Origin: Mesorhizobium atlanticum
Lineage (GTDB): Bacteria > Pseudomonadota > Alphaproteobacteria > Rhizobiales > Rhizobiaceae
NCBI RefSeq assembly: GCF_003289965.1
Contig: NZ_QMBQ01000005.1
Span: 558,001 to 622,000, forward strand
Length of the DNA: 64,000 nucleotides
Direction: 5' to 3'
Each line of letters opens with the position of its first letter. The first letter of the stretch is position 1. This document shows, piece by piece, positions 1 through 64,000 of this stretch. The position numbers and the translations under genes are program-made. A model generated the notes under the pieces. It worked only from the letters and a program-made list of their open reading frames with translations. It did no database searches and was not told where the DNA came from.

Positions 1-261
1 CGCATCCTCGGCCTCGTAGGAAAGGTCGGCGTCGTCGAAATAGAACAGGTCGACATCCTTGATGCCGTAGCCCGGTGGCTTGCCGGTGAGATGGTTCCAG
101 ACGCTGTTATAGAGCGCGCCGGAAACCACCAGCCAGTCCGGCAAGGCAAGTTCTCGCACCCGCGCCAGCGTCTCTGCCAACAGCGGGTCAGCCGCGACGA
201 TCCTTAGGAACGCCGCGCGCTGATCTTCGAAGGGCAGGCCGGAATAGCGGAGATGGCTCAT
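1..261 (-). CDS. Nucleotidyltransferase family protein (DUF925/NTP_transf_6), 3' part missing
   Basis: The gene reads leftward from an ATG at 261 and runs off the left edge, leaving its first 87 codons. The visible part contains SGALYNSVWNHLTG followed by KDVDLFYFDD, the glycine/serine-plus-acidic pattern of the small nucleotidyltransferase family COG3575. The substrate is not known. The ATG lies 39 bases past the pheT stop, so it may be the last gene of the pheS-GFA-pheT transcript. Its ribosome-binding region AAAGGGCG sits inside a 7-bp hairpin (261-278). Family call is from memory of the motif; the catalytic half is not fully visible. Confidence 0.65.
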   Translation of the reverse strand, partial: MSHLRYSGLPFEDQRAAFLRIVAADPLLAETLARVRELALPDWLVVSGALYNSVWNHLTGKPPGYGIKDVDLFYFDDADLSYEAEDA

Positions 262-278
262 CGCCCTTTGGAGGGCGA
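261..278 (-). promoter_or_regulatory. Hairpin over the ribosome-binding site of the nucleotidyltransferase gene
   Basis: TCGCCCT (261-267) and AGGGCGA (272-278) form a perfect 7-bp stem with a 4-base loop. On the minus-strand mRNA the 3' arm is the purine-rich ribosome-binding segment, and the A of the start codon closes the stem. This could lower translation of the distal gene relative to pheT. No U-tract follows, so it is not a normal terminator. Confidence 0.4.
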
Positions 279-300
279 TTCGCCACCTGCCGGCAATGCC

Positions 301-2709
301 TTATGCTCTGAGCACGCCACCCGTCTGCTTGCTGACGTTCTCGACGATGCGCTTGGCCAGCGCCTCGAAATCCTCGTCGGTCAGGGTTTTTTCGACCGGC
401 TGGATCGAGACCTCGATGGCGATCGACTTCTTGGCTTCGCCAAGTGAGGCGCCCTCGAAAACGTCGAACACCGAAACGCCGGTGACCAGCTTCTTGTCGG
501 CGGCAAGTGCTGCCCGCACCAGGGTGCCGGCCTCGACCGTCTTGTCGACGACGAAGGCGAAGTCGCGCTTCACCGCCTGGAAGGGCGAGAGTTCCAGCTT
601 CGGCTTGGTGCGCGTCGGCTTGGCCTTCGGCTCCGGCACGGCGTCGACGAACACCTCGAAGCCGCAGAGCGGACCTGAAGCGTCCAGCCCGTCCAGCGTC
701 TTCGGATGGAATTCGCCGAAAGTGCCGAGCACGGTCTTGGGGCCGAGCTTGATCGTGCCGGAACGTCCCGGATGATACCAGGCCGGACCGCCCGGCTCGA
801 TCTGCAGCCGGTCGACCGGCGCGCCACAGGCTTCCAGTGCCGCGATCGCATCCGCCTTGGCGTCGAACACGCCGACCGGGCCTGAATTGCCGGCCCAGCT
901 GCGGCCCGAACCTTCGAGCTTCGCCGTGCCGCGACGCACGCCGGCCGCTACGCGCCGCTGCTGTTCGGGCGTGTCACCCTCATAGGTGCCGGACACCTCG
1001 AACAGCGCCACGTCGCCGATGCCGCGGTCGGCATTGCGCTGCGCGGCGGAAATCAGCCCAGGCAGCAGCGAGGGCCGCATGTCGGACATGTCGGCGGCGA
1101 TCGGGTTGGCGAGTTTCAGGCCGTTCTGGCCGCCGCCGAACAGCTCGGCGTGCTTGGCCGGGATGAACGACCAGGTCACGGCCTCCATCATGCCTCGCAC
1201 CGCCAGCGCTCGCTTGGCGGCGCGGGTGCGCACCTGCAGCGTGGTCAGGATCTTGCCGTTGACGGCATCATGTGAGGTGAGCGGCTGCGGCGCGATGTTG
1301 TCGACGCCGTGGATGCGCATCACCTCTTCGACCAGGTCGGCCTTGCCGTCGACATCCGGCCGCCAGGACGGCACCTTCACCTTGACGACGTCGCCCGAGC
1401 CCTGCGGCTCGAAGCCGAGGCGGGTCAGGATACCGAGGGCTTCCTCCCTCGGCACCTCGATGCCGGTCAGCCGCTTCACTTCCGACAGCGGGAAGGTGAC
1501 GACTTTCGCCTTATGGCCGGCATAGCCCGCCACCTCCATCTCGCTCGGCGTGCCGCCGCAGAAATCGAGCACCAGCTTGGTCGCAAGCTCCACGCCCGGC
1601 ACCATGAATTCCGGATCGACGCCGCGCTCGAAGCGATAGCGCGCATCGGTGATGATGCCGAGCGCGCGGCCGGTGCGGGCCGTGGTGATCGGGTCCCAGA
1701 GCGCCGATTCGATCAGCACGTCGGTGGTGTTCTCGTCGCAGCCCGAGTGCTCGCCGCCCATGATGCCGGCGATCGATTCGACACCATTGTCGTCGGCGAT
1801 CACGCACATTTCCGGCGTCAGCCTGTATTCGCGCCCGTCAAGCGCCAGCACCTTTTCGCCGTCCCTGGCGCGCCGCACCACGAGGTTGCCGGCGACCTTC
1901 TTCGCGTCGAACACATGCAGCGGCCGGCCGCGGTCGAAGGTGACGTAGTTGGTGATGTCGACCAGCGCGCTGATCGGGCGAAGCCCGATGGCGATCAGCC
2001 GCTGCTGCAGCCATTTCGGCGACGGGCCGTTCTTGACGCCCTTGACCAGCCGGAGCGCGAAGCCCGGGCAAAGCTCCGGCGCCTCGATCGTGACCTTGAC
2101 CGGGCATAGGCCTTCGCCGGCATGCGGCATGATCGCGCCGCCGGTGAGGCGGCCGAGCCCGCTCGCCGCGAGATCGCGCGCGATGCCGTAGACGCTGGTC
2201 GCGTCCGGCCGGTTCGGCGTCAAATTGATCTCGATGACCGGATCGTCGAGATGCGCGTAAGCCGCGAAGCTGGTGCCGACCGGCGCGTCCTCGGGCAAAT
2301 CGATGATGCCGTTATGCTCATCGGAGATTTGAAGCTCGCGCTCGGAGCACATCATGCCATGGCTCTCGACGCCGCGGATCTTGCCGACCGAGAGCGTCAC
2401 GTCGATGCCCGGAACATAGGTGCCGGGCGCAGCGAAAGCGCCGATCAGGCCGGCGCGGGCGTTCGGCGCCCCGCACACAACCTGCACCGGCGGCTTGCCG
2501 TTGCCGGTGTCGACGGTCAGCACGCGCAGCCGGTCCGCGTCGGGGTGCTGCACCGCCGTCAGCACCTTGGCGATAACGAAGGGCTTCAGGCCGGCCTTGT
2601 CGTCGACATGTTCGACTTCGAGGCCGATCGCGGTCAGCCGCTCGACGATCTCGGCAAGCGAGGCGTCGGTCTCGAGATGGTCCTTGAGCCAGGAGAGGGT
2701 GAATTTCAT
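301..2709 (-). CDS. pheT: Phenylalanine--tRNA ligase beta subunit
   Basis: 802 aa, the usual length for bacterial PheT. With PheS it forms the cytosolic alpha2beta2 enzyme that charges tRNA-Phe. Domains in order: N-terminal segment with an EMAP/OB-type tRNA-binding domain at about 39-150 ([13 protein letters not shown]), the B3/B4 editing region at about 205-380 (contains [18 protein letters not shown] and [10 protein letters not shown]), B5 at about 405-480, the catalytic-like core, and a C-terminal FDX-ACB anticodon-binding domain at about 705-801. The ATG at 2709 overlaps the stop of the upstream GFA gene as ATGA, implying translational coupling. Recognition is secure. Confidence 0.97.
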
Positions 2710-3158
2710 GGTGCTGTTCCGTTTGGTCCTTGCCCTTCGGGCCCTTGTTGATTGGGTCGGGGCACGCTGGTCTTCAGATGCCTGGGCAAATCGTCCGGCA
2801 TGTGCAGGAAGGGCAGTTGCTCACGCACATAGGCATGCAGCGTCGGCTTGAAATAGGCCGGCATGTCCATGGCGCCGAGCATGAAATAGATCTTGTTGTC
2901 GAGCCGCCGGTCGACATAGGCGATCGGCGAGCCGCAGATGCCGCAGAAGGAGCGCTCCACCGGGCCGTTGCGGTAGCTTTTCAGCGACTTGCCTTCGAGC
3001 GCGACCTGATCGGCCAGGAAGCCGACAAAGGCCGACACCGGCGCCCCGCTGGCGCGCCGGCAATCGCCGCAATGGCAATAGCTGATGTGGTGCGGCTCGG
3101 CCGAGGCCTCGAACCGCACCGCGCCGCAACGGCAGCCGCCGGTGTGTGGTGCCGTCAT
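2706..3158 (-). CDS. GFA-family zinc protein (DUF636, CENP-V/GFA domain)
   Basis: 150 aa. The GFA fold is shown by its zinc ligands: CRC at residues 9-11, CHCGDC at about 28-33 and CGIC at about 73-76. Founder members are glutathione-dependent formaldehyde-activating enzymes, but most homologues have no proven activity, so the substrate is open. The ATG at 3158 begins [13 protein letters not shown] longer reading exists, but it would run through pheS. It overlaps both neighbours by four bases (ATGA at 3155-3158 with pheS and at 2706-2709 with pheT), so it is translationally locked between the two subunits of one enzyme. The C-terminal 20 residues are Pro/Gly/Gln-rich and probably unstructured. 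Confidence 0.88.
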
Positions 3159-4252
3159 GCAGACAGCCCCCCGAACAGCGTCGGCAGGTCGAGCGGCCGG
3201 AACCCGTAGTGGCTGAGCCAGCGCACGTCGGCGTCGAAGAAGGCGCGCAGGTCCGGCATGCCGTATTTCAGCATGGCGATGCGGTCGATGCCCATGCCCC
3301 AGGCAAAGCCCTGATACTCGTCGGGATCGAGCCCGCCGGCGCGCAGCACGTTGGGGTGCACCATGCCGCAGCCCAGGATCTCCATCCAGTCGGAGCCTTC
3401 GCCGAAGCGAACTTCGCCCGGACGCGAGCGGTCGCACTGGATGTCGACCTCGAGGCTGGGCTCGGTGAACGGGAAGAAGGACGGCCGGAAGCGCATCTTG
3501 ACGGAAGGCACCTCGAAGAAGGCCTTGCAGAACTCCTCCAGCACCCACTTCATGTTGGCGACATTGGCTGTCTTGTCGACCACCAGTCCCTCGACCTGAT
3601 GGAACATCGGCGAGTGCGTGGCGTCCGAATCCTGCCGGTAGGTCTTGCCGGGGATGACGATGCGGATCGGCGGCTTCTGCCGCTCCATGGTGCGGATCTG
3701 CACGGGCGAGGTGTGCGTGCGCAACAGCTTGCGCTCACCCTTCTCGTCCGGCTGGAAGAAGAAGGTGTCGTGCATCTCGCGCGCCGGATGCCCCTCGGGG
3801 AAATTCAGCGCCGTGAAATTATAGTAGTCGGTCTCGATATCCGGACCTTCGGCGATCGAGAAGCCGAGATCGCCGAAGATCGCCGCGATCTCGTCGATCA
3901 CCTGGCTGATCGGATGGATGCGGCCGCGCTCGGCCGGCGACTGGCGAACGGGGAGCGTGACATCGACCTTCTCGGCGGCGAGCCGGGCGGCGATCGCCAC
4001 ATCCTTCAGCTCCGCCTTGCGCTGGGTGAGCGCCTCGGTGACGCGGTTCTTCAAACCGTTGATCGCCGGGCCCTTCACCTGCCGCTCCTCGGCGCTCATG
4101 GCGCCCAGCGTCTTCAGCATTTCGGAGACGGAGCCCTTCTTGCCCAGCGCCGAGACGCGCACCGCCTCGATCGCGGCCTCGTCCGAGGCCGCCGCGATCT
4201 CGGCGAGCAACGAAGCTTCCAGGGCTTCAAGATTTCCAGCGGTGGCGTTCAC
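3155..4252 (-). CDS. pheS: Phenylalanine--tRNA ligase alpha subunit
   Basis: 365 aa, normal for PheS. It is the catalytic subunit of the cytosolic PheST tetramer. An N-terminal coiled-coil region (about 1-90) precedes the class II core with motif 2 around [10 protein letters not shown] and motif 3 in [17 protein letters not shown] near the C-terminus. The start used is GTG at 4252 with AAAGAA upstream; no in-frame ATG preserves the N-terminus as well. It is the first gene of a pheS-GFA-pheT unit. Confidence 0.97.
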
Positions 4253-4297
4253 GGCGAGATTCTTTCTATTCGGTGGCTGGCGTCAGCGTGCGTCACG

Positions 4298-4329
4298 ATT
4301 TTGGTTACGCGGGTGCCATTTTGGTTACG
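4298..4329. repeat. Two 12-bp direct repeats upstream of pheS
   Basis: ATTTTGGTTACG occurs at 4298-4309 and again, identically, at 4318-4329, start-to-start 20 bases. Both lie in the gap between the rplT terminator and the pheS start, where the pheS promoter must be. Spacing near two helical turns would suit a regulator bound on one face of the DNA. No factor is recognised. Confidence 0.55.
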
Positions 4330-4338
4330 TCGGGGGCC

Positions 4339-4375
4339 AAAAAAGAACCCGCGCCAGCCGTGCCAGCGCGGGTTC
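4339..4375 (-). terminator. Intrinsic terminator of rpmI-rplT
   Basis: GAACCCGCGC (4345-4354) pairs perfectly with GCGCGGGTTC (4366-4375) around an 11-base loop. On the minus strand the stem is followed by six U residues (4344-4339). It sits 38 bases beyond the rplT stop and separates that operon from pheS. Confidence 0.93.
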
Positions 4376-4412
4376 CCCAAATCAGTACTAGAAATGCTTG
4401 GGAAGCGCTGGC

Positions 4413-4814
4413 TTAGGCGACAGCGCTCTCAAAAGCATTCGGCGTGGTGTTCTTCAGATATTCGAGCGCGACCTTGGCCTTGGCCACCAGCGCGGCGAAA
4501 GCCTGCGGCTCGTGGATGGCCATGTCCGAAAGGATCTTGCGGTCGATCTCGATGCCGGCCTTGTTGAGGCCGTCGATGAAGCGGCCATAGGTCAGGCCGT
4601 GCTCATGCACCGCAGCGTTGATGCGCTGGATCCACAGCGCGCGGAACGAGCGCTTGCGGTTCTTGCGGTCGCGGTAGGCGTACTGCAGCGACTTCTCAAC
4701 CGCCTGCTTGGCGATGCGGATGGTGTTCTTGCGGCGGCCGTAGAAACCCTTGGCGGCTTTCAGGACCTTCTTGTGCTTGGCGTGGGCGGTAACGCCTCTC
4801 TTTACGCGTGCCAT
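4413..4814 (-). CDS. rplT: 50S ribosomal protein L20
   Basis: 133 aa and very basic. It binds 23S rRNA early in 50S assembly. The N-terminus [19 protein letters not shown] and the segment [20 protein letters not shown] are diagnostic of L20. It lies 37 bases downstream of rpmI and is followed by a strong terminator. In many bacteria L20 represses its own operon by binding a leader RNA; a structured leader is present upstream of rpmI here. Confidence 0.98.
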
Positions 4815-4851
4815 GTCATGATCTCCTTAAAACGTTGTCCAAGCCGAGGGA

Positions 4852-5055
4852 TTAGAGGCCGTTCGGCAGAAAATTCTTGATGACCTTCTTGCCGTCCGGT
4901 TCAGCCAGAACCATCGTGCCGCGGGCATCGCGAATGAACTTGTTGGAACGCTTGATCATGCCGTGGCGCTTGCCGGCGGCAGCCGACAGCACCTTGCCGG
5001 TGGCAGTAATCTTGAACCGCTTCTTGGCGGCCGATTTGGTCTTCATCTTGGGCAT
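4852..5055 (-). CDS. rpmI: 50S ribosomal protein L35
   Basis: 67 aa, basic, beginning [15 protein letters not shown], the standard L35 N-terminus. The ATG at 5055 has ACGGAG upstream. A longer reading to 5142 would run through the structured leader and has no family support, so it was rejected. First gene of the rpmI-rplT operon. infC, usually directly upstream, is about 2.4 kb away. Confidence 0.97.
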
Positions 5056-5174
5056 TTTGCTACTCCGTATTGGTGGCGCACCATCGCGCTTCTTTTCTCG
5101 CTTCGGGCCGACCAAAGCCCGAAAAGCAAATGAAACCGCCACGGCATGCCCTGCCGGGCGGTTTTCTTGGAACG
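5056..5174 (-). promoter_or_regulatory. Structured 5' leader of rpmI-rplT (candidate ribosomal-protein autoregulatory RNA)
   Basis: About 119 bases lie between the inferred transcription start and the rpmI ATG. They hold three hairpins. The first is a long one: AAACCGCC (5133-5140)/GGCGGTTT (5157-5164) continued, past a bulged A, by CGGCA/TGCCG with a 5-base loop. The second is TTCGGGC (5102-5108)/GCCCGAA (5117-5123). The third is a short GGTG/CACC hairpin closer to the gene. No long U-tract follows, so it is not a plain terminator. By analogy with L20 leaders it may bind L20; that is inference. Confidence 0.55.
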
Positions 5175-5180
5175 GCGGTC

Positions 5181-5209
5181 CTATAGATCAAACAGGGCCG
5201 GTGTGCAAC
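5181..5209 (-). promoter_or_regulatory. Probable sigma-70 promoter of rpmI-rplT
   Basis: Read on the minus strand: GTTGCA (5209-5204), 17 bases, CTATAG (5186-5181). This fits the rhizobial CTTGAC-N17-CTATAT pattern well in the -10 box and at TTG in the -35 box. Transcription would begin near 5174. Confidence 0.55.
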
Positions 5210-5275
5210 ACCCGAAGCTGCGCGACCTCTTCAAGTCGCAGAAGACCAGAGACCGCTAACGCAGCGCTCCATTGG

Positions 5276-6622
5276 TCATGGATCGCCTCGTGTGGACTCG
5301 AGATTGAAAAGGACACGTTCCAACACATATTCATCGCCGTCGAAGACGAACTCGGCGCGATCAAATCCATAGCCCCAGTGCTCTGGAGCACCCGCCACCA
5401 CTTCTTTCCCATCGATGGTCGTGGTCGCGGGCAAGGCCCACACCTTGTCTCTCAATTCCTTTGTTGGTGGCCGATCGCCCAGGTAGCAATAAGCGAAGCC
5501 TCGGTTCCGTCCGTCATCGACATCGACATTTGTTGTAATTACCGACTGTAGGGTTTCATAAGCCGCCGTCCTCGCGGCCTGCTCCACAGGCCATTTGTCC
5601 TGCCTCATCGAACTGTCCGCCGGATAGAACGCGGCCGCACCCTCGGTACTGCCTCTCAGCCCTACCAATTGCACCCCGTCGCGACGCAATGCCCCGAAGT
5701 CCGGGTCCCAGAAGCCTCCGTTTATCTCAAGGGCCAGCCCATCGTCGCGGGTCTGCTTTTTCGCCTTTTTTCGCGCTTCGCGAATTTCGCTCGTAAGAGA
5801 GGCTTGCGTGGTCGTGTCCAAGAGTGTCTGGGAGATTGTCCAGTAGCGGGCAGCGTTCGATGGCCGGTACTTGCGCACGATTTCCCGCTCCGGCCCGGAC
5901 AGTCTCCAGCGGGAAAAGGCGGAGCAACTTCGTCCGAACGCCGGGTAGGTTCTTGTGAGGCCCAAGAGTCCGAGTTGATAGTCATTTTGTGCCGAATGAT
6001 ACTGACTGCGCGTGACGATGTTCTGCGGGCCATCGGCGCGGAAGGAATCGAACTCGGCGCGCGTCGCGCGCTCGACGGTCGCCTTGTCGAAGCGCAGCAC
6101 CGATTTCGGGCTCCGATAGGCGTCGTCCGTCATGTAGCCGATACCGAACGCCACGGTATCGGCATTGTCGTAGACGACCATCACCGGCAGGAAATCCGCC
6201 GGCACACCGCCGTTTGCCGTCGTGTCGCCCCGGCAGGCGTCGGGCGCGCGCACCACTACCGCCTTGTTGTCGCTCATGCGCTGGCCCCAAACGGTTGGGA
6301 TCAACCCAGCCTCGTACGTCGAGGAACTGTCTTTGTAGTGGATGTTGAGGACGTTGCAGCCGACGACGATGTCATAGTGCTGCTGCTCGCCCTTATAGGC
6401 AAAGTCCACCTTCAGGCGGAAATACGTGCCACGATCAACATAGGCATCCTTGGTAAAGGACCATTGCCCCATCCGCTGGTTGGCGGTTGCCGCCACCCAA
6501 GCCAAAGCCAGGAGAATGAACCCGCCGACGGCGGCAACGGCAGTCCTCACCCTCAAGCTTTGCTCCGTGTGAAAGACATTCGCAAATGTGGTGATGCCGA
6601 CCTGACGCTCGACACAGAGCAC
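5276..6622 (-). CDS. Hypothetical membrane-anchored protein, no family recognised
   Basis: 448 aa if started at GTG 6622. A single hydrophobic segment at about 26-48 (VRTAVAAVGGFILLALAWVA) suggests an N-terminal membrane anchor with the remaining ~400 residues outside the cytoplasm. The exposed part is Tyr/Asp-rich, with scattered cysteines and a charged helix around 270-300, and shows no motif I know. The start is uncertain: no ATG upstream of the anchor was found, and the ATG at residue 51 would remove it. It stands alone between rpmI-rplT and the methyltransferase gene, with base composition that looks less GC-rich than its neighbours. It may be lineage-specific or acquired. Confidence 0.6.
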   Translation of the reverse strand: MLCVERQVGITTFANVFHTEQSLRVRTAVAAVGGFILLALAWVAATANQRMGQWSFTKDAYVDRGTYFRLKVDFAYKGEQQHYDIVVGCNVLNIHYKDSSSTYEAGLIPTVWGQRMSDNKAVVVRAPDACRGDTTANGGVPADFLPVMVVYDNADTVAFGIGYMTDDAYRSPKSVLRFDKATVERATRAEFDSFRADGPQNIVTRSQYHSAQNDYQLGLLGLTRTYPAFGRSCSAFSRWRLSGPEREIVRKYRPSNAARYWTISQTLLDTTTQASLTSEIREARKKAKKQTRDDGLALEINGGFWDPDFGALRRDGVQLVGLRGSTEGAAAFYPADSSMRQDKWPVEQAARTAAYETLQSVITTNVDVDDGRNRGFAYCYLGDRPPTKELRDKVWALPATTTIDGKEVVAGAPEHWGYGFDRAEFVFDGDEYVLERVLFNLESTRGDP

Positions 6623-6651
6623 CCCTCGGCGCTTTATTTGCCGCGATCATC

Positions 6652-6670
6652 GCTACACCATTCGTGTAGC
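6652..6670. promoter_or_regulatory. Perfect 7-bp inverted repeat upstream of the hypothetical gene
   Basis: GCTACAC (6652-6658) and GTGTAGC (6664-6670) flank a 5-base centre. The site lies 30 bases before the start of the 5276-6622 gene, in an AT-richer stretch. It could be an operator or a small terminator hairpin for the gene to its right; a U-tract is absent. Confidence 0.35.
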
Positions 6671-6732
6671 CAGATTATTAACATGTCCGGAAGTTAGCCC
6701 GACACTTCGACAGTGCTTCTGTCCGTCAACTC

Positions 6733-7380
6733 TTACGGCAATCTGAACCACACCGGCAACATCCCCGACTGCTGCGCGCCGTCGATCAGCTCGAAGGCCG
6801 GCAGCGCCACCAGGAACACCAGGCCGTCGAGCAGCGTGTTCAACAGCAGGCGCGGCTTGAAGCTGCCGGTATCGCCTTCCTGGTAGAGCCGGAGGTTCGG
6901 GAAGAAACGCGGCACCTTGGCAAGATAGGCCGCATAAGGGGCGCCGAGAACTTCCTTCAGATACCGCTCCTCGCGCAGGATGACGATGTGGAACGCGCCG
7001 GCGCACAGCAATGCAAAGAGAATGATGCCTGAAAACGAGCCGATCTGCGCGCCGACGCCGGCGGCCGCCACCGTCGAGAACAGATAGAGCGGGTTGCGGG
7101 TGATCGAATAGGGCCCGCCGGTGACCACTTCGGAGGATTTGCGCCCGCCGATATAGAGCGTCGACCACAGTCGCCCGACTATGCCGAGGAAGATCAGGAG
7201 CACGCCGAACATCTCGATCGACTCGTGCACCGGCGTGTTTGGCGGAAAAGTCGACTGGCCGAACAGAAGCGCGGCAAACAGCACCACGATCAGAACGGCC
7301 AGCACGAGGCGGCGCATATGCTGATAGCCGCCGAGACCCGGCGTTTGCCGGGCAGGCTTGGACTTGACTTCATCGGCCAT
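6733..7380 (-). CDS. Isoprenylcysteine carboxyl methyltransferase (ICMT)-like membrane methyltransferase
   Basis: 215 aa. Hydrophobic segments lie near 24-42, 55-70, 105-135 and 185-205. The segment TGGPYSITRNPLYLFS followed by REERYLKEVLGAPYAAYLAKVPRFFP is the conserved SAM-binding signature of the ICMT/PEMT/NnrU-like superfamily of integral-membrane methyltransferases. Bacterial members methylate varied lipid or small-molecule substrates; the substrate here is unknown. It lies between infC and the hypothetical gene with its own spacing on both sides. Confidence 0.82.
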   Translation of the reverse strand: MADEVKSKPARQTPGLGGYQHMRRLVLAVLIVVLFAALLFGQSTFPPNTPVHESIEMFGVLLIFLGIVGRLWSTLYIGGRKSSEVVTGGPYSITRNPLYLFSTVAAAGVGAQIGSFSGIILFALLCAGAFHIVILREERYLKEVLGAPYAAYLAKVPRFFPNLRLYQEGDTGSFKPRLLLNTLLDGLVFLVALPAFELIDGAQQSGMLPVWFRLP

Positions 7381-7421
7381 GAGGAAACCCCGATCGTCGA
7401 GCGGCGATCGGATAGAAAACA

Positions 7422-7447
7422 GGCGTCCCGCCGATCGTCGGGACGCC
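7422..7447 (-). terminator. Probable terminator of infC
   Basis: GGCGTCCCG (7422-7430) pairs perfectly with CGGGACGCC (7439-7447) across an 8-base loop, 24 bases after the infC stop. On the minus strand TGTTTTCT follows, a modest U-tract. It would end infC transcription before the methyltransferase gene, consistent with infC being separated from rpmI-rplT. Confidence 0.7.
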
Positions 7448-7470
7448 CTGCACCATGATTTTGGCGGGAT

Positions 7471-8007
7471 TTAGCGCGGCGCCAGAACCATCATCATCTG
7501 GCGGCCTTCGAGCTTCGGTTCCGCCTCGACCTTGGCGATCGTCGACACTTCCTCGCGCACCTTGTTCAGAAGCTGCATGCCGAGCTCCATATGCGCCATC
7601 TCGCGGCCGCGGAAGCGCAGCGTCAGCTTGACCTTGTCGCCTTCCTCGAAGAAGCGCCGCACGGCCTTCATCTTGGTCTCATAGTCATGGCTGTCGATGT
7701 TCGGGCGCATCTTGATCTCCTTGATCTCGATGACCTTCTGGTTCTTGCGCGCTTCGGCCGCCTTCTTCTGGTTGGCGTATTTCAGCTTGCCGAGATCGAG
7801 GATCTTGACGACCGGCGGCACCGCGTTGGGCGATATCTCGACGAGATCGAGCCCGGCCTCTTCGGCCAGCAGCAGCGCGTCGTTGATGGAAACATCGCCG
7901 CGGTTCTGGCCGTCGGCATCGATAAGCTGGACCCGGGGCACCCGGATGTCTCGGTTGGAGCGCGGCCCGTCCTTGGTGGGTGCCGCTGCTTTGAAAGGTC
8001 TGCGAAT
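7471..8007 (-). CDS. infC: Translation initiation factor IF-3 (ATT start)
   Basis: 178 aa. IF-3 binds the 30S subunit and checks start-codon/initiator pairing. The N-domain (about 15-85, [15 protein letters not shown]... [15 protein letters not shown]) joins through the linker [15 protein letters not shown] to the C-domain ending MMMVLAPR. No ATG precedes the conserved N-terminus. The frame extends upstream through [22 protein letters not shown] to an ATT at 8007, preceded by GAGGAG nine bases away. A non-AUG start is the known device by which IF-3 limits its own synthesis. A GTG at 7941 would cut the N-domain and was not chosen. Confidence 0.95.
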
Positions 8008-8068
8008 GGTCGTGGTCTCCTCGGCCGTTTCGTTCAGGGTTCAGTAAATTCAAATTGCTGGACGCGCC

Positions 8069-8097
8069 TATGTGGGGAGCGCGGGGCGTGAGTCAAT
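8069..8097 (-). promoter_or_regulatory. Possible promoter of infC
   Basis: On the minus strand ATTGAC (8097-8092), 17 bases, CACATA (8074-8069). The -35 box matches the rhizobial consensus at five of six bases; the -10 box is weak. It would give a leader of roughly 55 bases before the ATT start. Confidence 0.4.
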
Positions 8098-8220
8098 AGC
8101 ACAGCCCGGTTGGAAAATCACCTGTCCGCTTGCCTTTACCTGCACCAAGCAAAGAAATGCCGCGAGCACTTTTCGTTGAACCACCGCCTGTGTCAAAAGA
8201 CCGGCGGAAAGGACAAGCCC

Positions 8221-8991
8221 ATGGCCGCCAGCGCTCCGGTTTTCATCGATGTGGACGGATCGAGCATCGCCGTCAGGCAGGCGCCCGGCGCCGCACCCGG
8301 CGTGGTGTGGCTCGGCGGCTACAAGTCCGACATGCTTGGCACCAAGGCCGAGGCCCTCGCGGCCTGGACCGGCGGCGAGGGCCTTGCCTATCTGCGCCAC
8401 GACTATTCCGGCCATGGCGAGTCGGGTGGCGAATTCGCCGACGGCACGATCTCCAGATGGCTGGCCGAGAGCCTCGCAGTCTTCCGGCGCTTCAGCAAAG
8501 GCAAGCAGATCCTGGTCGGCTCCTCGATGGGGGCGTGGATCGCGCTGCGCATGGTGCAGGAATTGCGCCGGTCGGGCGATGACCGCGTGGCTGGTCTCGT
8601 GCTGCTTGCGCCGGCGCCTGATTTCACGGTCGAGTTGATCGAACCGGTGCTGACCAAGGCACAGAAGCGCGATCTTTCGAAAAAGGGATTTTTCGCCGAG
8701 CCGTCCGGCTATTCGGACGAGCCTTATATCTACACCCGAGCGCTGATCGAGGACGGCCGCGCCAACCGGGTCATGACAGGACCGATCGACACGCACTGTC
8801 CGGTGCACATATTGCAGGGCTTGGCCGATCCGGACGTGCCGTCCAGCCATGCGCTGAAGCTGGCATCGATGCTGCCCGCCGACGATGTGACGCTGTCGCT
8901 GATCCCCGATGGCGACCATCGTTTGTCCCGTCCCGAAGATCTCGACATGCTGAAGCGCGCCGTCGCCGACATGGTGAGGCGGGCCGCCTGA
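8221..8991 (+). CDS. Alpha/beta hydrolase (ABHD10-like)
   Basis: 256 aa from ATG 8221, which has GGAAAGGAC upstream; an earlier ATG at 8110 adds a Cys/His-rich segment with no family support. The nucleophile elbow is GSSMGAW (Ser in GxSxG), the acid lies in GLADPDVPSS and the histidine in PDGDHRLSR near the C-terminus, giving a complete Ser-Asp-His triad. The layout (HDYSGHGESGG before the elbow) resembles ABHD10-type acyl esterases/thioesterases. No signal peptide, so cytosolic. It ends two bases before the BenE gene starts, so the two are probably co-transcribed. Confidence 0.85.
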   Translation: MAASAPVFIDVDGSSIAVRQAPGAAPGVVWLGGYKSDMLGTKAEALAAWTGGEGLAYLRHDYSGHGESGGEFADGTISRWLAESLAVFRRFSKGKQILVGSSMGAWIALRMVQELRRSGDDRVAGLVLLAPAPDFTVELIEPVLTKAQKRDLSKKGFFAEPSGYSDEPYIYTRALIEDGRANRVMTGPIDTHCPVHILQGLADPDVPSSHALKLASMLPADDVTLSLIPDGDHRLSRPEDLDMLKRAVADMVRRAA

Positions 8992-8993
8992 CC

Positions 8994-10136
8994 ATGCGCA
9001 TCTCCATCCCGATATCCGCCTTCGTCGCGGCGATCGTCGGCTTTGGCGGCACGCTGGCCCTCGTCATCGCCGCCGCCAAGGCCGTCGGCGCCACACAGAT
9101 CGAGACGGCGAGCGGCGTGACGGCGATCTGCCTGGCCATGACGATCGAATGCCTGTGGCTGTCCTGGCGCACGAAAATGCCGGTCATTACCGCCTGGTCG
9201 ACGCCGGGTCTCGCGCTGATCGCGGCCTCCAGCGGTTTCACGATGCCGCAGGCCGTCGGCGCCTTCATGGTCACCGGTGTCCTTCTGGTCGCCACCGGCC
9301 TGTTCAAGCCGTTGACCCGGCTGATCGCGCAGATCCCGGCCTCGGTCGCGTCCGGCATGCTGGCCGGCATCCTAGTCAGCTTCGCCGTCAACGCGGTGAA
9401 GACCATTCCCGCCGATCCCTGGCTCATCCTGCCGCTGATCGCCGCCTTCTTCGTCATCCGCCTGTTCAATCCGGCTTTATCGGTGCTGGTGGTGCTGATC
9501 GGCGGCGGCCTTGCCGCTTTCCTCACCGGTCGCGTCGGCAGCCTGCCTGTGCCGGAACTGTCGACATTGACGTTCATTGCACCGCAATTCACCGCATCGG
9601 CGATCATCGGCCTTGCCCTGCCGCTCTATCTGGTCACCATGGCCTCGCAGAACCTTTCCGGCCTGGCGGTGCTGCGCGCCGCCGGCTATCATCCGGAACC
9701 CGGCCCGCTGATCGGCGTCACCGGCCTGTTCTCGCTGCTCTCGGCGCCATTCGGCGCCGCGACCACCAATCTCGCGGCGATCTCGGCCGCCATCTGCACA
9801 GGCCCCGATGTCCATCCAGATCCGGCCGAGCGGTGGAAGACCGGGCCCTTCTATGCGCTCGCCTATCTCATCTTCGCCATCTTCGGCGCCTCGCTCGTGG
9901 CGATCTTCGCCGTCCTGCCGCAAAGCCTGATCGTGCTGGTCGCGGGGCTTGCCTTGACGGCGCCCCTGGCCAACGCGCTGTCGATAGCCCTTCATGACGC
10001 TGGCGACCGCATGCCGGCCACCGTCACCTTCGCCGTGACGGCTTCTGGGCTCACGCTCTTCGGCGTCGGCGCGGCATTTTGGGGGCTGGTTGCCGGAATG
10101 GCAGTGCTTTTCCTGGAAAAACTCAAAAAGCGATAA
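8994..10136 (+). CDS. BenE family benzoate/H+ symporter-like transporter
   Basis: 380 aa and almost entirely hydrophobic, about 12 membrane segments. The N-terminal GFGGTLALVIAAAKAVGAT, the segment TAWSTPGLALI and the conserved GLFSLLSAPFGAATTNLAAISAAI are characteristic of BenE. The founder imports benzoate with protons; no benzoate degradation genes are nearby, so the real substrate may differ. It follows the hydrolase after a two-base gap. Confidence 0.9.
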   Translation: MRISIPISAFVAAIVGFGGTLALVIAAAKAVGATQIETASGVTAICLAMTIECLWLSWRTKMPVITAWSTPGLALIAASSGFTMPQAVGAFMVTGVLLVATGLFKPLTRLIAQIPASVASGMLAGILVSFAVNAVKTIPADPWLILPLIAAFFVIRLFNPALSVLVVLIGGGLAAFLTGRVGSLPVPELSTLTFIAPQFTASAIIGLALPLYLVTMASQNLSGLAVLRAAGYHPEPGPLIGVTGLFSLLSAPFGAATTNLAAISAAICTGPDVHPDPAERWKTGPFYALAYLIFAIFGASLVAIFAVLPQSLIVLVAGLALTAPLANALSIALHDAGDRMPATVTFAVTASGLTLFGVGAAFWGLVAGMAVLFLEKLKKR

Positions 10137-10251
10137 TCATTTCAGATGCTTCGCCGGTTTTGGCCGGACTTGCCTTGAATCGCCGATTCCGCCTTCCCAT
10201 TTCGATTCCACGCAGCCGGTTTGGCTGTCTCCAATGGAAGGATTGGGAGAA

Positions 10252-10731
10252 ATGAATACGACTGCATTGATCCGTCCGGCCTGGACGCCGGCCACCATCG
10301 CACTGATGGTCATCGGCTTCATGGTATTCTGGCCGCTCGGCTTCGCCATGCTCGCCTACATCATCTGGGGCGACCGGCTGGAAGGGTTCAAGCGTGACGT
10401 CAACCGCGCGACCGACGGCATCTTCGCCGGCTGCCGCCGCGGTTCCGACAAGGCGGCCCGCTGGGGCCACGGCTCGGCCCGCACCGGCAACGTCGCCTTC
10501 GACGACTGGCGCGAGAAGGAACTGGAGCGCCTGGCCGAAGAGCGCCGCAAGCTGGACGAGATGCTGACCGAGTTCGACGACTACGCCCGCGAACTGCGCC
10601 GTGCCAAGGACCAGGAAGAGTTCGACCGCTTCATGGCCAACCGCAACAAGCATACCGCGCCGACCACCACCGACTCGGCCGACAAGCCCGCTCCCAAGCG
10701 CGGCAAGGGCACGAACCTGCTCGACGACTGA
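10252..10731 (+). CDS. DUF2852 domain membrane protein
   Basis: 159 aa from ATG 10252, preceded by GGGAGAA. One hydrophobic stretch at about 12-38 (TIALMVIGFMVFWPLGFAMLAYIIWG) is followed by a highly charged helix at about 85-130 rich in Glu/Arg, likely coiled coil, and a basic Pro/Lys tail. This matches the alphaproteobacterial DUF2852 family, whose function is not known. A terminator lies 31 bases downstream, so it ends a transcript. Confidence 0.85.
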   Translation: MNTTALIRPAWTPATIALMVIGFMVFWPLGFAMLAYIIWGDRLEGFKRDVNRATDGIFAGCRRGSDKAARWGHGSARTGNVAFDDWREKELERLAEERRKLDEMLTEFDDYARELRRAKDQEEFDRFMANRNKHTAPTTTDSADKPAPKRGKGTNLLDD

Positions 10732-10761
10732 GATCCTGCGACAGGTCTCGGCTAGATATGC

Positions 10762-10793
10762 GGCGTCGCATCTTGCGGCGCCGTTTCTTTTTT
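10762..10793 (+). terminator. Terminator of the DUF2852 gene
   Basis: GGCG..GCA (10762-10770) pairs with TGC..CGCC (10774-10782) with a 2x2 internal mismatch. GTTTCTTTTTT follows directly. It is placed between the DUF2852 stop and the next gene on the same strand. Confidence 0.8.
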
Positions 10794-10851
10794 GTTCTCA
10801 TTGTAGCCTCCCTCCACTGGCCGTTTTTTTCGAATCGCGTATCGTCCAGCC

Positions 10852-11610
10852 ATGACCCTCGGCTTCTTTCGCAATCTGACCAAGCCAAAGCCCACGCCCG
10901 TCGTGGAGCGCGAACATTGCGTCGCCGGGCGAACGTTGCCGCTGAAAATCGTCGAAAGCGCCAGGGCCAGGCGGCTCACTTTGCGCATCGATTCCGGAGG
11001 CCAGGGCCTGCGCGTCACCGTGCCGCCAGGCCTGCGCCGGGGCGAGGTGGAAAAATTCCTCGACCGCCATCAGGACTGGCTGGAGCAGCGCCTGGCCAAG
11101 GTGCCGACCCGCCCGCAAGTGCGGCCCGGCATAAAAATCCCGATCCGCGGCGTGCCGCACCGCATCGTGCATGAGCCTTCGAAGCGCGGCACCGTTACCG
11201 TTTCGCGCGACGAGCGGGGTCAGCTTCTGATCGTGCACGGTGAGCGTATCCACCTGCCGCGCCGCGTCGCCGACCATTTGAAGCGCGAGGCCAAGAAGGA
11301 GATCGAGAAGCTGGTGGTCAAGCACACCGAGGCGATCGGCAAGCGCGCCAAGGCTATAAGGTACAAGGATACCTCCAGCCGCTGGGGGTCATGCACCTCG
11401 GAGGGCAATCTCTCCTTCTCCTGGCGCATCATGATGGCGCCGCCGGCGGTGATAAACTACCTGGTGGCGCACGAGGTGGCGCATCTCAAGGAGATGAACC
11501 ATGGCCCGAAATTCTGGAAACTGTGCGAAAAGCTCTGCCCGGACACCGACCGCTGCAAGGACTGGCTGAAGCGGAATGGCGGGGCGCTGCAGGCTATTGT
11601 GTTTGAGTAG
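10852..11610 (+). CDS. YgjP-like M48-related zinc metallopeptidase (DUF45)
   Basis: 252 aa. The C-terminal half carries RWGSCTSEGNLSFSWR and the zinc site VAHEVAHLKEMNHGPKFW, with two His and the general-base Glu in HExxH and a third His in NHG. This is the YgjP/WLM/SprT-related pattern. No signal peptide, so it probably acts in the cytoplasm; its substrates are unknown. Spacing of 121 bases and a terminator upstream suggest its own promoter. Confidence 0.88.
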   Translation: MTLGFFRNLTKPKPTPVVEREHCVAGRTLPLKIVESARARRLTLRIDSGGQGLRVTVPPGLRRGEVEKFLDRHQDWLEQRLAKVPTRPQVRPGIKIPIRGVPHRIVHEPSKRGTVTVSRDERGQLLIVHGERIHLPRRVADHLKREAKKEIEKLVVKHTEAIGKRAKAIRYKDTSSRWGSCTSEGNLSFSWRIMMAPPAVINYLVAHEVAHLKEMNHGPKFWKLCEKLCPDTDRCKDWLKRNGGALQAIVFE

Positions 11611-11619
11611 CTGCAACGG

Positions 11620-11651
11620 CGGCAATAGTGCGACGACCGTCGCTACTGCCG
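11620..11651 (+). terminator. Weak hairpin after the metallopeptidase gene
   Basis: CGGCA-TAG-GCGACG and CGTCGC-TA-TGCCG form an imperfect stem starting nine bases after the stop. There is no U-tract, so termination here is uncertain. Confidence 0.35.
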
Positions 11652-11673
11652 GCGCAAACGCTGGAGATTAGCT

Positions 11674-11760
11674 GAGCCATCTCAGCTTCGTCATCCACGG
11701 GCGGAGCAGGGAGCGAAGCGACGCGCGCAGTCCCGAGGATCCATGCCGTGACGTGCGAGC
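11674..11760. repeat. Probable dispersed Mesorhizobium intergenic repeat; rest of the 11611-11873 gap is empty
   Basis: The stretch with TCATCCACGGGCGGAGCAGG and AGTCCCGAGGATCCATGCCG resembles an intergenic sequence I recall as recurring in Mesorhizobium genomes. It has no credible coding potential: a 69-codon reverse frame (11877-11668) is Arg/Leu-rich and family-less. The copy number cannot be verified from one window. Confidence 0.4.
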
Positions 11761-11873
11761 GCCGCAGCGGTTCAGAAGTCGCTTTGCATTGACGGGAAGG
11801 GAAGCGTCCCGGAACGGCGTTTTATTCTCGATCGCGGCACCATTCGGCCGGCGCAGTGCCTGACCAACACCCC

Positions 11874-12089
11874 TCAATCGTCATTCGCCGCATTCAACTC
11901 CTCAGGCCGCAGCCCTTCCTCGATATGCGGCCAGGGCAGAAAATCCCGATCGAAGGCATCGCTGCCGAAATACTCCAGAGCCCGGTGCGCCTCGGCGCCG
12001 TTGAAGGCGGCCTTGTCCATCAGATGCGCGATCACCTCGCGCGCCTGGGCGATCTTCTGCCTGAGTTCGGCAACGGTCCGGTCGGCCAT
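11874..12089 (-). CDS. Small hypothetical protein
   Basis: 71 aa from ATG 12089. It starts MADRTVAELRQKIAQAREVIAH, an amphipathic charged helix, followed by an acidic C-terminal half. No transmembrane segment, Cys pair or HTH is seen. It is encoded alone, divergent from trpF and facing the metallopeptidase gene. The composition is normal for the genome and the frame is clean, so I believe it is translated, but no family is recognised. Confidence 0.55.
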   Translation of the reverse strand: MADRTVAELRQKIAQAREVIAHLMDKAAFNGAEAHRALEYFGSDAFDRDFLPWPHIEEGLRPEELNAANDD

Positions 12090-12199
12090 GATTGTCCTGC
12101 TCCCGCCTGTGGTCCCCTTATGAAGGTAGCGTTTTCCGCCGCGCCGGCAACAGCATGCTTTTTCTCGACTCTTTTCCCGTTTCGTGCCAAGCCCGCGCA

Positions 12200-12859
12200 A
12201 TGACGCTCGACATCAAGATCTGCGGATTGAAGACCGACGCCGCGATGGCGGCCGCCCTTGCCGGCGGCGCCAGCCATGTCGGGTTTATTTTCTTCCCCAA
12301 GAGCCCGCGTTATGTCGAGCCGGCCGAGGCCGGCCGCCTGCGCGTGGCGGCGCGCGGCAAGGCCCTGGCGGTCGCCGTCACCGTCGATGCCGACGATGAG
12401 TTCTTGGATAACATCGTCGCGAAAATGCAGCCGGACATGCTGCAGCTGCACGGTTCGGAAACGCCCGACCGCGTGGCGGAACTCAAGGCCCGTTACGGCC
12501 TCCCGGTCATGAAGGTGTTTTCCGTCAGTGAGGCAGCCGATCTTGAGCGGATACAACCATTCGTCGGGATTGCGGATCGCCTCATGTTCGACGCCAAGCC
12601 GCCGAAGGGATCGGAATTGCCGGGCGGCAACGGCGTTGCCTTCGACTGGCGCATCCTGACCGGCCTTGACGCAGGGCTCGATTACATGCTTTCCGGAGGG
12701 CTCAACGCCGCCAATATCGGCGATGCCCTGAGACTGGCCAACCCTCCCGGAATAGATGTTTCGTCCGGCGTGGAAAGCGCTCCGGGCGTCAAGGATCCGG
12801 CGCTGATCGAGCAGTTTTTCCGGGCCGTCAGGGCCGCGCGCGACGACCGCGCCGCCTGA
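12200..12859 (+). CDS. trpF: Phosphoribosylanthranilate isomerase
   Basis: 219 aa. It catalyses the third step of tryptophan synthesis, N-(5-phosphoribosyl)anthranilate to CdRP, in the cytosol. The TIM-barrel start [12 protein letters not shown] contains the catalytic Cys of [17 protein letters not shown] and the phosphate-binding [13 protein letters not shown] are also present. ATG 12200 was chosen because it opens the family's N-terminus; a longer start at 12152 adds unrelated residues. It leads trpF-trpB-trpA. Confidence 0.96.
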
Positions 12860-12873
12860 GCAGGCTCAAACCC

Positions 12874-12922
12874 GAGCATGTCCCGGAAAAGTGGAATCCG
12901 GTTTTCCGAGAAGGACATGCTC
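12874..12922. repeat. Dispersed palindromic element, copy 1 (trpF-trpB gap)
   Basis: Outer arms GAGCATGTCC (12874-12883) and GGACATGCTC (12913-12922) are perfectly inverted; inner arms CGGAAAA and TTTTCCG flank a short centre. The design GGAAAAGTG...CGGTTTTCC recurs at 38110, 52337 and, more divergent, at 16054, 44492 and 59338. It resembles the palindromic RIME/RPE-type repeats of rhizobia. Confidence 0.8.
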
Positions 12923-12945
12923 ACTTAGTCAAGGAGAGATCGGCG

Positions 12946-14166
<1,221 letters not shown>

Positions 14167-14168
14167 CA

Positions 14169-15008
14169 ATGACCACCCGCATCGACCGCCGCATGGCGAA
14201 GCTCAAATCCGAGGGCCGTCCGGCTCTGGTCACCTACATCATGGGCGGCGACCCCGACTACGAGACCTCCCTGTCGATCATGAAGGCGCTGCCAGTCTCC
14301 GGCAGCGACATCATCGAGCTCGGCATGCCCTTCTCCGATCCGATGGCCGACGGTCCGGCGATCCAGGCGGCGGGTCTTCGGGCGCTGAAAGGCGGCCAGA
14401 CCCTGGCCAGGACGCTGAAGATGGCGTCCGAGTTCCGCGCCGGCGACGACGAGACGCCGATCGTGCTGATGGGCTATTACAATCCGATCTACATCTACGG
14501 CGTCGATCGCTTCCTCGCCGATGCCAAGGCAAGCGGCATCGATGGCCTGATCGTCGTCGACCTGCCCCCGGAAATGGACGAGGAGCTCTGCATTCCGGCG
14601 CTGAAAGCCGGCGTCAACTTCATCCGCCTGGCCACGCCGACCACCGACGACAAGCGCCTGCCCAAGGTTTTGGAAAACACCTCCGGCTTTGTCTATTACG
14701 TCTCGATGACCGGCATCACCGGCTCGGCGCTTGCCGACACGGCCAAGGTCTCAGCGGCGGTCACGCGCATCAAGGGCCACACCGCGTTGCCGGTCTGCGT
14801 CGGCTTCGGCGTCAAGACGGCCGAGCAGGCGCGCGTCATCGGCGCCTCGGCCGACGGCGTCGTCGTCGGCACGGCGATCGTCAACGCGGTCGCCAATGTG
14901 CTGGGGCCAAAGGGCGAGAAAACAGCCGATCCGGCCGAAGCCGTGGCCACTCTGGTCAGCGGCCTTGCCCAGGGCGTCCGCTCGGCCCGCCTTGCTGCCG
15001 CCGAATAG
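14169..15008 (+). CDS. trpA: Tryptophan synthase alpha chain
   Basis: 279 aa. It cleaves indole-3-glycerol phosphate and passes indole to TrpB through the subunit tunnel. The catalytic Glu lies in [16 protein letters not shown] and the catalytic Asp in [19 protein letters not shown] is the phosphate-binding loop. It sits immediately after trpB and 39 bases before accD, the usual rhizobial order trpFBA-accD-folC. Confidence 0.98.
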
Positions 15009-15047
15009 TTTTCCTACCTCTTCCTCGTAGGGACAGGAGCCGAAGCG

Positions 15048-15974
15048 ATGAACTGGATCACGAACTACGTTCGCCCGAAGATCAATTCGATGCTCGGCCG
15101 GCGCACCGACATGCCGGAAAACCTCTGGATCAAGGATCCCGAGACCGGCGAGATGATCTTCCACAAGGATCTCGAGTCCAACCAGTTCGTCATCCCGGCT
15201 TCCGGCCACCACATGAAGATCTCGGCCAAGGAGCGGCTGAAATACTTCTTCGACGACGGCAAATACGAGGTGCTGGAAAATCCCAAGGTCGTCCAGGACC
15301 CGCTGAAGTTCCGCGACGAGAAGCGCTACACCGACCGTCTGAAAGAGGCCAAGACGAAGACCGGTCTGGAAGACGCTATCCTCAACGCGCTCGGCACCAT
15401 CGAAGGTCTTCCGGTGGTGGTCACCGTGCAGGATTTCGCCTTCATGGGCGGCTCACTCGGCATGGCCGCGGGCGAGGCCATCGTCCATGCCTTCGAGGTC
15501 GCGCTGCAGCGCAGGCGGCCGCTGATCCTGTTCGCCGCCTCCGGCGGCGCCCGCATGCAGGAAGGCATCTTGTCGCTGATGCAATTGCCGCGCACCACGG
15601 TCGGCGTCGACCGGCTGAAGGAAGCAGGCCTGCCCTATATCGTCGTGCTGACCAACCCCACCACGGGCGGCGTCACGGCTTCCTATGCCATGCTGGGCGA
15701 CGTCCACATTGCCGAGCCCGGCGCGCTGATCGGCTTTGCCGGCCCGCGCGTCATCGAGCAGACCATTCGCGAAAAACTGCCCGACGGCTTCCAGCGCGCC
15801 GAATATCTGATGGAGCATGGCATGGTCGACATGGTCGTCTCGCGGCTCGAGATGCGCCAGACCATTTCCCGGCTCTTGAAGATGCTGCTCAAGGTGCCGC
15901 AAGCCGAGAAGCCGCTGGAGCCGGAAATCCTGCCGCCGGCAGTGGTCAACGCCGAGGCGCGGCCGCAAGCCTGA
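15048..15974 (+). CDS. accD: Acetyl-CoA carboxylase carboxyltransferase beta subunit, without zinc-ribbon cysteines
   Basis: 308 aa. With AccA it moves the carboxyl group from biotin-BCCP to acetyl-CoA, the first committed step of fatty-acid synthesis. The crotonase-like core is clear: [41 protein letters not shown] and [13 protein letters not shown]. The N-terminal zinc ribbon aligns (NLWIK....GE) but its four cysteines are replaced by Asp30, Thr33, Ile49 and Ser52, so it cannot bind zinc in the usual way. ATG 15048 has GGGACAGGAG upstream. Confidence 0.96.
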
Positions 15975-16053
15975 CGGGATATCGGCCCGACGCGACATCG
16001 TTCGCCGCGAACCGCGATTTGCGCCGTCCATTGTCTGCTGTAGCCTCTGATTT

Positions 16054-16099
16054 GCGCATGGCCGTTCCGAAACCGATTCCCGGTTTCGGAAGCATGCGC
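16054..16099. repeat. Dispersed palindromic element, variant copy (accD-folC gap)
   Basis: TTCCGAAACCG (16065-16075) and CGGTTTCGGAA (16081-16091) are perfect inverted arms; outer GCGCATG/CATGCGC arms (16054-16060, 16093-16099) extend the structure. It lacks the AAAAGTG core of copy 1, so it is a related subtype. The remainder of the 15975-16111 gap shows nothing else. Confidence 0.7.
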
Positions 16100-16111
16100 T
16101 AGGATTCCACC

Positions 16112-17437
16112 ATGACAACGCTCTCCGCCGAACGCGAAATCGAACATCTGATGACGCTGCATCCGAAAGGCTTCGACCTTTCGCTGGACCGCGTCACCCG
16201 GCTTCTCGAACGCCTCGGCAACCCGCAGGACCGGCTGCCGCCGGTAATCCACATCGCCGGCACCAATGGCAAGGGCTCCTGCGCCGCCTTCTCGCGCGCG
16301 CTGCTGGAGGCGGCCGGCCATCTCGTCCATGTCCACACCTCGCCGCATCTGGTGAACTGGCATGAGCGCTACCGGCTGGCGGCCGAAGGCGGCGGCAAGC
16401 TCGTCGAAGACGACATTTTCGCCGAGGCCATCGCGCGCGTCGCCGAGGCCAATCAAGGCCAGAAGATCACCGTGTTCGAGATACTCACCGCCGTCACCTT
16501 CATCCTGTTTTCGGAGCACCCGGCGGAGGCGGCCATTATTGAGGTCGGTCTCGGCGGCCGCTTCGACGCCACCAATGTCATCAAGCGGCCGGCGGTTTCG
16601 GTGATCATGCCGATCTCGATGGACCACGAAGCCTACCTCGGCGACCGCGTCGAGCTGATCGCCGCCGAGAAGGCCGGCATCATGAAGCGCGGCTGCCCGG
16701 TGGTGATCGGCGCCCAGGAAAGCGAGACAGCTCTTCAGGTGCTGATCGAGACGGCCGAGCGGCTGGATTGCCCGACCGTTGTCTATGGCCAGGATTTCCT
16801 CGCTTTCGAGGAAAACGGCCGCATGGTCTACCAGGACGAGGACGGGTTGATGGACCTGCCCTTGCCGCGCCTGCCCGGGCGCCATCAATACGCCAACGCC
16901 GCGGCGGCGATCGCCGCCGTCAAGGCGGCCGGCTTCGAGATCAGCCACCGCGCCACCGAGCGGGCGATGACCCATGCCGCCTGGCCGGCTCGCATGCAGA
17001 AGCTGACGCAGGGCAAGCTGGTGGACCTTGCGCCGAAAGGGGCCGACATCTGGCTGGACGGCGGTCACAATCCCGGCGCCGGCATCGTCATCGCCGAAGC
17101 GCTGGCCGAGCAGGAGGAGAAGAATCCGAGGCCCCTGGTGCTGATCTCCGGCATGATCAACACCAAGGACCAGACCGGCTATTTCAGCGCCTTCAAGGGC
17201 CTCGCCCGCCATGTCTACACCGTGCCGGTGACCAACAGCGATGCGGGCGTCCCGAACGACGAGCTGGCCTTGCGGGCCGAAGAGGCAGGCCTGTCGGCCG
17301 AACCGGTCAGCTCCGTCGCCAGCGCGCTGATGCTGTTGCGCGACAGCTGGGACGGCCCCGCGCCGCGCATCCTGATCGGCGGCTCGCTCTATTTCGCCGG
17401 CGCCGTGCTGGCCGAGAACGGCACGCCGCCGACATAA
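16112..17437 (+). CDS. folC: Bifunctional folylpolyglutamate/dihydrofolate synthase
   Basis: 441 aa. It adds glutamate to dihydropteroate and tetrahydrofolates with ATP. The P-loop is HIAGTNGKGSCAAFSRALLE near residues 48-66. FEILTAVTFILFSE, EVGLGGRFDATNVI and the Mur-ligase-like C-domain (WLDGGHNPGAG) follow in order. ATG 16112 is right after the palindromic repeat. Co-location with accD is usual in proteobacteria. Confidence 0.96.
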   Translation: MTTLSAEREIEHLMTLHPKGFDLSLDRVTRLLERLGNPQDRLPPVIHIAGTNGKGSCAAFSRALLEAAGHLVHVHTSPHLVNWHERYRLAAEGGGKLVEDDIFAEAIARVAEANQGQKITVFEILTAVTFILFSEHPAEAAIIEVGLGGRFDATNVIKRPAVSVIMPISMDHEAYLGDRVELIAAEKAGIMKRGCPVVIGAQESETALQVLIETAERLDCPTVVYGQDFLAFEENGRMVYQDEDGLMDLPLPRLPGRHQYANAAAAIAAVKAAGFEISHRATERAMTHAAWPARMQKLTQGKLVDLAPKGADIWLDGGHNPGAGIVIAEALAEQEEKNPRPLVLISGMINTKDQTGYFSAFKGLARHVYTVPVTNSDAGVPNDELALRAEEAGLSAEPVSSVASALMLLRDSWDGPAPRILIGGSLYFAGAVLAENGTPPT

Positions 17438-17484
17438 GCTGAGATAGCGCTGCGGATTTCGGCGGGGGCCGAAAGGAACCGGCC

Positions 17485-17904
17485 ATGATCAAAGTGAAGC
17501 AGCTCGCTCATGTCTGCATCTTCGCGCATGACCTGGAGGCGACGCGCTCCTTCTATCGCGACGTGCTTGGCATGGACACAAGGTTCAATTTCCAGCGCGA
17601 CGGCGGGATTTTCGGCTTCTATCTCGACTGCGGCGGCCGAAGCCATGTCGAGGTCTTTGAAAAGAACGAGGCCAGTTACAGCGACCGCAACCAGATCAAC
17701 CACTTCTGCCTGGAAGTGGAGGACATCGACGCGGCCATCGCCCATATCCGATCAAGGGGCGTTGAGATCACGCCGAAGAAGCTCGCCTGCGACGATACCT
17801 ACCAGGCCTGGATCAGCGATCCCAACGGCGTAAGGATCGAGCTGTTCGAATACACCGCCAAAAGCGCGCAGTTCGCCGGCGGCGATCGCGTCGCGGACTG
17901 GTGA
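17485..17904 (+). CDS. VOC family protein (glyoxalase-like)
   Basis: 139 aa covering two beta-alpha-beta-beta-beta units. Possible metal ligands are His9 in LAHVCIF, Glu near 57 in HVEVFEK, His near 73 in NHFCLEVED and Glu near 119 in RIELFEY, spaced as in glyoxalase I and extradiol-type VOC enzymes. The substrate cannot be told from sequence. ATG 17485 has GAAAGGAACC upstream and lies 47 bases after folC. It is convergent with the antitoxin gene, leaving six bases between stops. Confidence 0.85.
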   Translation: MIKVKQLAHVCIFAHDLEATRSFYRDVLGMDTRFNFQRDGGIFGFYLDCGGRSHVEVFEKNEASYSDRNQINHFCLEVEDIDAAIAHIRSRGVEITPKKLACDDTYQAWISDPNGVRIELFEYTAKSAQFAGGDRVADW

Positions 17905-17910
17905 CTAAAT

Positions 17911-18135
17911 CTAGCGGCCTTCGCGGATAATTTTCTCAAGATCGATGTCGGCTCCGCTGCTTGCAACCAGGCGAGCATAGAAGCTGGATGCGGGTTCGCG
18001 CCGCGCTTCCTGAATCTCATAGGACTCGAGCGCGCGTTCGATCACATCGGCCATGGAACGATTCTCACGACGCGCAAGTCGATGAGCAAGGTTCCATGCT
18101 TTTGCGCTACGGACTGAGAGTTTCGTTTCGGCCAT
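17911..18135 (-). CDS. Orphan VapB-like antitoxin
   Basis: 74 aa. MAETKLSVRSAKAWNLAHRL followed by RENRSMADVIERALESYE has the ribbon-helix-helix/PSK-type pattern of VapB antitoxins: alternating beta-strand residues, then an amphipathic helix with a conserved Ala-Leu. The acidic C-terminal tail would normally grip a VapC toxin. A toxin gene should follow within a few bases, but the VOC stop codon lies six bases away, so no toxin is encoded here. A possible promoter is CTTGAT (18185-18180) with TCTATT (18161-18156). The family call is moderate; short RHH proteins are hard to place. Confidence 0.65.
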   Translation of the reverse strand: MAETKLSVRSAKAWNLAHRLARRENRSMADVIERALESYEIQEARREPASSFYARLVASSGADIDLEKIIREGR

Positions 18136-18212
18136 CTGGAATTCCGCTTGCCGGAAATAGATACCGACAGAGCTTAGTCATCAAGATGGCAGATGATGGC
18201 TAGCCAACCAGC

Positions 18213-18494
18213 CTACTTCAGCTCGATCTCTATAAAAGCGTATTCGCCGTCATTGGCGTTGATGACGTCATGCTCGACGCCTTCCCTGCGGAAATAGGGC
18301 GCTCCCTTCTTCATCTCGGCGAAGGATTCGCCATCCTTGGTCACCAGCTTCACCTTGCCATCCATCAGCGGCACCACGACATAGTCATGGCCGTGGCGGT
18401 GCCAGCCGGTGTTGGCGCCGGGCGCGAAGCGGTATTCGGTGACGATCACGCGCTCATTGTCGACATGGACTGTGGCCTTGGCTGTTCCGGTCAT
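18213..18494 (-). CDS. Small cupin-domain protein
   Basis: 93 aa from ATG 18494, which is preceded by AAAAGGAGAACGCC. Cupin motif 1 is GWHRHGHDYVVVPLMDG and motif 2 is GVEHDVINANDGEYAF, giving three His candidates for a metal site. Single-domain cupins of this size range from metal-dependent dioxygenases to binding proteins; the function is not predictable. Longer in-frame readings to 18572 overlap the trxA terminator and were rejected. Confidence 0.82.
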   Translation of the reverse strand: MTGTAKATVHVDNERVIVTEYRFAPGANTGWHRHGHDYVVVPLMDGKVKLVTKDGESFAEMKKGAPYFRREGVEHDVINANDGEYAFIEIELK

Positions 18495-18570
18495 GGCGTT
18501 CTCCTTTTCTTGTAGAAGAGGAGATGGTGAGAGCGAACGTGAGGGCCAGAGCGCGTCGAGCGATGACGCC

Positions 18571-18601
18571 AAAGAAAAAGCCCGGCGCGATGGCCGGGCT
18601 T
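18571..18601 (-). terminator. Terminator of the divL...trxA operon
   Basis: AAGCCCGGC (18578-18586) and GCCGGGCTT (18593-18601) form a perfect 9-bp stem with a 6-base loop. On the minus strand TTTTTCTTT follows. It sits 38 bases past the trxA stop. Confidence 0.93.
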
Positions 18602-18608
18602 GTTCCTT

Positions 18609-18638
18609 GGATATCCGAATTGGGGATATCCGAATTGG
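18609..18638. repeat. Perfect tandem duplication of 15 bp after trxA
   Basis: GGATATCCGAATTGG is present twice head-to-tail (18609-18623 and 18624-18638), one base beyond the trxA stop codon. It looks like a recent replication-slippage duplication and may vary between strains. Confidence 0.85.
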
Positions 18639-18639
18639 C

Positions 18640-18963
18640 TTAGGCGATGGCGCCGTTGATCCAGTGCGACAGCGCGGTCTTCGGCGCCGCGCCCACTTTC
18701 ATGTCGGCCACTTCGCCGCCCTTGAAGATCATCAGCGTCGGGATCGAGCGCACGCCAAACTGCGCGGCAAGCTCCGGATTCTCGTCAATGTTGAGCTTGG
18801 CAATCTTCACCTTCGAGCCGAGCTCCTTGGCGATCTCTTCTAGCGACGGGCCGATCATCTTGCACGGACCGCACCACTCCGCCCAGAAATCCACCACGAC
18901 CGGCTCCTTGGCGTTGAGCACATCGGCCTGGAAATTGCCATTGTCGACCTTGACGGTGGCCAT
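18640..18963 (-). CDS. trxA: Thioredoxin 1
   Basis: 107 aa, standard for TrxA. It is the general cytosolic disulfide reductase, kept reduced by thioredoxin reductase. The active site is [15 protein letters not shown] near residues 26-40 and the cis-Pro loop is [12 protein letters not shown] 18963 was chosen because it opens the family's N-terminus ([11 protein letters not shown]). It lies 74 bases after addA and ends at a strong terminator, so it is the last gene of the long minus-strand transcript, possibly with its own promoter. Confidence 0.97.
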
Positions 18964-19037
18964 GCTGAAATCCTTTCGAAAACTCGGGTTGCACCAAATG
19001 TGGTGGTTGTGGCGGCGATCTTCAAGCAGTTCTTGTG

Positions 19038-22000
19038 TCACGCTCCCGTGAGTCGGGCAAGGGCATCGTCCATGGCCGCGGCCGGCAGCTCGATCAGCCG
19101 CGGCGCCTCGGTGAACAGCAGCGCCGCCGTCACCTCGCGTCCGGGATAGAGCGGCTGGAGCAGCGCGCGATAGAGCGCAAGCTGCAGCACATAGGCCGGA
19201 GGCACTTCGGCCAGGCTCGCCGGCGCCGGCCGGTTGGTCTTGTAGTCGACGATCGAAACCTTTTCCGGCGTGACCGCCAGCCGGTCGATCTTGCCGGATA
19301 TGGAACGCAGCCTGCCCTTCACCTCCAGGCTGCCCATGATCGCGACTTCCGCGCGGGACGACGGCGAGAACAACGCGCCGAAGCGATTGTCCGACAGGAT
19401 GGAGAGCACCGCTTCCAACGCCCTGTCGCGCTCGTCCGCCGGCCAATCGGCGCCGGCGCGCGCCAGGTAGCGTTCTGCGGCTCCTCGCCTTTGCGCCTCG
19501 GCGATGCCTGGCAGCATCTGCAGCAATTTGTGCAGGGCAAGGCCGCGCACAACGGCGAAGCCCGGCTCGGCGGCAGCGTCGAGCACCGGGGAGCGCGTAT
19601 CGGGAATGGCGTCTTTCGCTTCCTCGATCAGCGCGGAGGCGCCGGAAGGCGAAAGCGGCCGCGGCAGCTCCTCATAGGGCGGCAATGGCTGGAACAGGGT
19701 GTCAGGCAGCGGCGCAGTGCGCTCGAAGGGGCCGGCCTCATCGATGCTGGTCAGCGCCACCGGCGGCAATTTCGTCATATGGAAGCGATGCACGGCCACA
19801 TCGGCCGTCGCCGGATGCCGCCGCTCGGAACTCTCGGGCGCGCCCAGCAGCGCGCGGCTGACGATCGAATGCCAGGTGCCGGGGCTGGGCTCCCGCTTGC
19901 CGTGATAGCCGCAGACGACCAGCCGGTCCTCGGCGCGCGTCATGCCGACATAGAGCAGCCGCCGGTATTCGTCATCCGCCAGCTCGCGCGCCCGAACCGA
20001 AGCCGCCTTCGAGACGCCATTGGCGACATCGCTGGCCGAGCGCCACAGATAGCCCTTGCCTTTCCATTGCGTCCCCGAGCTCTCGAACGGCATCAGCCGC
20101 GGCAGATGCTGGTCGCTGAACGGCGCCGAGCCGCCGTCGACCAGGAAGACCACAGGCGCCTCCAGGCCTTTGGCGGCATGCACGGTCATGACCCGCACCT
20201 CGTTGCGCGTCTGGTCCATCTCGCGCTTGATCTCGGGGCCGGCGTTCTCCAGCGTAGACAGGAAGGATTCCAGCCCCGGCAAGCCAGTGCGTTCCTCGGC
20301 CAGACAAAAACTCAGGAACTCGTCGAGGATGTCGCCGGCTTCGGGCCCGAGCCGCGCCGTCATCTTGCGGCGCAACCCGTCGCGCGCCAGGATCGCTGCG
20401 TAGAATTCGAACACCGGTTTGAACGCCACCTCGGTTGCCCAGCCATCGAGCCGGCTAATGACAGCGGCGAGCGAAACATCTTCGGCGGCATGGTGCCTGA
20501 GCGAGGCAATCAGCGACTGGCCCTTCGGCCTTTCGCCGGCAAGCGTCAATAACGTCTCCTCGGAGACCTCGAAGATCGGGCTGCGCAGCACAGCGGCCAA
20601 GGAAAGATCGTCCTCCGGCTGGATCAGGAAATGCCCGAGCGCGATCAGATCCTGCACAGCGATATGGCCGGGCAGGCTCAGCCTGTCGGCTCCGGCGACG
20701 GGGATCTGACGGTTTTTCAGGCTGCGCGACAGCGCATGGACGAAGCGATCGCGCTTGCGCACCAGAACGAGGATGTCGCCGGCGGTCAGTTTCCTGCCCT
20801 TGCCCTCTATGACCTCGCCGCTGCGCAGCCAGTTCTGGATGGTCGTCGCGACATGCTCGGCGACGCGCACGGCAGGCGCGCTGGCATGGTTGACCGGCAA
20901 GGTCCAGTCGTCGGGCTCCTCGACCATTTCGGCGCCTATCGACGGCCACACCTCGACATAGCCCGGCGCGTCATTGCGGATCGCCTTGTGGCTGAGCGGA
21001 TCGGGATCGTGGCTAATGCCGCGCCTGACACTGGGTTCGGCGAAGACGCGGTCGACCGCTGCCAGCACGTCGTCGCTCGAACGGAACGACCAGGTAAGCT
21101 TGAGATTGGCGAAGGCGGCTTCGGCGTCGCGCACGCGCCCGGCAAACAACAGCCGGCTTTCGGCGAAGGAATCCGGCGCCGCGCCCTGGAAGGAGTAGAT
21201 CGATTGCTTCTCGTCTCCCACGGCAAAGATCGTGCGCGTGACCGCCTCGCGCTGGCCGAGCCCGGCAAAGAATTCTTCCGTCAGCTTCTTCACCACCTCC
21301 CATTGGTCCGGGCTGGTGTCCTGTGCCTCGTCGAGCAGGATGTGGTCGATGCCCTGGTCGAGCTTGAACTGCACCCATGGTCCGGCATCCGGCCGTGACA
21401 AAAGGCTGACCGTGCGGGTGATGAGGTCGTTGAAATCGAGGAAGCCCCGCCCGCGCTTCAACTGCTCGTAGCGCGCGATCAGCCAGCCGGCGACGGTGAG
21501 CGCCGCGGCAGTGCCTTCGAGCATCCGGAATAGCGCCAGCCGGTCCGACACGTCGAGGATTGCCTTGGCCGTCGCGAGGTAGCGTTCCGGCAGATCCGGC
21601 AGCCGGTCGACCAGCGCCTTCTTGAAGATTTTTGGCGGCTCATAGGGGGCGCCGTCGGCCTTGAGGAAGGCCTTTGCCAGCAGCCGCAGCCGGCGGATCG
21701 GGTCGGCTTCGGCGAAGGCGCCCCGCGCATAGGGGATGACATTGTTCAGCACCTGCCGCGCGTCGGCGGCTTCGGCGGCCTGCGCGAACTCGGCGAACTG
21801 GCGAGGAGCGAACCCAGGCAGCGGCCAGAGCGAGGCGGCGATGTCCTCGGCCGTCTGTCCGGGCCTGAAGCCGAATTCGGCGAAGAGCGGCCGGAAATCC
21901 CGCTCCCCGCCGAGCTTGGCGATGAAGTCGCGCAGCTCGTCGCGCTTGCCGACGATCTCGCCAAGCAGGGTATCGAGACCGAACTCGCCGCCGCGCTCCA

Positions 22001-22550
22001 GCACGGTGGCAAAGGCTTCCGCCAGGCCTTCGACGCCGGCGCCCGCGCCCGAGATCATGTCGCGGCGGGCATCGGCGAACAGCGAGGCTTCCATCTGCGG
22101 ATCGAGCATCTCGAAATGCGCCGGGATATTGGCCTCGAGCGGAAACTGGTGCAGCACGGATTCGCAGAAGGCGTGGATGGTCTGGATCTTCAGCCCGCCC
22201 GGCGTCTCCAGCGCCTCGGCAAACAGGCGCCGCGCGCGCCGCATCATGTCACGGTCGGCGCCGCGGCCGTCCAGCGCCGCGATCCTGACCGCCAGCTCCG
22301 CATCGGGCAGCGCCGTCCATTCAGAGAGCGTCGAGAACACGCGGTTCGACATGTTGGCGGCGGCAGCCCGCGTGTAGGTGAGGCACAGGATCTTCGACGG
22401 GTCGGTGCCGTTGAGCAGAAGCCGGATGACGCGTTGCGCCAAGACATGCGTCTTGCCCGAGCCGGCATTGGCCGACACCCAGGCCGAATAGGCCGGATCC
22501 GAGGCGCTTGCCTGGCTGGCGGCGGTATCGGAGGGGATCGGATATTTCAT
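19038..22550 (-). CDS. addA: Double-strand break repair helicase-nuclease AddA
   Basis: 1170 aa from ATG 22550. AddAB unwinds and resects DNA ends up to a Chi-like site and loads RecA, replacing RecBCD in this lineage. UvrD-type helicase motifs run in order: Walker [16 protein letters not shown] near residue 30, [13 protein letters not shown] (motif II), [15 protein letters not shown] (motif III), [15 protein letters not shown], and [15 protein letters not shown] (motif VI). A RecB-type nuclease domain ends the protein with KIDRL and [11 protein letters not shown]. It overlaps addB by ATGA. A 1364-codon reading extends into addB in another frame and is not real. Confidence 0.96.
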
Positions 22551-25500
22551 CCTTCCGCCTCGTCTTCGCTGGCGCCGCCGGCCGACCATTCCAGCACGCG
22601 CGCCAGGTGATCGTAATCGCCATCGGCTTCGCCCTCGCGGAAAGGAAGGGCGCGCGACAGATAGCCGGTGGTCGGGTCGGCATAGTGGAAAAGCAGCCGC
22701 TCCAGCCGCGCCCAGGCTTCCTCGGACAGGTCGTTGGCGGTGCGGGGCTTGCGGTTGTATTCGAGGATCGATTCCTCGAACACCTCGCCATTCGGCTTCA
22801 GCCGCACGAAGGCCAGCTGCGAGGGTTCGCGAATGCCGAGTTCCTTGAAGGCGCCGCGCCTGAGCAGCGCGCCCTCCAGCGCAAGCTGCGGCGACAAGAG
22901 CGTGTGCGCCTGCGCTTTCGAGGGCGAGGAGCCGGTCTTGTAGTCGAGTATGTCGGCCATCCCGCCGGCCAGCAGGTCGACGCGGTCGGCATAGCCCGAC
23001 AGCGTCACGCCGGTACGGCCGACCACCGTCTTCTCGGCGCGTTCCTCGGCATAGCGCCTCGCCACCGCATCGGCGCGGCCATCCTCCCATTGGATGATGT
23101 TTTCGGCGAGCTTTTCGAAGCGCGGCCACCACACAGCCTCGATATCCGGCGGAAGCTTTGCCTCGGCAAAGCAGAGACGGCCGGCTTCGATGAGGCTTGC
23201 CAGCGCGTTCGGCGCCCTTGGATCCTCCACCCGCCGCGAGAACAGATGCAGGATCTCGTGGAACAAAGTGCCGCGTTCGGCGGCGCCCGGATCGCGGATC
23301 AAAGGCTCGAGCGGCATCAGGCCGAGGATGCGCCGCGCATAGACCGCGTAGGGGTCGCGGCGCAAAGTCTCGATCTCGGTGACCGAGAAATGCTGCGGGC
23401 GCATGCTGAGCGGCGGCCTGGGCTGCGGGCGGGGGGCAAAATCCTTCTTCTCGCCGGCATCGAGCGAGCGCGCCCAGCCGAGCAGTGCGTCGCCCCGCCC
23501 GCGAAGGGCCGCCGCCGGCTCCTTGCCGATGAAGGTCAGCATGCGCTGCAGCCAGCGCGACGGCACCGCCGGTGCGTCGCCCGACCGCGCCGAGCGCGTC
23601 AGCACCACTTCCGCCGCGCCCATTGCCATCTGGAAATCATGCGCGGCAAGGCCGATGCGCCGCTCCGGCGGCTCAAGGTCGATGCCGGTCTTCATCAGCC
23701 GCGACATGAAGCGGTCGCTCTCGGGCTTGCGCGGCCAAACCCCTTCATTGAGCCCGCCGATGACCAGCGTGTCGACATTCTGCAAGCGGGCTTCCAGCGC
23801 GCCCCAGATGGCGATGTTGCGGTCGGTGCCTTGCGCCGGCTTCACCGTCTCCGGCGCGATCAGCGCTTCCATCACGTCGGGCCATTCCGAAGCGGCAAAG
23901 GTGAAGGGAGAGGACGCCGCCACCAGTCCGCGCAACAGCTCGGCGAGTTTTTCGCCGGCGTCGCCGGCATAGAGGTCGACGAGGCTGCCGTCGGCCGCGC
24001 GGCCCAGATCCTCCAGCGCGACCACGCTTGCGCTGGTCAGCGTCGCGATATCGGCATCCTTCTCATTGCGCATCGCGGTGAGCGGCGAAAGCGCCTTGGT
24101 AAGGCGGCCAAGCATGCCGCGCGCCTGCTCGATGCCGCGCACGGTCAGGCGCGAAAACCAGAAGGGCTGTCTTGTGTCGCCGCTCAGCTCCGCGAGCCGT
24201 GTGTCAAAAAGTTCACCGAGCGATGCGACATCCGGCCGGCCCGTGCCGCCGCGCAGCGCCACCAGCTCGATCAACTCGGCCGCCTTGCGCACGCTCTGGC
24301 GTTCGAGGCCGAGACCGAGCAGCGGATGCTTGAGCAAGGACAACAGGCTTACCGGATCGCCGGGCCGGAAGGCGGCGCTCAGCGCGAGCCTGAGCAGGCT
24401 TGCGGCCGGCGTGTTGATGAGCGGCGCGCCGCCGGAATCGTCGGCCACGACGCCGAAACGCAGAAGCTCGGCCGAAACCCGTCGCGCCAGCGCGCGGTCG
24501 CCAGTGACAAGCGCCGCGCGCTTGCCCGGTGCCTCGACGGCAAGTTTGAGCGCAATAGCGATAGCCGCCGCCTCGTCGCGTTCGTTCGCCGCTTCCACAA
24601 GCGTCACGCCTGCCAGCGCCTGTTCGATGTCATGGGCCGAAAAGCGCGGTCGCGTCTCGGTCCAGTATTCGGTGGTCTCGGCCGGCCGCAGCGCCTCGCC
24701 GACAAGCGTCGCGCGCAGCGCGAGCGGCGGCGGCGCGGCGACCACGTCCTCGACGTCGCGGCGCGGGATGCCGATGCTGCCGATCAGCTTGGCGAGGCCG
24801 TATTGCGGATGGCCGAGCGTTGCCGGACGCGCGCCGGGCGCCGTGATCGCCGCGAAGGAAGCGTCGTCCAGCTCGCGGTCGAGCCCGGGCAGGACGACGG
24901 CGCCGTTGGGCAGGCCGGCGATCACGCCAAGCAGTTCGGCGGTTGCGGGAATGGAGCCGGTCGAACCGGCGGCGATCACCGGTCCGGCCGGCGGATTGCG
25001 CTTCAGCCGCGCCGCCTCCAGCCGGATCAGCGCGCTGCGATGCGCGGCCGGATTGGAGCGGTTGCGTTCCTTGAGCAATTCCGGCCAGTTGTCGGTGACG
25101 ATACCGAGGAAATCGAGCGTCACCTGCCACCAGCCGGCGAGATTGCCGGTGACCAGCGTCGCGAGCTTCGCCCAATCCGTGCCCTCGGTCTCGATCTCGT
25201 CCATCAGCCGGGCGAGGTCGCGCGCCAGCCAGATGGCGTCGGCGGCCGAGGTCGGCACGACGAATTCCTCGTTGAACCGCTCCCTGACATGCGCCGGCAG
25301 GCTTTCCTTCCAGGCGCGCACCAGCGGCGCCAGCAACAGCAGCCGCTCCTGCGCCGCGATCGGTGGCGCGAGGTCTATCGCCGTCGCCGCCTCGGCGTCG
25401 AAGGCCGCCTCGTCCTCGTCGAATTCGCCGAGCGGCCGCACCGTCGGCAGGATGGCCGAGCGTTGACCGAGCATATCGACGAAGGCGCCGCGCAGCGCGC

Positions 25501-25666
25501 GCGCCGCGCGGCGCGTCGGCACATAGATGGTAGCGTCGGCCAGCGCCAGCGGCTCGCCGTCGAAACGGAAGCCGGGGATCAGCCGCCCGCCGAGCAACGC
25601 CTCCGCCAGCGTCGGCAGGAACGGCGCTCCGGGTGGGATGGAAAGGACGCGGCGCGCGCCGCTCAT
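22547..25666 (-). CDS. addB: Double-strand break repair protein AddB
   Basis: 1039 aa, the AddB subunit of the AddAB helicase-nuclease. It has a degenerate N-terminal helicase-like half (YVPTRRAARALRGAF, VIAAGSTGSIPATAELL) and a C-terminal RecB-type nuclease with GYADRVDLL and ADILDYKTGSSPSKAQ. The cysteine cluster that binds an iron-sulfur cluster in Bacillus AddB is not visible in the C-terminal region. It overlaps addA (22547-22550) and the upstream murU-like gene (25663-25666) by four bases each. Confidence 0.94.
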   Translation of the reverse strand: MSGARRVLSIPPGAPFLPTLAEALLGGRLIPGFRFDGEPLALADATIYVPTRRAARALRGAFVDMLGQRSAILPTVRPLGEFDEDEAAFDAEAATAIDLAPPIAAQERLLLLAPLVRAWKESLPAHVRERFNEEFVVPTSAADAIWLARDLARLMDEIETEGTDWAKLATLVTGNLAGWWQVTLDFLGIVTDNWPELLKERNRSNPAAHRSALIRLEAARLKRNPPAGPVIAAGSTGSIPATAELLGVIAGLPNGAVVLPGLDRELDDASFAAITAPGARPATLGHPQYGLAKLIGSIGIPRRDVEDVVAAPPPLALRATLVGEALRPAETTEYWTETRPRFSAHDIEQALAGVTLVEAANERDEAAAIAIALKLAVEAPGKRAALVTGDRALARRVSAELLRFGVVADDSGGAPLINTPAASLLRLALSAAFRPGDPVSLLSLLKHPLLGLGLERQSVRKAAELIELVALRGGTGRPDVASLGELFDTRLAELSGDTRQPFWFSRLTVRGIEQARGMLGRLTKALSPLTAMRNEKDADIATLTSASVVALEDLGRAADGSLVDLYAGDAGEKLAELLRGLVAASSPFTFAASEWPDVMEALIAPETVKPAQGTDRNIAIWGALEARLQNVDTLVIGGLNEGVWPRKPESDRFMSRLMKTGIDLEPPERRIGLAAHDFQMAMGAAEVVLTRSARSGDAPAVPSRWLQRMLTFIGKEPAAALRGRGDALLGWARSLDAGEKKDFAPRPQPRPPLSMRPQHFSVTEIETLRRDPYAVYARRILGLMPLEPLIRDPGAAERGTLFHEILHLFSRRVEDPRAPNALASLIEAGRLCFAEAKLPPDIEAVWWPRFEKLAENIIQWEDGRADAVARRYAEERAEKTVVGRTGVTLSGYADRVDLLAGGMADILDYKTGSSPSKAQAHTLLSPQLALEGALLRRGAFKELGIREPSQLAFVRLKPNGEVFEESILEYNRKPRTANDLSEEAWARLERLLFHYADPTTGYLSRALPFREGEADGDYDHLARVLEWSAGGASEDEAEG

Positions 25667-26385
25667 ACCGCCTTCGCTAGGGCGCCGGCAACGGCCGCCT
25701 CGGCGGCGGGAATGGCGTCTGGCGTGCCGACGGTGATCCAGCGTCCATGCATCTTCATGCCGAACAGGCGCCCGGCGGCGATAGCCTTGTCGAAATAGAC
25801 ATTGAGCGAATGCGAGCCGGTGGGCGCGTCCTTGAAGATACGCGGATGGATGATGGCAGCGCCGGCATAGATCAGGCCGGTCGGATCACCCTTCGAGCGC
25901 CGCAACGCGCCGTCGGGCGCAACCAGGAAATCGGTGCCGACGCAGTGCCCGGTCGCTGAGTCGAGATCGGTAAGCATCAGCAGAATATCCATTCTGGCGG
26001 CGTCCCATGCAAGGGCAAGGCGCTCGAGGCTGGGCTGACCGCTGTCGATCCAGAAGGTATCGGCGTTGATGATGTAGAAGGGCTCGCTGCCCAGAAGTGG
26101 CAGCGCCTTGACGATGCCGCCCGCCGATTCCAGCAGGGCCTCGCGCTCGTCGGAGATGACGATCTTCGGCGCCCGGCGTCCGGCGACATGGGCGACGATC
26201 TGCTCGGGCAGGTAGTGCACATTGACGACGGCCTTGGCGATGCCGGCGGCCTCCAGGCTGTCCAGCCCCCAGTCGAGCAAGGTCTTGCCGGCGATCCTCA
26301 CCAGCGGCTTCGGCGTCGTGTCGGTGATCGGCCGCATGCGCTTGCCGAGCCCGGCCGCCAGCACCATCGCCGTCGTCGGCTTCAT
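25663..26385 (-). CDS. murU: MurU-like sugar-phosphate nucleotidyltransferase
   Basis: 240 aa. The signature is AMVLAAGLGKRMRPITDTTPKPLV at the N-terminus, with NADTFWIDSG as the metal-binding region. In the Pseudomonas recycling route MurU turns MurNAc-1-phosphate into UDP-MurNAc after AmgK has phosphorylated the sugar. Here the gene overlaps a fused TsaE-AmgK gene by ATGA, which supports the peptidoglycan-recycling role. A different sugar phosphate is possible. Confidence 0.85.
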   Translation of the reverse strand: MKPTTAMVLAAGLGKRMRPITDTTPKPLVRIAGKTLLDWGLDSLEAAGIAKAVVNVHYLPEQIVAHVAGRRAPKIVISDEREALLESAGGIVKALPLLGSEPFYIINADTFWIDSGQPSLERLALAWDAARMDILLMLTDLDSATGHCVGTDFLVAPDGALRRSKGDPTGLIYAGAAIIHPRIFKDAPTGSHSLNVYFDKAIAAGRLFGMKMHGRWITVGTPDAIPAAEAAVAGALAKAV

Positions 26386-27893
26386 GGGAGCCGTTCCTCG
26401 AGCAGGCCGTGGGCCATGTAGAATTCCTTCAGGCTGGCCAGCGCCGGATGCGCCAGCGCCCGCCTCAGATAATCGCGGATGCGCGGCAGGTGTTTTAGAT
26501 AGTAAGGCTTGCCGTCGCGCTTTTCGAGCCGCACGAAGATGCCGAGGATCTTTGAATTGCGCTGCGTCGCCATGATCGCGTAAGCCTCGGCGAAAGCGGC
26601 TTCGTCGAAGGGGCCGGCGGCGTGCCGCGCCGCGACATAGGCCGCGACCGTCCGCCGCTCGATCTCGGGCGAGACGGTGACGCGCGCGTCCATGGCCAAG
26701 GATGCGACGTCATAGGCCGCCGGCCCGATCAGCGCGTCCTGGACGTCGACGATGCCGAGCCGGTCCAGGCCGGACCGCTCCGCGCGCCAGATGATGTTGG
26801 GCGAATGGAAATCGCGCAGCATAAGCGTGTATTCGCTGCCCGCGAGGCGGTCGAGCACTGCGTTCCATTGCTTGTGATAGCCGGCCCGCAAGGCGTCGCT
26901 CGGCGCTTCGCCGGTAATCCAGGGCACATACCAGTCGACCAGAAGATCGGCCTCGATCAGCATGGCGTCCCGATCGAAAGGCGGCACGTCGTGGAACACG
27001 CCGGGCGCTGCTTCCATGCGCTCCGGCCAAGCCTTGCCATGCATCATGGCCAGCAGTTCGGCCGCCGCTTGGTAGCGTTCGGCGATGGGCTGGCCGTCGC
27101 CGCTCAAAAAGCCTTCGGAACCGAGATGCTCGAGGAGCAGAAAACCCTGGTCGAGATCCTGGGCATGGATCACCGGCACGCTGACTCCGTTCGCAAGCAG
27201 CGCCTTGTCGATGGCGACGAAAGCGGCGACGGATTGCGCCGTATGGGCGATCACCGCGTAAGGCTTGCCGTCGCGCACGGGCGGGCCGAGCACCAGGCGC
27301 GGCGAGTTCATCAGCACGCCCGGCGGCTCGCCAGGCAGGGAGACGATCTCGTAGGAGCGGGCGGAGGCGTCGCCGACGAAATGGCGGCGGCTGGCCTTGC
27401 CCCAGCCCGCGGATGCCAGGAAATCGCGCATGGCCAGCGATCGTGCCGCGCGATCATAGGCCGGTCCCTGTCCGGACAATCGCGCCACGCGGCCCTCGCC
27501 ATGTTCGGCAAGATCGACCCAGAGCGCGTTTGCCGGCAGTCGGTCTCCCGCCCGTTCCGGCCACTCGATGAGCGCCGTACCCTGCGTCAGCGCATCGTCG
27601 AGGCCGAGCTCGTCGAGCTCGTCCGGCGCCGACAGCCGGTAGAGGTCAAAATGGTGGACCGGGACTCGCGTCTCGTAGCTCTGTACCAGGGTGAAGGTCG
27701 GGCTCGGCACCTCGAGATTGGCGTCGTCGGCCAGCGCCCGGATCAGCGCGCGGGCGAGCGTCGATTTGCCGGCGCCGAGATCGCCTTTGAGCGCGACCGC
27801 GTCGCCGGCGCGCAATGCCATGGCGAGGTCCTCGCCAAGCCTTGCCGTTGCCGCCTCGTCGGCGAGAAAACACTCCAGCACCATCCCTGTCAT
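26382..27893 (-). CDS. Bifunctional TsaE (t6A ATPase) / AmgK-like sugar kinase fusion
   Basis: 503 aa. Residues 1-150 are TsaE, the P-loop ATPase that supports TsaBD in making t6A37 of tRNA: GDLGAGKSTLARALIRAL (Walker A at 37-45), VPSPTFTLVQSYE and HFDLYRLS. Residues about 170-480 are an aminoglycoside-phosphotransferase-fold kinase with HRDxN-like LRDFHSPNIIWR and IVDVQDALIGP, closest to AmgK, the anomeric MurNAc/GlcNAc kinase. The reading is continuous through the junction. It lies 10 bases after divL and overlaps murU, the next enzyme of the recycling route. Confidence 0.93.
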   Translation of the reverse strand: MTGMVLECFLADEAATARLGEDLAMALRAGDAVALKGDLGAGKSTLARALIRALADDANLEVPSPTFTLVQSYETRVPVHHFDLYRLSAPDELDELGLDDALTQGTALIEWPERAGDRLPANALWVDLAEHGEGRVARLSGQGPAYDRAARSLAMRDFLASAGWGKASRRHFVGDASARSYEIVSLPGEPPGVLMNSPRLVLGPPVRDGKPYAVIAHTAQSVAAFVAIDKALLANGVSVPVIHAQDLDQGFLLLEHLGSEGFLSGDGQPIAERYQAAAELLAMMHGKAWPERMEAAPGVFHDVPPFDRDAMLIEADLLVDWYVPWITGEAPSDALRAGYHKQWNAVLDRLAGSEYTLMLRDFHSPNIIWRAERSGLDRLGIVDVQDALIGPAAYDVASLAMDARVTVSPEIERRTVAAYVAARHAAGPFDEAAFAEAYAIMATQRNSKILGIFVRLEKRDGKPYYLKHLPRIRDYLRRALAHPALASLKEFYMAHGLLEERLP

Positions 27894-27903
27894 ATAGGCT
27901 GCG

Positions 27904-30483
27904 CTACTCGGCCGCGTCGCGGATGCCCGCGGGCGTATCCGGGATTCCGGAAGGCTTGTCCGGGAAGGTGCAGATCACCGTGGTGCCCCTGTCCTGGCCG
28001 GTCTCGATGCGCACGCTTCCGCCATGCAGTTCGACGAAGCTCTTGACGATCGAGAGCCCCAGTCCGGCGCCGCGCCGCCGCCCGCCATTGGCTCGCGGCT
28101 CGAAGCGGCGGAAGACCGACTCCAGCACGTCCGGCGGCATGCCGGGGCCGTCATCATGCACCGAGAACTCGACGCCGTCGGCCAGCCGCCGGCAAGTAAG
28201 CCGGATCGTGCTTGCCTCCGGCGCATAGTTCGCCGCGTTGCTGAGCAAGTTGTAGAGGATCTGGCGGATGCGGGTCTCGTCGCCGTGGAAGCTCGCCGGC
28301 GCCTCCGTCGCATCGATCGCGAGCTTGATCCGGTGCTCGTCCAGCCGGTCGGCAACCAGTTCGGCCGCCGCGGCGATCGTCCGGTCGATGTTCATCTCGG
28401 AAATGTCGAGTTGCATGATGCCGGCGTCTACGGTGGCCAGGTCGAGAATGTCGTTGACGATGGTGAGCAGCACCGATGACGACGAGCCGACATACTCGAC
28501 GTATTCGCGCTGCTTCGGCGTCAACGGCCCGGTGGCGGGCAGCGACAGCAACTCGGTGAAGCCGATGATATTGGTCAGCGGCGAGCGCAGCTCATAGGAC
28601 ACGTGCTGCACGAACTCGTTCTTCAACTGGTCGGATTTCTCCAGCGCTTCGTTCCTGTCCTTCAGCGCCCGCTCGACATTGACGGTGTCGGTGACGTCGA
28701 CGAAGGTGATCATCACCTGGCCGTTGGGCAGGTGGATCACCGCGTAGCTCAGCACGTTGCCGTTGACGAGCTCGATCTGGCCGCGGCGGTCGCGGCGCTC
28801 GTCGTCGAAGCCGGTGACCGCGGCGACGAAGCCGCCCCACGGGCTGTTCGCGGCGCGCTGGTCGCACAGGTCGCGGATCGCCGAGACATGGACATTGGGC
28901 TTGACCGCTTCCGCCGTCAGCCCCCACAGCGCGACGAAGGCCGGATTGGACAGGCGCAGCCGCCCGTCCGGACCGAACACGACCACGCCTTCGGCGAGGT
29001 TGTCCAGCGTCTCGCCCTGCACCCGCACGGCGGTCTGATAGCGGCTTTCGAGATCCATCTTCTCGGTCAGGTTCTCGAACACCCAGGTGACGCCGCCCTT
29101 CGGCTGCGGGTTCGCCACCACGCGGATCGTCTTCCCGTCCGGCAGGTGCCACCAGTGCTCCTGCGATTCGACGGCGCGATAGGCGCTGAGCAGGTTCTCC
29201 TTCCAGCGCCGCCATTCCGGCTGCTCGGCGATCCTGCCTTCCGAGCGCAGCCGGTCGAGCAGAAGCGTGTTGGAAGGAGCGCTGAGCAGGAAGCCCGAGT
29301 CGAGCCCCCAGAGTTTCTGGAAGGCCTGGTTGAAGAAGCGCAGCTTTTCCTCGGTGTCGAAGATCGCCACCGCGGTATTCAACTGGTCGAGTGTGTCGGC
29401 ATGGCTGCGCACGGTCCGCTCATATTCGGCGCGGATCGTCTCGGCCGCGCTTGTGTCGCAGGCAAGCCCCGCCGAGCCGTCGGCGCCGGCGAAGTCGGTG
29501 ACCGCGAACATGCGGCGGTCGCCTTCGATGACGGTGGAAAGCGTCTGTTCGAAGACCGGGCGCGTCTTGTGCTGCTCGGCGATCTGCTCGCGCGCCTGGC
29601 CGCCTAGGAACTCCTTGGCGTCGCGCACGGCGGCGGCCGGGCTTTCGGCCTCCACCGCCTCGGCATAGGCGCGGTTGACCCATTGCAATCGCCCGTCCGC
29701 GCCGCGCAGCCATGCCGGCATCTTCAACGCGTCGAGCAGGCCGATCATGGTGTCGTGGTCGGCGCTGAGCCGCTGGTTCTCGATCTTCAGCCTGGCCTGG
29801 TTGCGCAGCGTCTCCGACAGCGACACGAAGCGCACCAGCACATGCGCCGCGCTTTTGCGGCCATGCACTTCCAGCGGCACGCCGGCCTGCGTCTCGATGA
29901 CCAGATCGAAGGCCTTCGCCTGTTCGCGCAGCGCGGCGACCGCGTGTTCGAGCGCCGCCGCCGAGCGCGGCATCAGCCAGCGGCCGAAGGCAAGGAAGGC
30001 GGACCTGTCGTCGGGCGCGCCGCTTTCCAAAGGCAGGCTGCCGATGAGCTCGGGCTTCTTGTTGTCCGTGGCCCAGACGATCAGCCGCTGGTCGCGCAGG
30101 TTGAGCAGCGCCTCGGAACGCTGCAGCGCCGCGTTGACGTCCGCGATGCGGGCCCTGAGCTGGACATTCTGCGCGGCGGTGCGCGCGCGCTCGCGGATCA
30201 GGAAGATGGCCGAGACAAGTGCTGCGCCCATCACGCCGACGAACATGGCGAGCTGCATGACCTCGACGGTGCTGACCGGCGCCCCGGTTTTTCCCGCCAG
30301 GCTTGTGTCGGCGCGTGCGGCAAAGGCGAGCAGCGGGCTGGCAAGCGCCGAGGTGGCAAGAAGCAAGGCCGGCCGCAGGCCGGCGCGAAAACCGCCGCCG
30401 TTCACGGCGGGCCCGGCTTCGTTCGAATCCTTATGGCCGCCGGAAACGGCCTGTCCCGCGCTTGGCGGGTAATCCCCCGGCAT
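27904..30483 (-). CDS. divL: DivL-like cell-cycle pseudo-histidine kinase (Tyr at the phospho-acceptor site)
   Basis: 859 aa from ATG 30483 (GAAGAGGACC upstream); an earlier start at 30564 is possible. Two hydrophobic segments at about 35-58 and 74-97 anchor it. PAS-type domains follow at about 250-350, 370-480 and 500-610. The dimerisation helix reads FVQHVSYELRSPLTNIIGF: the His of the usual SHELRTPL box is Tyr630. The ATPase domain keeps ILYNLLSNAANY (N box), DDGPGMPP and GAGLGLSIVKSF. Tyr at this position is the hallmark of Caulobacter DivL, which controls CckA at the pole. First gene of the operon ending with trxA. Confidence 0.88.
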   Translation of the reverse strand: MPGDYPPSAGQAVSGGHKDSNEAGPAVNGGGFRAGLRPALLLATSALASPLLAFAARADTSLAGKTGAPVSTVEVMQLAMFVGVMGAALVSAIFLIRERARTAAQNVQLRARIADVNAALQRSEALLNLRDQRLIVWATDNKKPELIGSLPLESGAPDDRSAFLAFGRWLMPRSAAALEHAVAALREQAKAFDLVIETQAGVPLEVHGRKSAAHVLVRFVSLSETLRNQARLKIENQRLSADHDTMIGLLDALKMPAWLRGADGRLQWVNRAYAEAVEAESPAAAVRDAKEFLGGQAREQIAEQHKTRPVFEQTLSTVIEGDRRMFAVTDFAGADGSAGLACDTSAAETIRAEYERTVRSHADTLDQLNTAVAIFDTEEKLRFFNQAFQKLWGLDSGFLLSAPSNTLLLDRLRSEGRIAEQPEWRRWKENLLSAYRAVESQEHWWHLPDGKTIRVVANPQPKGGVTWVFENLTEKMDLESRYQTAVRVQGETLDNLAEGVVVFGPDGRLRLSNPAFVALWGLTAEAVKPNVHVSAIRDLCDQRAANSPWGGFVAAVTGFDDERRDRRGQIELVNGNVLSYAVIHLPNGQVMITFVDVTDTVNVERALKDRNEALEKSDQLKNEFVQHVSYELRSPLTNIIGFTELLSLPATGPLTPKQREYVEYVGSSSSVLLTIVNDILDLATVDAGIMQLDISEMNIDRTIAAAAELVADRLDEHRIKLAIDATEAPASFHGDETRIRQILYNLLSNAANYAPEASTIRLTCRRLADGVEFSVHDDGPGMPPDVLESVFRRFEPRANGGRRRGAGLGLSIVKSFVELHGGSVRIETGQDRGTTVICTFPDKPSGIPDTPAGIRDAAE

Positions 30484-30606
30484 GTCTTGGTCCTCTTCGC
30501 CGCTTGAATGCAAGACCGCCCTGAATGCGTCCCCGGCCCATCCTGTCCCCGGACCGCGAATCACAACAATAACGCCTGCCGGAATCGGCGTGAAGAATCA
30601 TTGGCG

Positions 30607-30645
30607 CAAAAAATAAAGCCGGGCGGAAAGTCAACCACCCGGCTT
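30607..30645 (-). terminator. Terminator of ahcY
   Basis: AAGCCGGG (30616-30623) pairs with CCCGGCTT (30638-30645). On the minus strand the stem is followed by TATTTTTTG. It lies 28 bases after the ahcY stop and isolates it from divL. Confidence 0.9.
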
Positions 30646-30673
30646 CAATATCTGGTAGATAATTTCGCTTTGG

Positions 30674-32074
30674 TTAATAGCGGTAGTGTTCCGGCTTATA
30701 CGGGCCCTGCGGCGTCACACCGATATAGGCGGCCTGTTCGCCGGACAGCTCGGTCAGCTTGGCGCCGAGCTTGTCGAGATGCAGCCGCGCCACCTTCTCG
30801 TCGAGGTGCTTGGGCAGCACATAGACCTGGTTCTGATACTGGCCGTGCTTGGTGAAAAGCTCGATCTGGGCCAGCACCTGGTTGGTGAACGAGGCCGACA
30901 TGACGAAGCTCGGGTGCCCGGTGGCGTTGCCGAGGTTGAGCAGGCGTCCCTCCGACAGAAGGATCATCCGCTTGCCGTCCGGGAAGGTGATCAGGTCGAC
31001 CTGCGGCTTGACGTTGGTCCATTTCAAATTGCGCAGCGCCGCCACCTGGATCTCGTTGTCGAAGTGGCCGATATTGCCGACGATCACCATGTCCTTCATC
31101 GCCCGCATATGGTCGAGCGTGACGACATCCTTGTTGCCGGTGGTGGTGATGACGATGTCGGCGGTCGGGGCCGCATCCTCCAGCGTGACCACCTCGAAGC
31201 CGTCCATCGCTGCCTGCAACGCGCAGATCGGGTCGACCTCGGTGACCTTGACGCGGGCGCCGGCGCCGCGCAGCGAGGCCGACGAGCCCTTGCCGACGTC
31301 GCCATAGCCGCATACCACCGCGACCTTGCCGGCCATCATCGTGTCGGTACCGCGGCGGATGCCGTCGACCAGTGATTCCTTGCAACCATATTTGTTGTCG
31401 AATTTCGATTTGGTGACGGAATCGTTGACGTTGATCGCCGGGAAGGGCAGCAGCCCCTTCTTCTGCAGCTGATAGAGACGGTTGACGCCTGTGGTGGTCT
31501 CCTCGGTGACGCCGCGGATCGCTTCGCGCTGCTTGGTGAAGAAGCCGGGCGAGGCCTTCAGGCGCTTCTTGATCTGCGCGAACAGGATCTCTTCCTCCTC
31601 GCTGCCAGGATTAGACAGCACGTCCTCGCCGGCCTCGGCGCGCGCGCCGAGCAGGATGTACATGGTGGCGTCGCCGCCGTCGTCGAGGATCATGTTGGAG
31701 GTGCCGCCGTCGGTCCACTGGAAGATGCGGTCGGTGTAGTTCCAGTAATCCTCGAGCGACTCGCCCTTGATGGCGAACACCGGAATGCCGGCCTCGGCGA
31801 TCGCGGCGGCCGCATGGTCCTGCGTCGAGAAGATGTTGCAGGAGGCCCAGCGGATGTCGGCGCCCAGCGCCTTCAGCGTCTCGATCAGCACCGCCGTCTG
31901 GATGGTCATGTGCAGCGAGCCGGTGATGCGCGCGCCCTTGAGCGGCTGCTTGGCGCCGAATTCCTCGCGGCAGGCCATCAGGCCCGGCATTTCGGTTTCG
32001 GCGATCTCGATCTCCTTGCGGCCCCAGCCGGCAAGCGAGATGTCGGCGACCACATAGTCCTTGCTACCCGTCAT
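30674..32074 (-). CDS. ahcY: Adenosylhomocysteinase
   Basis: 466 aa. It reversibly splits S-adenosylhomocysteine into homocysteine and adenosine, relieving inhibition of methyltransferases. The NAD site is [35 protein letters not shown] and the C-terminal KPEHYRY are conserved. ATG 32074 with CCGGAG upstream opens the family N-terminus. It has its own terminator and a strong palindrome in its leader that looks like a SahR operator. Confidence 0.98.
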
Positions 32075-32185
32075 GGCAGTGCTCCGGTGTGATTTTTTTC
32101 TCAAAGACGCGCCGGCGCCGGGAGGCGCGAGGGAGGGCGCGGTTGCCGGCCTGACTAGCAGATCGGTCGCCATCCGACAATGGGA

Positions 32186-32203
32186 CATAAAGAAATCTTT
32201 ATG
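32186..32203. promoter_or_regulatory. Perfect palindrome upstream of ahcY, SahR-like operator
   Basis: CATAAAGA (32186-32193), AA, TCTTTATG (32196-32203). It is AT-rich in a GC-rich setting and 112 bases before the ahcY start. ArsR-family SahR proteins repress ahcY and methionine-cycle genes in many proteobacteria at ATAAAGATATCTTTAT-like palindromes; the match is from memory of that motif. No sahR gene is in the window. Confidence 0.65.
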
Positions 32204-32241
32204 CGCGCATGTCTTGGAAGCGCGGAATGTGAAGCCGGGGA

Positions 32242-32538
32242 CTAGATTTCTTCGCCGAAGCGCGAGGCGACCAGCTGCTCCAGCGCGTCCATGGCCGGCA
32301 CGGCTTCCGGGCCGCTGGCGATCACGCGGATCGAATAGCCCGGGCTCGCCGCCAGCATCATCAGGCCCATGATCGAGGTGCCGCCGACCTTCACTCCGTC
32401 CTTCTCGACATGGATCGTGGCATCGAAGCCGGAGGCGACCTGGACGAACTTGGCCGACGCTCGCGCATGCAGGCCGCGCTGATTGATGATCGGGAACTCC
32501 CGCACAACCTCATCCGTTTGCGGCGCCGATGCGTTCAT
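32242..32538 (-). CDS. HPr-like phosphocarrier protein
   Basis: 98 aa. The active-site histidine is His24 in [13 protein letters not shown] and the HPr-kinase target serine is Ser55 in [11 protein letters not shown]. It accepts phosphate from EI and passes it to EIIA. No sugar-specific EIIB/EIIC permease is encoded nearby, as in the regulatory PTS of alphaproteobacteria. It overlaps the EIIA gene by ATGA at 32535-32538. Confidence 0.95.
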
Positions 32539-32936
32539 TTGCTGCTCAGGAGCTGACTGGCGACGTTGATGTATTTGCGGCCCGCCGCCTGCGCCTCGTC
32601 GAGCGCGGCGGCCATGTTGTCGCCTTTGCGGATCGAGGAGAGCTTGATCAGCATCGGTAGGTTCATGCCGGCGATCACTTCGGTGCGGCCGGATTCCATC
32701 ACCGAGATGGCGAGGTTGGACGGCGTGCCGCCGAACATGTCGGTGAGCACGATGACGCCGGCGCCCGTATCGACGCGCGCCACCGCATCGACAATGTCGG
32801 CCCGGCGCTGCTCCATGTCGTCGTCGGCGCCGATGGCCACGGTCTCGAAATTGTCTTGCGGCCCGACGACATGCTCTACGGCATGCCGGAACTCGGTGGC
32901 GAGTTGACCGTGCGTCACGAGCACGAGTCCGATCAT
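32535..32936 (-). CDS. PTS EIIA component of the mannose type
   Basis: 133 aa. The N-terminus MIGLVLVTHGQLATEF carries the phospho-acceptor His9; MFGGTPSNLAI is the conserved EIIA(Man) loop. With HPr and HprK it forms a regulatory PTS branch, known in rhizobia and Brucella to affect carbon metabolism and the ChvG/ChvI pathway. It lies downstream of hprK after a 164-base gap that holds a possible promoter. Confidence 0.95.
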   Translation of the reverse strand: MIGLVLVTHGQLATEFRHAVEHVVGPQDNFETVAIGADDDMEQRRADIVDAVARVDTGAGVIVLTDMFGGTPSNLAISVMESGRTEVIAGMNLPMLIKLSSIRKGDNMAAALDEAQAAGRKYINVASQLLSSK

Positions 32937-33011
32937 TCTCTGGTGGCTCCCGTCATCGCCGCTTCACAGGCGTATATTATGTTCGCCAGCCATTCCAGGC
33001 GGCGGGAGCGC

Positions 33012-33040
33012 TATCTTGTCGACGCGCGGCCGGTTGACAA
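33012..33040 (-). promoter_or_regulatory. Possible promoter of the EIIA-HPr pair
   Basis: On the minus strand TTGTCA (33040-33035), 17 bases, AAGATA (33017-33012). A 6-bp inverted repeat CTTGTC/GACAAG (33015-33020, 33036-33041) coincides with both boxes and could be an operator. The 164-base gap has no other clear signal. Confidence 0.4.
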
Positions 33041-33100
33041 GCCCAAAATTGCGGCGGCTTGGGCCATTTTGACGCATCGCAGCAAAAAACCCAGGCCGGA

Positions 33101-33562
33101 TCATGAAAAAGGCTGGATCGACAGCCGCGCCATCACCGCCGGTAAGGCGGAGGCTGCGTTGCGCTCGACAAGATCGATGCGCGGCACAGGACAGCCCGCG
33201 ATCGGCTCGCTGATATCTTCCTGGAAACGGGCCATTTCTTCCTTCGGGACGAGCCGGATATGCAGGTCGATCACGCCGGCCGGCTCGAACGGCAGCGGGC
33301 ATGGCATGAAGCCTGGCACTTCGGCGAGGCCGGCGATGGTGGCCGGCGCACGGCAGATCAATCGCCCGCCATGCGCGGCGGCAAGCAGCCTGTCGTCGCT
33401 GATCAGATATGAAAACAGTCCGCGCGCCCGGCAATGGTCGATGAGCGTCAGCGCCAGTGTCGTCTTGCCGGCGCCCGACGGCCCCGTGATGAGGACGCCG
33501 CAATCGCCGATAAGAATCGCCGTTCCATGGATGTTTTCAGGCTTCACGGCAGGGTCGGACAT
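33101..33562 (-). CDS. hprK: HPr kinase/phosphorylase, short alphaproteobacterial form
   Basis: 153 aa, about half the length of the Gram-positive enzyme. It keeps the kinase core but lacks the N-terminal domain. Walker A is GPSGAGKTTLA at 27-37; YLISDDRLLA carries the catalytic Asp pair and EVPGFMPC is near the expected RGIG-type loop. It would phosphorylate the HPr serine (Ser55). It lies 10 bases downstream of chvG and is probably co-transcribed with it. Confidence 0.93.
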   Translation of the reverse strand: MSDPAVKPENIHGTAILIGDCGVLITGPSGAGKTTLALTLIDHCRARGLFSYLISDDRLLAAAHGGRLICRAPATIAGLAEVPGFMPCPLPFEPAGVIDLHIRLVPKEEMARFQEDISEPIAGCPVPRIDLVERNAASALPAVMARLSIQPFS

Positions 33563-33572
33563 GCCCGTCAGA

Positions 33573-35357
33573 TCAGCCTTCCGCCGGCAGCGTCACCACG
33601 AAGCGCGCGCCCTTGATCTCGCCGGGCTTGGTGCCGGGGATGTTTTCCGCCGTCAACGTGCCGCCATGCGCCTCGACGATCTGGCGGCTGATCGAGAGGC
33701 CAAGGCCGGAATTCTGGCCGAACGCCTCGCCGGCCGGCCGGTCGGTGTAGAAGCGCTCGAAGATGCGGTCGATGTTCTCGGCCCGGATACCCGGGCCGTT
33801 GTCGTCGACGGTGACGATGTTGAACTTGCCCGCGCGCGCCAGTGAGATCGTTATGTGGCCGTGCTCGTCGGGCACGAAGGAGCGCGCGTTCTCGATCAGG
33901 TTGGTGATGACCTGGCCGATCCTCAGATCATGGCCGACAACGAAATAGCCCTTGGCGCCGGCCGGCAGCTTGGCGACCTTCAGCTCGATCTCGACGGCCT
34001 TCTTGTTGCGCGTGGTCTCGCGCGAGACTGCGACCAGATCGGTGATGAACTTCTTCAGGTCCACGGTTCCGGCGTCCTCACGCGCGAGCTCCGCGTCGAG
34101 ACGGGAGGCGTCGGAGATGTCGGTGATCAGCCGGTCGAGCCGCTTCACGTCGTGCTGGATGATCTCCATCAGGCGAGCGCGAGACGTGTCGTTCTTCGCC
34201 AAGGGCAGCGTCTCGACGGCGCTGCGCAGCGACGTCAGCGGGTTCTTCAATTCGTGCGAGACGTCGGCGGCAAAGCTTTCGATCGCCTCGATGCGCGCGT
34301 AAAGCGCATTCGTCATGTCGCGCACGGCGATGGACAAATTGCCGATCTCGTCCTGCCGGTCGGAAAAGTCCGGGATTTCCTCGCGATTCTTGACGCCGCG
34401 CCGCACCCTGACGGCCGCGGCGGAAAGCCGCCGCAGCGGATTGGCGATGGTGGACGCCAGAAGCATCGACAGGATCGCGGTGACCAGCGCCGCGACGCCG
34501 AACACGCGCAGGATCGCCTTGCGCTCCGCCGCGACGATCTTGTCGATGTCGCCGCCCTCGGTGGACAGCATCAGCACACCAAGCACGGCACGAAAACGCT
34601 GGATCGGCACCGCGACGGAGACGATCTGCTCGCCCTGCTCGCTCACCCGCACGATGGTCGACGGGCTGCCGGTCAGCGCCTTGACCACCTCTGGGAAGGC
34701 CGCGCCGTTGCCGCCGGGCTGCTCGTGATAAACGGGCAGGTCCTTGTTGCGGAAGAAGTCGAAGATGAACTTCTCGACCCGCTCCACAAGGCCGGGCTGT
34801 TCGTCGTCGACGGGCGGCAGGTCGTAGCGCAGGATCTGGCCGCGCGAATAGAGATGCCGGGAATCGAGCAGGAGGTTCGCGTCGCGGTCATAGATACGGG
34901 CGCGGGTGCGCGTCGGCGAGATCAGTCGTCTGAGCACCGGCGCGACGCGCTCGGGGTTGATCGGGAAGTCGAGATTGTCGAGCTGGTCCGACCCCGGCCC
35001 CAGGCTCTCGCCGGCCTGCAGCTCGAGCAGCTTTTCCGGGTCGATGCTGATCGAATCGGTTTCCACCGTCGCCGAGGCGGCGATCGCGCCGGCGATGATT
35101 TCGCCCTGCGTCATCAAGCTCTCGACGCGGGCGTCGATCAGGCCGTCGCGGAAGGTGTTGAGGTAGAGGATGCCGGTCACCAGCACGGCAAGGCCGGCCA
35201 GGTTGAGGAACAGGATGCGCCGCGTCAGGCTGGAGAAGATGTGGTGGCCGAGAAACCGGCGCATCGGCACCGTGAACCTCGACACGAAGGCGGGCACGAT
35301 CCGCGGCGGACGCCTTGCCGCGCCCGCCCGTCTGCCTCGCTCTACTTCCACTGCCAT
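33573..35357 (-). CDS. chvG: Sensor histidine kinase ChvG (ExoS/BvrS type)
   Basis: 594 aa. A basic N-terminal tail precedes TM1 (about 46-68, ILFLNLAGLAVLVTGILYL). A periplasmic sensor of about 220 residues follows, then TM2 (about 295-318), HAMP and the H box FAADVSHELKNPLTSLRS with phospho-acceptor His368. N box NLIENARSF, DDNGPGI and GLGLSISRQIVEAHGG complete the kinase. In rhizobia this kinase answers acid/host signals and is held by ExoR. It follows chvI by 61 bases. Confidence 0.95.
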   Translation of the reverse strand: MAVEVERGRRAGAARRPPRIVPAFVSRFTVPMRRFLGHHIFSSLTRRILFLNLAGLAVLVTGILYLNTFRDGLIDARVESLMTQGEIIAGAIAASATVETDSISIDPEKLLELQAGESLGPGSDQLDNLDFPINPERVAPVLRRLISPTRTRARIYDRDANLLLDSRHLYSRGQILRYDLPPVDDEQPGLVERVEKFIFDFFRNKDLPVYHEQPGGNGAAFPEVVKALTGSPSTIVRVSEQGEQIVSVAVPIQRFRAVLGVLMLSTEGGDIDKIVAAERKAILRVFGVAALVTAILSMLLASTIANPLRRLSAAAVRVRRGVKNREEIPDFSDRQDEIGNLSIAVRDMTNALYARIEAIESFAADVSHELKNPLTSLRSAVETLPLAKNDTSRARLMEIIQHDVKRLDRLITDISDASRLDAELAREDAGTVDLKKFITDLVAVSRETTRNKKAVEIELKVAKLPAGAKGYFVVGHDLRIGQVITNLIENARSFVPDEHGHITISLARAGKFNIVTVDDNGPGIRAENIDRIFERFYTDRPAGEAFGQNSGLGLSISRQIVEAHGGTLTAENIPGTKPGEIKGARFVVTLPAEG

Positions 35358-35418
35358 CGACTAGCAGCTCCCGGTCCGTTCCTGTGCATGCCCACCCGTT
35401 CGGGCGACATGCATTACC

Positions 35419-36120
35419 TTAAGCCTCGCGGAACCGGTACCCGACTCCGTAAAGGGTTTCGATCATCTCGAAGTCGTCGTCGACGGCCTTGAACTTCTTG
35501 CGCAGCCGCTTGATGTGGCTGTCGATGGTGCGGTCGTCGACATAGACCTGCTCATCATAGGCCGAATCCATCAGCGCATCACGGCTTTTCACCACGCCGG
35601 GGCGCTGCGCCAGCGAATGCAGGATGAGGAACTCGGTCACCGTCAGGGTCACCGGCTCGCCCTTCCAGGTGCAGGTATGGCGTTCCTGGTCCATCACCAG
35701 CTGGCCGCGTTCGAGCGAGCGGGCCTGCTGGGCGGGCGCCTTGGCCGCCGCCTCGCGGGCACTGGTCCGGCGCAGCACCGCGCGCACGCGCTCGACCAGC
35801 AGCCGCTGCGAGAAGGGTTTGCGGATGAAGTCGTCGGCGCCCATCTTGAGGCCGAACAATTCGTCGATCTCGTCGTCCTTCGACGTCAGGAAGATGACCG
35901 GCAGGTCCGACTTCTGGCGCATGCGGCGCAACAGCTCCATGCCGTCCATGCGCGGCATCTTGATGTCGAGGATGGCGAGGTTCGGCGGCCGGGCCGCCAG
36001 GCCTTCCAGCGCCGACGCGCCGTCAGTGTAGGTTTCGACCCGATAGCCCTCGGACTCGAGCGCGATCGACACCGAGGTCAGAATGTTGCGGTCGTCGTCG
36101 ACAAGCGCGATTGTTGCCAT
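35419..36120 (-). CDS. chvI: Response regulator ChvI
   Basis: 233 aa, OmpR family. The receiver has the acidic pocket VDDDRN, phospho-acceptor Asp52 in [13 protein letters not shown] and Lys in FLTSKDDE. The C-terminal winged helix ends [25 protein letters not shown] 36120 opens the family's N-terminus; ATG 36138 is an alternative. It activates acid- and envelope-stress genes and exopolysaccharide control, and is essential or nearly so in several rhizobia. It is divergent from pckA. Confidence 0.96.
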
Positions 36121-36457
36121 TTCAAGTGGCTCCCTCATGAGCTGTCCCTTCTGTCGTCGAGAAGGGGCTTTTGCAGGACAAATTGGGTACAAAATGTGGC
36201 ACGGGCCCTGTCGGAAGTCACGGGCGCTCTGCCGCTACACACCATCGCACCCGTACCGGGATTGGACGAAGCAAACCTGCCAATCCTTTGGGCAACCTCT
36301 GTGATTTTTTGCACATATAAACGATTTAAACAACTTTCAAATTTTTTAAATCGATTAATGATTTGATATCATTCGGCTTTTCTGGTTCTGAACCTGCGGC
36401 CCCGGCGCGGGCTCCGGGAAATCACCCGTCATATGCGGCCAAATCCAGAGAGGAAAT
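36121..36457. promoter_or_regulatory. Divergent chvI-pckA intergenic region
   Basis: 337 bases without a gene. They hold a perfect 7-bp inverted repeat GGATTGG (36259-36265)/CCAATCC (36280-36286) and a markedly AT-rich stretch at 36301-36375. The AT-rich part ends in the palindrome AATGAT-TTGAT-ATCATT (36357-36373), 84 bases before pckA. These are likely parts of the pckA promoter/operator, but no consensus -35/-10 pair is convincing. Confidence 0.45.
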
Positions 36458-38071
36458 TTGATGTCGGAAGCCGGCAAACGCAACCCCGACTGCGCGATTG
36501 ACGCGATCGGCCTGAAGACCACGGGCGTGGTGCGCTACAATTTCGGCGCGGCCGAACTCTACGAGGAAGCGGTCCGGCGCGGCGAGGCAAGGCTGACCGC
36601 GCAGGGCGCGCTCGTCGCCGAGACCGGCCAGCACAGCGGGCGTTCGCCGAAGGACAAATTCGTCGTGCGCGACGAGGCGACCGAACCGCATGTCTGGTGG
36701 GACAACAACAGGGCGATCTCGCCCGCCCAGTTCGAGGCGCTGCTTGCCGATTTCCGCGCCCATGCGGCGGACAAGGATCTCTATGTCCAGGACCTGGTTG
36801 GCGGCGCAGACGCCGACCTCAAGCTGCCGACCCGGGTCATCACCGAATACGCCTGGCACTCGCTTTTCATCCGCAACCTGCTGATCCGCCCGCAAGCCGC
36901 GGAGCTCGAGCGTTTCCTCCCCGACATGACGATCATCGACCTGCCGTCCTTCCGGGCCGATCCGGCGCGTCACGGCACCCGCACCGAAACGGTGATCGCG
37001 GTCGACCTGATCCGCAAGATCGTGCTGATCGGCGGCACGTCCTATGCCGGCGAGATGAAGAAGTCGGTGTTCACGATGCTGAACTACCTGCTGCCGGAAA
37101 AGGGCGTGATGCCCATGCACTGCTCCGCCAATGAAGGCCCTGCCGGCGACGCGGCCGTCTTCTTCGGCCTGTCCGGCACCGGCAAGACGACCCTTTCCGC
37201 GGATCCGTCGCGCACGCTGATCGGCGACGACGAGCATGGCTGGGGTCCGCACGGCATCTTCAATTTCGAGGGCGGCTGCTACGCCAAGACCATCAGGCTG
37301 TCGGCCGAGGCCGAGCCGGAGATCTTCGCCACCACGCAGCGCTTCGGCACGGTGCTGGAGAATGTCGTGCTCGATGCCGGCCGCGTGCCGGATTTCAACG
37401 ACGGCAGCCTCACCGAGAACACGCGCTGCGCCTATCCGCTGGACTTTATCCCCAACGCCTCGAAGACCGGCCGCGCCGGCCATCCGAGGAACATCATCAT
37501 GCTGACCGCCGACGCTTTCGGCGTGATGCCGCCGATCGCGAAATTGACCCCGGCGCAGGCGATGTATCACTTCCTTTCCGGTTACACCGCCAAGGTCGCC
37601 GGCACGGAAAAGGGCGTCACCGAGCCGGAAGCGACCTTCTCGACCTGCTTCGGGGCGCCCTTCATGCCGCGTCATCCCTCGGAATACGGCAATTTGCTGC
37701 GCGAGCTGATCGCCGAGCACAAGGTCGATTGCTGGCTGGTCAACACCGGCTGGACCGGCGGCGCCTACGGCACCGGCCGCCGCATGCCGATCAAGGTGAC
37801 GCGCGCCCTGCTCGGCGCCGCGCTCGACGGTTCCTTGAAGTCGGCCGAGTTCCGCACCGACGCCAATTTCGGCTTCGCGGTGCCGGTGGCGGTTCCGGGT
37901 GTCGACGGCGCCATCCTCGACCCGCGCTCGACCTGGGCGGACAAGGCCGGCTACGACCGCCAGGCCGCGAAGCTGGTCAACATGTTCGCGACCAACTTCG
38001 AGAAATTCGAACGCCATGTCGACGCAACCATCCTCGGCGCCGCGCCGCGCCTGCAGGAGGCGGCGGAATAA
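36458..38071 (+). CDS. pckA: Phosphoenolpyruvate carboxykinase (ATP)
   Basis: 537 aa. It converts oxaloacetate to PEP with ATP, the entry to gluconeogenesis needed on dicarboxylates. The kinase P-loop is [21 protein letters not shown], the metal-binding [10 protein letters not shown] and [12 protein letters not shown] are present. ATG 36458 follows AGAGAGGAAATTTG. Its place next to chvI-chvG is conserved in rhizobia. Confidence 0.97.
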
Positions 38072-38109
38072 GAGCTGCCTCGAGCGTCCTCACCTCCAAG
38101 GCCTGGCCA

Positions 38110-38158
38110 GCGCAATTCCAGGAAAAGTGTGAAAACGGTTTTCCATCCGGAATTGCGC
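38110..38158. repeat. Dispersed palindromic element, copy 2 (after pckA)
   Basis: Outer arms GCGCAATTCC (38110-38119) and GGAATTGCGC (38149-38158) are perfect; inner GGAAAA (38121-38126) and TTTTCC (38139-38144). Shares the GGAAAAGTG...CGGTTTTCC core with the 12874 and 52337 copies, but the outer arms differ and are self-consistent, so the palindrome has been maintained while its sequence changed. Confidence 0.8.
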
Positions 38159-38260
38159 CAACCTAGAGAGCCAGCGAGGATTCGCCGTTTTCCGTGAAAC
38201 GGTGAAGCCTCCTTGCGCCGGGCCTTTTCTTTTCGTGGCCGTCGCGCCATGAGTGCGTGC

Positions 38261-38698
38261 ATGGCGAGCGACGACGACATCATTATCTCCGGCGAAGCCG
38301 TTATCCACCCGGGCGACCTGCACGAGGATTTCATCCGCTCCTCGGGGCCGGGCGGCCAGAACGTCAACAAGGTGGCCACCGCCGTGCAACTGCGCTTCGA
38401 CGCGGCGAACGCTTCGGGCCTCAGCGAGCGGGTCCGCGTCCGCGCGATCAAGCTTGCCGGCCAGCGCGCCACCAAGGACGGCGTCATCGTCATCGAGGCC
38501 GGCCGGTTCCGCACCCAGGAGCAGAACCGCGCCGACGCGCGGGCGCGCCTGACCGCGCTGGTCGCCAAGGCGGCCGAGCCGCCACCGCCGCCGCGCAAGA
38601 AGACGAGGCCGTCCAAAGGCGCCGTGGAGCGCCGCCTCAAGAGCAAGGCGGGCCGGTCGACGGTGAAGAAGCTGCGCGGTCGGGTCGACAGCGACTGA
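38261..38698 (+). CDS. arfB: Peptidyl-tRNA hydrolase ArfB-like (GGQ release factor)
   Basis: 145 aa from ATG 38261; in-frame ATGs at 38249 and 38213 are alternatives and none has a good ribosome-binding site. The catalytic loop is RSSGPGGQNVNKVATAVQLRF (GGQ near residue 28). The C-terminal tail is basic with KKTRPSKGAVERRLKSKAG, the part that enters the empty mRNA channel in ArfB/YaeJ. It would rescue stalled ribosomes by hydrolysing peptidyl-tRNA. Confidence 0.92.
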   Translation: MASDDDIIISGEAVIHPGDLHEDFIRSSGPGGQNVNKVATAVQLRFDAANASGLSERVRVRAIKLAGQRATKDGVIVIEAGRFRTQEQNRADARARLTALVAKAAEPPPPPRKKTRPSKGAVERRLKSKAGRSTVKKLRGRVDSD

Positions 38699-38788
38699 GG
38701 ACAGCATACCGGAACCGGGCGGCCGTTTTCGGGTCGCGGACCTGTTCCTTAGGTGGCATGCTCTCGGGCCAATTGATCGGATCGATCC

Positions 38789-39406
38789 ATGCTCGTTCTG
38801 CCCAAAGGCGTCCGCCACATGCCGGGCTACCTCGCGCGCCCCGCCCAGGAAGCGCTGGTCGAGGAGATCCGGCGCGTCGTGCAGGCCGCGCCCCTCTATG
38901 TTCCGGCCATGCCGCGCACCGGCAAGGAGATGAGCGTGCGCATGACCAATTGCGGCGCGCTCGGCTGGGTGACCGACAGGGAGCGCGGCTATCGCTACCA
39001 GCCGACGCACCCGGTGACGGGCGAGCCGTGGCCGCCGATCCCCGAAGCCTTGCTGAAATTGTGGCGCGAGGTTGCTGCCTACCCGCATCCGCCCGAGGCC
39101 TGCCTGGTCAATTTCTATGCGGCGGATGCCAGGATGGGCCTGCACCAGGACCGCGACGAGCAGGATTTCGACGCGCCTGTGGTGTCGGTGTCGCTGGGCG
39201 ACGACTGCCTGTTCCGGGTCGGCCAGAACACACGCGAGGGCGGCACCAAATCGTTCAGGCTTAAGAGCGGCGACGTCGTCGTGCTCGGCGGCGAAGGGCG
39301 CCTCGCCTTCCATGGCGTCGACCGCATCTATCCCGCGACATCGGCCCTGTTGAAGAATGGCGGTCGCATCAACCTGACGCTGCGGCGGGTGACGGTGCCT
39401 GGCTGA
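38789..39406 (+). CDS. alkB: Alpha-ketoglutarate-dependent dioxygenase AlkB
   Basis: 205 aa. It removes methyl lesions such as 1-meA and 3-meC from DNA by oxidative demethylation. Fe(II) ligands are His and Asp in MGLHQDRDEQDF and the distal His in RLAFHGVDRI; the 2-oxoglutarate-binding arginines lie in GRINLTLRRV. NFYAADARMGLH is the usual AlkB stretch. Its 3' end overlaps the convergent membrane-protein gene by 38 bases. Confidence 0.94.
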   Translation: MLVLPKGVRHMPGYLARPAQEALVEEIRRVVQAAPLYVPAMPRTGKEMSVRMTNCGALGWVTDRERGYRYQPTHPVTGEPWPPIPEALLKLWREVAAYPHPPEACLVNFYAADARMGLHQDRDEQDFDAPVVSVSLGDDCLFRVGQNTREGGTKSFRLKSGDVVVLGGEGRLAFHGVDRIYPATSALLKNGGRINLTLRRVTVPG

Positions 39407-40934
39407 GGCCGGCGTTGCGCAGCATGACACGTACATTGTCGTCCTCGGCGATCATCTCATATCCGCTCAGGAAGCTGGCATAGTCCTGCCGACTGGAAAG
39501 TGCCGCGTTCATGGCCGTATCGGTTTTCTGAATGATTATCAGCATAGGCCGCTTGGTCTTGAGCTCGTCGAGCTTGCCGTCGATGTAGTGATCGAAAACC
39601 TGGCGGTAGTGATCCGCGGCAGCATGATTGCCGGCCCGCGCCTCGGTCGCGGAAAGATAAAGGGAAAATCCACCGAGCCAGTCGCTGCAATAGCTCGATA
39701 TCCATGTCCCGCCAAGCATGCGCGTCAGCGGATGCCCGGCCGCGATGTCGGAGCCGACAAGGGCGACGGTTGGGTTTTGCACTGCGGCCCTGACCTTGGC
39801 GACAAGGTCCGTGTTGGGGCTCTGCGTTTGCATGAACGGGATGGCCGCGGCCGCGACCATGGCGGCCAGCATCACCTTGCGCCCCGGTTCGATCGCTCCC
39901 GGCGGGCGCGTCATTGGGTTGATTTGTGCCGTTCTCAAAAGCAGCGCCGTCAACAACAGGCTGAACGCCGGAAATGCGTGATAGGGCCAACCCTTGGCCT
40001 GGTAGACCAGCGGCACCATGGCCGCCAGGGAAGCAAGCGCGAACACCGCGACCAGCGGCGAGAAAGGCAATCCGGGCCGCAGCAGGCGCAGCATCAGGAG
40101 CCCGACCAGATAGACCGGCCCATACATCAGCAGCACCGTCTGGAGGTTCCGCACCCGCATATAGGTGTCGACAAGCATCGGGTATATCGCGTCGAGGAAT
40201 TGCGGGTAGAAATGGCGCACCGCAACGACATAGGCGACGCCGATCAGGCCGATCACCCAGTATTCGGCGGCGAAAAGCGGCCGGATCGAGCGGCGGCGCC
40301 AGGCAACATAAAGCGCCGGGACAAGCACGACCAGCGCATAATAGGGCTTGACCAGCACCAGAATGCTGCCGCTGAGGCCGGCAAGCAGCGCCAATGGTAG
40401 GCTAGGCGTTCGACCCTCGGGCGGCGCCGCGCGCCATGCCGTCAGCACCAGCAAGGGTGCAAACAATGCCATTCCCAGATGCTCGCGCTGGGTGAACGCG
40501 TTGCCGGGAAAGATGACCAGCAGGCCGAGGAAAAGCGGCAGCAGGGCAAACAAGGTGGCGTTCTCGGCAAAGCCGGCACACCGCGCAATGACAACGGCAA
40601 GCCCCAATCCGAGCAGGCAGATCGCATAGGAATAGCCAAGGACCGCGATCTCCGGCGATATGCCGAGCTTGTGCGCGAGCGCCACGGCAGGCATGAACAG
40701 CCACGGCGTGAAGGGCGGATTGGCTTCGATGAGATCGACATACAAACGGTCACCGCCGAGCATGCGCTCGCACATGGTGATTATCCAACTGGTGTCGGAC
40801 ACCACGCCCCATCGCGTCTGCCAGGGAATGGCGGCCGCCAGAACCACGGCCAGCAGGACCAGCGTCCGAACGCGACGCTTCGGAACGGATCCGTCAGCCG
40901 ACCGGGAGGCGAGGCGGTCCTGGAGCGCGCTCAT
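39369..40934 (-). CDS. Multi-pass membrane protein, probable GT-C glycosyltransferase (GtrC-like role)
   Basis: 521 aa with about 10-11 hydrophobic segments between residues 25 and 370 and a C-terminal soluble domain of about 150 residues. An early acidic loop (VSDTSWIITMCERMLGGDRLYVD...EANPPF) has the Asp/Glu arrangement seen in the first periplasmic loop of GT-C enzymes. No family name is certain. It is coupled by ATGA to a GtrA gene, in a cassette with a GtrB-like GT2, so transferring a lipid-linked sugar to a surface polysaccharide is the best guess. Confidence 0.7.
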   Translation of the reverse strand: MSALQDRLASRSADGSVPKRRVRTLVLLAVVLAAAIPWQTRWGVVSDTSWIITMCERMLGGDRLYVDLIEANPPFTPWLFMPAVALAHKLGISPEIAVLGYSYAICLLGLGLAVVIARCAGFAENATLFALLPLFLGLLVIFPGNAFTQREHLGMALFAPLLVLTAWRAAPPEGRTPSLPLALLAGLSGSILVLVKPYYALVVLVPALYVAWRRRSIRPLFAAEYWVIGLIGVAYVVAVRHFYPQFLDAIYPMLVDTYMRVRNLQTVLLMYGPVYLVGLLMLRLLRPGLPFSPLVAVFALASLAAMVPLVYQAKGWPYHAFPAFSLLLTALLLRTAQINPMTRPPGAIEPGRKVMLAAMVAAAAIPFMQTQSPNTDLVAKVRAAVQNPTVALVGSDIAAGHPLTRMLGGTWISSYCSDWLGGFSLYLSATEARAGNHAAADHYRQVFDHYIDGKLDELKTKRPMLIIIQKTDTAMNAALSSRQDYASFLSGYEMIAEDDNVRVMLRNAGLSQAPSPAAASG

Positions 40935-41368
40935 AGGGAGCCGTTCCGCGGCCTGGCGAGGGTTTTTCCAAAAACCCAGTGGCGAAGCACCACGTAATTG
41001 ACAAACGGAACAAACAGGCAGGTCAGCACGATCGGTATCTGCGCCGGAAGCCCGAGCTTACCCGACAGGATGGCAGGAAAGGCGGAGGATATGGCGAGAC
41101 CGAGCAAGGTGAGAACGACGAAGCGAGGTGCCTCGAAACGATGTGCCCCGCCAGAAGAAAACGTAAAATACTTATGCCCCGCATAGGAGAAGGCGGAGGC
41201 CACGGCATAGGCGATGACAGAACCCGCGACGGGGTCCATCATGATCGGCCTGCCCGCCGAAAACATTGCGGCCAGCAAGGCATAGAGCAATGTCGCGCCG
41301 ACGCCGGTCATAAGGAACCGGATCAGACGTTGGCCCGTGCGCAAGTCAGACACGGCCGCTGCAGACAT
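40931..41368 (-). CDS. GtrA family membrane protein
   Basis: 145 aa from ATG 41368. Four membrane segments and the motifs RFLMTGVGATLLYALLAA, YAVASAFSYAGHKYFTFSS and FVNYVVLRHWVFG identify GtrA. GtrA is thought to flip undecaprenyl-phosphate-linked glucose made by GtrB. A longer start in the upstream methyltransferase is possible, but the N-terminus would be unusually basic. It overlaps the methyltransferase by 23 bases and the GT-C-like gene by four. Confidence 0.9.
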   Translation of the reverse strand: MSAAAVSDLRTGQRLIRFLMTGVGATLLYALLAAMFSAGRPIMMDPVAGSVIAYAVASAFSYAGHKYFTFSSGGAHRFEAPRFVVLTLLGLAISSAFPAILSGKLGLPAQIPIVLTCLFVPFVNYVVLRHWVFGKTLARPRNGSL

Positions 41369-42038
41369 ACTGCGCTCCAAGCGGCGCGCGCGCAAACCAG
41401 CTTTCGACCTTGCGCGCAAACGGGCTGGCGAAGGGAAGCAGGAGGAAATGCCTGCTGTCGATGTCGGCGAGCCCGGCCGCCTTCAGTAGACGGCCGGCCC
41501 TATGCCGGCTGATCAGGACGGCATCCTCGTCGAAGGGACAGCGAAGCACGGCCAATCGCGTCAAAGGGTTGAAGGGATTGTGTTCGATCAGGCAGATCGC
41601 GCCGCCGGCGCGGACGACGCGCCGCATCTCGGAAACGAAAGCAGGCCACTGCTCCGGCGGCACGTGATGAACCACGCAGACCGCGAAAGCGAGATCGAAA
41701 GTGTCATCCGCATAGGGCAGTGCCGGGCCTGGATAGTCCCTGTACGTGACCCATGGGTTGTCACCCCTGGCCCGCGCCACGGATTCCGTCGATATGTCGC
41801 AGCCGTCCAGGGTCGAGAAAAGCGGCCGAACATACGGATGCAGGGCTCCGATGCCGCAACCGACATCGAGGGCCCGAACACCGGCTCCGCCTTCGGCAAG
41901 GCCGCGCTCGGCAATCACCCGGGCCAGCGGCTCTACTTTGGCCTGCAGGAAAAAATCATGCTTCAGGCCGGAGAAGCTGATCGACTCGTCGACGGTCCGG
42001 TTGTAGGTGGACCGGTATTGATCGAAAAGCGCCGCCAT
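41346..42038 (-). CDS. Class I SAM-dependent methyltransferase
   Basis: 230 aa. The SAM-binding signature is VRALDVGCGIGALHPYVRP, followed by motif II around GCDIST and FDLAFAVCVVHHVPPEQW. This is the Methyltransf_11 pattern, usually acting on sugars or small metabolites. Its start overlaps the GT2 stop (TGATG), so it belongs to the surface-sugar cassette; O-methylation of the transferred sugar is a reasonable inference. Confidence 0.88.
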   Translation of the reverse strand: MAALFDQYRSTYNRTVDESISFSGLKHDFFLQAKVEPLARVIAERGLAEGGAGVRALDVGCGIGALHPYVRPLFSTLDGCDISTESVARARGDNPWVTYRDYPGPALPYADDTFDLAFAVCVVHHVPPEQWPAFVSEMRRVVRAGGAICLIEHNPFNPLTRLAVLRCPFDEDAVLISRHRAGRLLKAAGLADIDSRHFLLLPFASPFARKVESWFARAPLGAQYVCSGRV

Positions 42039-43075
42039 CAGCCAAATCTTCTGTCGCGCGCCGACGGCGATGCCGTCGACCGGTTGCGGTTCTCTGCCGC
42101 CATGTTCACCGCTTCCTCAAAGCCAGTCAGACGGTCGATCACGTAGAGCGGCCGTCGCTTCACTTCGGCGTGGATGCCGCCGACATAGAGGCCGACAATG
42201 CCGGTCATGAAGAGATTGATGCCCGACAGGAAGGAGATGATCACGACCGTAGAGGTCCAGCCATGGACGATGCCGCTGGCAAACAGCCAGGAAAACAGGG
42301 CAAAGACGCCAAGCAGGGCGGCGAAGCCGGAAACGGCGAGACCGGCCCACAGCGCCAGCCGCAAAGGCTTGTCGGAAAAGCCGATGACGCCATGGACCGC
42401 CAGCCGCACCATTTTCCAGAACGGATATTTGGTTTCGCCAGCCGCTCGCTCGGGTCGTTCGAACGACACCGCCGTCTGCTTGAAACCCATCCAACCGAAC
42501 ATGCCGCGCACGAAGCGGTCGCGCTCCGGCATCTGCTTGAATGTATCCAGGGCCTTTCTTCCCACGAGCCGGAAATCGCCGACGTCACGGGGGATAGTCA
42601 CCGAGGTCATCTGCTCGAGGGCGCGGTAGAAGAGGCTGGCGCTCACACGCTTGAACAGCGTTTCGCCCTCGCGTTTGGTGCGGCGGGCATAGACGATCTC
42701 GTAGCCTTCCTTCCATTTGGCGACGAGGTCGAGCACCACTTCGGGCGGATCCTGCAAGTCCGCATCCATGACGACCACAGCATCGCCGGCAGCCGCGTCC
42801 ATGCCGGCGGTGATCGCGATCTGGTGGCCGAAATTGCGCGACAGTTCGATCAGCCGGAAGCGTGGATCCGAAGCGGCCATGCCGCGCAGGAAGATGACGC
42901 TTGTGTCCCGGCTGCCGTCGTCGACGAAGATCGCCTCGGCGCTGTCGTCGAGCTTGTCGAGCAAGGCGTTGATCCGCCGCACAAGCAGCGGCAGCACCGC
43001 CTCTTCATTGAAGATCGGGATGACCAGTGAATAGACCGGGGCCTTGCGGCCAGCGGCATTGCCCGCATTAATCAC
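42038..43075 (-). CDS. GtrB-like polyprenyl-phosphate glycosyltransferase (GT2)
   Basis: 345 aa. The GT2 fold shows as SLVIPIFNEEAVLPLL, AIFVDDGSRD and the metal-binding VVMDADLQDPPEV, with ARRTKREGETLFKRVSA as the GtrB/DPM-type stretch. Two membrane helices lie near 235-260 and 270-300. It would load a sugar onto undecaprenyl phosphate. The start is GTG 43075 with GGGAGG seven bases upstream. First gene of the four-gene cassette. Confidence 0.92.
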   Translation of the reverse strand: MINAGNAAGRKAPVYSLVIPIFNEEAVLPLLVRRINALLDKLDDSAEAIFVDDGSRDTSVIFLRGMAASDPRFRLIELSRNFGHQIAITAGMDAAAGDAVVVMDADLQDPPEVVLDLVAKWKEGYEIVYARRTKREGETLFKRVSASLFYRALEQMTSVTIPRDVGDFRLVGRKALDTFKQMPERDRFVRGMFGWMGFKQTAVSFERPERAAGETKYPFWKMVRLAVHGVIGFSDKPLRLALWAGLAVSGFAALLGVFALFSWLFASGIVHGWTSTVVIISFLSGINLFMTGIVGLYVGGIHAEVKRRPLYVIDRLTGFEEAVNMAAENRNRSTASPSARDRRFG

Positions 43076-43148
43076 CGGTTGCCTCCCGACACCCGCTGGA
43101 GTTTGGCTGCCAACGCTAGTCGGGATTGCCTAAGGCGCCGTTAAGGGA

Positions 43149-44108
43149 TCACAATTTCCTCAGGGCCACTTCCTCGATCAGGTGATTGGCGCCCTTGCGC
43201 AGGATGAGATCGGCCCGCGCCCTGGTCGGCAGGATGTTCTCGCGCAGGTTCTTAAGGTTGATATTGGCCCACAGCCCCTCGGCAATGGCGCGCGCGGCAT
43301 CCTCGGAAAGCTGCGAATAGCGGTGGAAGAAGGAGTCCGGATTGCGGAAAGCGGTCTCGCGCAGCCGCATGAAGCGCTGGATGTACCACTGGTGGATCAG
43401 CTTCTCGTCGGCATCGATATAGATGGCGAAATCGAAGAAGTCGGACAGGAACGGCACGATCTTGCCGTCCTTCGGCAGCTTGCCCGGCTGCAGCACGTTG
43501 ATGCCTTCGAAGATCAGGATGTCGGGACGGTCGATGGTGACGAACTCGCCGGGGATGACGTCATAGGTCAGGTGCGAATAGACCGGCGCCCGGACGCTGC
43601 CTTGCGCCGACTTGATGCCCGACAGGAATCTCAGCAGCGCGCCGACATCGTAGCTTTCGGGAAACCCCTTGCGCTCCATGAGGTTCTCGCGGCGCAGGAT
43701 CTCGTTGGGCAACAGGAAGCCGTCGGTGGTGATGAGATCGACCTTGGGGCTCGATGGCCAGCGCGCCAGAAGCTCCTTCAGCACGCGCGCCGTGGTCGAC
43801 TTGCCGACCGCGACGGAACCGGCGATGCCGATGATGAAAGGCGTCTTGACGATGTCCTGAGCCTTGAAGAAGGCCTGGCGCTGCCTGAACAGCAGCTGGC
43901 TCGCCTCGACATGGGCCGAGAGCAACCGTGACAGCGAAAGATAGATGCGCCTGACTTCTTCGAGGTCGACCGGGTCGTTCAGCGAGCGCAGCCGGTCGAT
44001 TTCTTCCTCGGTCAGCGTCAGCGGCGTGTCGGCGCGAAACTGCGACCATTGCTCGGCGGAGAAGAAACGATAAGGGGAGTATTTCTCGGTCGGAGCAAGC
44101 TGGTCCAT
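43149..44108 (-). CDS. coaA: Type I pantothenate kinase
   Basis: 319 aa. It phosphorylates pantothenate, the regulated first step of CoA synthesis. Walker A is GSVAVGKST at 97-105; [11 protein letters not shown] and the C-terminal [15 protein letters not shown] are conserved. It follows hisE by 36 bases, the usual rhizobial end of the his cluster. Confidence 0.97.
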
Positions 44109-44144
44109 CGAGTTTCCTGCCCTCCTCGCCGTCAGCCCGGGCCA

Positions 44145-44477
44145 TCAGCCCCGGGGCCGGGACGCCTTTTCGGCAACCCCCGAGCGGCCGGTACGCCCCT
44201 CGAGTTCCTTCAGCACGTCGTCCAGCGGAATGCCCGCTATGCCAAGCACGACCAGCCAATGATACATAAGATCGGCGCTTTCCGAAACGAGGGCCTGCTT
44301 GTCGCCGCGGACGGCGGCGATAACGGTTTCCACAGCCTCCTCGCCGAGCTTCTGCGCCGCTTTGTCCATACCCTTGGCGAACAGTTTCGCCGTCCACGAT
44401 TCCGGGTCGCCGGAATGGGCGCGCTGGTGGATGATCGTTTCCAGCTCGGCGAGCGAAAATTGAGCCATGTCGGTCAT
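44145..44477 (-). CDS. hisE: Phosphoribosyl-ATP pyrophosphatase
   Basis: 110 aa from ATG 44477; ATG 44468 (107 aa) is equally possible. It hydrolyses PR-ATP to PR-AMP, step two of histidine synthesis, and is separate from HisI here. [13 protein letters not shown] and [14 protein letters not shown] carry the acidic metal ligands of the MazG-like fold. Separated from hisF by a palindromic repeat. Confidence 0.96.
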
Positions 44478-44491
44478 CTATCTGCTTGTTT

Positions 44492-44540
44492 AAGCGTGAT
44501 CTTTTCCGAAAACTGGTCCCCACCTTCCGGGATCATGCTT
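44492..44540. repeat. Dispersed palindromic element, variant copy (hisF-hisE gap)
   Basis: AAGCGTGATC (44492-44501) and GATCATGCTT (44531-44540) are inverted with one mismatch; TTTTCCGAAAACTGG forms the inner part. It fills almost the whole gap and its last base is the first base of the hisF stop triplet, so any hairpin forms immediately after hisF is translated. Confidence 0.75.
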
Positions 44541-45331
44541 TAAGCCCGATGGATGGCCGAGTCCAGCCGCATCGGCAGGCCGGCCTTGGCCATATATGCC
44601 TTGGCCTCGGCGATCGAGTAGGTGCCAAAATGGAAGATCGAGGCGGCAAGCACGGCCCCCGCGTGGCCGTCGCGTATGCCTTCGACCAGGTGATCGAGCG
44701 TTCCGACGCCACCCGATGCGATGACCGGCGCGCGCACCGCGTCGGCGACGGCGCGGGTCAGCGCAATGTCGTAGCCGGCCTTCGTGCCGTCGCGGTCCAT
44801 CGAGGTAAGCAGGATCTCGCCGGCGCCGCGATCGACCATGCGAGCGGCGAAGTCGACCGCGTCGATGCCCGTCTTCTCGCGCCCGCCATGGGTGAAGATC
44901 TCCCAGCGATCGGGCTCGCCGGCCGCCGACACCTTCTTGGCGTCGATGGCCACGACAATGCACTGGTTGCCGAACTTGTCGGCGGCTTCCGTGACGAAAT
45001 CCGGGTTCTTCACCGCCGCCGTGTTGATCGACACCTTGTCGGCGCCCGCCAGAAGCAGCTTGCGGATATCGGCCACCTGGCGCACGCCGCCGCCGACGGT
45101 GAGCGGCATGAAGCATTGCTCGGCCGTCCGGGCGACCACGTCGAAGATCGTCTCGCGATTGTCCGACGACGCGGTGATATCGAGGAAGCACAGCTCATCG
45201 GCGCCCGCGGCATCATAAGCCTTGGCGGCCTCTACCGGATCGCCGGCGTCGATGAGGTCGACGAAATTGACGCCCTTGACCACGCGGCCGTTCTTGACGT
45301 CCAGGCAGGGGATGACGCGGGCTTTCAGCAT
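44540..45331 (-). CDS. hisF: Imidazole glycerol phosphate synthase subunit HisF
   Basis: 263 aa, TIM barrel. It uses ammonia from HisH to make IGP and [28 protein letters not shown] with the catalytic Asp in [19 protein letters not shown] with the second Asp, and [11 protein letters not shown] are present. ATG 45331 overlaps the arginase-like stop (TGATG) and GGAAGG lies upstream; the preceding GTG at 45334 is less likely. Confidence 0.97.
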
Positions 45332-46170
45332 CACTTGCCTTCCAGTGTGGACAGCAGGTCGACCACCAGCTCGCCGACCAGCGGCGGCACGTCGCCCTTG
45401 GGGTCGAAGGCCGGATCATAGGCGGAAATGGTCAACCCGGCGATGGTGAGCGGGCCGGCGAGGCCGCACATCGCCATGCGCACCTGCTCCGGCGCCGGGC
45501 CGCCGGGCGTGGTGTAGCGGTTGGCCTGCAGCTTCTCGGGATCGTGCACGTCGAGATCGACATGCATGTGGACCTGGCGTGCGCCGTCGGCTTTCAGTCT
45601 CTGCGCCGCGCTCTTCCAGTCGGGGCATTCGGTCCGGATGATCGGCAGCTTTTCCAACAGTTCCTTCTCGGCGCCGTCGAGGTCGCGCGCGTTGACCAGG
45701 ACGGAGCGCGACGGATCGACCGGCTTGAAGCCGGGGATCTGGTTCGCCATCGACCGCCAGCAGAGGCCGAGCACCGTGGCCAGCGCCATGCCGTCGAGGA
45801 AGCCCGTTGTGGTGGTCTCCGGCGTGTTGAGGTCGCCATGCTGGTCGGCCCAGACGATGGCGTCGGCGCCGGCGCCTGCCACGGCGCCGGCGGCGGTCAG
45901 GCAGTTGCCGGCCAGCACGATCGGAAACCGCTTCTTGTCCAGCGCCATGCGGACTTCGCCTGACACGGCGCGGCAGACGGCAAAGCCGGTGCCGATCTCG
46001 CGCTCTTCTTCGTCCTCGACCACCTTGCCGATGTCGTTCACCTCGACATCATGGCCGGCAAGCCTCAGCGCATCGGCCAATCCGCCGGAAATCAGCGCGT
46101 CCGGACCTTGGCCGCAGCCGCTGTGGAAATGGCCGCTGTCATAGGATGCCAGGATGATCGAAATGTTCAC
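45331..46170 (-). CDS. Arginase/ureohydrolase-fold protein inside the his operon, altered metal site
   Basis: 279 aa from GTG 46170, with CGGAGG seven bases upstream. The arginase fold is indicated by [13 protein letters not shown] (Asp109, His111, Asp113) and [11 protein letters not shown]. The first ligand motif, normally GGDHS, reads LAGNC at 86-90, so a metal-binding His is replaced by Cys90. It may bind one metal, use Cys, or not act as a ureohydrolase. It is coupled to hisA (1-bp overlap, TAGTG) and hisF (TGATG), so it is made together with histidine enzymes. Substrate unknown. Confidence 0.85.
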
Positions 46171-46913
46171 TATTCTGCCTCCGCCCGCTCGCCGCGCAGG
46201 ATCGCCAGCGCCTCGGCCGGGTCGATACGTCCGTCATATAGGGCGCGGCCGGAGATCGCGCCTTCGAGTTTTTTCGCGTCGGGCATGGTCATGCGCACGA
46301 TGTCGGCAATGGAGGCGAGGCCGCCGGATGCGATCACGGGAATGGAAACCGCTTCCGCGAGGTCGATGGTCGAATCCCAGTTGATGCCGGTCAGCACGCC
46401 GTCGCGATCGATGTCGGTGTAGATGATGGCGGCAACGCCGGCGCCCTCGAATTTCCTGGCGAGCTCAATGACGCCGAGCTCGGAAGCCTCGGCCCAGCCT
46501 TCCACTGCGACCTTGCCGCCCTTGGCGTCGATCCCGACGGCGATCTTTCCCGGAAAAGCCTTGCAGGCTTCCTTGACGAGTTCGGGTTCGCGCACGGCCA
46601 CGGTGCCGAGGATGACGCGCGTCAGGCCGCGGTCGAGCCAGTCTTCGATCTGCGGCAAGGTGCGGATGCCGCCGCCGAGCTGCACCGGATTCTTCGTCGC
46701 CTTCAGGATGGCGCCGACCGCCGCCGAATTGACGCTCTGGCCCTTGAAGGCGCCGTTGAGGTCGACGACATGCAGCCACTCGAAGCCCTGGTCCTCGAAG
46801 GCCTTGGCCTGCGCGGCGGGATCGTCGTTGTAGACGGTGGCGGTGGCCATGTCGCCGTGTTTCAGGCGCACGCACTTGCCGTCCTTGAGATCTATTGCCG
46901 GAAACAGGATCAT
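46170..46913 (-). CDS. hisA: ProFAR isomerase HisA
   Basis: 247 aa, TIM barrel. It isomerises ProFAR to [25 protein letters not shown] carries the catalytic Asp, and [14 protein letters not shown] the second one; [11 protein letters not shown] binds phosphate. It follows the DUF1330 gene by three bases and ends overlapping the arginase-like start. Confidence 0.97.
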
Positions 46914-46916
46914 GGG

Positions 46917-47207
46917 TCAGGCGCCCTCGACGATGACGAAATGACCTGTCGAAGTGGCGAGCCTGTGTTTCGAGGCGCGCTGATATTCAGGCGAATGATA
47001 GCATTCGATCGCCTTATCGTAGGACTCGAACTCCACCAGCACGTGGCGGTTGCCGGTCGGTCCTTCCGGACTCTCGTAGCGGCCCGCACGGACCGCGAAT
47101 TTCGCGCCGTACTTCGCGAAGGCGACGGCATTCGCTTCAATATACTGCTTGTAGACGTCCGGATCGCGCACGTCGATCATCGCCATCCAATAGCCCTTCC
47201 TGCTCAT
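46917..47207 (-). CDS. DUF1330 domain protein
   Basis: 96 aa forming a ferredoxin-like alpha/beta domain: KGYWMAMIDVRDPDVYKQYIE, GGRYESPEG-like RAGRYESPEG and VLVEFESYDKAIECYHSPEYQ. DUF1330 proteins resemble small dimeric alpha/beta-barrel enzymes and have no known activity. ATG 47207 begins two bases after the hisH stop. Its place between hisH and hisA makes it part of the operon. Confidence 0.88.
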   Translation of the reverse strand: MSRKGYWMAMIDVRDPDVYKQYIEANAVAFAKYGAKFAVRAGRYESPEGPTGNRHVLVEFESYDKAIECYHSPEYQRASKHRLATSTGHFVIVEGA

Positions 47208-47209
47208 TT

Positions 47210-47860
47210 TCAGGGCCTCCATTTCAGGAAATTGGTGATCAGCGCCAGGCCGAGCGCCTGGCTCTTCTCGGGATGGAACTGCGTGCCGGCGAGGTTGTCG
47301 CGGGCAACCGCCGCCGTCACCGGGCCGCCATAGTCGGCAACCGCCAGCACCTCGTCCGGGTTCTTCGCTTCCAGGTGGTAGGAATGCACGAAATAGGCGT
47401 GCAGCCCTCTCGGACCCGTCTCGATGCCGGAAAACAGCGGATGGGGGCGGATAAGCTCGATCGTGTTCCAGCCGATCTGCGGGATTTTCAGCGCCGGATC
47501 GGACGGTGTGATCTCCTTGACGTCGCCGGCGATCCAGCCAAGGCCTTCGGTGATGGTCTTTTCCAACCCGCGTTGCGACATCAGCTGCATGCCGACGCAG
47601 ATGCCGAGGAACGGCCGCCCCTTGCGCAGCGCTACCTCTTCCACCGCTTCCCACATGCCTGGCACCGCGTGCAGGCCGGCGGCGCAATCGGCATAGGCGC
47701 CGACGCCCGGCAGCACGATGCGGTCGGCGGAACGCACCCGCTCGGCATCGGCCGTCAGCTCGATCGTCGCGGCTATTCCTCCCTCGCGCGCGGCGCGCTC
47801 GAAGGCCTTGGTGGCCGAGCGCAGATTGCCCGAGCCGTAGTCGATGATGGCTACCCGCAT
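47210..47860 (-). CDS. hisH: Imidazole glycerol phosphate synthase subunit HisH
   Basis: 216 aa, class I glutamine amidotransferase. The nucleophile is the Cys of [12 protein letters not shown]; the His-Glu pair is in [25 protein letters not shown] opens the protein. It supplies ammonia to HisF. One base separates it from the DUF2628 stop. Confidence 0.97.
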
Positions 47861-47861
47861 G

Positions 47862-48338
47862 TCAGGGCCTTCCAGGCGTATGGGTCAGTCCCAGCGCCAT
47901 GCCGGTTTGCGGCGGGCGCGCCAGCGACGCATCCGGGACGATGCGCGGCAGGGCTGGCCGCTCCTCGCTCTCCTCGCCGGCTTCCAGTGCATGGCGCGTC
48001 TCCGCATCGGCGAGATTGCCGGCCTCGACCACGCCCCATTCGCGCCAGCCGCGCCGCCGCAGCGAAGCGATGCGCAGGTCCTGGCCTTCGAAGCCGATAT
48101 AGAGCGAGATCAGCAGCGACAGCAGCGATCCGGCCCCTTCGAGCCCGAGCCTCTCGCCGGCCACCGACAGGATCGCCATGACGGCGAAAGTCAGGGCCGC
48201 CTCGATCCACAGCCGGTGCCAGGCGAGCCAGAGCGGCGCGACCAGGAAGCCCAGCCAGGTGAAGCTGTCGCGCACGAAAATTGCGTCCTCGGCCTTGTTG
48301 CCGCCGGCCGGCGGCTGCATCACGACATAGATCGCCAT
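47862..48338 (-). CDS. DUF2628 domain membrane protein
   Basis: 158 aa. Hydrophobic segments at about 27-45, 48-63 and 70-85 ([30 protein letters not shown]) give two or three membrane helices, followed by a charged C-terminal half. The N-terminus [13 protein letters not shown] and the [14 protein letters not shown] stretch match DUF2628, which has no known function. It is placed between hisB and hisH with 4 and 1 bases of spacing. Confidence 0.85.
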
Positions 48339-48342
48339 AGGG

Positions 48343-48939
48343 TTATCCTTTCAGGGATCCCTTGGTGGACGGCACCGCGTCGGGCTGGCGCGGATCGGGC
48401 TCGAGTGCTGCCCGCAGCACGCGCGCCACGGCCTTGAAGCAGGTCTCGGCAATATGATGGTTGTTGGCGCCGTAATGATTGGTCACATGCAGCGTGATGC
48501 CGGCATTCTGCGCCAGCGCCTGGAAGAATTCGCGCACCAGTTCGGTGTCGAAGGTGCCGATCTTCGGCGACGAGAAGCCGACGTTCCAGACCAGGAAGGG
48601 CCGGCCGGACACGTCGATCGCCGCCCTGGTCAGCGTCTCGTCCATGGCGAGATCGATCGAGGCGTAGCGCATGATGCCGCGCCGCTCGCCCAGCGCCTTG
48701 CTCAACGCCTGGCCGATCGCGATCCCGGTATCCTCGACCGTGTGGTGGTCGTCGATATGCAGGTCGCCCTTGGCCTTGATGGTCATGTCGATCAGCGAGT
48801 GGCGCGACAGCTGGTCGAGCATATGGTCGAAGAAGCCGACGCCGGTCGAAATGTCGGCTTTGCCCTTGCCGTCGACATGGACGGAGACCGAAATCTCGGT
48901 TTCCTTGGTCTTGCGGCTGACTTCGGCCGAACGCGTCAT
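48343..48939 (-). CDS. hisB: Imidazoleglycerol-phosphate dehydratase
   Basis: 198 aa, the monofunctional HisB. It dehydrates IGP using two manganese ions. Ligands sit in [39 protein letters not shown]. First gene of the minus-strand his operon; the upstream gap to hslV is divergent. Confidence 0.97.
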
Positions 48940-49061
48940 CGCTCTGTCCTTGTTGCCTGGTTTAGAGGCGCCGGGGCTTGAAAACGAAAGCCTTCTATCA
49001 GCATGATCCGGCGATTGCCAGTTGCCATTCCGGCCGCTATCGGCCTCGGCCGAGGGGCGGT

Positions 49062-49090
49062 TTGCAATCGTTGGCCCTATGCATACATAT
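49062..49090 (+). promoter_or_regulatory. Possible promoter of hslV
   Basis: TTGCAA (49062-49067), 17 bases, ACATAT (49085-49090), 68 bases before the hslV ATG. A heat-shock-sigma pattern (CTTGAA at 48977) was looked at, but no partner box lies at the right distance. Confidence 0.4.
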
Positions 49091-49157
49091 GGCCGATCAA
49101 ACTTACTCGTACCGCGCCAATCGCCTTTTCAAGGGATAGCGCGAATCGGAGCTCAAA

Positions 49158-49709
49158 ATGTCGAATGAACTCACCATGCACGCCACGACCATCGTCAGCG
49201 TGCGCAAGGGCAACAAGGTCGTGATCGCCGGCGACGGCCAGGTCAGCCTCGGCCAGACGATCATGAAGGGCAACGCCCGCAAGGTGCGCCGCATCGGCAA
49301 GGGCGGCAACGTCATCGCCGGTTTCGCGGGCGCCACCGCCGACGCCTTCACCCTGCTCGAGCGGCTCGAAGCTAAGCTCGAACAATATCCGGACCAGCTG
49401 ACGCGCGCCTGCGTCGAGCTCGCCAAGGACTGGCGCACCGACCGCTACCTGCGCCGCCTGGAAGCCATGATGCTCGTCGCCGACAAGTCGGTCTCGCTGG
49501 CGCTGACCGGCAATGGCGACGTGCTCGAGCCCGAACACGGCGTCATGGCCATCGGGTCCGGCGGCAACTACGCCCTGGCCGCGGCCCGCGCGCTGATCGA
49601 TACCGACAAGGACGCCGAGGAGATCGCCCGCAAGGCCATGCAGATCGCGTCCGACATCTGCGTCTACACCAACAACAATTTCGTTGTCGAAACGCTCGAT
49701 GCCGCCTGA
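49158..49709 (+). CDS. hslV: ATP-dependent protease subunit HslV
   Basis: 183 aa. The proteolytic core of HslUV. The catalytic N-terminal Thr after processing corresponds to Thr10 in [11 protein letters not shown], so a 9-residue propeptide is removed. [25 protein letters not shown] and [20 protein letters not shown] are diagnostic. ATG 49158 has CGGAG upstream. Separated from hslU by two other genes. Confidence 0.97.
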
Positions 49710-49732
49710 GGTCCATGATCGGGGAGAGGATC

Positions 49733-50260
49733 ATGGCCGACCAGGAGCATAGCTACGATTTTCGGCCGGTCACCGAGAAGGATCTGCCGTTGATCGCCAA
49801 GTGGCTGCGCGAGCCGCATGTCGCTGAGTGGTGGGACGATCCGGAAAAGGAAATCGCCGAGATCCGCGAGCACATCGATTCGGTCTCGGTGGAGCCGCTG
49901 ATCGTCGAGCTCGACGGCAGGCCGATCGCCTATCTGCAGAGCTATGACCCGTATCTGGAGGACGACCATCCCTATGCCGACCAGCCCTTCGGCACGCTGG
50001 GCGTCGATCTCACGATCGGCCCGCCGGAGCTGGTCGGTGCGGGCCACGGCTCGGCAATCCTGAACCAGTTCGTCGAGGAGCTGTTCGAGGAAGGCGCGCC
50101 GCGCGTCATCATCGACCCGCATCCCGACAATGGCCGCGCCATCCGCGCCTATGAGAAGGCCGGCTTCAGGCCGATCGGCCGCAGGCATTCGCAATATGGG
50201 GATGTCGTGCTGATGGCCGTCGATGCGGACGAAGACGACGATGAAAATCTGGGGGACTGA
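49733..50260 (+). CDS. GNAT acetyltransferase of the AAC(6') type
   Basis: 175 aa from ATG 49733 (GGGGAGAGGATC upstream). The GNAT fold shows as LREPHVAEWWDDP, IAYLQSYDPYLEDDHPY, the acetyl-CoA loop GAGHGSAILNQFVEELF and DPHPDNGRAIRAYEKAGF. The last motif is typical of the aminoglycoside 6'-acetyltransferase branch, but chromosomal members often have other substrates. It lies between hslV and hslU in one operon. The tail DADEDDDENLGD is strongly acidic. Confidence 0.88.
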   Translation: MADQEHSYDFRPVTEKDLPLIAKWLREPHVAEWWDDPEKEIAEIREHIDSVSVEPLIVELDGRPIAYLQSYDPYLEDDHPYADQPFGTLGVDLTIGPPELVGAGHGSAILNQFVEELFEEGAPRVIIDPHPDNGRAIRAYEKAGFRPIGRRHSQYGDVVLMAVDADEDDDENLGD

Positions 50261-50263
50261 CGA

Positions 50264-50860
50264 ATGACCGCGCCTGAGGACAAGACGCTTTCCGCCTATG
50301 AGGACAGCTGGCGCATGGGCCTGCTGCTCGTGCTCGCCTTGATCGTTTTCCAGGCGGGCACCTTGTACGGCATGGGGCATCCGCCGATCTGCACCTGCGG
50401 CTACGTCAAGCTCTGGCACGGCGTGGTCAACAGCTCGGAGAATTCCCAGCACATCGCCGACTGGTACACCTTCTCGCACATCATCCACGGCTTCCTGTTC
50501 TATGCGCTGGCCTGGGCGCTGTTCCCGCGCTCTCCGGTGGGCTTGAGGCTCGCCTTCGCCGTCTTCATCGAAGGCGGATGGGAGATCCTGGAGAACAGCC
50601 CCTTCATCATCGACCGCTACCGCGCCGGCACGATCTCGCTCAACTATTACGGCGACTCGATCATCAACTCGGTGTCCGACACGCTGTTCATGGCGCTGGG
50701 ATTTGTGATGGCGCGAAAGCTACCTATATGGGTGATCGTGGCCCTGGCGCTCATCTTCGAGCTCGGCACGGGCTACATCATCCGGGACAATCTGACGCTC
50801 AACGTGATCATGCTGCTGCATCCGTTCGAGTCCATCAAGCAGTGGCAAAGTGGAATTTGA
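50264..50860 (+). CDS. DUF2585 family membrane protein (UPF0314)
   Basis: 198 aa with about five hydrophobic segments. [27 protein letters not shown] and [27 protein letters not shown] are the conserved blocks of UPF0314/DUF2585, of unknown function. It starts three bases after the GNAT stop and ends five bases before hslU, so it is inside the hslV-hslU operon, an order I recall as common in Rhizobiales. Confidence 0.9.
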
Positions 50861-50865
50861 GTAAT

Positions 50866-52176
50866 ATGAGCACCTTTTCTCCCCGCGAAATCGTTTCGGA
50901 ACTCGACCGCTTCATCATCGGCCAGAAGGACGCCAAGCGCGCCGTGGCCATTGCCTTGCGCAACCGCTGGCGCCGCCAGCAGCTGGAAGGCCAGATGCGC
51001 GAAGAGGTAATGCCGAAGAACATCCTGATGATTGGCCCGACCGGCGTCGGCAAGACCGAGATCTCGCGCCGCCTGGCGCGGCTCGCCGGCGCGCCCTTCG
51101 TCAAGGTCGAAGCGACCAAGTTCACCGAGGTCGGCTATGTCGGCCGCGATGTCGAGCAGATCGTGCGCGACCTCGTCGAGGTCGCCATCGGCCTGACCCG
51201 CGAAAAGATGCGCGAGGACGTCGCGGCGCGCGCCCAGATCAACGCCGAGGAGCGTGTGCTGGAAGCCCTCGTCGGCAAGACGGCGAGCCCGGCCACGCGC
51301 GATAGCTTCCGCAAGAAGCTGCGCGACGGCGAGCTCGACGACAAGGAGATCGAGATCGAGGTGGCCGACACCGGCACCGGCGGCATGCCAGGCTTCGAGA
51401 TCCCCGGCATGCCCGGCGGCAATGTCGGCGTGCTCAACATCAACGACATGCTGTCGAAGGCGATGGGCGGCCGCAGGACCAAGACCCGCAAGACCACGGT
51501 CCGCGATTCCTATGCGCTGCTCGTCAACGACGAATCCGACAAGCTGCTCGACCAGGACGAGGTCGTGCGCCGCGCGCTGGAATCGGCCGAGAATGACGGC
51601 ATCGTCTTCCTCGACGAGATCGACAAGATCGCGGCCAGGAGCGACATTTCGGGCGGCCCGTCCCGCGAGGGCGTGCAGCGCGACCTGCTGCCGCTGGTCG
51701 AAGGCACCACGGTCGCGACCAAATACGGGCCGATCAAGACCGACCACATCCTGTTCATTGCTTCCGGCGCCTTCCATGTGTCGAAGCCGTCCGACCTGCT
51801 GCCCGAGCTGCAGGGCCGGCTGCCGATCCGCGTCGAGCTGCGCGCGCTGGAGAAGTCGGATTTCGTCCGCATACTGACCGAGACCGAGGCGAGTCTCATC
51901 AAGCAATATATCGCGCTGATGAAGACCGAGGGCGTCGAGCTGACCTTCACCGACGACGCCATCGATTCGCTGGCCGGCATCGCGGTCGACCTCAACGCCA
52001 GCGTCGAGAACATCGGCGCGAGGCGCCTGCAGACGGTGATGGAGCGCGTGCTGGACGAGATTTCCTATGACGCGCCGGACCGCAACGGCACGGCGGTCAC
52101 CATCGACGCCGCCTATGTCGAGAAGCATGTCGGCGACCTGTCGCGCAACACCGACCTGTCGCGCTTCATCCTCTGA
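50866..52176 (+). CDS. hslU: ATP-dependent protease ATPase subunit HslU
   Basis: 436 aa, AAA+ unfoldase that feeds HslV. Walker [16 protein letters not shown] near residues 58-72, Walker [13 protein letters not shown], sensor stretch [12 protein letters not shown], and the C-terminal LSRFIL that docks in HslV. The I-domain (about 110-230) is present. ATG 50866 gives the family N-terminus [20 protein letters not shown]. Confidence 0.98.
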
Positions 52177-52182
52177 TTTTTG

Positions 52183-52214
52183 AAGTCGGGCCGGCCTCAG
52201 TTCCGGCCCGACTT
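52183..52214 (+). terminator. Hairpin terminator of the hslV-hslU operon
   Basis: AAGTCGGGCCGG (52183-52194) and CCGGCCCGACTT (52203-52214) are a perfect 12-bp stem with an 8-base loop, six bases after the hslU stop. The following U-tract is poor, so it may act with Rho or simply protect the 3' end. Confidence 0.75.
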
Positions 52215-52336
52215 GTCCGGCCGACCAACTTCGGGTGTGGCCAAATGGAAGCATCTGGCCACCATTCTTGGGGGCAGTTGGTAGCCTTCTCTCGACTCTG
52301 CCGGTCGCTTTACCTAGGTTGCCGCGCGTTCTGGAA

Positions 52337-52380
52337 GCAATTTCAGGAAAAGTGTCCAGCGGTTTTCCGTCTGAAATTGC
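52337..52380. repeat. Dispersed palindromic element, copy 3 (before the DUF1402 gene)
   Basis: Outer arms GCAATTTCAG (52337-52346) and CTGAAATTGC (52371-52380) are perfect; inner GGAAAA/TTTTCC. Core GGAAAAGTGTCCAGCGG closely matches copy 2 at 38110. It lies 60 bases ahead of the gene, so it is within the likely 5' leader. Confidence 0.8.
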
Positions 52381-52439
52381 GTTCAACCAAATGGTTGGGG
52401 TGGAGCGGCGATAGCCGAGCCGCCCCAAAGCGGCGGCGG

Positions 52440-53399
52440 ATGAAGAAGTATCTGTTTCTTTTTGTGTGTCTTGCACTGGCGGTGGCGGTGACGATCGCCG
52501 ATGCCGCGACCATGGTGCCTCCGGGCAATCGCAACGCCGTGCAGCCGGACATTCCGGGCGCGTCCAGCCGGCGCACCCAGGCAACCAACACCACCTTCCA
52601 GGCCAAGTACCGGAAAGTCTACGCGTTGCTGCAGAACGATGCCGAGCTGCGCGGCAAGATCAGGAAAGTGGCGGCTGCCTATGGCATCGACCCGATGCAC
52701 ATCGTCGGCGCCATCGTCGGCGAGCACACCTACAATGTGGACGCCTATGATCGGCTGCAGACCTATTACGTCAAGGCGATGTCCTATCTGTCGAGCAAGC
52801 TTACCTTTGCCTATGAGGGCGAGGATGTCAGCGATTTCGTTCAGCGGCCGGAATTCAAGAAATGCGCCGGCATGGACGACAGCTACGATCTGTGGGAATG
52901 CCGCGAGCAGGTTTGGAACCATGCCTTCCGCGGCAGGTCCGTCGGCGGCACAAGCTTTCCCAACGATCGCTTCGGCGCCACCTTCTTCCAGCCCTATTAT
53001 GCTGGCCAGACTTTTGGCCTCGGCCAGTTGAACCCGCTGACCGCGCTGCAGATGAGCGACCTGGTGCACAAGGTCTCCGGCCTGCCGAAGCTCGATGTCG
53101 ATGACCCGAACACGGTCTACAAGACCATCATGGACCCGGACCTGACGCTGCCTTACGTCGCCGCGACGATCAGGAAGTCGATCGACGCTTACCGCAGCAT
53201 CGCCGGCTTCGACATCTCCCACAATCCGGGGCTTACCGCGACGCTCTACAATGTCGGCAACCCCGAGCAGCGCGCCTATGCGCTGAAGGCCGAGAACGAC
53301 AGGCGCCGCGCCGCCGGCGAACCGGAAAAGCTGCCCGAGGAGAACTATTACGGCTGGCTGGTCAACGACAAGCTCGATGAGCTGAAGGCGCTGTTCTAG
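52440..53399 (+). CDS. DUF1402 family exported protein
   Basis: 319 aa from ATG 52440. Residues 1-22 (MKKYLFLFVCLALAVAVTIADA) form a Sec signal peptide, so it is periplasmic. The mature part contains KVAAAYGIDPMHIVGAIVGEHTYNVD and GQTFGLGQLNPLTALQM, which resembles a lytic-transglycosylase-like fold (an early Glu and a GxGxxQ-type motif). DUF1402 is an alphaproteobacterial family without proven function; a peptidoglycan role is inference. Two Cys (near 139 and 150) may form a disulfide. Confidence 0.85.
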   Translation: MKKYLFLFVCLALAVAVTIADAATMVPPGNRNAVQPDIPGASSRRTQATNTTFQAKYRKVYALLQNDAELRGKIRKVAAAYGIDPMHIVGAIVGEHTYNVDAYDRLQTYYVKAMSYLSSKLTFAYEGEDVSDFVQRPEFKKCAGMDDSYDLWECREQVWNHAFRGRSVGGTSFPNDRFGATFFQPYYAGQTFGLGQLNPLTALQMSDLVHKVSGLPKLDVDDPNTVYKTIMDPDLTLPYVAATIRKSIDAYRSIAGFDISHNPGLTATLYNVGNPEQRAYALKAENDRRRAAGEPEKLPEENYYGWLVNDKLDELKALF

Positions 53400-53450
53400 G
53401 GCGCCAGGCTTCGAGACCGGAGCCAGTTGAAGCTCAATCCTGGGGCGTTT

Positions 53451-53963
53451 GCGCCGCCCCTCATTGCCCTGCCGGGCATTTCCCCCGTGAACGGGAGAAA
53501 GAAGCCGTGACGACGCTTTCGCCAATCTCAAGCGTTGCAGAATGGGCGCCGATGGCCGCGAAAGCCTCTTCTCCCCACGAAGGTGGCTACGCCATGCACA
53601 CATTTGCGAGCTGCTGGTCTTTGGCGATAACGTGCATGGCTGCGGGCGCGTGCATTGTCTAATCGTGCATTGACTAATGTAGCGCTGGTCGACCCCCACT
53701 CCGTCTCGGCTTCGCCGAGCCACCTCTCCCCGATCGACGGGGAAGAGGAAAGGCGCCGGGCTTTTGGCCGTCGACGCTCGTCCAGCAAGGCTCCCTTCCT
53801 TTCCCTCCGGAGGGGGAAAGGTGGCGCTGCGAAGCAGCGACGGATTGGGGGAACCACGTGGCAATCAAGCCTCGGCCTGATCAGTCACGCCAGTCACAGA
53901 AGATGCGTACATGCCGTAGCCCGTTCGCGGGGAGAATGCCGGCAGGCAGATGAGGGGCAGCGC
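53451..53963. mobile_element. Non-coding element of 513 bp with long imperfect terminal inverted repeats (MITE-like)
   Basis: The left end (53456-53485: GCCCCTCATTGCCCTGCCGG and onward GCATTTCCCC) is the near-exact inverse of the right end (53929-53958: GGGGAGAATGCCGGCAGGCA and onward GATGAGGGGC); the inversion extends toward GCGCC/GGCGC-type flanks. Internally there are further palindromes: CTCGGCTTCGCCGAG near 53705, CTCCCCGATCGACGGGGA near 53727 and CTTTCCCTCCGGAGGGGGAAAG near 53800. No credible gene is inside; short frames are Arg/Pro/Ser-rich. No clear target-site duplication is seen. Parts resemble repeats I recall from Mesorhizobium intergenic regions. Confidence 0.6.
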
Positions 53964-53988
53964 CGAGATCAACAATTGGCGCAACAGC

Positions 53989-55215
53989 TCAAGCAGCCAG
54001 CAGCGATTTCAGCTTGACTGCTTGCGATCCCAGCGCTTCCGGCGCCGGCTTCGCCCGTTTGGCGATCAGCATTTCCGCCAGGCGGATGTCGCGCGCCACC
54101 GCATTGCCGGGGCCGATCCCGCTGGCGGCGACCAGCCTGCCGTCCTCGGCCAGATGGAACAGGATGAAGGCAGCGTCGTCGAGGTCGCGCCGCACGATGC
54201 TCCTGCCCTCGTCCGACAGCCCGGCGATCTGCAAAGTGAGCCCATACTGATCCGACCAGAACCAAGGCACGGCGGCATGCGCCTCGTCGGCGCCCAGCAT
54301 GTTCCTGGCGGCCAAAGCGCCCTGTTCCTGCGCGTTGCGCCAGGCCTCCAGACGCACGCGCCGTCCGCCATAGACGGCGAGCGGGAACGAGCAGCAATCG
54401 CCGGCGGCGAAGACATCAGGATCGGTGGTGCGCAAATGCTCGTCCACGGCGATGCCGTTGTCGATCGCCAGACCCGCTTCGGCGGCAAGCGCCGTCACCG
54501 GCACGGCGCCGATGCCGATCACCACCAGGTCGGCGACGACCTTCTGCCCGTCTGCCAGCGTGATAGCGACTTCCTTCTCGTCATCGGCAATTGCGGCGAG
54601 CCCCTGGCCGGTGCGGATCGCAACGCCTTCAGCCTCATGCGCCTTGTGGATGATCTCGGCGATCTCGGCCGGCACGCCGCGCATCAGGATGCGCGGTTGC
54701 GCCTCGATGACCGTGACGCCCGCGCCCAGCTTGCGCGCCGAGGCCGCCAATTCAAGCCCGATGAAGCCGCCGCCGATGATGGCGATACGATTTCCCGCGC
54801 CGAGATGAGCGCGGATGGCGAGCGCGTCGCTGAACGTCCTCAGATAGACGCAGCGCGACCCGAGGCCCGGCATCGGCAACTGGCGGGGCACGGAGCCGGT
54901 CGCCAGCAGCAGCTTATCGTAGGGAAGGGAAGAGCCGTCGGACAGGTGCACCACATGCGCGGCGCGGTCGATCGCGACGGCGCGGACGGAATGGATGTGC
55001 CGGATCGCGCTTTCGGCGAAGAGCGCGTCGGTGGCGATCGCCTTGACGGCCGGAGCCTCGCCGGTCATCGCGTCCTTCGACAGCGGCGGCCGCTCATAGG
55101 GCAGATGCGGTTCGTCGCCGACCAGCGTCACCGGCCCGTCATAACCGAGATCGCGGAGCGCAAGCGCCGCCCGCCCGCCGCACTCGCCCGCACCGATGAT
55201 CACCATCCCCGCCAT
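53989..55215 (-). CDS. FAD-dependent ferredoxin reductase, MocF-like
   Basis: 408 aa. FAD site VIIGAGECGGRAALALRDLG at the N-terminus; NAD site IAIIGGGFIGLELAASARKLG near 145; second FAD motif TTDPDVFAAGDCCSF. This is the putidaredoxin/rhodocoxin reductase family, passing electrons from NAD(P)H to a small ferredoxin. It lies five bases after the Rieske ferredoxin gene and downstream of the oxygenase, so the three make an electron chain. The order oxygenase-ferredoxin-reductase equals mocD-mocE-mocF of rhizopine catabolism. Confidence 0.9.
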   Translation of the reverse strand: MAGMVIIGAGECGGRAALALRDLGYDGPVTLVGDEPHLPYERPPLSKDAMTGEAPAVKAIATDALFAESAIRHIHSVRAVAIDRAAHVVHLSDGSSLPYDKLLLATGSVPRQLPMPGLGSRCVYLRTFSDALAIRAHLGAGNRIAIIGGGFIGLELAASARKLGAGVTVIEAQPRILMRGVPAEIAEIIHKAHEAEGVAIRTGQGLAAIADDEKEVAITLADGQKVVADLVVIGIGAVPVTALAAEAGLAIDNGIAVDEHLRTTDPDVFAAGDCCSFPLAVYGGRRVRLEAWRNAQEQGALAARNMLGADEAHAAVPWFWSDQYGLTLQIAGLSDEGRSIVRRDLDDAAFILFHLAEDGRLVAASGIGPGNAVARDIRLAEMLIAKRAKPAPEALGSQAVKLKSLLAA

Positions 55216-55219
55216 TGTC

Positions 55220-55534
55220 TCACCCGATCTGGATCAGGATTTTTCCGGCGTCGACCTTGACCGGATAGGTCCTGAGGTTGACGCAGACCGGCGCGCCGCG
55301 GGCGTCACCGGTCTTGTAGTTGAAGCGGCCATTGTGCTTCGGGCATTCGATGATGTCGTCCATCACCAGCCCGTCGGCCAGATGCACCTTTTCATGCGTG
55401 CACAGGCCGTCGGTCGCGAAATACTGGTCGTCCGGGCTGCGGTAGATGGCGAAGGTGCGGCCGGCATGGTCGAACCGCATCACGTCCTCTTCATCGATAT
55501 CCCCGGCCGCGCAGGCCTCGACCCAGTCGCTCAT
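55220..55534 (-). CDS. Rieske-type [2Fe-2S] ferredoxin, MocE-like
   Basis: 104 aa. The Rieske ligands are Cys45-Thr-His47 (GLCTHEKVHLADG) and Cys64-x-x-His67 (ECPKHNGRF). Single-domain Rieske ferredoxins of this length are called MocE when next to a MocD-type oxygenase. It would shuttle electrons from the reductase to the oxygenase in the cytoplasm. It begins 42 bases after the oxygenase stop. Confidence 0.92.
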   Translation of the reverse strand: MSDWVEACAAGDIDEEDVMRFDHAGRTFAIYRSPDDQYFATDGLCTHEKVHLADGLVMDDIIECPKHNGRFNYKTGDARGAPVCVNLRTYPVKVDAGKILIQIG

Positions 55535-55576
55535 CTCGTCCTCCGCGAAAATCGGTTGATTAAGCCCTACGGCAGA

Positions 55577-56683
55577 TTACTCGGCCGCCACCGCCACCGG
55601 TTTGTCGTTGTGCAGGTCTTCCCGGTAGGGCTTCGCCGTCGGCGGCAGCGCGCGCTTGAGGAAATAATCCTCGTTGCGCAGCTGGCGCAGGAAGGCCGGG
55701 ATCATCTCTCGATAGCCGGCGAGGATCGACGGCGTGGGCGCCGGCAGGTCGTGCTTGATCATCTCGTGCAGCTTGGGCAGTGCGTGATAGGGCACCATCG
55801 GGAACATGTGATGCTCCACATGATAGTTCATGTTCCAGTAGATGAACCGGCTGATCGGGTTCATCAGCACCGTGCGGCTGTTGAGGCGGTGGTCGATCAC
55901 GTTGTCGGCGAGGCCGCCATGCTGCAGCAGCCCGGTCATCACGTGATGCCATGCGCCGTAGAGGCGAGGCAGGCCGACAAGCATCAGCGGCAGCCATGAA
56001 TGCAGATAAAACGCCAGCGCGATGGTCGCGAAGTAGATGGCGAGCCAGATGCGTGCCACACGGATCGCCTTCGGCTGCTCCTGTTCGGGAATGAAGGTCT
56101 TTTCCGCGGCGCTGATGACGCCGGCGGCATTGCGCAGCATGTCGACCATTGCGTGCCAGGCGTCGAAAATACCGAAGAAGTTCAGGACGACGCGCAAAAG
56201 GTCCGGCGGCCGCATGACGGCGATCTCCGGATCGCGGCCGACGATGATGGTGTCGGTGTGGTGGCGCGTATGGCTCCAGCGCCAGGTCACCGGATTGCGC
56301 ATGATCATGAAGCAGGCGAGCTGGTAGATGGCATCGTTCATCCACTGCGTGCGGAAGGCCGTGCCATGGCCGCATTCGTGCCAGCGGGAATCGGTCGAGG
56401 AACCGTAAAGCGTGCCGTACACGAAGAAGAAAGGCACGCACCACCAGCTACCCCAGAACCAGATGCCGCCCGCGGCGCTGACGACGAAAGCGGCGAGCCA
56501 GATGACGGTGTCGCGGATCGCCGGCTGATCCGAGCGCTGCATCAGCTCCTTCATCTGCTTGCGCGGGATATCGGTGTGATACCACTCCGCCGCCGCGAGA
56601 CCGTTCTCGACCGCCAGCCTGGTGTCTCGTCCGGTCAGGCTGTAGTCGCGCGGCGACGCCGCCGAAGACGTGATTGCCGTCAT
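55577..56683 (-). CDS. Fatty-acid-desaturase-fold di-iron oxygenase, MocD-like
   Basis: 368 aa from ATG 56683, preceded by GGAGGAACCCC; an ATG 19 codons earlier has no such site. Three histidine boxes are complete: HECGHG, HTRHH and NYHVEHH, so a membrane di-iron centre is expected. Hydrophobic segments at about 60-90 and 215-240 flank them. MocD, a relative of alkane hydroxylases, is thought to demethylate the rhizopine 3-O-methyl-scyllo-inosamine. Divergent from a LacI-type regulator and its operators. Confidence 0.88.
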   Translation of the reverse strand: MTAITSSAASPRDYSLTGRDTRLAVENGLAAAEWYHTDIPRKQMKELMQRSDQPAIRDTVIWLAAFVVSAAGGIWFWGSWWCVPFFFVYGTLYGSSTDSRWHECGHGTAFRTQWMNDAIYQLACFMIMRNPVTWRWSHTRHHTDTIIVGRDPEIAVMRPPDLLRVVLNFFGIFDAWHAMVDMLRNAAGVISAAEKTFIPEQEQPKAIRVARIWLAIYFATIALAFYLHSWLPLMLVGLPRLYGAWHHVMTGLLQHGGLADNVIDHRLNSRTVLMNPISRFIYWNMNYHVEHHMFPMVPYHALPKLHEMIKHDLPAPTPSILAGYREMIPAFLRQLRNEDYFLKRALPPTAKPYREDLHNDKPVAVAAE

Positions 56684-56795
56684 TGGGGTTCCTCCGCCAG
56701 CGCCTTGGCGAACCGCCCCGACCATGCGGGGCTCGCGCATCGCTGACTTTCGATTTCAGCATAGCCGCAAGCTCTGATAGTCTCAACATCACAAA

Positions 56796-56827
56796 GATAG
56801 TTTCTATCATTTCCTATCATAATGATA
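56796..56827. promoter_or_regulatory. Two palindromes in the mocD-lacI divergent region, candidate operators
   Basis: GATAG-TTT-CTATC (56796-56808) and TATCAT-A-ATGATA (56815-56827) lie side by side, 19 bases apart, in an AT-rich patch. CTATCAT also occurs twice in direct orientation. They sit 48-79 bases before the LacI gene and 113-144 bases before mocD, well placed to control both. The binder is presumed to be the LacI protein but is unproven. Confidence 0.55.
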
Positions 56828-56874
56828 TATCTTGGGCCGGATATTCAGAGTGGGACACAAGCGAGGAAGCATCC

Positions 56875-57906
56875 ATGGCAAAGCGGCCGACCATTACCGA
56901 TCTGGCGCGCGTCTCGGGCGTCAGCGTCGCCACCGTCGACCGGGTGCTGAACAGCCGTCTGCCGGTGCGCGAGGAGACGGCGCGCCGGGTCCACGACGCC
57001 GCCACCGAGATCGGCTATCACGCCGCCGGGCTGATCAAGCAGCGCATGCGCCAGGAATTGCCGGAATATAGGCTCGGCTTCCTGTTGCTGAGGGGCAATG
57101 ACGTTTTCTATGGCGATTTCGCCCGGGAACTGGAGCTGGCGGTCGCGCAGTCGCAGCGTTTCCGCGGCGTTGCAACCGTCGAGTTCGCCGCTTCCCTGGC
57201 GCCGGATGAAATCGCCGGCCAGATGCGCAGGCTGGCGGCCAAGTCGAGAGCCATTGCCGTCGTCGGCCCGGACCATCCCAACCTCACGGCGGTCGTGGAA
57301 GCGCTGAAGGCGAGGGGCCAGCCGGTCTTCTCGCTGCTGTCGGATTTTGCCGCCGGCATCCGCGAGGGCTATGTCGGGCTCGACAATCGCAAGGTCGGGC
57401 GCAGCGCGGCGTGGATGATCGCCAAGGCCGCCCGGAAGCCGGGCAAGGTGGCGCTCTTCGTCGGCAGCCATCGCTTCCACGGCCATGAATTGCGCGAGAT
57501 CGGCTTTCGTTCTTTCTTCCGCGAGCACGCGCCGGACTTCACCGTGCTGGAGACGCTGGTCAACCTCGAGGCCAATGACGTGACGCATGACGCGATGCTC
57601 GATCTCCTGGCGCGCCATCCGGATCTCGCCGGCTGCTATGTCGCCGGCGGCGGCATGGAGGGCGCGGTCTCGGCGCTGCGGGCGGCAAACCCGGCCGAGA
57701 TGCCGGTCGTCATCTGCAACGAGATCAACGCGGCCTCGCGCGCGGCACTTGCCGACAACATCCTCACCATGGTGATCTCGACGCCGCTTGCCGCGCTGTG
57801 CCGCGAACTCGTCGGGCTGATGGCGCATGCCATCGAAAGCGGCGCCGCCAATGCGCCCGGGCAGACCTTCCTGCCCTTCGACATCTATCTGCCGGAAAAC
57901 ATCTAG
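56875..57906 (+). CDS. LacI family transcriptional regulator
   Basis: 343 aa from ATG 56875 (GCGAGGAAGC upstream). The HTH is PTITDLARVSGVSVATVDRVLN at residues 5-26 with the hinge that follows. The effector domain is a periplasmic-binding-protein fold (about 65-340; GFLLLRGNDVFYGDFARELE, VGLDNRKVGRSAAW). Members next to sugar ABC transporters usually bind that sugar or inositol. It probably controls the divergent mocDEF-like genes and the transporter to its right. Confidence 0.92.
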   Translation: MAKRPTITDLARVSGVSVATVDRVLNSRLPVREETARRVHDAATEIGYHAAGLIKQRMRQELPEYRLGFLLLRGNDVFYGDFARELELAVAQSQRFRGVATVEFAASLAPDEIAGQMRRLAAKSRAIAVVGPDHPNLTAVVEALKARGQPVFSLLSDFAAGIREGYVGLDNRKVGRSAAWMIAKAARKPGKVALFVGSHRFHGHELREIGFRSFFREHAPDFTVLETLVNLEANDVTHDAMLDLLARHPDLAGCYVAGGGMEGAVSALRAANPAEMPVVICNEINAASRAALADNILTMVISTPLAALCRELVGLMAHAIESGAANAPGQTFLPFDIYLPENI

Positions 57907-58180
57907 ACCTGCCCAGCACAGGGATTTTGGCGGTTTGCATCAGCGTTTGCGATGATTTCGCGGATCCGAACGGAAAATCTAGCACCGTGACAAACGCCAG
58001 CCTTTCAAAAATCCCGGTGTCGCGGAGCTGACCCCGAAGCGATGGGGTCATCGTGAAAGAACCCATCAGGCTGATAGATTCTTTCATAGTGGTTCACCCA
58101 GGCTACGACGCAAATTTCGACGATTTCGGTCCCCGCCCCGCCTATGGTGATCGAAAAACCGGCCGCCCCGGTCGGAATCG

Positions 58181-58216
58181 CCCTTGACGTTTCCCAAACG
58201 AAATGGAATAAATATT
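58181..58216 (+). promoter_or_regulatory. Probable promoter and operator of the ABC transporter operon
   Basis: A perfect CTTGAC (58181-58186) is followed after 17 bases by GAATAA (58204-58209). GAAAT (58198-58202) and ATTTC (58212-58216) form an inverted repeat across the -10 box, as a repressor site would. The leader to the ATG would be about 170 bases. The rest of the 57907-58385 gap shows a GAAAGA...TCTTTC inverted repeat near 58055-58085 but no gene. Confidence 0.5.
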
Positions 58217-58385
58217 TCACTAACTAGGCTTTTTGGTTCTTTCGTTCCGGAGTGTCTGTTCGAACGGAGGAAGAGGCGTCCCAATCGAATTGGCGGCGCC
58301 GCATGGCCGCAGGGAGAGATTCCCCGGGCAAACCGGGGATTCCGGTTCAATGGGTGCAGCCGGACACCAAGTGGAGGAGAATAAA

Positions 58386-59327
58386 ATGAAGAAACTTCTT
58401 TTGGGCGTCGCGCTTTCGGCGCTGATGTGTTCATCCGCCTTCGCCGCCAAGATCGGCGTTTCGATGGCCCTTTTCGACGACAACTTCCTCACCGTGCTGC
58501 GCAACGGCATGATTGCGCAGGCCAAGGGCATGAGCGGCGTCGAGCTGCAGGTCGAGGACGCGCAGAACGACGTGGCCAAGCAGCTCGACCAGATCAAGAA
58601 CTTCGCCGCCTCGGGCGTCGACGCCATCATCGTCAACCCGGTCGATACCTCGGCCACCCAGGCGATGTCGGATGCGGCCGCCGCGGCCAAGATCCCGCTG
58701 GTCTATGTCAACCGCGAGCCGGTCAATGTCGACAAGCTGCCCGACAACCAGGCCTTCGTCGCTTCCAACGAGGCCGAATCCGGCACGCTCGAAACCAAGG
58801 AAGCCTGCCGCCTGTTCAAGGAAGCCGGCAAGAAGGAAGCCAATGTCTATGTGATCATGGGCGAGCTCTCGAACCAGGCCGCGGTGCAGCGCACCAAGGA
58901 CATCGAGGAAGTGATCGCCACGCCGGACTGCAATTTCATCAAGATCATCGACAAGCAGACCTCGAACTGGAAGCGTGACGAAGCGCAGAACCTGATGACC
59001 AACTGGCTGTCATCCGGCAAGGCGTTCGACGGCGTCATCGCCAACAACGACGAAAGCGCCATTGGCGCCATCCAGGCGATGAAGGCCGCCAACATCGATA
59101 TGAAGTCGGTCGTCGTCGGCGGCGTCGACGCCACCCAGGATGCGCTGGCCGCGATGCAGGCGGGCGATCTCGACGTCACCGTCTTCCAGGATGCCGCCGG
59201 TCAGGGCGCCGGCGCGCTCGACGCCGCGCTGAAGCTCGCCAAGGGCGAAAAGGTGGAACACAAGGTCTACATCCCGTTCCAGCTCGTCACCCCGGCGAAC
59301 ATCGACAAGTTCTTGAAGAAGAACTGA
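58386..59327 (+). CDS. Sugar/inositol ABC transporter substrate-binding protein (rhizopine/inositol type)
   Basis: 313 aa from ATG 58386 (GGAGGAGAATAAA upstream). A Sec signal peptide ends at about residue 20 (ALMCSSAFA). The fold is peripla_BP_4: IGVSMALFDDNFLTVLRNGM, NPVDTSATQAM, YVNREPVN, NNDESAIGAIQAM and VFQDAAGQGAGALDAALKLA. The pattern NPVDT...YVNR and NWKRDEAQ is that of MocB/inositol-binding proteins. It captures the substrate in the periplasm for the permease and ATPase encoded next. Confidence 0.9.
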   Translation: MKKLLLGVALSALMCSSAFAAKIGVSMALFDDNFLTVLRNGMIAQAKGMSGVELQVEDAQNDVAKQLDQIKNFAASGVDAIIVNPVDTSATQAMSDAAAAAKIPLVYVNREPVNVDKLPDNQAFVASNEAESGTLETKEACRLFKEAGKKEANVYVIMGELSNQAAVQRTKDIEEVIATPDCNFIKIIDKQTSNWKRDEAQNLMTNWLSSGKAFDGVIANNDESAIGAIQAMKAANIDMKSVVVGGVDATQDALAAMQAGDLDVTVFQDAAGQGAGALDAALKLAKGEKVEHKVYIPFQLVTPANIDKFLKKN

Positions 59328-59337
59328 GACGCGCCTG

Positions 59338-59381
59338 CGCAAGCCCGGAAAACCTTGCCTCGGTTTCCGTATGGACTTGCG
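59338..59381. repeat. Dispersed palindromic element, degenerate copy (binding protein-permease gap)
   Basis: CGCAAG (59338-59343) and CTTGCG (59376-59381) flank GGAAAACC and GGTTTCC. It is a decayed relative of the family at 12874, 38110 and 52337. Confidence 0.55.
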
Positions 59382-59462
59382 TGAAGACGAACCGCGGAGT
59401 GGCGCCGCCACGCATCGGACTGGCTGAAACCGGCTGCTGACGAAGCGGCGCCGCTCCACTCC

Positions 59463-59484
59463 CTCCCGCCCGGCCAGGCGGGAG
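59463..59484 (+). terminator. Intercistronic hairpin between binding protein and permease
   Basis: CTCCCGCC (59463-59470) and GGCGGGAG (59477-59484) make a perfect 8-bp stem with a 6-base loop and no U-tract. Such hairpins often protect the binding-protein mRNA and lower expression of the downstream membrane genes. The other bases of the 59328-59514 gap hold only the degenerate repeat. Confidence 0.5.
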
Positions 59485-59514
59485 AACGGGCGCGGTCATT
59501 CGGAGGAAGAAGAC

Positions 59515-60591
59515 GTGTCACAGACATCGCATGGCATTGGCGGGCTGAGCTATGACGCCAAGAAGCGCCCATGGCCGGCAGAGTTCAACGTGTTCCTTGC
59601 GCTGGTCATCCTGGTCGGCGCCTTCGAGCTGATCGGCCGCGTCTTCCTCGGCGACAGCTTCCTGTTCAACACCCGCGAGAACGTCTCCGGGCTCTTCAAC
59701 GAGCAGCGCCTGCAGATCATCATCCTGCAGGTGTCGATTGTCGGCATCATCGCCATCGGCGTCACGCAGGTCATCATCTGCGGCGGCATCGACCTGTCCT
59801 CCGGCTCGATCGTCGGCGCTACCGCCATGATCGCCATGAGCTTCGCCCAGGTCGCGACCGTCAACGGCAATCCCAATCCCAAGGCGATGTTCATCGACTA
59901 TGGCTGGACCGACCTGCCGGTGATCGTGCCGCTGCTGGTCGCGATCGGCTGCGGCCTGATCGCCGGCCTGATCAACGGCCTCTTGATTGCCTACACGCGT
60001 ATCCCGCCCTTCATCGCCACGCTGGGCATGATGGTCACCGCTCGCGGCATCGCCAAATGGTGGTCGAAGGGCCAGCCCATCTCGTTCCCGACCGACAGTT
60101 TCGCGGCCATTGGCAAGGGCCTGATGCCGGTCGTCATCTTCATCTCGCTGGCGATCCTGTTCCAGCTGATCCTGACCTACACGAAATACGGCAAGCACTG
60201 CTACGCCATCGGCTCCAACGAGGATGCCGCCCGCATGTCCGGCATCAAGATCGCCAACCACAAGGTGCTGGTCTATGCCATCGCCGGCATCCTGGCCGCG
60301 ATCGCCGCGGTGGTGCTGTCGTCCAAGAACCTCACCGCCCAGGCCGGCATGGGCGTCATGTACGAGCTCGACGCCATCGCCATGGCCGTCATCGGCGGCG
60401 TTTCGCTGTCAGGCGGCCGCGGCTCGATCATCGGCACGGTGATCGGCTCGCTGATCTTCGGCGTCATCATTTCCGGCTTCACCTTCCTGCGCCTCGACGC
60501 CTACTATCAGGAGATGGTCAAAGGCGTAATCATCGTCGGCGCGGTCGTTCTCGATCAATGGCGCCAGCGCCGCCGCGCGATAGGAGCTTGA
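59515..60591 (+). CDS. ABC transporter permease (RbsC/inositol type)
   Basis: 358 aa from GTG 59515, with CGGAGGAAGAA upstream. About nine membrane segments. The signature CGGIDLSSGSIVGATAMI and the cytoplasmic-loop motif GSNEDAARMSGI with AVIGGVSLSGGRGSIIGTVIGSL are those of BPD_transp_2 sugar permeases. It forms the channel of the importer. It ends two bases before the ATPase gene. Confidence 0.94.
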   Translation: MSQTSHGIGGLSYDAKKRPWPAEFNVFLALVILVGAFELIGRVFLGDSFLFNTRENVSGLFNEQRLQIIILQVSIVGIIAIGVTQVIICGGIDLSSGSIVGATAMIAMSFAQVATVNGNPNPKAMFIDYGWTDLPVIVPLLVAIGCGLIAGLINGLLIAYTRIPPFIATLGMMVTARGIAKWWSKGQPISFPTDSFAAIGKGLMPVVIFISLAILFQLILTYTKYGKHCYAIGSNEDAARMSGIKIANHKVLVYAIAGILAAIAAVVLSSKNLTAQAGMGVMYELDAIAMAVIGGVSLSGGRGSIIGTVIGSLIFGVIISGFTFLRLDAYYQEMVKGVIIVGAVVLDQWRQRRRAIGA

Positions 60592-60593
60592 CC

Positions 60594-61364
60594 ATGTCCG
60601 ATATCGTTCTGAAGACCGAAAACCTCACCAAGCACTATGGCGGCGTGCACGCGTTGCAGGAGGCGAATTTCGAGCTGCGCAAGGGCGAGCATGTCGCCAT
60701 CATGGGCGACAACGGCGCCGGCAAGTCGACCTTCGTGCGCCAGATCACCGGCGTCGAGCAGCGCACCAGTGGCAAGATCTGGTTCGACGGCAAGGAGGTG
60801 AACTTCACCGGCCCGATCGAGGCCCGCGAGGCGGGCATCGAGACCGTGTTCCAGAACCTTGCCCTCGCCGACGATCTCGACGTCCCGTCGAACCTGTTCC
60901 TCGGCCGCGAGAAGGTGCTGTTCAATCTCGGACCTTTCTCGATCCTCGATCGCAAGGCGATGCGCAAGGCGACCGAAGCAGCACTTGTCCGCACGGCGGT
61001 GAAGATACCCAACCTCTCCAGCACCATCCGCCACATGTCGGGCGGCCAGCGCCAGTGCGTGGCGATCGCCCGGACGGCGACCTTCGCCTCCAAGCTGATC
61101 ATCATGGACGAGCCGACCGCGGCGCTCGGCGTGCAGGAGACGGCGCAGGTCGAAAACATCATCCGCACGCTGAAGGAGAACGGCGAGCCGCTGATCCTGG
61201 TCAGCCACAACATGCGCCAGGTGTTCGACCTGGTCGACCGCATCGTCGTCTTCCGCCGCGGCCGCATCGTCGCCAATTTGCGCAAGCAGGACACGGACGG
61301 CAACGATATCGTCGCCTACATCACCGGCGCCAAGACCGGACAGGCGGAGCTTCAAGCCGCCTGA
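60594..61364 (+). CDS. ABC transporter ATPase, single-domain sugar type (FrcA-like)
   Basis: 256 aa. Walker A GDNGAGKST, signature SGGQRQ in HMSGGQRQCVAIARTA, Walker B LIIMDEPTAALG and switch His in ILVSHNMRQ are intact. Most importers of this class use a ~500-residue ATPase with two domains, the second degenerate; here only one domain exists, as in the rhizobial fructose transporter FrcA. It presumably works as a homodimer. Confidence 0.93.
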   Translation: MSDIVLKTENLTKHYGGVHALQEANFELRKGEHVAIMGDNGAGKSTFVRQITGVEQRTSGKIWFDGKEVNFTGPIEAREAGIETVFQNLALADDLDVPSNLFLGREKVLFNLGPFSILDRKAMRKATEAALVRTAVKIPNLSSTIRHMSGGQRQCVAIARTATFASKLIIMDEPTAALGVQETAQVENIIRTLKENGEPLILVSHNMRQVFDLVDRIVVFRRGRIVANLRKQDTDGNDIVAYITGAKTGQAELQAA

Positions 61365-61444
61365 CGAGGCATCACGACGGGATTAAACAATCATACGCGC
61401 CGTCAGGCGCGGACAGCTTTCTGAACCACCTCGAAGGACATTCC

Positions 61445-62437
61445 ATGACACTCCGCTTCGCTCTCCTCGGCGCCGGTCGCATCGGCAAGGTGCATGCCCG
61501 CGCCGTCGCCTCCAATTCCCAGGCCAAACTGGTGGCCGTGGCTGACGCCTTCGAGAAAGCGGCGACGGAATTGGCCTCCGCCTATGGCGCTGAAGTGCGC
61601 ACGATCGACGCCATCGAGAAGGCCAAGGACATCGACGCCGTGATCATCTGTACGCCGACCGACACCCACGCCGACCTGATCGAGCGTTTCGCCAAGGCCG
61701 GCAAGGCGATCTTCTGCGAGAAGCCGATCGACCTCTCCGTCGAGCGCGTCGAAAAATGCCTGGCGGTGGTCGAGAAGACCGGCGCCACGCTGATGGTCGG
61801 CTTCAACCGCCGCTTCGACCCGCATTTCGCCGCCGTGCGCAAGGCGATCGACGATGGCGCGATCGGCACGGTCGAGATGGTCACCATCACGTCCCGCGAT
61901 CCCGGCGCCCCGCCGCTCGACTACATCGCCAGGTCCGGCGGCATTTTCCGCGACATGACCATCCATGATTTCGACATGGCCCGCTTCCTGCTCGGCGAGG
62001 AGCCGGTTGCCGTCAGCGCCCACGCCTCGGTGCTGGTCGACAAGAAGATCGGCGAAGCCGGCGACTTCGATTCGGTCAGCGTCATCCTCGAGACCGCGTC
62101 CGGCAAGCAGGCCGTCATCTCCAACTCGCGCCGCGCCACCTATGGCTACGACCAGCGCATCGAGGTGCATGGCTCCAAGGGCATGGTCGCGGCCGAGAAC
62201 CAGCGACCGGTCTCGATCGAGCTTGCCAACGACAAGGGCTACACGCGTCCACCGCTGCACGACTTCTTCATGACCCGTTACATCGACGCCTACGCCAACG
62301 AGATCGCCTCCTTCATCGCCGCCGCGACTGCCGGCAAGAAGGCGGCCCCGAGCGGCAAGGACGGGCTGATCGCGCTGAAGCTGGCGGATGCGGCGCTGCA
62401 ATCGGCCAAGACGGGCAAGACCGTCCGCATCGATTGA
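61445..62437 (+). CDS. Gfo/Idh/MocA oxidoreductase, inositol 2-dehydrogenase-like
   Basis: 330 aa. NAD site FALLGAGRIGKVHARAVA; the catalytic Lys in CEKPIDLS (EKP motif); the C-domain stretch GGIFRDMTIHDFDMARFL with the active-site Asp/His, as in IolG. It would oxidise an inositol or an amino/methyl-inositol to the ketone. MocA of rhizopine catabolism is in the same family. It lies 80 bases after the ATPase gene in the same orientation. Confidence 0.92.
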   Translation: MTLRFALLGAGRIGKVHARAVASNSQAKLVAVADAFEKAATELASAYGAEVRTIDAIEKAKDIDAVIICTPTDTHADLIERFAKAGKAIFCEKPIDLSVERVEKCLAVVEKTGATLMVGFNRRFDPHFAAVRKAIDDGAIGTVEMVTITSRDPGAPPLDYIARSGGIFRDMTIHDFDMARFLLGEEPVAVSAHASVLVDKKIGEAGDFDSVSVILETASGKQAVISNSRRATYGYDQRIEVHGSKGMVAAENQRPVSIELANDKGYTRPPLHDFFMTRYIDAYANEIASFIAAATAGKKAAPSGKDGLIALKLADAALQSAKTGKTVRID

Positions 62438-62468
62438 CCGTTTGAACGTAGATTACAGGAGCACGGCG

Positions 62469-63263
62469 ATGAGCGGTTTGGCCGGTCGCAATTCAGAAAC
62501 GCGCGCCGTCGTTACAGGCGGCGCGCAGGGCATCGGCTTCGCGGTTGCCGAGGCGCTTGCCGATGAAGGCTGCCGCGCGCTGGCGTTGATCGGCCGTTCG
62601 CAGGAGAAGGGCGACAAGGCGGTGGCAGTGCTGAAGAAAAACGGCGTCGACGCCATCTTCATCAGCGCCGATGTCGCCAAGGTCGCCGACTGCAAGCGCG
62701 CGGTGGCGACGGCCATCACTCATTTCGGAACCTTGAACGCCCTGGTCAACGCCGCCGCCACTTCGGCGCGCGGCTCGCTGGTGGAGACCACCGAGGAGCT
62801 GTTCGACCAGATCTTCGACACCAATGTGCGCGGCCCCTTCTTCCTGATGCAGGGCCTTGTCGCGCATCTGCTCGAACGCAAGGCGCCGGGCTCGATCGTC
62901 AACGTGCTGTCGATGTCGGCGCATGCCGGCCAGTCCTTCCTCACGCCCTATTCGACCAGCAAGGGCGCGCTGATGACGCTGACCAAGAATGTCGCCAGCG
63001 CCTATCGGAAGAACCGCATCCGCTGCAACGCCGTGCTGCCGGGATGGATGGACACCGAGGGCGAGGCGATCGTGCAGAAGAAGTGGCACGGAGCGTCGGA
63101 TGACTGGCTGGAAAAAGCAGAGGCCGCGCAGCCAATGGGCCAGCTGGTGAAGCCGGCGCAGCTTGCGCGGCTGATCACCTACATGCTGAGCCCGCAGGCC
63201 GGCGTCATGACCGGATCTCTGGTCGACTACGATCAGAACATAGCCGGCGTGATCGGGGAGTAG
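62469..63263 (+). CDS. Short-chain dehydrogenase/reductase
   Basis: 264 aa from ATG 62469 (ACAGGAGCACGGCG upstream). Classical SDR: VTGGAQGIGFAVAEAL (TGxxxGIG), LVNAAATSARG (NNAG position), catalytic Ser in VLSMSAHAG and YSTSKGALM (YxxxK), and the PG-motif NAVLPGWMDTEG. The substrate is probably a polyol or inositol-derived intermediate from its context. Last gene of the catabolic operon; the aroG-type promoter begins at its stop codon. Confidence 0.92.
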   Translation: MSGLAGRNSETRAVVTGGAQGIGFAVAEALADEGCRALALIGRSQEKGDKAVAVLKKNGVDAIFISADVAKVADCKRAVATAITHFGTLNALVNAAATSARGSLVETTEELFDQIFDTNVRGPFFLMQGLVAHLLERKAPGSIVNVLSMSAHAGQSFLTPYSTSKGALMTLTKNVASAYRKNRIRCNAVLPGWMDTEGEAIVQKKWHGASDDWLEKAEAAQPMGQLVKPAQLARLITYMLSPQAGVMTGSLVDYDQNIAGVIGE

Positions 63264-63290
63264 TGACAACCGCCCTCGCATCGACTATAT
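63262..63290 (+). promoter_or_regulatory. Promoter of the DAHP synthase leader
   Basis: AGTGAC (63262-63267), exactly 17 bases, CTATAT (63285-63290). The -10 box is identical to the rhizobial consensus and the -35 box matches four of six. A start seven to eight bases downstream falls on or next to the ATG at 63298, implying a leaderless leader-peptide mRNA. Confidence 0.7.
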
Positions 63291-63297
63291 GAGCCGC

Positions 63298-63375
63298 ATG
63301 ATCCACCTGACCGCCTCGTTTTGGTACTTTAGCTACGGTAGCTCGCTGGCGGCGGGAGGATTGCGCTCGATCTGA
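63298..63375 (+). CDS. Aromatic leader peptide of DAHP synthase (attenuation peptide)
   Basis: 25 aa from ATG 63298 to TGA 63375; an in-frame ATG at 63289 would add three residues but lies within the -10 box. Residues 8-13 are Phe-Trp-Tyr-Phe-Ser-Tyr, five aromatic codons of six covering all three aromatic amino acids. No ribosome-binding site precedes it, which fits initiation at the mRNA 5' end, as known for the trpL leader of Sinorhizobium. The downstream gene makes the precursor of exactly these amino acids, and its codons overlap the antiterminator strand. Confidence 0.8.
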
Positions 63376-63427
63376 AAACTCCAGATCAAAATCCGACAAG
63401 CCGCCAGACCTGGCGGCTTTTTTGTTT
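63346..63427 (+). promoter_or_regulatory. Transcription attenuator of the DAHP synthase gene
   Basis: The terminator is AAGCCGCCA (63398-63406)/TGGCGGCTT (63411-63419), loop GACC, then TTTTTTGTTT (T-tract 63418-63427). CTGGCGGC (63346-63353), inside the leader peptide, is the exact complement of GCCGCCAG (63400-63407), the 5' arm of the terminator, so the two structures exclude each other. A further hairpin, GATCTG (63369-63374)/CAGATC (63382-63387), overlaps the leader stop codon. A ribosome stalled at the aromatic codons (63319-63336) would leave the antiterminator strand free. Confidence 0.85.
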
Positions 63428-63463
63428 CAGCCGGCAGGTCTCCTAAACCAGGAGCAGAAAGCC

Positions 63464-64000
63464 GTGTTGACCACCACAGACGACCTTAGGGTCACCGAAA
63501 TCAGAGCCTTGAGCACGCCCGACGAGGTGATGCGCGAGATACCGCGCTCGCTCACTGCGACGCGCACCGTTGCTGCTTCGCGCAACGCCATCCATTCGAT
63601 CCTCACGGGGGCCGACGATCGACTGCTTGTCATCGTCGGCCCTTGCTCCATCCACGATCCGGTCGCAGCCGTTGACTATGCCAGCCGTCTGGCGGCGCTG
63701 CGCGAGACCCTGGCCGACCGGCTCGAGATCGTCATGCGCGTCTATTTTGAGAAGCCGCGCACAACGGTCGGCTGGAAGGGCCTGATCAACGATCCCGACC
63801 TCGACGGCAGCTTCAACATCGAGAAGGGCCTGCGCATGGCGCGCAATGTGCTCTCGGCGGTCAACAATCTCGGCCTGCCGGCGGCAACCGAATTCCTCGA
63901 CATGACGATCCCGCAATACATCGCCGATCTCGTCGCCTGGGGCGCCATCGGTGCGCGCACCACCGAAAGCCAGATCCATCGCGAGCTGGCGTCCGGCCTG
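63464..64000 (+). CDS. aroG: 3-deoxy-7-phosphoheptulonate synthase, class I (3' part missing)
   Basis: The first 179 codons are present from GTG 63464, with AGGAG nine bases upstream; the gene leaves the right edge. It joins PEP and erythrose-4-phosphate, the entry to the shikimate pathway. [20 protein letters not shown] holds the metal-binding Cys; [26 protein letters not shown] and the later ATEFLD are the class I (AroF/G/H) blocks. Which aromatic amino acid inhibits it cannot be told. Regulated by the attenuator just upstream. Confidence 0.95.

Follow-up and report, generated by a model that had tools for sequence, protein, structure and literature searches.

A predicted ribosome-mediated attenuator with phenylalanine, tyrosine and tryptophan codons in one short leader peptide upstream of the type I DAHP synthase gene aroG

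The window analysed here is a whole stretch of 64 kb of DNA, corresponding to positions 558001-622000 of contig C24 in a genome of 6.53 Mb. According to the sequence and the list of open reading frames (ORFs), a short-chain dehydrogenase gene (ending at 63263) is followed by a promoter-like pair of hexamers, a leader ORF, a terminator and aroG (Table 1). The part of aroG located in the window matched TIGR00034 with 283.6 bits (cut-off 173.2), and its product is the entry enzyme of the pathway making the three amino acids that the leader is proposed to sense. A CTATAT box, a 25-codon ORF containing Phe-Trp-Tyr-Phe-Ser-Tyr, a strong terminator before the DAHP synthase gene and eight bases of the peptide gene complementary to the 5′ arm of this terminator had been named in the original prediction, and all four were found; CTGGCGGC is exactly complementary to GCCGCCAG, a match equalled in 1 of 100 sequences obtained by shuffling the upstream part. 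The CTATAT hexamer is separated from the leader ATG by 7 nt. An alternative in-frame ATG at 63289 would give an ORF of 28 codons but overlaps the -10 box, and the leader start was assigned to the second ATG (63298), the one common to relatives.

Table 1. Features of the aroG leader region (positions in the window)
Feature	Position	Strand	Basis or remark
Promoter-like site	63262..63290	+	AGTGAC 63262-63267 (or GTGACA 63263-63268) and CTATAT 63285-63290
Leader peptide ORF, 25 codons plus stop, probably leaderless	63298..63375	+	Stop 63373-63375; shared start and promoter spacing in relatives
Regulatory codons Phe8 Trp9 Tyr10 Phe11 Ser12 Tyr13 (TTT TGG TAC TTT AGC TAC)	63319..63336	+	Sequence; aromatic core in relatives
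Segment 1, predicted partner of segment 2 (protector) in free RNA	63300..63315	+	Folding; relatives
Segment 2, CTGGCGGC, 5′ half of antiterminator, within ORF	63346..63353	+	Complementarity; relatives
Second antiterminator helix, 5′ half, GGATT	63358..63362	+	Partner AATCC 63390-63394
Small hairpin over stop codon, inside antiterminator	63369..63387	+	Predicted from window sequence alone
Second antiterminator helix, 3′ half, AATCC	63390..63394	+	A-U to G-C on both sides in 3 sequences
Segment 3, GCCGCCAG, pairing with segment 2 (antiterminator) or segment 4 (terminator)	63400..63407	+	Complementarity; relatives
Intrinsic terminator with T run	63398..63423	+	Hairpin 63398-63419, 9 pairs, then T's
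AGGAG, likely ribosome binding site of aroG	63450..63454	+	Read from sequence
aroG, type I DAHP synthase, 363 aa, GTG start 63464, continuing beyond window end	63464..64000	+	Profile match; relatives

The locus was compared with aroG loci of related genomes. With the source genome counted in each case, the AroG search gave a match in 56 of 61 genomes at the level of the genus, 4 of 101 of the family, 22 of 199 of the order and 225 of 398 of the phylum; one of the 56 genus matches, a truncated gene (G042), was left out. In the named genome records the best 80 of 589 candidates were used, and the nearest aroG loci among these were from Mesorhizobium (91-95% identity). With a looser detector, leader and terminator were found before aroG in 67 of 68 assessed best-match loci of the genome-collection search (source locus included) and in 58 of 78 of the named records, both lists being weighted toward near relatives; L091 and L099 were left out of the latter count because the contig end was too near, and L176 of the genome collection was unscored in this count, but a leader had been listed for it in a separate scan. 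The leader-bearing named loci include Mesorhizobium, Bradyrhizobium, Devosia, Xanthomonas, Rhodanobacter, Burkholderia, Massilia and others, and Methylotenera, Thauera, Azoarcus, Dechloromonas, Nitrosomonas and Vibrionaceae are among the 20 of 78 without the element. Within the genus, all 25 further loci carry leader and terminator. From the phylum search 40 more distant stretches were picked; 12 possess the element (five MSAKFYFYFF-like as in the Burkholderia loci, one Xanthomonas-like, four of a third type with YFWFS and two others) and 28 do not, and no leader was seen in those of the 40 whose AroG N-terminus resembles that of E. coli AroG. Eleven of 135 distinct leader candidates failed the strict terminator rule and were excluded from the pairing, codon-spacing, covariation and promoter counts, so that 124 remained; the looser rule of the presence counts accepted some of these failures as positive (L045, L050, L061, L062, L069, L112). 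Near-identical rows were removed from the pairing, codon-spacing, alignment, segment 1:2 and promoter counts.

On a tree of 96 AroG proteins from these loci, leader presence required 7 changes as compared to a mean of 18.6 with shuffled labels, and none of 500 shuffles was as low. Therefore, the leader seems to be inherited mostly with the aroG gene, with some gains or losses. Several loci deviate from the common pattern. L112, L114 and L117 are leader-bearing aroG loci placed by the tree among relatives that lack the leader, which may point to independent gains, losses or transfer (L112 by the loose terminator rule only). In L080 (Candidatus Burkholderia humilis) the peptide diverges from its relatives past the aromatic run and its frame remains open over a much greater length, as would be expected of a decaying switch. 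The terminator of L025, L133, L138 and L149 begins 117-126 nt before aroG instead of the usual ~65 nt, with ~60 nt extra in between, and L077, L094 and L034, from the Acetobacteraceae/Rhizobium branch of AroG, have only a few aromatic codons in a cluster (core RFY), and their antiterminator pairs weakly.

A -35-like hexamer (four variants allowed) was present in all 79 distinct upstream regions from Hyphomicrobiales, and 68 of them contained CTATA in addition; among these 68 the hexamers are spaced by 16 nt in 67, and 7-8 nt separate the -10 hexamer from the ATG in 66, while in 200 shuffled controls at most 1 of 79 upstream regions had both hexamers. For three Bradyrhizobium-type loci with two in-frame ATGs, the more upstream ATG was used as reference point. 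Sequence identity in the Hyphomicrobiales upstreams amounts to 0.28 from -60 to -46 and to 0.53-0.55 from -34 to the ATG. A simple E. coli-type sigma-70 scan reported no promoter in 62700-64000. The rhizobial promoter consensus is CTTGAC-N17-CTATAT, and the leader hexamers match it better than the E. coli one. Since the putative promoter lies at a fixed distance from the ATG throughout the Hyphomicrobiales, the transcript is likely to be leaderless and to start on or next to 63298, and the leaderless layout of the original prediction is retained with a predicted start site. It would be a feature of one branch, as Burkholderia-type loci have a TATAAA ~40 nt before the leader ATG. The trpE leader of the host, MNMRSNKTIWWWGC (L220, about 1230-1480 of the reverse complement), also displays a leaderless-type layout, in which CTATGG precedes one of three in-frame ATGs by 8 nt.

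A variant in which the attenuator works as described but possesses a 5′ leader, with the true transcription start upstream of CTATAT, is unlikely, yet it deserves some weight. The promoter is a prediction to which the empty E. coli-type scan lends nothing, the mechanism needs no leaderless start, and the Burkholderia-type TATAAA would itself leave room for a leader. On the other hand, the constant 7-8 nt between -10 box and ATG in Hyphomicrobiales speaks against it, as do the similar arrangement in the host trpE leader and two reports on Sinorhizobium meliloti, according to which the trpL RNA starts at its AUG (PMC10117765, PMC7298713).

Translation of the leader ORF is suggested by the manner in which its length changes. 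Among 71 leaders from Hyphomicrobiales, the ORF comprises 72, 75, 78, 81 or 84 nt in 31, 8, 20, 8 and 4 cases, respectively, and the GGCGG core of segment 2 is in one frame relative to the ATG in all 71. Between the stop codon and the terminator core, spacers of all lengths from 24 to 28 nt occur. Changes by threes are expected of a translated ORF. The aromatic residues are kept in relatives while their order and neighbours shift. The occurrence of Phe, Trp and Tyr codons in one peptide, as originally predicted, extends to 107 of 124 leaders, the other 17 having Phe and Tyr only, so that one peptide may sense the full set of aromatic amino acids. The start of the last aromatic codon lies 14 nt upstream of the GGCGG antiterminator core in 89 of the 124, which is roughly how far a stalled ribosome extends beyond its A site.

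Codon choice within the leaders was compared with that in the aroG genes of the same groups, the rows being related and the counts thus overstating independence: Phe is encoded by TTT in 66 of 73 leader codons of the Mesorhizobium group, 61 of 68 of other alphas and 128 of 168 of the rest, versus 16 of 164, 6 of 135 and 51 of 289 in aroG. TTT thus accounts for ~90% of Phe codons in alpha leaders as against 4-10% in aroG (63319-63321 and 63328-63330 are examples in the window). For Tyr no consistent shift was observed, the share of TAT in leaders versus aroG being 37/108 versus 81/156 (Mesorhizobium group), 33/68 versus 55/120 (other alphas) and 54/111 versus 84/282 (rest). The TTT bias could be explained if decoding of this wobble codon is slow and makes stalling sharper, or by avoidance of structure.

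In 96 of 124 leaders, no more than 5 of 100 shuffles equalled the pairing of segments 2 and 3; in 10 leaders, 20 or more did. Concerted triples of segments 2/3/4 were counted in 123 of the 124 leaders, with related rows and a segment 2 search that favours pairing: at offset +5 they read T-A-T in 97, A-T-A in 2 and C-G-C in 2, and at offset -1 C-G-C in 66 and T-A-T in 14. The corresponding 2:3 pair is present in 105 of 123 leaders at offset +5 (absent in 18) and in 85 at offset -1 (absent in 38). The GGCGG/CCGCC core is almost invariant, and covariation is limited to few flanking positions and few clades. In an alignment of 48 sequences from Hyphomicrobiales, in which the antiterminator was scored as a structure specified by us, it pairs 97.2% of cells compared to 19-53% when slid by 1-3 columns. 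Its second helix, GGATT/AATCC, changes from A-U to G-C in 3 of the 48 rows, and the terminator changes from G-C to A-U in 4 rows. The covariation score of the antiterminator was reached by 2 of 500 shuffles and its number of cells changed on both sides (3) by 13 of 500, whereas the number of pairs so changed was reached by 285 of 500. RNAalifold, applied to the same alignment, chose the terminator and a small other helix and not the antiterminator. Pairing of segments 1 and 2 is strong in 16 of 17 pairs of the Mesorhizobium group, 10 of 18 of other alphas and 8 of 34 of beta, gamma and other leaders; therefore, a ribosome covering segment 2 may matter more in the clades outside the Mesorhizobium group.

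In a simple folding model the free leader folds into 1:2 plus terminator (-48.9 kcal/mol). Placing a ribosome over codon 8 makes the antiterminator the most stable fold, even when the whole leader is present (-36.7). If the ribosome is placed at codon 13, the antiterminator is the most stable fold for RNA reaching to segment 3 (-30.8), and the full leader prefers 1:2 plus terminator (-43.6). From these folds it would follow that stalling at codons 8-11 is the effective signal and that shortage of any one of Phe, Trp and Tyr suffices. In the same model, RNA that extends no further than segment 3 is most stable in the antiterminator form, whether no ribosome is present (-36.6) or one sits at the stop codon (-21.2). 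Termination should therefore depend on the order of folding, with 1:2 arising early, or on segment 4 ousting segment 2.

The original prediction of a ribosome-mediated attenuator with all parts visible gained support from the comparison with relatives, i.e. from conservation, in-frame changes, pairing and controls. The element is very probably a transcription attenuator of aroG that reads the charging of tRNA-Phe, tRNA-Tyr and tRNA-Trp via one short peptide. Like attenuators of the trpL and pheL kind, it has a short ORF with clustered codons for end products, the translation of which is suggested by the in-frame length changes, and an intrinsic terminator between this ORF and the structural gene, and the antiterminator, which RNAalifold did not choose, excludes the terminator according to sequence and prediction. 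Its parts, their conservation and their mutual exclusivity can be read from the sequences compared; start site, translation, stalling and the response of read-through we infer as follows. RNA polymerase would start on or beside the ATG at 63298, as the promoter spacing suggests. If the aromatic tRNAs are charged, the ribosome would pass codons 8-13, upon which either 1:2 forms or the ribosome covers segment 2, so that the 3:4 terminator could form and transcription would end near 63420. If any one aromatic tRNA is short, the ribosome would stall at codons 8-11 (or 13) and hide segment 1, leaving segment 2 free for segment 3, and transcription would continue into aroG.

Control of aroG by a regulator other than the ribosome, i.e. 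a protein or small molecule acting on the leader RNA with the peptide being incidental, is very improbable. Such a regulator would be compatible with hairpins that are strong and conserved, with the lack of Trp in 17 of 124 leaders and with the patchy 1:2 pairing beyond Mesorhizobium. It would, however, leave unexplained why insertions and deletions in the leader ORF are in frame, why the last aromatic codon stands 14 nt from the antiterminator core in 89 of 124 leaders and why aromatic residues are retained while order and neighbours change, and no listed Rfam family was found at gathering score in the window region or in 13 fetched loci.

The strict rule demanded that an ORF of 15-36 codons begin with ATG, contain a stretch of 8 residues of which 4 or more are aromatic, and have a terminator downstream. 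On both strands of the 64 kb window it was satisfied once, by the aroG leader, and the larger fetched loci (874,760 bases, both strands) contained no match beyond the aroG leader; the looser detector used on the relatives was positive in none of 601 control windows. That the hairpin merely terminates the short-chain dehydrogenase gene, the end of which is just 34 nt 5′ of the ORF, and that the aromatic-rich ORF is due to chance, is scarcely credible in view of these control windows, of ORF lengths varying in frame and of an ORF and terminator kept before aroG although identity upstream of -46 is random (0.28).

The source genome also encodes a type II DAHP synthase (contig C13), upstream of which such a leader was sought and none was found, and the type I enzyme therefore looks like the regulated one. 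A second PF00793 match (contig C25) is probably a KDO8P synthase.

A more extensive proposal is that a pan-aromatic attenuator accompanies type I DAHP synthase genes across Alpha-, Beta- and some Gammaproteobacteria, responds as an OR gate to shortage of Phe, Tyr or Trp, replaces repression of the TyrR/TrpR type, is tuned by its strong preference for TTT and gives rise, in rhizobia, to a leaderless mini-mRNA and a peptide that also act in trans. As a joint claim this is rather doubtful. If the attenuator works as predicted, the entry of carbon into the aromatic pathway of many Pseudomonadota would be set by one translation-read switch for three products. In E. coli, aroF, aroG and aroH are repressed separately, and the switch would be a simple counterpart to this arrangement. 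Moreover, it would add a conserved RNA element absent from Rfam 15, and it would offer a natural setting for testing how the choice of TTT codons affects stalling and whether rnTrpL is the only leaderless leader RNA with an action in trans.

Searches with Rfam gave no riboswitch, T-box, leader or other listed family at gathering score in 62500-64000 (E up to 1), nor any listed family at gathering score in 13 fetched loci (E up to 0.1). Phe_leader (RF01859) scored 25.1 bits and remained below its gathering cut-off of 55. The Bradyrhizobium sRNA BjrC1505 (19 bits, gathering 50) was dropped as a candidate; four Bradyrhizobium-type loci gave no match to it at E up to 0.1. In the literature searched, which was mostly non-subscription and had the survey of proteobacterial attenuators by Vitreschak et al. 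2004 outside its scope, no DAHP synthase attenuator of Pseudomonadota was found save a hypothesis on E. coli aroF, and apart from this remark none is described in the parts seen of PMC10117765, PMC7298713, PMC2965389, PMC8632094 and PMC6337395. In the searchable literature, a leader peptide for three amino acids upstream of type I aroG seems to be undescribed, as do its broad distribution and its codon bias.

The mechanism itself is of a known kind. The pheL leader uses aromatic codons and attenuates an aromatic pathway gene; the aroG leader has both traits in common with it but is outside that family (RF01859) and contains codons for three amino acids. Sensing of several amino acids of one pathway by one leader peptide is known from thrL and ilvL, which differ from the aroG leader in pathway and genes. 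A uORF attenuator of a DAHP synthase gene has likewise been proposed for uORFC-13-1 before aroF of Acholeplasma, which is likened to the aroG leader here by its description; the part seen of that report mentions Acholeplasma and environmental sequences only (PMC8632094). According to the same report, attenuation of E. coli aroF was hypothesised in 1980 (Camakaris 1980, via PMC8632094), and this proposed attenuation of a type I DAHP synthase gene in Pseudomonadota is comparable as an idea. The trp attenuator rnTrpL/peTrpL of Sinorhizobium meliloti, as described in PMC7298713 and PMC10117765, resembles the aroG leader in a leaderless ORF, which is likely for the latter, in the ribosome-dependent choice between terminator and antiterminator and in a small terminated RNA, which the aroG leader is expected to release. 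For rnTrpL/peTrpL, trans action has been reported (PMC7298713, PMC10117765). It controls trpE(G), whereas the element analysed here precedes aroG and carries Phe, Tyr and Trp codons in one peptide.
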